Positions 1 through 64,000 of a stretch of 64,000 nt of DNA are shown in pieces. The position numbers and the translations under genes are program-made. The notes under the pieces were generated by a model. The model did no database searches and was not told the DNA's origin. It saw only the letters and a list, made by a program, of their open reading frames with translations. Location: positions 28,917 to 92,916 of the forward strand of contig JALHPY010000004.1 in the NCBI GenBank assembly GCA_022842305.1, in the 5' to 3' direction. Source of the DNA: Rubrivivax sp. Its GTDB lineage: Bacteria > Pseudomonadota > Gammaproteobacteria > Burkholderiales > Burkholderiaceae_C. Each line of letters begins with the position of its first letter. The first letter of the stretch is position 1.

Positions 1-8060: not shown

Positions 8061-10253
8061 TCAGGCCTCCTTCACGAAGCTGACGAAGTTGCTGTGGATG
8101 CTGGTGCTGCCCATCAGGGGATCGGTGGCATAGCGCGTGTTCAGGCCGCCCGCGCTGGCGCCCTTGAGGTAAGCGGTCTTGAGCGCCGGGTTGGCGTGGC
8201 CGAAGCCGTAGACCATGTAGACGCAGTCCTCGCGGATGCGCTGCGTGGCCTTGACGCGCACGCGGTTGCTGAGCACGCCGTCCTGGTTCTTGAGCTGCAC
8301 GTAGTCGCGGTGCTTCAGGCCCAGGCGCGTGGCGGTGGCGGTGTTGATCCAGACATCGTTGTCGGGCATCAGGTCGTGCAGCAGCGGGTTGGTCTGGGTG
8401 CGGCTGAAGGTGTGCACCGGCGCGCGCCCGGTGATCAGCCTGAAGTGGCCTTCGGGCGCCGGCTCCTGCGGTTTGTACTTGGGCACCGGGTCGAAGCCGG
8501 CCTGCGCCAGGCGCTCGGACCAGAATTCGACCTTGCCCGAGGGCGTGTCGAAGCTCAGCGCGAGGCCGGTCTCCACCGTGATGGGCTGCTTGGGGCCCAT
8601 GATCACGCCCTGCTTCTTGAAGTCCTGCCAGTTGTGGCCCGACTTCTCGATGCGGTAGGACAGGTATTCCTCCATGTCCTTGAAGGGCATGCAGGCGCCG
8701 ATGCCCAGCCGCTGCGCCAGTTGCTGGGCGATCCACCACGAAGGCTTCTGGTCGTGCGGCGCGGCCACCACGGGCTGGCGCAGCGATGTCCAGCCGGTGC
8801 GGCCATAGCCCACCAGCAACTCGTCGTGGCGCTCCAGGAAGGTGGTGTCGGGCAGGATCACGTCGGCGTAGCCGGCGATTTCGCTGGGCACGGTCTCGCA
8901 CACCACCAGCAGGTCCAGCTTGTCGATGGCCGCCAGTGTCTGGCGCGGGTCGGGCAGGGCCTGCATCAGGTTGGTCGAGTAGACGAACCAGCCCTTGATC
9001 GGATACGGCTTGTCCGAGAGCGTGGCGTCGCGGATGCTGGTGGTGATGCCCTCGTCGGCAAACGGGTACTGCACGCCGTCGGCGCCGTCGGCATGCGGCT
9101 TGTCCGACTTGGGGTAGGCCGGCAGCGGGAAGGGGGCGATCTTCATGCCCGCGGCGATGAACAGCCCACCCTTGCGGCCCCAGCTGCCCATCAAGGCGTT
9201 GAGCAGGGCCACGGCGCGGCTGCGCTGGGCGTCGTCGCCGTACCAGTTGACGCGCCGGCCGGGGTGGATGATGGTGGCCGGCCGGTGGCTGGCGAATTCC
9301 AGCGCCGCGGCCCGGATCAGCGCGGCGGACACGCCGGTTTCTTCGGCCGCCCAGTCGACGGTGTAGCCCTTGATCTCGGCGGCGAACTTGTCGAAGCCGT
9401 GGCCCCACTGCTCGACGAAGGCGCGGTCGTAGCGGCCCTCGGTGACCAGCAGGTTCATCCAGGCCAGCAGCAGCGCGGTATCGGTACCGGGCTTCACCGG
9501 CAGCCAGTACTTGGCCTTGCTGGCGGCCACCGAGAAGCGCGGGTCGACCACGATCACCGGCACGCGGCGCTCGATCGCCTGCGCAAATTCCTGCACCTGC
9601 GAGTTGTGCATGTTCTCGCCCAGGTGCGAGCCGATGAGCACCAGGCAGTCGGTGTCGCGGATGTCGGTGGGCTCGGGCGAGCCCACGCCGGCGCCGAAGG
9701 TCAGCTGGAAGCCGACATCGCGCGCGCCGCGGCACTGCGCATACGAGGGCCCGGCGATGTTGATCGCGCCCCAGCTCTTCATCATGTGCTGGATGAAGCG
9801 CTGGCCGAAGCCGTGGTTGAACAAGGCCATCGATTCCGGGCCGTGTTCGGCCTTGATCTTGCCCATGCGTTCGGCCACGAAGGCCAGGGCTTCGTCCCAG
9901 CTGGCGGCTTTCCACTGTTCCTTGCCGCGCTCGCCCACGCGGATCAGCGGCTGGCGGATGCGGTCGCTGTCGTAGTGCGCGCCGACGGCGGCGGTGCCGC
10001 GTGGGCACAGCCGGCCCTGGCTCTGCGGGTCCAGCGGGTTGCCCTCGAACTTCCAGAGCTTGCCGTCGCGCACATGGGCGATGCCGCCGCAGCGCCAGAA
10101 GCACATCTCGCAGAAGGTGGGAGTGGTGGTCACCTGGCCTTCGGCCGGCGCGGCGGCAAAGGCCTTGTGCAGGTCCGCGGTGCCGGCCAGTCCTGCGGCG
10201 GCAGCGGCGGCCCCTGATAGGGTCAGGAAGCGGCGGCGGTTGAGTTGTGGCAT
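8061..10253 (-). CDS. Tat-exported molybdopterin oxidoreductase catalytic subunit (PsrA/PhsA-like)
   Basis: Tat signal MPQLNRRRFLTLSGAAAAA; CEMCFWRCGG…LCPRG Fe-S motif; candidate Cys Mo ligand PSYAQCRGARDVG; start chosen at 10253. Confidence 0.88.
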   Translation of the reverse strand: MPQLNRRRFLTLSGAAAAAAGLAGTADLHKAFAAAPAEGQVTTTPTFCEMCFWRCGGIAHVRDGKLWKFEGNPLDPQSQGRLCPRGTAAVGAHYDSDRIRQPLIRVGERGKEQWKAASWDEALAFVAERMGKIKAEHGPESMALFNHGFGQRFIQHMMKSWGAINIAGPSYAQCRGARDVGFQLTFGAGVGSPEPTDIRDTDCLVLIGSHLGENMHNSQVQEFAQAIERRVPVIVVDPRFSVAASKAKYWLPVKPGTDTALLLAWMNLLVTEGRYDRAFVEQWGHGFDKFAAEIKGYTVDWAAEETGVSAALIRAAALEFASHRPATIIHPGRRVNWYGDDAQRSRAVALLNALMGSWGRKGGLFIAAGMKIAPFPLPAYPKSDKPHADGADGVQYPFADEGITTSIRDATLSDKPYPIKGWFVYSTNLMQALPDPRQTLAAIDKLDLLVVCETVPSEIAGYADVILPDTTFLERHDELLVGYGRTGWTSLRQPVVAAPHDQKPSWWIAQQLAQRLGIGACMPFKDMEEYLSYRIEKSGHNWQDFKKQGVIMGPKQPITVETGLALSFDTPSGKVEFWSERLAQAGFDPVPKYKPQEPAPEGHFRLITGRAPVHTFSRTQTNPLLHDLMPDNDVWINTATATRLGLKHRDYVQLKNQDGVLSNRVRVKATQRIREDCVYMVYGFGHANPALKTAYLKGASAGGLNTRYATDPLMGSTSIHSNFVSFVKEA

Positions 10254-10323
10254 GGGGTTTGGGCTGGACGGCTCAGGCGCCCCGGACGGGGCAGCGATGG
10301 GTCGCCGGTCTGCAGCGCTTCGA

Positions 10324-10337
10324 TACCCATAAGGGTA
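10324..10337. promoter_or_regulatory. CsoR/CstR-like operator TACCC-ATAA-GGGTA
   Basis: perfect 5-bp inverted repeat within GATACCCATAAGGGTAATC upstream of the molybdoenzyme gene; G-tract dyad resembles CsoR-family operators. Confidence 0.5.
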
Positions 10338-10358
10338 ATCACGCGGTCGCTTTCCGCA

Positions 10359-10372
10359 CTGATCCATGTCAA
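10359..10372. promoter_or_regulatory. FNR/ANR-type dyad CTGAT-CCAT-GTCAA
   Basis: 8/10 match to TTGAT-N4-ATCAA, 35 bp (centre to centre) upstream of the TACCC/GGGTA dyad relative to the minus-strand operon. Confidence 0.55.
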
Positions 10373-10409
10373 GCCCCTGGCCGCAGCGTTGCGCGAATCT
10401 GCGCCAGCG

Positions 10410-10428
10410 GTGCCGCAGACTGCGGCAC
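10410..10428. repeat. perfect palindrome GTGCCGCAG-A-CTGCGGCAC
   Basis: 9+1+9 inverted repeat in the divergent intergenic region. Confidence 0.6.
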
Positions 10429-10584
10429 AGCGCCGCAGCCTCCTGCCCGGTCTGGGCCATTTCGCCCCGAACGTGCAAAACTACGGGCCGCATTTACTCC
10501 AGGCAGCTCGATTCGCGGGTCGGCGCCGGCAACGGCTGGCCGCATGGCCTGCGCCACCCGGCCGCCCCTCGCACAGGCCGATCC

Positions 10585-10875
10585 ATGAACGAACACATCA
10601 ACGAAGAACAGCGCACCGAGATCCTGAACCGGCTCAAGCGCGCCGAAGGCCAGTTGCGCGGCATCCAACGCATGATCACCGACGGTGACACCTGCCTGGA
10701 CATCGCCGCGCAGATGGCCGCCGTGCGCAAGGCGCTGGACAGCACCTACGTGCGCATGACCGTGTGCTTCATGCAGCACGAGATGCAGCAGCGCCTGGGC
10801 ATGAACGACGGCCAGGGGGCCGAGTTGCATTCGGTGCTGGACGACGTGCAGGTGCTGCTGGGCAAGCTGCGTTGA
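10585..10875 (+). CDS. CsoR/FrmR (DUF156) family transcriptional repressor, CstR-like
   Basis: MNEHINEEQRTEILNRLKRAEGQLRGIQRMI…DTCLDIAAQMAAVRKALDSTYVRMTVCFMQHEM; both Cys conserved, His of the metal site not conserved. Confidence 0.88.
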   Translation: MNEHINEEQRTEILNRLKRAEGQLRGIQRMITDGDTCLDIAAQMAAVRKALDSTYVRMTVCFMQHEMQQRLGMNDGQGAELHSVLDDVQVLLGKLR

Positions 10876-11900
10876 CCGCGCCTCAGGCCTCGCCCGCGCG
10901 CTGGCTGGCGCTCAAGCACCTCTACCCCGGCTGGTTTGCCGTGGTCATGGGCCTGTCCGGCCTGGCGCTGGCCTGGCACCGCGCCGCCGCCGTGATGGGC
11001 GACGCCGCCGGCGCGCTGAGCTGGGTGTTGGGCGCACTGGCGGCGCTGGTGTTCGCGGTGCTGGCGCTGGCCGGTGTGGCGCGCTGGCGGCTGCATCCCC
11101 AGTCTTGGGCCGAAGACCTGCGCCACCCGGTGCGCCACAGCTTCGTGGCCGCCCTGCCCATTTCGGTGCTGCTGCTGGCCACGGTGGCGGTGGCCGGCGG
11201 CTTGCACCTGGGCGCGCTGGCGCCACTGGTGCTGGCACTGTGGTGGCTGGGTGCACTGCTGCAGTTGGGCGTCACGCTGTGGGTGCTGTCGCGCTGGTGG
11301 CGCGGCCCCGCCGCCGGTGGCCTGGTGTGGGCCAGCGTGACACCGGCGCTGTTCATCCCCATCGTCGGCAACGTGCTGGTGCCGCTGGCCGGTGTGCCGC
11401 TGGGCCAGCCCGAATGGTCGGCGGCGCAGTTCGGCGTGGGCCTGCTGTTCTGGCCGCTGGTGCTGGGCCTGCTGCTGACGCGGATCGCGCTGCAGGGCCT
11501 GTGGCCCGAACGCCTGATGCCCGCGGCCTTCATCCTGGTGGCGCCGCCGGCGGTGGTGGGCCTGGCGGCGCTGCAGTTCGGCGCGCCGGTGCTGGTGGGC
11601 TGGGCGCTGTGGGGCATCGCGCTGTTCACGCTGCTGTGGCTGCTGCCGCTGCTGCCGCGCATCGGCCAGCTGCCCTTCGGCCTGCCGCACTGGGGTATGA
11701 GCTTCCCGCTGGCCGCCTTCACCGCGCTCACGCTGCGCCTGGCGCCCCCGGGCTGGCCGTCCATGCTGGCCGTGGCGCTGCTGGCCGTGGTGTCGCTGCT
11801 GATCGCGGCGCTCACGCTGGCCACGCTGCGCGGCCTGCGCAACGGCAGCCTGCTGGTGGCCGAGACCGTGGCCGTGGCGGTGGCCGCACCGCCGGGCTGA
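10872..11900 (+). CDS. TDT/SLAC1-TehA family anion (possible sulfite) channel/exporter
   Basis: HLYPGWFAVVMGLSGLALAWHRA; 10-TM-like; probable TTG start overlapping the repressor stop. Confidence 0.75.
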   Translation: MTAPQASPARWLALKHLYPGWFAVVMGLSGLALAWHRAAAVMGDAAGALSWVLGALAALVFAVLALAGVARWRLHPQSWAEDLRHPVRHSFVAALPISVLLLATVAVAGGLHLGALAPLVLALWWLGALLQLGVTLWVLSRWWRGPAAGGLVWASVTPALFIPIVGNVLVPLAGVPLGQPEWSAAQFGVGLLFWPLVLGLLLTRIALQGLWPERLMPAAFILVAPPAVVGLAALQFGAPVLVGWALWGIALFTLLWLLPLLPRIGQLPFGLPHWGMSFPLAAFTALTLRLAPPGWPSMLAVALLAVVSLLIAALTLATLRGLRNGSLLVAETVAVAVAAPPG

Positions 11901-11911
11901 AGCGCGCCCGT

Positions 11912-12775
11912 TCAGGCCCCGTGCCTGAAGACGACGGTGCGCCGGCCGTTGAGCAGCACCCGGTGCTCGGCGTGCCAGTGCACGGCGCGCGCCAGCACCA
12001 CGTTCTCGACGTCCTTGCCCAGGCGTACAAAGGCCTCTGCATCCAGCGTGTGGTCCACGCGCACCGTGTCCTGCTCGATGATCGGGCCCTCGTCCAGGTC
12101 GGCGGTGACGTAGTGCGCCGTCGCCCCCACCACCTTGACGCCGCGCGCGTGCGCCTGGTGGTAGGGCCGCGCGCCCTTGAAGCTGGGCAGGAAGCTGTGG
12201 TGGATGTTGATGCAGCGGCCTTCCAGCCTCTGGCACAGGTCGTCGCTGAGCACCTGCATGTAGCGCGCCAGCACCAGCAGTTCGGCGCCCGACGCCGCAA
12301 AGCGCTCGAGCAGCTGCGCCTCTTGCGCCGCCTTGTCGTCCTGCAGCGGCAGGTGGTGGAAGGGCAGGCCGTACCAGTCGACCAGACGGCGCAGCTCGGC
12401 ATGGTTTGAGACCACGCCCACCATGTCCACCGGCAGCTCGCCGCTGTGCCAGCGGTGCAGCAGATGGTTGAGGCAGTGCCCGTGCTTGGACACCGCCAGC
12501 ATCACCTTCATGCGCTGCGTGGCGTCGAACAACTGCAGCTGCATGTCGAAGCGCTGCGCCACCGGCGCCATCGCCAGGCGAAAGTCGTCCAGCGTGGCGA
12601 AGCGCGTGCCGGTGGCGCGGAACACGGTGCGCATGAAGAACAGGCCCGTACCTTCATCGCCGAAGTGCGAGGACTCGGTGATGAAGGCCTCGCTGGAGGC
12701 CAGCGCAGAAGCCACCGCGGCGACGATGCCCACGGCGTCGCCGCAGCGGATGTTGAGAACGTAGTGCGGGGACAT
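11912..12775 (-). CDS. purU: formyltetrahydrofolate deformylase
   Basis: N-terminal ACT region plus formyltransferase motif NIHHSFLPSFKGARPYHQAHARGVKVVGATAHYVT. Confidence 0.93.
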   Translation of the reverse strand: MSPHYVLNIRCGDAVGIVAAVASALASSEAFITESSHFGDEGTGLFFMRTVFRATGTRFATLDDFRLAMAPVAQRFDMQLQLFDATQRMKVMLAVSKHGHCLNHLLHRWHSGELPVDMVGVVSNHAELRRLVDWYGLPFHHLPLQDDKAAQEAQLLERFAASGAELLVLARYMQVLSDDLCQRLEGRCINIHHSFLPSFKGARPYHQAHARGVKVVGATAHYVTADLDEGPIIEQDTVRVDHTLDAEAFVRLGKDVENVVLARAVHWHAEHRVLLNGRRTVVFRHGA

Positions 12776-12900
12776 GGAGCAGGGCCTGTGGGGGTGGTTG
12801 TCGGGCGCAAAGACTGGGCTGCGATTGTGGCTTGCGTCGCGACGGCCGCGCGCCGCTGCCGCGATACTGGGTCACCCGTCATATCCCGCAGTGCCCGACC

Positions 12901-14046
12901 ATGACCGACACCCCCGAACCCGCGTCCTACGACATCGCCATCATCGGCGCCGGCATCGTCGGCGCCTCCATCGCCTACCAGCTGGCGCCGCAAGTGCGCG
13001 TGCTGCTGCTCGAGGCCGAATCGGCGGCCGGCTACCACAGCACCGGCCGCTCGGCCGCGCTGTATGCCGAAACCTACGGTCCGCCGGCCGTGCGCGCGCT
13101 CACCCGCGCCAGCCGCGCCTTCTTCGACGTGCCGCCGGCCGGCTTTGCCCAGCAGCCCTTGCTGGAACTGCGCGGCACGCTGCTGGTGGGCCCCGAATCG
13201 CAGCGCGAGCAGGCGCTGGCCTACCTGGCCACGCTGCAGGCCGAGGGCTGCGCCGCCGAATGGCTGGAAGGTGCCGATGTGCTGGCGCGCGTGCCCACGC
13301 TGCGGCCCGAAGCCGCAGTGGTGGCGGTGTACGACCCGGGGGCCTTCGACATCGATGTCGACGCGCTGCTGCAGGGCTTTCTGCGCGGCGCACGGGCCCA
13401 GGGCGCGGTGCTGGCCACCGATGCCCGCGTCACCGCGCTGGCCGCGCAGGCGGGCGGCTGGCACATCGCCTGTGCCGACGGCCGCAGCTTCAACGCCGCG
13501 CGCGTGGTCAACGCCGCCGGCGCCTGGGCCGACGAGGTGGCGGCATTGGCCGGCGCGGCACCCTCGGGGCTGGAGCCGCGGCGGCGCTCGGCCTTCCTCT
13601 TCACCGTGCCCGAAGGCGTGGACGCGCGCCGCTGGCCGGCGGTGATCGCGCTGGACGAGAGCTGGTACTTCAAGCCCGACGCCGGGCTGCTGCTGGGATC
13701 ACCGGCCAACGCCGACCCGGTGGCGGCGCACGACGTGGTGCCCGAGGAGTTCGACGTGGCGCTTGGCATCTACCGCATCGAAGAGGCCACCACCATGACG
13801 ATCCGCCGCCCGCGCAGCACCTGGGCCGGGCTGCGCAGCTTCGTGGCCGACGGCGAGCCGCTGTGCGGCCCCGACCCGGCCGCGCCGGGCTTCTTCTGGG
13901 CCGCGGCCCTGGGGGGTTACGGCATCCAGAGCGCCCCGGCCTTCGGCCAGCTGTGCGCGGCGCTGCTGCGCGGCCAGCCGGTGCCGGACCACATCCTGGC
14001 GCAGGGGCTGGATGTCGGCAGCCTGGCGCCGGGTCGACCGGCCTGA
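12901..14046 (+). CDS. FAD-dependent oxidoreductase (DAO family)
   Basis: YDIAIIGAGIVGASIAYQLAP dinucleotide-binding motif; C-terminal DAO signature. Confidence 0.85.
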   Translation: MTDTPEPASYDIAIIGAGIVGASIAYQLAPQVRVLLLEAESAAGYHSTGRSAALYAETYGPPAVRALTRASRAFFDVPPAGFAQQPLLELRGTLLVGPESQREQALAYLATLQAEGCAAEWLEGADVLARVPTLRPEAAVVAVYDPGAFDIDVDALLQGFLRGARAQGAVLATDARVTALAAQAGGWHIACADGRSFNAARVVNAAGAWADEVAALAGAAPSGLEPRRRSAFLFTVPEGVDARRWPAVIALDESWYFKPDAGLLLGSPANADPVAAHDVVPEEFDVALGIYRIEEATTMTIRRPRSTWAGLRSFVADGEPLCGPDPAAPGFFWAAALGGYGIQSAPAFGQLCAALLRGQPVPDHILAQGLDVGSLAPGRPA

Positions 14047-14150
14047 ATCCGGCTCGATCGGCCCGATCGGCCTAGGCGACCACCCCGATTGCAGGGACAA
14101 GTGCGGCGCCGCATCATCACCGGCTTCCAGCAGTCCACCGGAGACGCCGC

Positions 14151-14651
14151 ATGCCCGATCTCAACGTGAATGGCGTGCTGCGCACGCACGACGCCGAGCC
14201 CGACACGCCCCTGCTGTGGGTGCTGCGCGAACAGCTGGGCCTGACCGGCACCAAGTACGGCTGCGGCGTGGCGCAGTGCGGCTCTTGCACGGTGCACATC
14301 GACGGCGCGCCGGTGCGCAGCTGCGCCGTGACCGTGTCCACGCTGCAGCCGGGGCAGAAGATCACCACCATCGAAGGCCTGTCGCCCGACGGTGGCCACG
14401 CGCTGCAGAAGGCCTGGGTGCAACTGGACGTGCCGCAGTGCGGCTACTGCCAGAGCGGCATGCTCATGGCCGCCGCCGCGCTGCTGAAGGCAAAGCCGCG
14501 GCCCAGCGACGCCGACATCGACGCGGCCATCACCAACATCTGCCGCTGCGGCACCTACAACCGCGTGCGCGAAGGCATCAAGCTGGCCGCCGGCATCACC
14601 ACCCGCAGCGCCGCGCTCGAGGTCATCCACCTGCAGCGGGGGCAGGCATGA
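14151..14651 (+). CDS. iorA: (2Fe-2S)-binding subunit of molybdenum hydroxylase (isoquinoline 1-oxidoreductase alpha-like)
   Basis: [16 protein letters not shown] and CGYCQSGM…CRCGTY motifs. Confidence 0.85.
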
Positions 14652-16816
14652 GCGCCGTGCTGTCGCGCCGCGAATTCCTGGGCAGCGCCGCCGCGGCCGG
14701 CGCCTTCGTCTTCGGCTTTGCCACCGACGCTGCGGCGCAGGGCGTTGCGCCCGAGATCAACGCCTGGGTGGTGGTGCACCCCGACGAGCGCGTGGTGATC
14801 CGCATCGCGCGCTCGGAGATGGGGCAGGGCACGCTCACCGGGCTGGCGCAGCTGGTGGCCGAGGAGCTGGGCTGCGACTGGACGCGTGTGTCCACCGAAT
14901 ACCCCACGCCGGGGCAGAACCTGGCGCGCCAGCGTGTGTGGGGCAACTTCTCCACCGGCGGCAGCCGCGGCATCCGCGAGTCGCACGACTACGTGCGCAA
15001 GGGCGGCGCCACGGCGCGGGCCATGCTCGTGCAGGCCGCGGCCCAGGGCTGGGGCGTGGCGGCGGAGGATTGCCGCAGCGACAAGGGCGTCATCACGCAC
15101 CCCGCCAGCAACCGCCGCACCACTTACGGCCAGATGGCCGCGGCTGCGGCCAAGCTGGCGCCACCGGCCGAGGTGAAGCTCAAGGACCCCAAGGACTGGA
15201 CCCTGGCCGGCAAGCCGCTGGCGCGCCTGGATACGGCCGAAAAGACCACCGGCAAGCAGGTCTACGGCGCCGACCTGCAACTGCCCGGCATGCTCAACGC
15301 CGCCATCAAGGAATGCCCGGTGTTCGGCGGCAAGCTCAAGTCCTTCAACGCCGCCGCGGTGAGCGGCCGGCGCGGCGTGAAGGCCGTTCTCAAGGTGGGC
15401 GACGGCGCCGTGGCCGTGGTGGCCGACACCTGGTGGCGTGCCAAGACCGCGCTCGACGCCCTGCCCATCGAATGGGACTTCGGCGCCAACGTCGGCGTGC
15501 AGCAGGCCGACATCGACGCCCTGGTGCGCAGCGGCCTCACCGCCGAACAGGCCGCGGTGGGCAACAGCCAGGGCGCGGTGGCGCCGGCGCTGGCGGGCGC
15601 GGCGCGCCGGATCGAGGCCACCTACAGCTACCCCTTCCAGAACCACGCCACCATGGAGCCCATGAACGCCACGGCGCGCTGGACGACCGAGCGTTGCGAG
15701 GTCTGGACGCCCACGCAGAACGGCGAAGCCGCGCTGGCCGCCACGTCCGAGGCCGCGGGCCTGCCCAACTCGGCCTGCGAGGTCTACAAGATCCACCTGG
15801 GCGGTGGCTTCGGCCGGCGCGGCGCGGTGCACGACTGGGTGCGCCAGGCGGTGGCCATCGCGCGCCAGATGCCGGGCACGCCGGTCAAGCTGCTGTGGTC
15901 GCGCGAAGAAGACATGACGCACGGCCGCTACCACCCCATCACACAGTGCAAGCTCACCGCCGGGCTGGACGACAAGGGCCAGCTGAACGCGTTGCACATG
16001 CGCATCGCCGGCCAGTCCATCCTGGCCGGGGTGTTTCCGCAGATGGTCAAGGACGGCAAGGACCCGGTGGTCTTCCAGGGCCTCAACAACGGCGGCGGCG
16101 AGGCCATGATCGGCTACACCGTGCCGCACCTGCTGATCGACCACGCCATACGCAACCCGCATGTGCCGCCGGGCTTCTGGCGCGGCGTCAACCTCAACCA
16201 GAACGCCATCTACCTGGAATGTTTTCTGGACGAGATCGCGCACGCCACCGGCAAGGATCCACTGGTGCTGCGGCGCGAGCTGATGAAGAACCACCCCAAG
16301 CACCTGGCCGTGCTCGAGGCCGCTGCCGCGCGCGCCGGCTGGGGCAAGCCGGCGCCCGACGTGGGCGGGCAGAAGGTGTTTCGCGGCCTGGCGCAGACGC
16401 ATGGCTTCGGCAGCTACGTGGCGGCCTGCGCCGACGTCTCGGTCAGCGCCGACGGGGCGCTCAAGGTGCACCGCATCGTGGCCGCCACCGACTGCGGCCA
16501 CGCCGTCAACCCGCAGCAGATCGAGGCGCAGATCGAGGGCAGCTTCGTCTACGGCCTGTCGGCGGCGCTGTACGGCGCCTGCACGGTGAAGGACGGGCGC
16601 ATAGTCCAGACCAACTTCGACACCTACCCGGCGCTGCGCATGGCAGAGATGCCCAAGGTCGAGTGCATCGTCATGCCCTCGGGCGGCTTCTGGGGCGGCG
16701 TGGGCGAGCCCACCATCGCGGTGGCGGCGCCGGCGGTGCTGAACGCCATCTTCGCCGCCACGGGCAAGCGCATCCGCGACCTGCCGCTGTCGCTGCACAG
16801 CCTCAAGCGGGCTTAG
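14648..16816 (+). CDS. iorB: molybdopterin-binding subunit of xanthine dehydrogenase/isoquinoline oxidoreductase family, Tat-like signal
   Basis: [19 protein letters not shown] signal; [30 protein letters not shown] overlap with iorA. Confidence 0.85.
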
Positions 16817-17203
16817 ATGACGGGGCTGCTGGCGTTGGCGCTGGCGGGGGCGTTGCAGACGGGCGCGGCGGGGGCCGCACCGGTGGGCGATGCGGCGCGC
16901 GGCGCGCAGATCGTCGCCAGCCGCAGCACCGGCCTGTGCGTGCTGTGCCACCCCGTGCCCGGCGTGCAGTCGGTGCAGGCGGGCACGCTGGGGCCCGACC
17001 TGGCCGGGGTGGGCGCGCGCTTTGACCGCGCGGCGCTGCGCCAGCGCCTGGTGGACCCGGCGCGCTTCAATCCGCAAACCATCATGCCCTCGGCGACGCG
17101 CACCGAAGGCCAGCAACGCGTGGCCGCATCGCGGCAGGGCCGGCCGCTGCTGGACGCACAACAGCTCGAGGACGTGCTGGCCTACCTGGAGACGCTGCGT
17201 TGA
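16817..17203 (+). CDS. soxX: monoheme cytochrome c SoxX
   Basis: signal peptide, CVLCH heme motif, C-terminal TIMPSATR (Met ligand); adjacent to soxYZA. Confidence 0.85.
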   Translation: MTGLLALALAGALQTGAAGAAPVGDAARGAQIVASRSTGLCVLCHPVPGVQSVQAGTLGPDLAGVGARFDRAALRQRLVDPARFNPQTIMPSATRTEGQQRVAASRQGRPLLDAQQLEDVLAYLETLR

Positions 17204-26357: not shown

Positions 26358-27440
26358 ATGGAACGTCGATCATTCGTCAGGAACACCGGACTCGCCGGCA
26401 TCCTGGCCGCTGGTGCTGCGCCGGCCATCGTGCACGCGCAGGCCAACATCCGCTGGCGTCTGGCTTCGAGCTTCCCCAAGTCGCTGGACACCATCTTTGG
26501 CGCCGCGGAAATCTTCGCCAAGCAGGTCGGGCTGATGTCGGGCGGCAAGTTCCAGATCACCGTGGCCACGCCCGGCGAGATCGTGCCGGCTTTCGGTGTG
26601 CTCGATGCCGTGCAGGCCGCCACGGTCGAGATGGCGCACACCGCGCCCTACTACTTCTTCGGCAAGGACCCGACCTTCGCACTGGGCTGCGCCATCCCCT
26701 TCGGCCTGAATTCGCGCCAGATGTCGGCCTGGATGTACGAAGGCAACGGTCTCAAGCTGACCCGCGAGCACTACGCCAAGTACAACATCGTCAATTTCCC
26801 CGGTGGCAATACCGGTGCGCAGATGGGCGGCTGGTGGCGCAAGGAGATCAAGTCGCTGGCCGACCTGAAGGGTCAGAAGTTCCGCACCGGGGGCTTCGGC
26901 GGCGTGATCATGGGTCGCATCGGCGCCGTGCCGCAGAACATCCCGGGTGGCGAGATCTACCAGGCGCTCGAGAAGGGCACCATCGATTCGGCCGAGTGGA
27001 TCGGCCCCTATGACGACGAGAAGCTCGGCTTTGCCAAGGTCGCGCCGTTCTACGCCTACCCCGGCTTCTGGGAAGGGGGTCCGCAGCTGGACTTCTACAT
27101 CAACGACAAGGCCTACAACGGCTTGTCGGCCGATTACAAGGCCATGATCGAGTCGGCGGCATCGCACGCCCACGTCGAGATGCAGGCCCGTTACGACGCA
27201 CGCAACCCGGCCGCGCTGAAGCGGCTGGTGGGAAGTGGCACCAAGCTGTTCCGCTTCCCCAAGGACGTGATGGAAGCCGGCTTCAAGGAAGCCATGGCCG
27301 AGTACAGCGACCTGAGTGCCAAGAACCCGGGGTGGAAGAAGATCTACGAGGACTACGCCGTCTTCCGTCGCGACGCGAACCTGTGGTTCCGCTTCACCGA
27401 AGCCGGCTTCGACGACTTCATGCAGGCCCAGAAGCTGTAA
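26358..27440 (+). CDS. dctP: TRAP transporter substrate-binding protein (DctP)
   Basis: MERRSFVRNTGLAGILAAGAAPAIVHA signal; DctP fold motifs WAEGGPQLDFYIN-like region. Confidence 0.88.
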   Translation: MERRSFVRNTGLAGILAAGAAPAIVHAQANIRWRLASSFPKSLDTIFGAAEIFAKQVGLMSGGKFQITVATPGEIVPAFGVLDAVQAATVEMAHTAPYYFFGKDPTFALGCAIPFGLNSRQMSAWMYEGNGLKLTREHYAKYNIVNFPGGNTGAQMGGWWRKEIKSLADLKGQKFRTGGFGGVIMGRIGAVPQNIPGGEIYQALEKGTIDSAEWIGPYDDEKLGFAKVAPFYAYPGFWEGGPQLDFYINDKAYNGLSADYKAMIESAASHAHVEMQARYDARNPAALKRLVGSGTKLFRFPKDVMEAGFKEAMAEYSDLSAKNPGWKKIYEDYAVFRRDANLWFRFTEAGFDDFMQAQKL

Positions 27441-27487
27441 ACACGGGCCCGGCTGCGCTGCCCTCGAGGCAGCGCGCGGCCCGGCAA

Positions 27488-27519
27488 GAAAAAGGCCCCG
27501 CTGTGCGGGGCCTTTTTTT
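27488..27519 (+). terminator. rho-independent terminator after dctP
   Basis: AAGGCCCCGCTGTGCGGGGCCTTTTTTT. Confidence 0.93.
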
Positions 27520-27558
27520 GTCTACCGCGGGCAAGCGTCGAGGCCCGCCCGCGGCGCG

Positions 27559-29385
27559 CTACTTCTTGTCCTGCTTCACGGCATCCAGCAGTTCCTTCAT
27601 CGGGTCGGCCGGGGCGGCGTCGGCAGGCGCCGAGGCGGGTGATGCGCCCGGGGCCGAAGCAGCGGCACCGAAGTCCATGCTGGGGGCGGCCTTTTCAGGC
27701 CCTGCGGTGTCGGCCTCCAGCAACTGTTCGAAGGCCTTGTCGGCGTCGATCTTCACCGTTTCCTGGGCCAGGCCGCCCACCACCAGCTTGGGGTACAGCA
27801 CCACGACCGCGACCATGATCAGCTGCAGGCAGATGAAGGCGATGCTGCCCTTGTAGATCTGCGCCGTGGTCACGGCCGGGATGCGTTCGCCCGTGATGCG
27901 GTCGTTGTAGTCGGACCTGGCAGCCACGCTGCGCAGGTAGAACAGGGCAAAGCCGAACGGTGGCGTCAGGAACGAGGTCTGCAGGTTCATGGCCAGGATG
28001 ACGCCGAACCAGACCATCACCGCGTCTGGGGGTACGCCGGGCAGCAGGGCCGGAAGCAGCTTCTCGGCCACCGGCACCAGTATGGGCACCACGATGAAGG
28101 CGATCTCGAAGAAGTCGATGAACATGCCCAGCACGAAGACCAGCAGGTTCACGACGATCAGGAAACCCATGGCCCCGCCGGGCAGCTTGTCGAACAGGTG
28201 CTCGACCCAGATGTGCCCATCGGCGGCGTTGAAGGTGAAGCTGAAGACCGTGCTGCCGATCAGGATGAACAGCACGAAGGTGGCGAGCTTGGCGGTGCTG
28301 TCCAGTGCCTGCTTCATCAGCTTCATAGTCAGCTGGCGGCGTGCCGTGGCCATGATCAGGGCGCCCACGGCCCCCATGGCGCCGCCTTCGGTGGGGGTGG
28401 CCACGCCCAGGAAGATCGTGCCCAGCACCAGGAAGATCAGCACCAGCGGCGGAATCAGCACGAAGGTCACCTGCTGCGCCAGCTTGGACAGCAGCCCCAG
28501 CTTCGCCACGCGATCGGCGATGGCCAGCAGCAGCGCCAGCAGCGAGGCCACGGTGAGCGACAGGATGAAGGTCTCGTCGCCCGGGGCGGGGGTGGAGCGC
28601 CCGATCAGGCCATTGATGATCTGGCTGTGGAGTTGCGACCACACGTAGCCCGCCACGGCGCAGACGATGAACAGCACCAGCAGCGAACGGTGGCCGCTGG
28701 CGCCGGAGTCTTCACGGTAGATGCGCGCCTCCTCAGGCAGGGCCGGCACCCACTTGGGCTTGACGATGGCCACCACCGCGATGAACAGCAGGTAGCAGCC
28801 CACCAGCAACAGCCCGGGCAGCATCGCGCCAGCGTACATGTCGCCCACCGAACGGCCCATCTGGTCGGCCAGCACGATCAGCACCAACGACGGTGGGATG
28901 GCCTGCGCCAGGGTGCCGCTGGCGGTGATGGTGCCGGTGGCGATGGTGCGGTTGTAGCCGTAGCGCAGCATGATGGGCAGCGAGATCAGGCCCATGGAGA
29001 TGACGGCAGCGGCCACCACGCCGGTGGTCGCTGCCAGCAGCGCACCCACCAGGATCACCGCCACCGCCAGGCCGCCGCGCAAGGGGCCGAACACCTGACC
29101 CACGGTTTCCAGCAGGTCCTCGGCCATGCCTGATCGTTCGAGGATGATGCCCATGAAGGTGAAGAACGGGATGGCCAGCAGGGTGTCGTTCTGCATGATG
29201 CCGAACACGCGCAGCGGCAGCGCCGAGAACATGTTGGGCGGGAACAGCCCGGCCTCGATGCCGATGAAGCCCATGAACAGGCCCGTGGCAGCCAGGCCGA
29301 AGGCTACCGGTATGCCGGTGAGCAGGAACAGGAACAGGGCCGCGAACATCAGCGGCACGAAGTTCTCAGCAATGAAAGCCATCAT
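27559..29385 (-). CDS. dctM: TRAP transporter large permease (DctM), extended C-terminus
   Basis: MMAFIAENFVPLMFAALFLFLLTGIPVAFGLAATGLFMG; multi-TM. Confidence 0.9.
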   Translation of the reverse strand: MMAFIAENFVPLMFAALFLFLLTGIPVAFGLAATGLFMGFIGIEAGLFPPNMFSALPLRVFGIMQNDTLLAIPFFTFMGIILERSGMAEDLLETVGQVFGPLRGGLAVAVILVGALLAATTGVVAAAVISMGLISLPIMLRYGYNRTIATGTITASGTLAQAIPPSLVLIVLADQMGRSVGDMYAGAMLPGLLLVGCYLLFIAVVAIVKPKWVPALPEEARIYREDSGASGHRSLLVLFIVCAVAGYVWSQLHSQIINGLIGRSTPAPGDETFILSLTVASLLALLLAIADRVAKLGLLSKLAQQVTFVLIPPLVLIFLVLGTIFLGVATPTEGGAMGAVGALIMATARRQLTMKLMKQALDSTAKLATFVLFILIGSTVFSFTFNAADGHIWVEHLFDKLPGGAMGFLIVVNLLVFVLGMFIDFFEIAFIVVPILVPVAEKLLPALLPGVPPDAVMVWFGVILAMNLQTSFLTPPFGFALFYLRSVAARSDYNDRITGERIPAVTTAQIYKGSIAFICLQLIMVAVVVLYPKLVVGGLAQETVKIDADKAFEQLLEADTAGPEKAAPSMDFGAAASAPGASPASAPADAAPADPMKELLDAVKQDKK

Positions 29386-29386
29386 G

Positions 29387-30046
29387 TCAGGCGCCCTTGG
29401 CAGTTTCGTGCTGATGTGCGGCCTTGACGGCGGCAGCTGCAGCAGCTGCCTTGGCGGTGGCGGCGGCAGCCTTGGCTTCCAGTTCGGCGGCCATTTCGGC
29501 TTCGGCGGCCTTGGTGAACGGATCTTTGCTGAAAGGCTCATCGGCGGCGCCGCGCACGAAGGCGATGCGCTTGATCAGTTCCGACACGCTCTGCACCAGC
29601 AGCACGGCAAATCCCAGCGGGATCAGCAACTGCACCGGCCAGCGGATCAGGCCGCCCGCGTTCTGACTCATCTCACCCGAGACCCATGCTCGGTGGAACA
29701 CCGGCCACGACAGGTTGATCAGGATCAGGCACAAGGGGATGACGAAGATGGCCAGCCCCGCTGCGTCGATGATGGCGTTGGTGCGCTTGGACAGCTTGCC
29801 CGAGATGAAGTCGATGCGCACGTGGGCATTGCGCAGCAGGACGTACCCCGAGCCGAGCATGAAGACGGCCGAGAACAGGTACCACTGAATTTCGAGATAG
29901 GCATTGGAGCCCATGTCGAAAGCCTTGCGCATGATGGCGTTGCCGGCGCTGATGACCACCGCCGCCAGGATCAGCCACATGACCACCTTGCCGACGCCTT
30001 CACTGAAAGCGTCGATCAACTTCGATAGGCGCAGGAGTGCTGTCAC
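29387..30046 (-). CDS. dctQ: TRAP transporter small permease (DctQ), Ala-rich C-terminal tail
   Basis: VVISAGNAIMRKAFDMGSNAYLEIQWYLFSAVFMLGSGYVLLRNAHVRID. Confidence 0.9.
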   Translation of the reverse strand: MTALLRLSKLIDAFSEGVGKVVMWLILAAVVISAGNAIMRKAFDMGSNAYLEIQWYLFSAVFMLGSGYVLLRNAHVRIDFISGKLSKRTNAIIDAAGLAIFVIPLCLILINLSWPVFHRAWVSGEMSQNAGGLIRWPVQLLIPLGFAVLLVQSVSELIKRIAFVRGAADEPFSKDPFTKAAEAEMAAELEAKAAAATAKAAAAAAAVKAAHQHETAKGA

Positions 30047-30280
30047 TGAGTTTCTCCACTACTTGATCACGGGCCAAGGCGACCCAGGGACGATCTGTTG
30101 CGCCGTGACTGTAGGCGACGGCGGACGCGCTGCAGCGGCGAATCGTCGAAACCGGGGGGGCGGGGAAACACGGATACTGTTGCCACGCTCGCTGCGCCAA
30201 CGGGCCACGTCCGGCGCAGACGTTCGCGTCGCCCGCTTGCACCACCGCGCCCGTGAAGGGCAGCGGCCGGCGGGCGGGTG

Positions 30281-30625
30281 TCAGGCCGACAGGGCTTTCT
30301 GGTACAGCACCGTGGAACGTGCGCCGCTGCGGCAGAACAGCAGCAGCGGCCGCGGCAGTTCGGCGAGCAGCACGGCCATCTGGGCGATTTGCTCTGGCGA
30401 CTGGTAGGCGCCGCTGACCGGCAGGAAGCGGTAGGCCAGCCCCGCGGCAACGGCAGCTGCCTCGATGGCGGCGTTGGTCGGCTGGCCGCTGTCGTGTTCG
30501 AAGTCGGGCCGGTTGTTGACCACGCTCTTGAAACCCTTGGCTGCGGCTTCGGCCATGGCTTGGGGCGTGAGTTGCGGGGCGACGCACACGTCGGCGTCGA
30601 TCTGTCGCATGGGCAGGATGCTCAT
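30281..30625 (-). CDS. TIGR01244-type sulfurtransferase/DSP-like phosphatase family protein
   Basis: VAPQLTPQAMAEAAAKGFKSVVNNRPD…LLLFCRSGARSTVL. Confidence 0.85.
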   Translation of the reverse strand: MSILPMRQIDADVCVAPQLTPQAMAEAAAKGFKSVVNNRPDFEHDSGQPTNAAIEAAAVAAGLAYRFLPVSGAYQSPEQIAQMAVLLAELPRPLLLFCRSGARSTVLYQKALSA

Positions 30626-30630
30626 TGGCC

Positions 30631-31077
30631 CTACCTTGCCAGGGCTTGCTTGACGGCGGCTGACACCAGCCCCATCTCGGCCTTGCCGGCCAGTCGCGCC
30701 TTGGCGGCGCTCATCACCTTGCCCATGTCGCCGGGCCCGCTGGCGCCCAGTTCGCTCACCAGGGCGGCAATGGTGCTGGCCACTTCATCGGCCGACAGGC
30801 GCTGCGGCAGATAGGCCTCGAGCACCGCCACTTCGGCGCCTTCCTTGGCCACCAGGTCCTCGCGGCCACCTTGCTGGAAGGCGGTGATGCTGTCCTTGCG
30901 CTGCTTGATCAGCTTGTCGACGATGCCCACCACAGCGGCGTCGTCGAGCACGATGCGCTCGTCCACCTCGCGTTGCTTGCACGCGGCCAGCAGCATGCGG
31001 ATGGTGGTCAGCCGCGGGGCGTCCTTGGCCCGCATAGCGGCCTTCATGTCTTCGGTGATGCGGTCCTTGAGGCTCAT
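30631..31077 (-). CDS. yqeY: GatB/YqeY domain protein
   Basis: MSLKDRITEDMKAAMRAKDAPRLTTIRMLLAA. Confidence 0.92.
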   Translation of the reverse strand: MSLKDRITEDMKAAMRAKDAPRLTTIRMLLAACKQREVDERIVLDDAAVVGIVDKLIKQRKDSITAFQQGGREDLVAKEGAEVAVLEAYLPQRLSADEVASTIAALVSELGASGPGDMGKVMSAAKARLAGKAEMGLVSAAVKQALAR

Positions 31078-31099
31078 GCAGCGGTCTCCTGAACGGAAC

Positions 31100-31128
31100 A
31101 AGCCCGCTGCGGTGCGCCGCGCGGGCTT
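31100..31128 (-). terminator. stem-loop between rpsU and yqeY (AAGCCCGC…GCGGGCTT)
   Basis: 8-bp perfect inverted repeat; likely attenuator/processing site. Confidence 0.5.
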
Positions 31129-31174
31129 GGTGGGAACGGCAGGCCGCCCTGCGGGCAGCCGGCGGCCGACAATT

Positions 31175-31387
31175 TCAGTAAAGCTTCTTGGGCAACTGCA
31201 TGCTGCGCACGCGCTTGAAGTGGCGCTTGACCGCTGCCGCCTTCTTGCGCTTGCGCTCGGCGGTGGGCTTCTCGTAGAACTCGCGTGCGCGCAACTCGGT
31301 CAACAGGCCGATCTTCTCGATCGTGCGCTTGAAGCGGCGCAGGGCGACGTCGAAGGGCTCGTTTTCTTTGACGCGGATGGTGGTCAT
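31175..31387 (-). CDS. rpsU: 30S ribosomal protein S21
   Basis: [56 protein letters not shown]. Confidence 0.96.
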
Positions 31388-31794
31388 GGGCTCAAGGATC
31401 CAGGTGATGTGCGCGCCCGGGGTGCCCCGGTGTCTGCCACTTGCGCCCTGGGGGATCCCGGGGCAAGGGGGCCTGACATGTGCTGCTTCGCGCGCAAGGA
31501 CTAGTGTCACAGCAAAGCCCGAAATTATAGACCGTATTCGACGCACCGCGACAACCGGTGCAGCCGGCACGCCGCGGCGCGTGTGCACCACCTGCTCGAG
31601 GGGCGCGCAATCAAGGGGGATCAGGTTCGCTTGCATACGGACTGGGGTAATCTGCGCGACCGCCCGCGTCAACCTAGGGAATAAGCTGGCAAAGTTGCTT
31701 GCCCTCCCTGCCGCGGGCCACCACCATAGGGCATGGGCTGCGCACGGTGCTGCAGCCCTGATCGTGGTGTGCCGTGGCCTGATTTGTCCATCCG

Positions 31795-32811
31795 ATGACC
31801 CTGACTGTCGAAACCGCCGCGATGAGTGCCCCCAGCGTGCGCGAGCTGTGGGTTCTGCTGGGCAGTACGTTCAACGCCGTGGTCGCCGCCCGGGGTGATC
31901 TGCTGTCCGTCAAGGACCTGGCGGGGGGGCGCTACCTGCACGTCAACGCGGCCATGGCCGATTTCCTGGGGCGTGGCGCCAGCCAGATCATCGGCTGCAC
32001 CGACGCCGAGATCTTCGACGCCCCGGCAGCCACGGCCCTGCGCGCGGCCGATCAGACGGCCATGGCCCAGGCCGAGCCGCTGCTCAGCGAGCACCGCATC
32101 GAGTGGCGCGGCGCGCGGCGCGAGTTCGAGGTGCTGCGCACCGTGGTTGCGTCCGAGAACAACGGCCCGCGCTGGCTGTGCAGCGTCTGGAGCGACCTGA
32201 CCGAGCGCCGCCAGCGCGAGGCGCAATTGCGCGCGGCGCTCGAGCAGATCGAGCAGCAGCAGCGCGCCAATGATCTGTTGCGGCGCGAGATCGCCGACCA
32301 GGCGCTGCGCGAGCCCTTGTCGGGTCTGTACCGGCGCGGCCACTTCGAAGACCAGTTGCGGCGCGAAGTCGACCTGTCCACGCGCGAGCACCGCGAGTTC
32401 GCCATCGTCTTCATCCAGATCGACGCACCCGGCGCCAAGGTGCGCGCGCTGGGTGGCGCGGGCGACGAGCGCGTGCTCGAGGCCATGGGGCGGCTGCTGC
32501 GCGGCGGCACGCGCGCCATGGACGCGTCGTGTCACTTCGAGGACCAGCGCTTCGCCGTGCTGCTGTCGGGCGTGGGCCTGGCCACGGCGCATGCGCGCAT
32601 GGAAGGCCTGCGCCGCCAGTGCGCCACGCAGATCGTGGTGCACGAGGGCCAGGAGTTCGGCTTCACGGTGTCGCTGGGTGTGGCCAGCTTTCCGCACACC
32701 GCGCACACGCAGGAAGCGCTGGTGTCGGCCTGCGAAGCCGCACTGTCAGAGGCGCGCCGCCGTGGCGGCAACCAGGTCACGCTGGCAGCGATCCGCTTCG
32801 ACACCGCCTGA
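31795..32811 (+). CDS. PAS-GGDEF domain protein with degenerate GGDEF motif
   Basis: PAS then [21 protein letters not shown]…[16 protein letters not shown]…[11 protein letters not shown]. Confidence 0.85.
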
Positions 32812-32814
32812 ACA

Positions 32815-33627
32815 TCAGGCGAAGGCCTGATGCAGCATGCTGGCCGCCAGGACCAGCAGCATCAATGCGAACAGGCGCTTGAGCAGACGCACGTCCATGC
32901 GCTGCGCCGTGCGCGCGCCCAGCGGGGCCAAGCTGACGCTGGCCAGCGACACCAGCAGCAACGCCGGCAGGTACAGGTAGCCCCAGGCGCCCGGCAGCGC
33001 CGGCGCCAGGCCGCGCCCGCTGATCAAGTAGCCGGCGGTGCTGGCCAGCGCAATCGGAAAGCCGATGGCCGCGGCCGTGGCCACGGCCTGGCGCGGCGGC
33101 ACGTTGCACCAGGTCATGAAAGGTACCGAGAGAAAGGCGCCGCCCGCACCCAGCAGGGCCGACGCGAAGCCGATACCGACGCCCACGCTGGCTTGCGCCA
33201 GCGCGCCCGGCAGCATGCGGCCCGGTCGGGGCGGCACGTTGCGCAGCATCTTGATCGCCGAATAGCCGATGAAGGCCGCGAACAGCAGCGCCAGGGCCTG
33301 GCCCTTGAGCAGCGCAAAGGCGCCAGCGCCCGCGGCCAGGCTGCCCAGGACGATGCCCGGCGCCATGTGGCGCGCGATCTCCCAGCGCACCGCGCCCAGC
33401 CGATGGTGGGCGCGCACGCTGGACAGCGAAGTGAAGACGATGGTGGCCATCGAGGTGGCGATGGACATCTTGACGGCCAGCGCCGCCGGCACGCCGCGCT
33501 GCGTGAGCAGCAGCGTGAGCACCGGCACCATGACCATGCCCCCGCCGATGCCCAGCAGCCCGGCCAGAAAGCCCACAGCCGCGCCCAGGGCCAGCAGTTC
33601 GGCAATGAGAGCCAGGCCCAGGTCCAA
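32815..33627 (-). CDS. TauE/SafE-family sulfite exporter-like membrane protein
   Basis: GFLAGLLGIGGGMVMVPVL…GFASALLGAGGAFLSVPFM. Confidence 0.9.
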   Translation of the reverse strand: MDLGLALIAELLALGAAVGFLAGLLGIGGGMVMVPVLTLLLTQRGVPAALAVKMSIATSMATIVFTSLSSVRAHHRLGAVRWEIARHMAPGIVLGSLAAGAGAFALLKGQALALLFAAFIGYSAIKMLRNVPPRPGRMLPGALAQASVGVGIGFASALLGAGGAFLSVPFMTWCNVPPRQAVATAAAIGFPIALASTAGYLISGRGLAPALPGAWGYLYLPALLLVSLASVSLAPLGARTAQRMDVRLLKRLFALMLLVLAASMLHQAFA

Positions 33628-34095
<468 letters not shown>

Positions 34096-34136
34096 GGCAA
34101 GCCGTGCAAGGTGGCCGCGCGCGCTGGGTTGGGGTG

Positions 34137-34312
34137 GTGTCCGCCGTGAACCGTGAACCGCATTCCTGAACCCTCAGGGAAGTTCAGGTGGGCGAGGTCA
34201 GCCAAGCTTCGGGTTCATCTGACGCGAGACGATCACACCAGCCTGGCAATGTTCCAAGCCCTGGCTCAATGAGCATCGGTTCAAGGAAATATTGAGCTCA
34301 CGGGACACGACG
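34137..34312 (-). ncRNA. ssrS: 6S RNA candidate
   Basis: between zapA and EVE genes (common 6S locus); terminal stem GUGUCC-CGUGAGC / GUUCACG-GC-GGACAC; internal CACCUGAAC…GGGUUCAGG hairpin; -10-like TAGAAT at 34322-34327 (minus strand). Confidence 0.75.
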
Positions 34313-34361
34313 GACGAATCCATTCTAGACCTCGAAAGCGCGCCCGTGTGTGCGTTGGATA

Positions 34362-34664
34362 TCACAGCAACTGGCCGTCTTCGCCCAAAGCCCTGTCGAT
34401 GCGTTGCACCAGCGCGGCGACGTCGGCCTCGCGCGAAGTTGCAGGGCTGGCTGTGCCTGCCGGGCCGCGTTCGGCCAGCTGGTAGGCCAGGTTGAGCGCG
34501 GCCAGCACGGCGATGCGTTCGCGCGCGCGCACCTTGCCCGATTCGCGGATGGCCGTCATCTCGCGGTCGACGGCGGCCACGGCGGTGGTGAGCAGGGCTT
34601 CGCCGCCTTCGGGGCAGCCCAGCATGTACACCTGGCCGAGGATGGAGACTTCGACCTGCTTCAC
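34362..34664 (-). CDS. zapA: cell division protein ZapA
   Basis: MKQVEVSILGQVYMLGCPEGGEALLTTAVAAVDREMTAIR. Confidence 0.92.
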   Translation of the reverse strand: MKQVEVSILGQVYMLGCPEGGEALLTTAVAAVDREMTAIRESGKVRARERIAVLAALNLAYQLAERGPAGTASPATSREADVAALVQRIDRALGEDGQLL

Positions 34665-34873
34665 GGCGTGCCCGCCTTGCCGCCGTTGGCGGGCAGGCGT
34701 TCGAGCAGCGCGTCCACGCGCGAGCGCGCCGCCGCCAGGCGCGAACGCAGGCTGTCGCGCTCGGCCGTCACGGCCAGCAACTGCTGCTCGAGCAGCGCAC
34801 TGGTGCGCTTGAGTTCCTGGTGCCGCAGCAGCAGGCGATCGACGCGTTCGGAAAGGTCTTCAAGCCCGGCCAT
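34661..34873 (-). CDS. short coiled-coil ZapB-like protein
   Basis: 70 aa coiled coil LSERVDRLLLRHQELKRTSALLEQQLLAVTAERDSL overlapping zapA start. Confidence 0.7.
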   Translation of the reverse strand: MAGLEDLSERVDRLLLRHQELKRTSALLEQQLLAVTAERDSLRSRLAAARSRVDALLERLPANGGKAGTP

Positions 34874-35528
34874 CGGATTCCCCCGCGGGCATTGTAGAAG
34901 CGCCGCGGGCACCCAGGTCACACCAGCGTCGCACCTGGCAATCGGTGCAGCGCGGCGCGCGTGCCTGGCAGACGTGGCGGCCGTGCAGGATGAGCCAGTG
35001 GTGCGCGTCGGCCAGGTAGCGCGGCGGCACGCGTTGCAGCAGCAGCAGTTCCACCGCCAGCGGGTCGCGCCCCGGCGCCAGGCCGCTGCGGTTGGCCACG
35101 CGGAAGACGTGCGTGTCCACCGCCAGCGTGGGCTCGCCGAAGGCCACGTTGAGCACCACGTTGGCGGTCTTGCGGCCGACGCCGGGCAGGGCCTGCAGCG
35201 CCTCGCGCGTGCGTGGCACGGTGCCGCCGTGCTGCTCCACCAGGATGCGGCAGGTGGCCACCAGGTGGCTGGCCTTGGTGCGGTACAGGCCGATGGTGCG
35301 GATCATCTCGGCCACGCGCTCGACCCCCAGATCCAGCATCTTCTGCGGCGTGGGCGCCAGCGCAAACAGCGCCGGTGTGGCCTTGTTGACGCTCACATCG
35401 GTGGCCTGCGCCGACAGCAGCACAGCGGCCAGCAGTTCGAACACGCTGCTGTACTCGAGCTCGCTGCGCGGTTGCGGGTTGGCCGCGGCCAGCGTGGCGA
35501 AGAAGGGCGCTATGGCCTCAGGGTTCAT
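34860..35528 (-). CDS. nth: endonuclease III
   Basis: LLSAQATDVSVNKATPALF, LPGVGRKTANVVLNVAFG, C-terminal 4Fe-4S cysteines. Confidence 0.94.
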   Translation of the reverse strand: MNPEAIAPFFATLAAANPQPRSELEYSSVFELLAAVLLSAQATDVSVNKATPALFALAPTPQKMLDLGVERVAEMIRTIGLYRTKASHLVATCRILVEQHGGTVPRTREALQALPGVGRKTANVVLNVAFGEPTLAVDTHVFRVANRSGLAPGRDPLAVELLLLQRVPPRYLADAHHWLILHGRHVCQARAPRCTDCQVRRWCDLGARGASTMPAGESDGRA

Positions 35529-36240
35529 CGGGCGGGTCGGCCGGGCGGCGCGCGCGGGCGCGCTGCATCGCGGCCTCGATCACGGCGCGCTTGGCGGCCA
35601 GCGCCGCGGGGTCGGTGAGCCGGCTCTGGCCCTCCAGATCGGCCAGCTTGGATTGGGCCTTGGCCAGCAGCCGGGTCTCGTTGTCGACGACCTCGCGCTC
35701 GACGCGCCAGCGGTGGAAGTCGTAGCGCGTGCGCGCCTCGTCGGCCTGCGGCTGGCTCCAGGCCAGCCAACCGCTGCGCGTGCCCGTCACCGGCAGCATG
35801 GCGATGCAGTCGACCGGGCACACCGGCACGCACAGTTCGCAACCGGTGCACAGCGGATCGATCACCGTGTGCATGAACTTGGACGCGCCCACGATGCAGT
35901 CCACCGGGCAGGCCTTGATGCACAGCGTGCAGCCGATGCACCAGGCTTCGTCGATGACGGCCAGCGCGCGCGGGCCCTCGTGGCCGCGCTCGGGGTCCAG
36001 CGGCAGGGGCGGGCGGCCGGTGAGGGCGGCCAGGCGGGCGATACCCTCGGCCCCGCCCGGTGGGCAGCGGTTGATGGCCGCGCCCTCGTGCGCCATGGCC
36101 TGGGCATAGGCGCGGCAGTCGGGGTAGCCGCAGCGCGTGCACTGCGTCTGCGGCAGTGCAGCGTCCAGTCGGTCGGCCAGCGTATCGCCGGCCTTGGGCG
36201 CTGCAGGAGAGGGCGGGGCGTCGGCGGGCTCTGGGGTCAC
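35518..36240 (-). CDS. rsxB: RnfB/RsxB-like ferredoxin (soluble form)
   Basis: CTRCGYPDCRAYAQAMA, CIGCTLCIKACPVDCIVG, CTGCELCVPVCPVDCI. Confidence 0.88.
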   Translation of the reverse strand: MTPEPADAPPSPAAPKAGDTLADRLDAALPQTQCTRCGYPDCRAYAQAMAHEGAAINRCPPGGAEGIARLAALTGRPPLPLDPERGHEGPRALAVIDEAWCIGCTLCIKACPVDCIVGASKFMHTVIDPLCTGCELCVPVCPVDCIAMLPVTGTRSGWLAWSQPQADEARTRYDFHRWRVEREVVDNETRLLAKAQSKLADLEGQSRLTDPAALAAKRAVIEAAMQRARARRPADPPDEP

Positions 36241-36247
36241 CGCCGGA

Positions 36248-37540
36248 TTATCCGGCGCGCAGCTGGCCCTGTTCGGCGGCCGGGTTGGCCACGGCCAGTT
36301 CCTGGTTGAAGCGCAGGATGAAGCTGTGCACCTCGGGGTAGACCTTCTCGCGCCAGCGACGGCCCGAGAAGATGCCGTAGTGGCCTGCGCCGATGGCGTC
36401 GTAGTGGAAGCTGCGCGTCTCGGGGATGCCCGTGCACAGTTCGTGCGCGGCCTTGGTCTGGCCGGCGCCGGAGATGTCGTCGAGCTCGCCCTCGACAGTG
36501 AGCAGCGCGGTGGTGCTGATGTCCTGCGGGCGCACCAGCTGGCCGTTCACTTCCCAGGTGCCGTTGACCAGGGAGAAGTCCTGGAACACGGTCTTGATGG
36601 TTTCCAGGTAGTACTCGGCGGGCATGTCCAGCACGGCGTTGTACTCGTCGTAGAACTGGCGGTGCGCTTCGGCGCTGTCGTCGTCGCCGCGGATCAGGTC
36701 GCTGAAGTAGTCGTAGTGGCTGCTGAGGTGGCGGTCGGGGTTCATGGCCACGAAGCCGGTGTGCTGCAGAAAGCCGGGGTAGACGCGGCGGCCGGCGCCC
36801 GGGAAGTTGGTGGGCACGTTGAAGATGACGTTGGACTCGAACCAGGTATGGCTCTTGTTCATGGCCAGGTTGTTCACCGCCGTGGGGCTCTTGCGCGCGT
36901 CGATGGGCCCGCCCATCATGGTCATGGAGCGCGGCGTGGCCTCGCCATTGCTGGCCAGCAGCGACACCGCGGCCAGCACCGGCACCGTGGGCTGGCACAC
37001 CGAGATCACGTGCACTTCGGGGCCGATGTGGCGGATGAACTCTTGCACGTAGGCAACATAGTCGTCCAGGTGGAACGGGCCTTCGGTGGCCGGCACCATG
37101 CGCGCGTCGGTCCAGTCGGTGATGAACACCTTGTGGTCGCACAGCAGGCTCTTGACCGTGTCGCGCAGCAGCGTGGAGTGGTGGCCCGACAGCGGCGCCA
37201 CCACCAGCACCAGGGGCTGGGCCTTCATGACCTCGAGCGCCTGCGGGTTGTCGGTGAAGCGCTTGAAGCGCAGCAGGCGGCAAAAGGGCTTTTTCATGGC
37301 CACCTGCTCCTGCACCGCCACCTCGACGCCGCCCACGGTGGCCGCGGTGATGGCGAAAGGCGGCTTCTCGTATTCCTTGGCCAGGCGGTGCATCAGGTCG
37401 AAGCTGGCCGACATGCGCTGCGCCAGGGGCATCTGGGCAAACGGCGACAAGGGATGCTCAAACAGCTTGGCGGAAGCGCTGGCGAACTCGGAGAACGGCG
37501 CCATCAGCGCGCGTTGCGTTTCGTAGATCTGGTAAAGCAT
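36248..37540 (-). CDS. phaZ: intracellular polyhydroxyalkanoate depolymerase
   Basis: MLYQIYETQRALMAPFSEFASASAKLF…HVISVCQPTVPVLAAVSLLAS. Confidence 0.9.
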   Translation of the reverse strand: MLYQIYETQRALMAPFSEFASASAKLFEHPLSPFAQMPLAQRMSASFDLMHRLAKEYEKPPFAITAATVGGVEVAVQEQVAMKKPFCRLLRFKRFTDNPQALEVMKAQPLVLVVAPLSGHHSTLLRDTVKSLLCDHKVFITDWTDARMVPATEGPFHLDDYVAYVQEFIRHIGPEVHVISVCQPTVPVLAAVSLLASNGEATPRSMTMMGGPIDARKSPTAVNNLAMNKSHTWFESNVIFNVPTNFPGAGRRVYPGFLQHTGFVAMNPDRHLSSHYDYFSDLIRGDDDSAEAHRQFYDEYNAVLDMPAEYYLETIKTVFQDFSLVNGTWEVNGQLVRPQDISTTALLTVEGELDDISGAGQTKAAHELCTGIPETRSFHYDAIGAGHYGIFSGRRWREKVYPEVHSFILRFNQELAVANPAAEQGQLRAG

Positions 37541-37625
37541 CGAGTGTCTCCAGCTGCCTTGTCTCATTCAGACGCACGCATCATGCGCCCCGAACACTGA
37601 GGCCGCACTGACGGGTTCCGCAAAT

Positions 37626-37644
37626 TTTGCTGCACTGCAGCAAA
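37626..37644. promoter_or_regulatory. perfect palindrome TTTGCTGCA-C-TGCAGCAAA upstream of phaZ (candidate PhaR operator)
   Basis: 19-bp perfect inverted repeat ~85 bp upstream of the phaZ start; TGC/GCA-rich like PhaR targets. Confidence 0.6.
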
Positions 37645-37724
37645 CTTGGAGGGATTATGACATCGCGGCGGCGGCCGCGCTGTCGCTTGCCGGACAAAGC
37701 GTGCGGCGACCAGGGCCTTGCGCG

Positions 37725-38942
37725 TCAGCGCATCACGGCGGCGATGGCTGCCACCACGGCCGCGATGTTGCGGTTGTTGATGGCCGCCACGCAGATGCGG
37801 CCCGAATCCAGGCCGTAGACGCCGAATTCGCCGCGCAGGCGCTGCATCTGGGCCACGCTCAGGCCGGAGTAGCTGAACATGCCTTTCTGGCGCGTGATGT
37901 AGTCCAGCTCACCCTTGACGCCGGCGGCGCGCAACTGGGCGACCAGGGCCTCGCGCATGGCGCGGATGCGCACACGCATGCCGGCGAGCTCTTCTTCCCA
38001 CAGCGCGCGCAGCGCCGGGGTGGTGAGCACCGTGGCCACCAGCTGGGCGCCGAAGGTGGGCGGGTTGGAGTAGTTGGCGCGGATCACCGACTTCAGCTGC
38101 GACAGCACGCGGCCGCATTCCTCGGCGCTGGCGCAGACGACGCTGAGCGCGCCGACGCGCTCGCCGTAGATCGAGAAGCTCTTCGAGAACGAGCTGGCGA
38201 CGAAGAAGCTGGCACCGGTGGCCAGGAACACCTGCACCGCCGCGCCGTCCTCTTGGATGCCTTCGCCGAAGCCCTGGTAGGCCATGTCCAGGAAGGGCAC
38301 CAGGCCGCGCTCGGCGCACACCGCCGCCACCTGCTGCCACTGGGCCGAAGACAGGTCACAGCCCGTGGGGTTGTGGCAGCAGGCGTGCATCACCACGATG
38401 CTGCCGGCGTCGGCCGCGCGCAGTGCCGCCATCAGGTCGTCGAAGCGGATGCCGCGCGTGGCGGCGTCGTAGTAGGGGAAGGTCTCGACGGTGAAGCCGG
38501 CCTGGGTGAACAGCGCGCGGTGGTTTTCCCAGCTGGGGTCGCTGATCAGCACCTTGGCCGCCGGGTTGACGCGGCGCAGGAAATCGGCACCGACCTTCAG
38601 GCCGCCGGTGCCGCCCAGGGCCTGCACGGTGGCCACGCGGCCGCTCTTGACGATGGCGCTGTCGGCGCCAAAGACCAGGCCCTGCACCGCCTTCTGGTAG
38701 GCGACGATGCCGTCGATGGGCAGGTAGGCCTTGGCCTTGGGGGATTCGAGCAGCTGCTTCTCGGCCTCGGCCACGCAGCGCAGCACGGGCAGCTTGCCCT
38801 CATCGTTGAAGTACACGCCCACGCCCAGGTTGACCTTGGCCGGGTTGGTGTCGGCATTGAACTGCTCGCTCAGGCCCAGGATGGGGTCGCGGGGCGCCAT
38901 TTCGACGGCGCCAAAAAGGGAGTGGGTCACGGACGCGGACAT
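37725..38942 (-). CDS. tyrB: aromatic amino acid/aspartate aminotransferase
   Basis: [48 protein letters not shown]. Confidence 0.9.
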
Positions 38943-39100
38943 GGCAGTGCTTCCTGAGGTGGGGAGAGGGTGTATCGGGGGGATGGAGGCGACGGGCTGC
39001 GCGGCCACGGCGGGCTGCGCTACGCTTGCCGATTGGCCAGGGCGCAGGGTTGCGCCGTCAAGGGCCCGATTGTAAGTGGCCTGCCTGCAGGGAGTTCCGG

Positions 39101-41211
<2,111 letters not shown>

Positions 41212-41215
<4 letters not shown>

Positions 41216-41772
41216 AGCGCCTGGTCCAGCGGCTTTTCGGCGCCGAGCCCGAGACCGGCGGCGCTCAGCTGCGCATCCTGATGGTCTGCATGGGCAACAT
41301 CTGCCGCTCGCCCACGGCCGAGGGCGTGCTGCGCGCGCAGTTGGCACGCGCTGGGTTGGGCCGCGCGGTGCTGGTTGATTCGGCCGGCACCATCGGCTCG
41401 CATGCCGGCGAGGCGCCCGATGCGCGCGCCATGCGCCACGCCGCGGCGCGCGGCTACGACCTGTCGGCCTTGCGCGCCCGGCCGGTGCAGGCGTCCGACT
41501 TCGAGCGCTTCGACTGGCTGCTGGCCATGGACGAGGACAACCTGGCCTGGCTGCGCCAGCGCGCCCCCGCGCAGGCCGTGGACCGCTGTGCCCTGCTGCT
41601 GCCCTTTGCCGGCCGCGCGCAAGCGCCCCACGAGGTGCCCGACCCCTATTACGGCGGTCCGGCCGGCTTCGATCAGGTGCTGGACCTGGTGGAAGACGCC
41701 TGCGCCCGCCTGGTGCCGCGCCTGGCGCGGGGCGAGTTGCCGCTGCGGGCGGGGGCGCCGGGCAAAGCTTGA
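41212..41772 (+). CDS. low molecular weight protein tyrosine phosphatase
   Basis: [28 protein letters not shown]. Confidence 0.94.
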
Positions 41773-41793
41773 TCAAATCGGTCAACTTAAGCT

Positions 41794-41817
41794 ATACTTG
41801 ACCGTATTAGTCAGGTT
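41794..41817 (+). promoter_or_regulatory. IscR type-1-like site/promoter of iscR (ATACTTGACCGTATTAGTCAGGTT)
   Basis: matches the general IscR type-1 layout (ATA-YYGAC…AGTC); ~80 bp upstream of iscR. Confidence 0.7.
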
Positions 41818-41896
41818 CGTGTTCGCAACCCGCAGGGCGGGCAGCTTGACGGACTTTCCTGCTTGCCGCTGCGCCCCTTGCGCCTGGAGATTGACC

Positions 41897-42430
41897 ATGA
41901 GACTCACCACCAAAGGCCGCTTTGCCGTCACGGCCATGATCGACTTGGCGCTGCGCGCCAACGCCGGCCCCGTGGCCCTGGCCGCCATCAGCCAGCGCCA
42001 GCAGATTTCGCTGTCCTACCTCGAACAGCTGTTCGGCAAGCTGCGCCGCCACGAACTGGTGGAAAGCACGCGCGGCCCGGGCGGCGGTTATTCGCTGGGG
42101 CGCGCGGCCGCCGAGATCACCGTGGCCGACATCATCGTGGCCGTGGACGAACCGATAGACGCCACCGGCTGCAGCGGCCGCGAAGGTTGCATGGGCGAGG
42201 ACACCGGCAAGTGCATGACGCACGACCTGTGGGCCAGCCTCAACGCCCGCATGATCGAGTACCTCGATTCGATCTCGCTGAAGAAGTTGGTCGACGAGCA
42301 GTTGGCCAAGGGCGTGGCCATCGACGAATCGCCGGTCAAGCGGGCCATCTCCAACGTGCCGGTGGTCAAGCCGATCAAGGTCACCGCACCCAATTCGGTG
42401 TTCGCCCTGGGCGGCGCCTTCTCGAAGTAA
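41897..42430 (+). CDS. iscR: Fe-S cluster assembly transcriptional regulator IscR
   Basis: [37 protein letters not shown]. Confidence 0.96.
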
Positions 42431-42446
42431 AGGGCCGCGCTCGATC

Positions 42447-43661
42447 ATGACCCCGCATTTCCCGATCTACATGGACTACGGCGCGACGACGCCGTGCGAC
42501 CCGCGCGTGGTGGACGCGATGATCCCCTGGCTGCGTGAACACTTCGGCAACCCTGCCAGCCGCAGCCACGCCTGGGGCTGGGAGGCCGAGGAAGCCGTCG
42601 AGAAGGCGCGTGCCCAGGTGGCCGGGCTGATCAACGCAGACCCGCGTGAGATCGTCTGGACCAGTGGCGCCACCGAGAGCATCAACCTCGCGATCAAGGG
42701 CGCGGCGCATTTCTACAGCAGCCGCGGCAAGCACATCGTCACCGTCAGGACCGAGCACAAGGCCGTGCTCGACACCACGCGCGAGCTCGAGCGCCAGGGC
42801 TTCGAGGTCACCTACCTCGAGGTGCAGGAGAACGGCCTGCTCGACCTCGACCGCTTCAAGGACGCGCTGCGCAAGGACACCATCCTGGTCTCGGTGATGC
42901 TGGTCAACAACGAGATCGGCGTGATCCAGGACATCCCGGCCATCGGGGCCCTGTGCCGCGAACGCGGCATCGTGCTGCACGTGGACGGCGCACAGGCCAC
43001 CGGCAAGGTTGCCATCGACATCAACGCGCTGCCGGTGGACCTGCTCAGCCTGGCCAGCCACAAGACCTACGGCCCCAAGGGCATCGGCGCGCTGTACGTG
43101 CGGCGCAAGCCGCGCGTGCGGCTCGAGGCGCAGATGCACGGCGGCGGCCACGAGCGCGGCATGCGCAGCGGCACGTTGCCCACACACCAGTGCGTGGGCA
43201 TGGGTCTGGCTTTCGAGATCGCCAAGGCCGAGATGGGCGCCGACAACGAACGCATTCGCATGCTGCAGCAGCGCTTGCTGAAGGGCATCTCCACCATCGA
43301 GCAGGTGTTCATCAACGGCGATCTCGAACGGCGTGTGCCGCACAACCTCAACGCCAGCTTCAACTACGTCGAGGGCGAGTCGCTGATCATGGGCGTCAAG
43401 GGCCTGGCCGTGTCTTCGGGCTCGGCCTGCACCAGCGCCAGCCTCGAGCCCAGCTACGTGCTGCGCGCCTTGGGCCGCAGCGACGAGCTGGCGCATTCCA
43501 GCCTGCGCATGACCATCGGCCGCTTCACCACCGAGCAGGAAATCGATTACGCCGTTTCTACGTTGCAAGACAACGTGGCCAAGCTGCGCGAACTCTCGCC
43601 GCTGTGGGAGATGTTCAAGGACGGTGTGGACATCAGCACCATCCAGTGGGCAGCGCACTAG
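42447..43661 (+). CDS. iscS: cysteine desulfurase IscS
   Basis: [39 protein letters not shown]. Confidence 0.97.
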
Positions 43662-43690
43662 AACCCGACACAGTACTCAGGAGCATCAAC

Positions 43691-44104
43691 ATGGCATACA
43701 GCGAAAAGGTCGTCGAACACTACGAAAACCCGCGCAACGTCGGCTCCTTCGACAAGGGCGACGATTCGGTGGGCACGGGCATGGTCGGCGCGCCGGCCTG
43801 CGGCGACGTGATGAAGCTGCAGATCAAGGTCAACGCCGAGACCGGCCTGATCGAAGACGCGCGCTTCAAGACCTATGGCTGCGGTTCGGCCATCGCCTCC
43901 AGCTCGCTCGTGACCGAATGGGTCAAGGGCAAGACGCTGGACGAAGCGGTGAGCATCAAGAACACGCAGATCGCGCAAGAGCTGGCTCTGCCGCCGGTCA
44001 AGATCCACTGCTCCATCCTGGCCGAAGACGCCATCAAGGCGGCGGTGCAGGACTACAAGGCCAAGCACGGCGTGGCCGGCGAGACCGTGGCGGCAGGACA
44101 TTGA
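43691..44104 (+). CDS. iscU: Fe-S scaffold protein IscU
   Basis: [47 protein letters not shown]. Confidence 0.97.
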
Positions 44105-44108
44105 TTCG

Positions 44109-44432
44109 ATGGCTGTCACCCTGACCGAGGCCGCGGCGCGGCATGTCACGCGATACCTGGGCCGGCGCGGCAAGGGTGTGGGCGTGCGCCTGGGCGTCAA
44201 GACCACCGGCTGCTCCGGGCTGGCCTACAAGCTCGAGTACGCCGACGAGATCGCGCCCGAGGACGTGATCTTCGAAGGTCATGGCGTCAAGGTGCTGATC
44301 GACCCCAAGAGCCTGCCCTATCTCGACGGCACCGAACTCGACTTCGTGCGCGAAGGCCTGAACGAGGGCTTCAAGTTCTACAACCCGCGCGAGAAAGACC
44401 GCTGCGGCTGCGGAGAGTCCTTCCGCATCTGA
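44109..44432 (+). CDS. iscA: Fe-S assembly protein IscA
   Basis: [21 protein letters not shown]…CGCGESF. Confidence 0.96.
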
Positions 44433-44503
44433 CCCCCCGGCCGCGCCGCCATGGCGCGGGCTTCTTCCGCCCGGCGCCGTGGTGTCGCGGCTGCGCCTTT
44501 GCC

Positions 44504-44989
44504 ATGATCCAGAGCCTCGTCATCCGCCGCGAACGCCCCGACCAGCCCGACGTGCAGGCGTTGCTGGACGACCTGGATCGTTACCTGGCCACCCTGTACG
44601 CGCCCGAGGCCAACCACATCCTCGACGTGCAGGCCTTGCTGGCGCCCGACGTCGCCTTCTATGTGGCGCGCGACGCTGGCCAGGCCATCGCCGCGGGCGC
44701 CTGGCGGCGCATGCCGGGCGAACCCGACACCGGTCTTTTGCCCTATGCCGAGATCAAGCGCATGGTGGTAGCCCCGGCGCGGCGCGGGCAGGGCATCGCG
44801 GCCCGCCTGCTGGCCACGCTGGAACAGGACATCTGCGCCGCAGGCCTGCGGCTTGCCCTGCTGGAGACCGGCCGCCATCAGGCAGAGGCGGTGAAGCTGT
44901 ACGAGCGCTGCGGCTACGCGCTGCGCGGGCCCTTCGGCGGCTACCCCGACAATGGGCTGTCGGCTTTTTACGGCAAGACCATCCAATGA
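44504..44989 (+). CDS. GNAT family N-acetyltransferase
   Basis: EIKRMVVAPARRGQGIAARLLATLEQ acetyl-CoA motif; inserted between iscA and hscB. Confidence 0.88.
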   Translation: MIQSLVIRRERPDQPDVQALLDDLDRYLATLYAPEANHILDVQALLAPDVAFYVARDAGQAIAAGAWRRMPGEPDTGLLPYAEIKRMVVAPARRGQGIAARLLATLEQDICAAGLRLALLETGRHQAEAVKLYERCGYALRGPFGGYPDNGLSAFYGKTIQ

Positions 44990-45058
44990 AGCCCCCACGC
45001 TCGCTTCGCTCGCTGCCCCCCGAGGGGGCCGTCAGCACCTTCGGAACGGCCGGGCGGT
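44990..45058 (+). repeat. REP-like intergenic repeat copy 1
   Basis: GCCCCCACGCTCGCTTCGCTCGCTGCCCCCCGAGGGGGC…GGCCGGGCGG; second copy at 63726-63803. Confidence 0.75.
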
Positions 45059-45064
45059 ACTGAC

Positions 45065-45589
45065 ATGAAGCTCAGCGACGATGATTTCACGCTCTTCGCA
45101 CTGCCCCGACGGCAGGCGCTGGACCGTGGCGAACTGGATGCGCGCCGCCGCGACCTGCAGGCCCAGGTGCACCCCGACCGCTTTGCCGCCGAAGGCGCTG
45201 CCGCTCAGCGCCTGGCCATGCAATGGGCGGTGCGCGTGAACGAGGCCTACCAGCGCCTGAAAGACCCGCTCAGCCGCGCCGCCTATCTGTGTGAACTGGC
45301 CGGCGCGCCCATCGATGCCGAGCGCAACACGGCCATGCCGGCGGCCTTTCTGATGCAGCAGATGGCCTGGCGCGAAGCGCTGGAAGACGCGCCCGACAGC
45401 GCCGCCGTCGAGCGCCTGGACGCCGACGTGGCGCGCCACGAGCAGGCGCTGTTTGCCGAACTCACCGAGATGCTGGACACCCGCGGCGACACCGCCGCCG
45501 CCGCCGCCCAGGTGCGCGCGCTGATGTTCGTGGCGCGTTTCCGCCAGGACATCGAACGCCGCCTGGACACCCTGGACGCCACCCGATAG
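45065..45589 (+). CDS. hscB: co-chaperone HscB
   Basis: J-domain VHPDRFAAEG; followed by hscA. Confidence 0.94.
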   Translation: MKLSDDDFTLFALPRRQALDRGELDARRRDLQAQVHPDRFAAEGAAAQRLAMQWAVRVNEAYQRLKDPLSRAAYLCELAGAPIDAERNTAMPAAFLMQQMAWREALEDAPDSAAVERLDADVARHEQALFAELTEMLDTRGDTAAAAAQVRALMFVARFRQDIERRLDTLDATR

Positions 45590-45595
45590 AACCCG

Positions 45596-47452
<1,857 letters not shown>

Positions 47453-47454
47453 CC

Positions 47455-47793
47455 GTGCCCATCATCCGCATACTGCCCCACCCCGAGTACTGCCCCCAGG
47501 GCGACACGCTGGAGGCGCCCGCGGGCACCTCGCTGTGCGAAGCCATGCTGGAGAACGGCATCCCCATCGAGCACGCCTGCGAGATGAGCTGCGCCTGCAC
47601 CACCTGCCACGTGATCGTGAAAGAGGGCATGGGCTCGCTGGGCGAGATGGACGAGAGCGAGGAAGACCTGCTCGACCGCGCCTGGGGCCTGACGCCCACC
47701 TCGCGCCTGAGCTGCCAGGCCATCCTGTCCAACCAGGACGTGACCATCGAGATCCCGCGCTACTCGATCAACCACGCGCGCGAAAACCACTGA
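47455..47793 (+). CDS. fdx: ISC-type 2Fe-2S ferredoxin
   Basis: EHACEMSCACTTCHVIVKEG…LSCQAIL; GTG start. Confidence 0.95.
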   Translation: MPIIRILPHPEYCPQGDTLEAPAGTSLCEAMLENGIPIEHACEMSCACTTCHVIVKEGMGSLGEMDESEEDLLDRAWGLTPTSRLSCQAILSNQDVTIEIPRYSINHARENH

Positions 47794-47795
47794 GA

Positions 47796-47834
47796 CAAAA
47801 AAAGCAGCCCCCCCGGCTTGCGCTGGGGAGGCTG
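47796..47834 (-). terminator. rho-independent terminator (minus strand)
   Basis: minus: CAGCCTCCCCAGCGCAAGCCGGGGGGGCTGCTTTTTTT. Confidence 0.75.
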
Positions 47835-48006
47835 TACGCGGGCTCCTGCCCTGCTGAGGAGATAGACAGACACCCGGACAGGTGTCGTCTCTTCATCAGC
47901 AAGCGGCGTGCCTGCGCCGGGGTGGCCTGTGGCGGCAAGGGTGCACCAATCGATGGCTGCCGCGCCCGCTGCTGGTGCGCACCCGTGCCGCGGGTGCACG
48001 GCTTGT

Positions 48007-49767
48007 CTACATGGACAACGATCCCTCGCGGAACTCGGTCTTGTCCAGCCACACGTTGACCAGCACTGCATGGCCTTGGTCGGCCAGTTCGCGTGCGCGC
48101 ACCAGCGTCGGCCGCAGCTCGTGCGGGTGGCGCACCAGCAGGCCCTGCGCGCCGAAACCGGCCGCCACCTCGTGGTAGGCGGTGCGTGCCAGCACCGTGG
48201 CCACGTCGTCGTGCAGCATCTTGACCTGCTCGCGCGCGATCTGGGTCCAGCCGGCGTCGTTGCCCACCACGGCCACCACCGGGATGCCCTGGCGCGCGAA
48301 GCTGTCGAACTCGGTCAATCCCCAGCCGCAGGCGCCGTCGCCGAAGACGATCCACACCCGTTGCTCGGGCCGCGCCAGCGCCGCGCCCAGCGCAAAGCCC
48401 GCGCCCACGCCCAGCGTGCCAAAGGCGCCCGGGTCCAGCCAGGTGAGCGGGCCGCGCGGGCGCAGCACGTAGCTGGCGGTGGCCACGAAGTCGCCGCCGT
48501 CGGCTACGAAGATGGCCTGATCGCCGGCTTCGGCCTCGAGCGTGCGCAGCAGCACCAGCGGGTTGACGTATTCGCCCTGGGCTTGCGCCTGCTGGTCGAT
48601 TTCGGCTTCGCGCTGGCGTTCACGCGCGGCCAGGGTGTCGCGCCAGATGCTCCAGCGCGCGGGCGGGATGGACGAGCTGGGCGCGGCCTGGGCCAGCAGG
48701 TCGATGAAGGCGCCGGCGTCGCCGATGGCGGCGATGTCGGGGCGGCGGTTCAGGCGCGCGTCGCGCGCGCTGCGGTTGGCGGCGATGAGCGTGGCGCTGC
48801 GCCGCACGTGCTTGCCGTAGTCCAGCCGGAAGTCGCAGGGCACGCCGGCCAGCAGCACGCAGTCGGCCTCGCGCAGCGCGTTGCGTCGCTGGTGGCGCAG
48901 CTGCAGCGGGTGGTTGCGCCCCAGCAGGCCGCGCGCCATGCCCGACAGGTAGACCGGCACGCCCAGGCGCGCCACCGCGGCGGCCAGGCGCTGCGCCTGC
49001 GCCGGCAGCACCAGGGCCTGGCTGCCGATCACGAACAGCGGCCGCTCGGCCCGGCCCAGCGCCGCCAGCGCCGCCTTGAGCGCGCCGCGGCCGGCCGTGG
49101 GCGTCTGCAGCGCGCTGAGCTTGAGCTCGGGCCGCGCATGGCTGCCGGCGAACATGCGCTCGGCGTGGCGGCCCAGGTACCAGCGCAGCGCGCGGTCGGC
49201 CAGCGCCTGGCCCTTGCCCGCAGCGTCGGCGTACCACTGGCGGATCAGCGCCTCGTCGTACAGCAGGTCCACCGGGCATTCCACGAACACCGGCCCGGGC
49301 ACGCCGGCCTGGGCGATCTCGAAGGCCTGCATCACCGCCGGGGCCAGGTCGCGCACGCGGCGGATCTTGAAGAAGCGCTTGACGTGCGGCTGCACCAGCG
49401 GGCGCTGATCGATGTCCTGCAGCGCGCCGCGGCCCTGCAGTGCGGTGGGCGCGGCGCCGCCCAGCAGCACCAGCGGGCTTTGCGCCAGCTGCGCGTTCTT
49501 GAGCGCGGTGATGGTGTTGGCGATGCCCGGCCCGGCGGTGACCGCGGCCACGCCGGGCAGGCCCGACAGCCGTGCCGTGGCGTCGGCGGCAAACACCGCG
49601 GTGGCCTCGTCGCGCACGTCCACCACGCGGATGCCGCGCGCCTTGGCCGCGCTGAGGATGGGCGAGATATGCCCGCCGCACAGCGTGAACAGGCAGCGCA
49701 CGCCCTGCGCCACCAGCGCGTCGGCGACGGCGTCGCCACCGTGGCGTGCCGGCGGGCTGGCGCTCAT
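48007..49767 (-). CDS. thiamine pyrophosphate-dependent enzyme (acetolactate synthase/2-hydroxyacyl-CoA lyase-like)
   Basis: [39 protein letters not shown]-terminal [36 protein letters not shown] motif. Confidence 0.86.
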
Positions 49768-51458
49768 TGCCAGTGCACCGTGGTGCCGGCCGCGTACCAG
49801 GCGGGCACCTGCGGCGCGATGGCGGCTTCGATGCGCGCGCGGCGCAGTTTCATGGTCGGTGTGAGCAGGCCGTTCTCGATCGACCAGGGCTCGCGCGCCA
49901 CCACCAGCAGGCGCAGCTTCTCGTGCTCGGGCAACTGGGCGTTGACGCGCGCCAGCAATTGCGCCATCTCGGCCTGCACGCGCTGGCGCACGGCCGGGTC
50001 GGCCTGCTGCGGGCGCAACTGCTCGGCCAGCACCACCAGCGCAAAGGCCGCCGGCTGGCCCACGCCCGAGACCAGCGACAGCTCCACCATGGGGTGGGCG
50101 TTGAGCAGGTTCTCGATGGGCGCCGGCGCCACGTACTTGCCCTTGGCGGTCTTGAACAGTTCCTTGGCGCGGCCGGTGATGCGCAGCATGCCGTCGGCGC
50201 GTCGCTCGCCCAGGTCGCCGGTGTGGAAGAAGCCGTCGGCGGTGAAGGATGCGGCGGTGAGCGCCGCGTCCTTGTAGTAACCGCAGAACTGGCCCGGCGA
50301 CTTGATCAGGATCTCGCCGCCCTCGCTCAGCCGCACCTGCACGCCGGGCAGGGGCACGCCCACCCAGCCCGGCTCGGCGAAGCCGTGGCGCGAGCTGTGC
50401 GAGTACGAGCTGTCCTCGGTCATGGCATAGCCTTCGAACAGCTGCAGGCCCAGGCGCCGGTACCAGGCGATGAGCTCGGGCGGGATCGGCGCCGAGCCGC
50501 TGCCGGCTTGCAGCACGGCGTCCAGCCCCAGCCCGGCCAGCACCTTGCGCGCGACCACGCGGCCCAGCAGCGGCACGCGCAGCAGCCGCTCCAGCTTGGC
50601 CGGCGGCATCTTGGCGAACACGCCTTGCTGGAACTTGAGCCACAGCCGCGGCACCGAGATGAACAGCGTCGGCCGCGCGCGCTGCAGGTCTTGCAGGAAG
50701 GTGTCGATCGACTCGGCAAAGTAGATGCGCGTGCCGCCGTCCACCAGCGACGCCGCCGCCACCCACGAGCGCTCGAAGCTGTGCGCCAGCGGCAGGTAGG
50801 ACAGCATGCGGCTCTCGGTGTCGGCGCCCACGCGCTCGCGCGTGTCGCGGGCAATGCCTTCGGCGGCGCGGGTGTGGGCGCCGAAGTCGATCATCACGCC
50901 CTTGGGCAGGCCGGTGGAGCCCGAGGTGTAGATGATCATGGCCAACTCATCGGCCGCGCGCGCCGGCCGGCCGGGCAGGGGCGGGGTGGCGGCCACCAGC
51001 GCGTCCCAGGTCGCTAAGACCGTGGCCGCTGCGGCCGGCGCCAGCGGCAGCGCGATGCAGGGCAGGCCGGCGGGCACGCCCGGCTGCTGCTGCGGCCAGG
51101 CGTCGAGCTTGCCCACGAACAGCAGGCTGGCCTCGCTGTGCTCGAGCACGTAGCGCACGGTCTCGGCGGTCTCGGTGGGGAAGATGGCCACCGTGGTGTA
51201 GCCGCCCAGCCAGATGGCCAGCTCGGCCATGATGAAGTGGGCGCAGTTCTTGGACAGGATGGCGACGCGCGCGCCGCGTGGGATGCCCTGCGCCTGCAGG
51301 TGCGCGGCCATGCGCCGCGACTGGTCCAGCACCTGGGCCCAGGTGTAGTCGATCAGGGGGCCGCCGGCCACTGGTTGCGTGAGGTAGATGCGGCCGCCCT
51401 GGCGGGCTTCGTGGCCGAACACGTGGTCGAGGATCAGCGGGGTTTCGCTCATGGGCAA
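49764..51458 (-). CDS. AMP-dependent acyl-CoA synthetase (long-chain-like)
   Basis: [57 protein letters not shown]. Confidence 0.9.
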
Positions 51459-51560
51459 GGCCGGCTGCGGCTGGAGGGGCGGGGCAGGTTAGCCCGCGCT
51501 TCGCCCACCTGCCTAGCGGGTCAACCCCACGCGGCAGGCCGTCGCCTAGACTCGGCGCCC

Positions 51561-64000: not shown

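Follow-up and report, generated by a model that had tools for sequence, protein, structure and literature searches.

A candidate composite promoter with an FNR-type box and a CsoR-family operator upstream of a psrABC-like operon in Rubrivivax sp.

The psrABC-rhodanese-YeeE operon of this Rubrivivax sp. appears to be preceded by a composite FNR and CsoR-family promoter that would act as an oxygen-AND-sulfur gate (probability about 0.78), with protein binding, transcription start, repression and signal all predicted from sequence comparison. FNR, an ANR-type [4Fe-4S] oxygen sensor, would bind TTGACATGGATCAG when oxygen is absent and, acting as a class II activator, would recruit RNA polymerase to a promoter without a -35 element and with a weak -10, TACCCT. 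The neighbouring CsoR-family protein would cover the -10 and the start when bound to ATACCC-N4-GGGTAA and so block the polymerase. It would be released when its two conserved cysteines receive a signal, sulfane sulfur (persulfide or polysulfide) being the most likely one. Since the CsoR-family oligomer would exclude the polymerase with or without bound FNR, the two inputs would form an AND gate, in which expression of the operon requires both the absence of oxygen and the sulfur signal.

Both boxes are found in the 331 bp intergenic gap between the divergent genes psrA (start at 10253, minus strand) and csoR (start at 10585, plus strand), within the 64,000-nucleotide stretch of contig JALHPY010000004.1 that was analysed, here called the window (Table 1). 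The operon has the gene set of PsrABC/PhsABC systems, with a Tat-signal molybdenum subunit, a ferredoxin subunit and an NrfD membrane subunit in one operon. The TDT/SLAC1 exporter gene adjoins csoR in several relatives as well. A purU-like gene (window 11912-12775, minus strand) adjoins csoR-TDT, as it does in Rubrivivax sp. A210 (L218), where psrA is elsewhere; csoR-TDT-purU therefore looks like the older neighbourhood. Divergent from the first YeeE gene (yeeE1), at window positions 4778-4969 (plus strand), there is a small Lys/Ala-rich secreted peptide of about 63 residues with a C-terminal GGC and no family match.

Table 1. Genes and predicted promoter elements of the window
Feature	Position	Strand	Evidence or comment
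YeeE/YedE-type sulfur transport protein, second half	3506..4252	-	Pfam Sulf_transp, DUF6691
YeeE/YedE-type sulfur transport protein, first half (yeeE1)	4102..4662	-	Pfam Sulf_transp
Secreted three-rhodanese-domain protein	5027..6421	-	Pfam Rhodanese in 3 stretches; N terminus MVRLITLC
psrC/nrfD-like membrane subunit, 350 aa	6457..7509	-	Pfam NrfD PF03916, 140 bits
psrB-like four-cluster ferredoxin subunit, 179 aa	7520..8059	-	Pfam Fer4_11 and others; NrfC/DsrO/TtrB-type NCBIfam matches under cut-off
psrA/phsA-like molybdopterin reductase catalytic subunit, Tat-type signal, 730 aa	8061..10253	-	NCBIfam PhsA PRK15488, 522 bits, below the curated cut-off of 694; Pfam Molybdopterin, Molydop_binding, Molybdop_Fe4S4
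Candidate CsoR-family operator ATACCC-ATAA-GGGTAA	10323..10338 (core TACCC-N4-GGGTA 10324-10337)	.	11/12 specified positions of ATACCC-N4-GGGTAT; overlaps proposed -10 and start
Proposed -10, TACCCT (TAnnnT)	10332..10337	-	21 bp past the FNR box, within the operator; predicted start near 10324-10326; from alignment of homologous promoters
FNR/ANR-type box TTGAC-ATGG-ATCAG (plus strand CTGAT-CCAT-GTCAA)	10359..10372	-	9/10 consensus positions; proposed class II activator site, centre about -40.5/-41.5 of the psrA promoter
CsoR-family repressor, 96 aa, Cys37 and Cys61, divergent from psrA	10585..10875	+	Presumed reader of the dyad; Pfam PF02583, 70.5 bits against a cut-off of 22.8
TDT/SLAC1-family exporter, overlaps the csoR 3' end	10872..11900	+	Pfam SLAC1, 157 bits

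The window sequence reads gataccc-ataa-gggtaatc (10322-10340) and ctgat-ccat-gtcaa (10359-10372). An earlier reading made from the sequence alone, referred to here as the sequence-only reading, had described an FNR/ANR-like dyad and a CsoR/CstR-like dyad 35 bp apart, and both are present where it put them, with centres at 10330.5 and 10365.5 and thus that distance. The exact TACCC-N4-GGGTA pattern occurs at 3 places in the 5.19 Mb genome versus 8 for its reversed control, so that a chance match within the intergenic gap has a P of about 5e-4 or less. When the search is widened to the 16 bp ATACCC-N4-GGGTAT with up to one mismatch, the same 3 places are found genome-wide and 1 is found with the control. 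The FNR-like box, compared with TTGAY-N4-RTCAA, has a P of 0.015 in shuffles of the 400 bp upstream region, and exact TTGAY-N4-RTCAA is enriched in the genome (20 places versus 4 for the control). All of these genome-wide counts come from pattern searches. The single-genome figures make both boxes likely but decide neither; conservation across genomes does. A reading of the dyad as a terminator was rejected.

Homologous promoters were collected in a scan of 84,980 species genomes by psrA alignment, which gave 80 loci (all loci named in this analysis carry the prefix L); the genomes are drafts and many are metagenome-assembled. The layout of FNR box, 21 bp and dyad (22 bp in L067) is shared by the window and five dyad-bearing psrA homologues from other genomes. 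The FNR box and dyad are TTGATCTGAATCAT and TACCCTATGGGGTA in L067, TTGAGATGGATCAG and again TACCCTATGGGGTA in L069, TTGACCTGGGTCAG and TACCCTATGGGGCA in L072, TTGACCTACGTCAT and TACCGTAGGGGGCA in L074, and TTGACTTGGGTCAG and TACCGTATTGGGTA in L098. Across the six psrA promoters the mean pairwise identity is 0.88 and 0.77 for the FNR half-sites and 0.89 for each of the dyad half-sites; outside the boxes, whether upstream, between or downstream, it is at the random level of 0.27-0.32. Among 16 psrA-first operons, the dyad is present in 6 of the 7 with a close CsoR in the genome and in none of the 9 without (Fisher test, P about 0.001, computed by hand and ignoring kinship of the loci). As the loci are related by descent, such counts are not independent events. 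In Azohydromonas (L073), where the CsoR is 74% identical, psrA has an FNR box and no dyad. Weak TGCCC-N4-GGGTA sites at YeeE-first psr operons were left out of the counts.

In four of these genomes (L069, L072, L074 and L098) csoR is not next to psrA, which indicates that the pair of boxes belongs to psrA. Both sites are nearly palindromic and lie between divergent genes, as they might if they served the csoR-TDT unit and not psrA. This assignment has next to no probability, given that the pair precedes psrA in those four genomes with csoR elsewhere, and lies about 70-120 bp from psrA versus 210-260 bp from csoR. An FNR-like box upstream of psrA is kept in many homologues, including lineages without the dyad (L083-L087 and L114). 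Low-oxygen activation combined with CsoR-family repression, as the sequence-only reading had proposed, is therefore supported comparatively: the FNR box is kept upstream of psrA and the dyad recurs with the CsoR subfamily. In L083, L084, L085, L087 and L114, which are dyad-less, the region 60-160 bp upstream of psrA holds a common TTGAYCTATATCAG-like FNR box. These promoters also share a TGGGCC...GGCCCA dyad, which lies further upstream, and an inverted repeat of long range, CATTTCAA...TTGAAATG. The extra repeats possibly belong to a different second regulator.

The centre of a class II site at -41.5 sets the distance between box and -10 at about 22 bp. From the box to TACCCT this distance is 21 bp in the window, and it is 22 bp in L067 and in the L083-type promoters. 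Under this geometry TACCCT (10337-10332) is the likelier -10. The sequence-only reading had placed the -10 over the dyad; the element that it named, TTATGGGTAT, is less likely than TACCCT, since a TACC[C/G]T hexamer is found at this place in every dyad-bearing psrA homologue. The dyad-less psrA promoters have TGAAAT (22 bp; L083-L085, L087 and L114) or TAGCGT (21 bp; L073) in the same place. No sigma-70 -35/-10 pair was found in the intergenic region; TTGACATGG was considered as a canonical TTGACA -35 and rejected, having no -10 17 bp downstream. Conservation of the left half-site may come in part from promoter function alone, as TACCCT coincides partly with a -10. It could even be supposed that only the FNR box matters, that the dyad is simply a -10 element and that its likeness to a CsoR operator is accidental: TACC[C/G]T sits where the -10 would be and fits TAnnnT, and the psrA promoters of L083-L087 and L114 have an FNR box without the dyad. 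This is very improbable, because the right half GGGTA and its flanking T, needless for a -10, are equally conserved (0.89 and 1.00), and because the same 16-mer is found before unrelated sulfur genes and csoR operons.

The same arrangement of box, 21 or 22 bp, -10-like hexamer and dyad precedes unrelated genes at three loci. These are an SQR gene in L252 (21 bp, hexamer TATTAT), an SQR gene in L266 (22 bp, GACAAT) and an octaheme tetrathionate reductase gene in L256 (22 bp, CATGAT), and in each the dyad begins at or directly past the end of the hexamer. An FNR core with an exact dyad within 46 bp occurs at 14 places in 401 family genomes versus 2 for the reversed controls. The last base of the box lay outside the search pattern and agrees with the consensus, A, at 9 of the 14 places. 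A looser pattern, TTGA-N6-TCA-N21/24-TACC-N6-GGTA, is not enriched in the 401 genomes (6 places versus 10 for the reversed control). This rules out a widespread composite device of fixed spacing, and the composite design is therefore confined to a few gene types.

The dyad itself is associated with homologues of the window CsoR, which were gathered from 301 family genomes, each together with as much as about 13 kb of surrounding sequence. TACCC-N4-GGGTA occurs 11 times in 53 such loci (625 kb) versus a total of 3 for 19 other palindromes with permuted half-sites. The consensus ATACCC-N4-GGGTAT was drawn from 33 sites upstream of csoR with no more than one mismatch. Most of these precede csoR by about 4.8 or 6.1 kb, a place that, where examined, is the start of an HlyD-RND-csoR operon; in the window the dyad is about 250 bp from the csoR start. 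A TACC-type dyad is also found 30-80 bp before yeeE1 in L072, L074, L098 and L086, the yeeE1 of the window having only a version with 2 mismatches, at 4656. At some csoR-homologue loci the dyad precedes a YgaP-like membrane protein gene, and octaheme tetrathionate reductase genes are among those preceded by it. A second exact dyad in the host genome touches a TACAAT hexamer and is followed about 85 bp later by a Tat-signal rhodanese gene. The genome of L069, that of the cultured relative Rubrivivax sp. A210, has two more exact dyads, before tandem rhodanese and AhpD-family genes, and Azohydromonas has one flanked by rhodanese and type III SQR genes. This fits the dyad being a recurrent site of the neighbouring CsoR subfamily on sulfur genes in many genera, as judged from its distribution. 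Some of the targets (RND pump, ccoG and OsmC) are not obviously sulfur genes.

Several further occurrences were recorded. In L257, L258 and L259, three genomes from a single genus, ccoG (cbb3 oxidase assembly) is preceded by an exact dyad and a perfect FNR box separated by 39-40 bp. In L263 and L264, TACCCAGATGGGTA is found before a PhsA/Soe-like molybdopterin oxidoreductase gene, and TTGAGGAATCTCAA, next to it, matches the FNR consensus weakly. AhpD/CMD-family genes are found behind dyads of the same type in L253 (identified by profile) and in L239 and L240 (similar N-terminus only), which suggests that a thiol or disulfide reductase may be in the regulon. The third exact dyad of the host (L232:5830, which is C11:14829) is flanked by small cytochromes c and an MtrC-like multihaem cytochrome; some 0.9 kb upstream of it, past an HypE-like gene, there is a perfect FNR box, TTGACCAGGATCAA. 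No tie between this dyad and sulfur genes was found; it may be due to chance and was set aside as a sulfur-gene site.

Cys37 of the regulator aligns with the X cysteine of solved CsoR proteins, with Phe62 at the Y position and Glu66 at the Z position. Cys61, one residue before Y, is invariant in an alignment of the subfamily (30/30), and Cys37 is present in 28 of the 30. The regulator has neither His nor Cys at the other ligand positions of the CsoR family. It is not a copper CsoR, lacking the X-Cys/Y-His/Z-Cys set, nor is it CstR, as its cysteines are 24 residues apart versus 29 and it has Glu at Z. It also scores only 30.7 bits against the NCBIfam FrmR cut-off of 133 bits, and the only other CsoR-family gene in the host genome is beside formaldehyde-detoxification genes, as named from their sequences. 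Of the operator description "CsoR/CstR-like", the CstR part is apt only loosely, the second cysteine position of CstR being absent.

The signal is most likely sulfane sulfur, with the Cys37/Cys61 pair as persulfide sensor, a reading suggested by the target genes and by the behaviour of CstR (PMC5480029) and YrkD (PMC9918477). TTHA1953 is a further cysteine-controlled sulfur repressor of the CsoR family (PMC10318464). The same two-site promoter might instead respond to sulfite, an electrophile or organic peroxide, or a metal. Such a signal would suit the family csoR homologues, most of which are in an HlyD-RND-csoR operon and some with OsmC or a TDT exporter, and the presence of the dyad at ccoG and AhpD/CMD genes. 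TDT-family exporters include sulfite pumps. A signal of this kind is nonetheless unlikely, if a serious candidate. The regulator lacks the copper ligands Y-His and Z-Cys; for formaldehyde the genome has a separate paralogue, next to genes named from their sequences as formaldehyde-detoxifying; and the targets (psr, SQR, rhodanese, YeeE and the tetrathionate reductase family) indicate sulfur. A sulfur species as the second input, like the binding of either protein, is an inference from sequence.

The host genome encodes a complete FNR (an ORF in L171) with CSSCNLRELC, a further HTC cysteine and an ETVSR recognition helix; FNR residues like those of the ETVSR helix read TTGAT-N4-ATCAA (PMC4505428). 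It encodes eight CRP-family proteins, at least two of them with an FNR-like recognition helix. A second FNR-like protein (L170, host contig C43) has lost its N terminus at a contig end. The activator could thus be another FNR-type protein, including one responsive to NO. DNR, NnrR and FNR have the box in common, and were it read by a protein of the DNR/NnrR type the first input would not be oxygen. This is improbable given that the genome has a complete FNR with all of its cluster cysteines, and that FNR typically has anaerobic reductases among its targets (PMC5434802 for nrf). On this evidence the likeliest reader of the box is FNR itself, though it is not the sole candidate.

The promoter resembles FNR class II promoters (FF-41.5 and E. 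coli nrf) in having one FNR box, here at a predicted position of about -41.5, a -35 that is poor or missing, and an anaerobic reductase operon (PMC4505428, PMC5434802). It differs in its second input, a predicted CsoR-family operator over the -10 in place of NarL/NarP, IHF, Fis or NsrR, and in the distance to the predicted -10, 21 bp as opposed to the ideal class II spacing of 22 bp. The regulator resembles CstR of Staphylococcus aureus and YrkD of Bacillus licheniformis, small CsoR-family repressors over rhodanese, sulfite exporter and SQR/PDO genes, the YrkD targets being shared with a second regulator, NreBC (PMC5480029, PMC9918477, PMC10318464). Unlike these systems, the partner input here would be FNR and the targets include predicted sulfur-reducing enzymes; the CstR cysteines, C31 and C60, are 29 apart, whereas those of the window regulator are 24 apart and Glu is at Z. 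TTHA1953 of Thermus thermophilus likewise belongs to the CsoR family, represses sulfur genes and has two cysteines (C39 and C68) and a 4 bp operator spacer (PMC10318464). Its operator, TACNNTACNNNNGTANNGTA, however, has no CCC/GGG run, and it controls sulfur oxidation with targets far from its gene. The Streptomyces CsoR operator is a similar pseudopalindrome, ATATACCCC...GGGGTATAT (PMC3902906), but it has an N5 spacer and a longer G-tract and belongs to a copper sensor in which Y-His and Z-Cys are present. The psrABC genes of Shewanella oneidensis are also under CRP/FNR-family control, although by Crp and not Fnr, and the part of that report consulted describes no CsoR-family input (PMC4412017). 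No description of an FNR and CsoR-family pairing was found in the open-access literature searched. The predicted promoter follows a known principle, FNR activation with a local repressor over the -10, and would be new in its unusual CsoR-family partner.

A wider proposal, put forward tentatively and at slightly less than even odds, is that the regulator represents a new Burkholderiales branch of the CsoR family with its own thiol pair, Cys37/Cys61. The branch would be a general sulfane-sulfur repressor acting via ATACCC-N4-GGGTAT, the operator having been added several times independently to class II FNR promoters (psrABC, type III SQR and octaheme tetrathionate reductase). The sensing chemistry becomes directly testable, since the analysis points to a CsoR subfamily whose cysteine pair is unusual and to its candidate target operons across many genera, and the promoter supplies exact base positions for mutation. 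Control of sulfur-reducing respiratory enzymes is poorly known, and this promoter suggests a two-input answer in betaproteobacteria.
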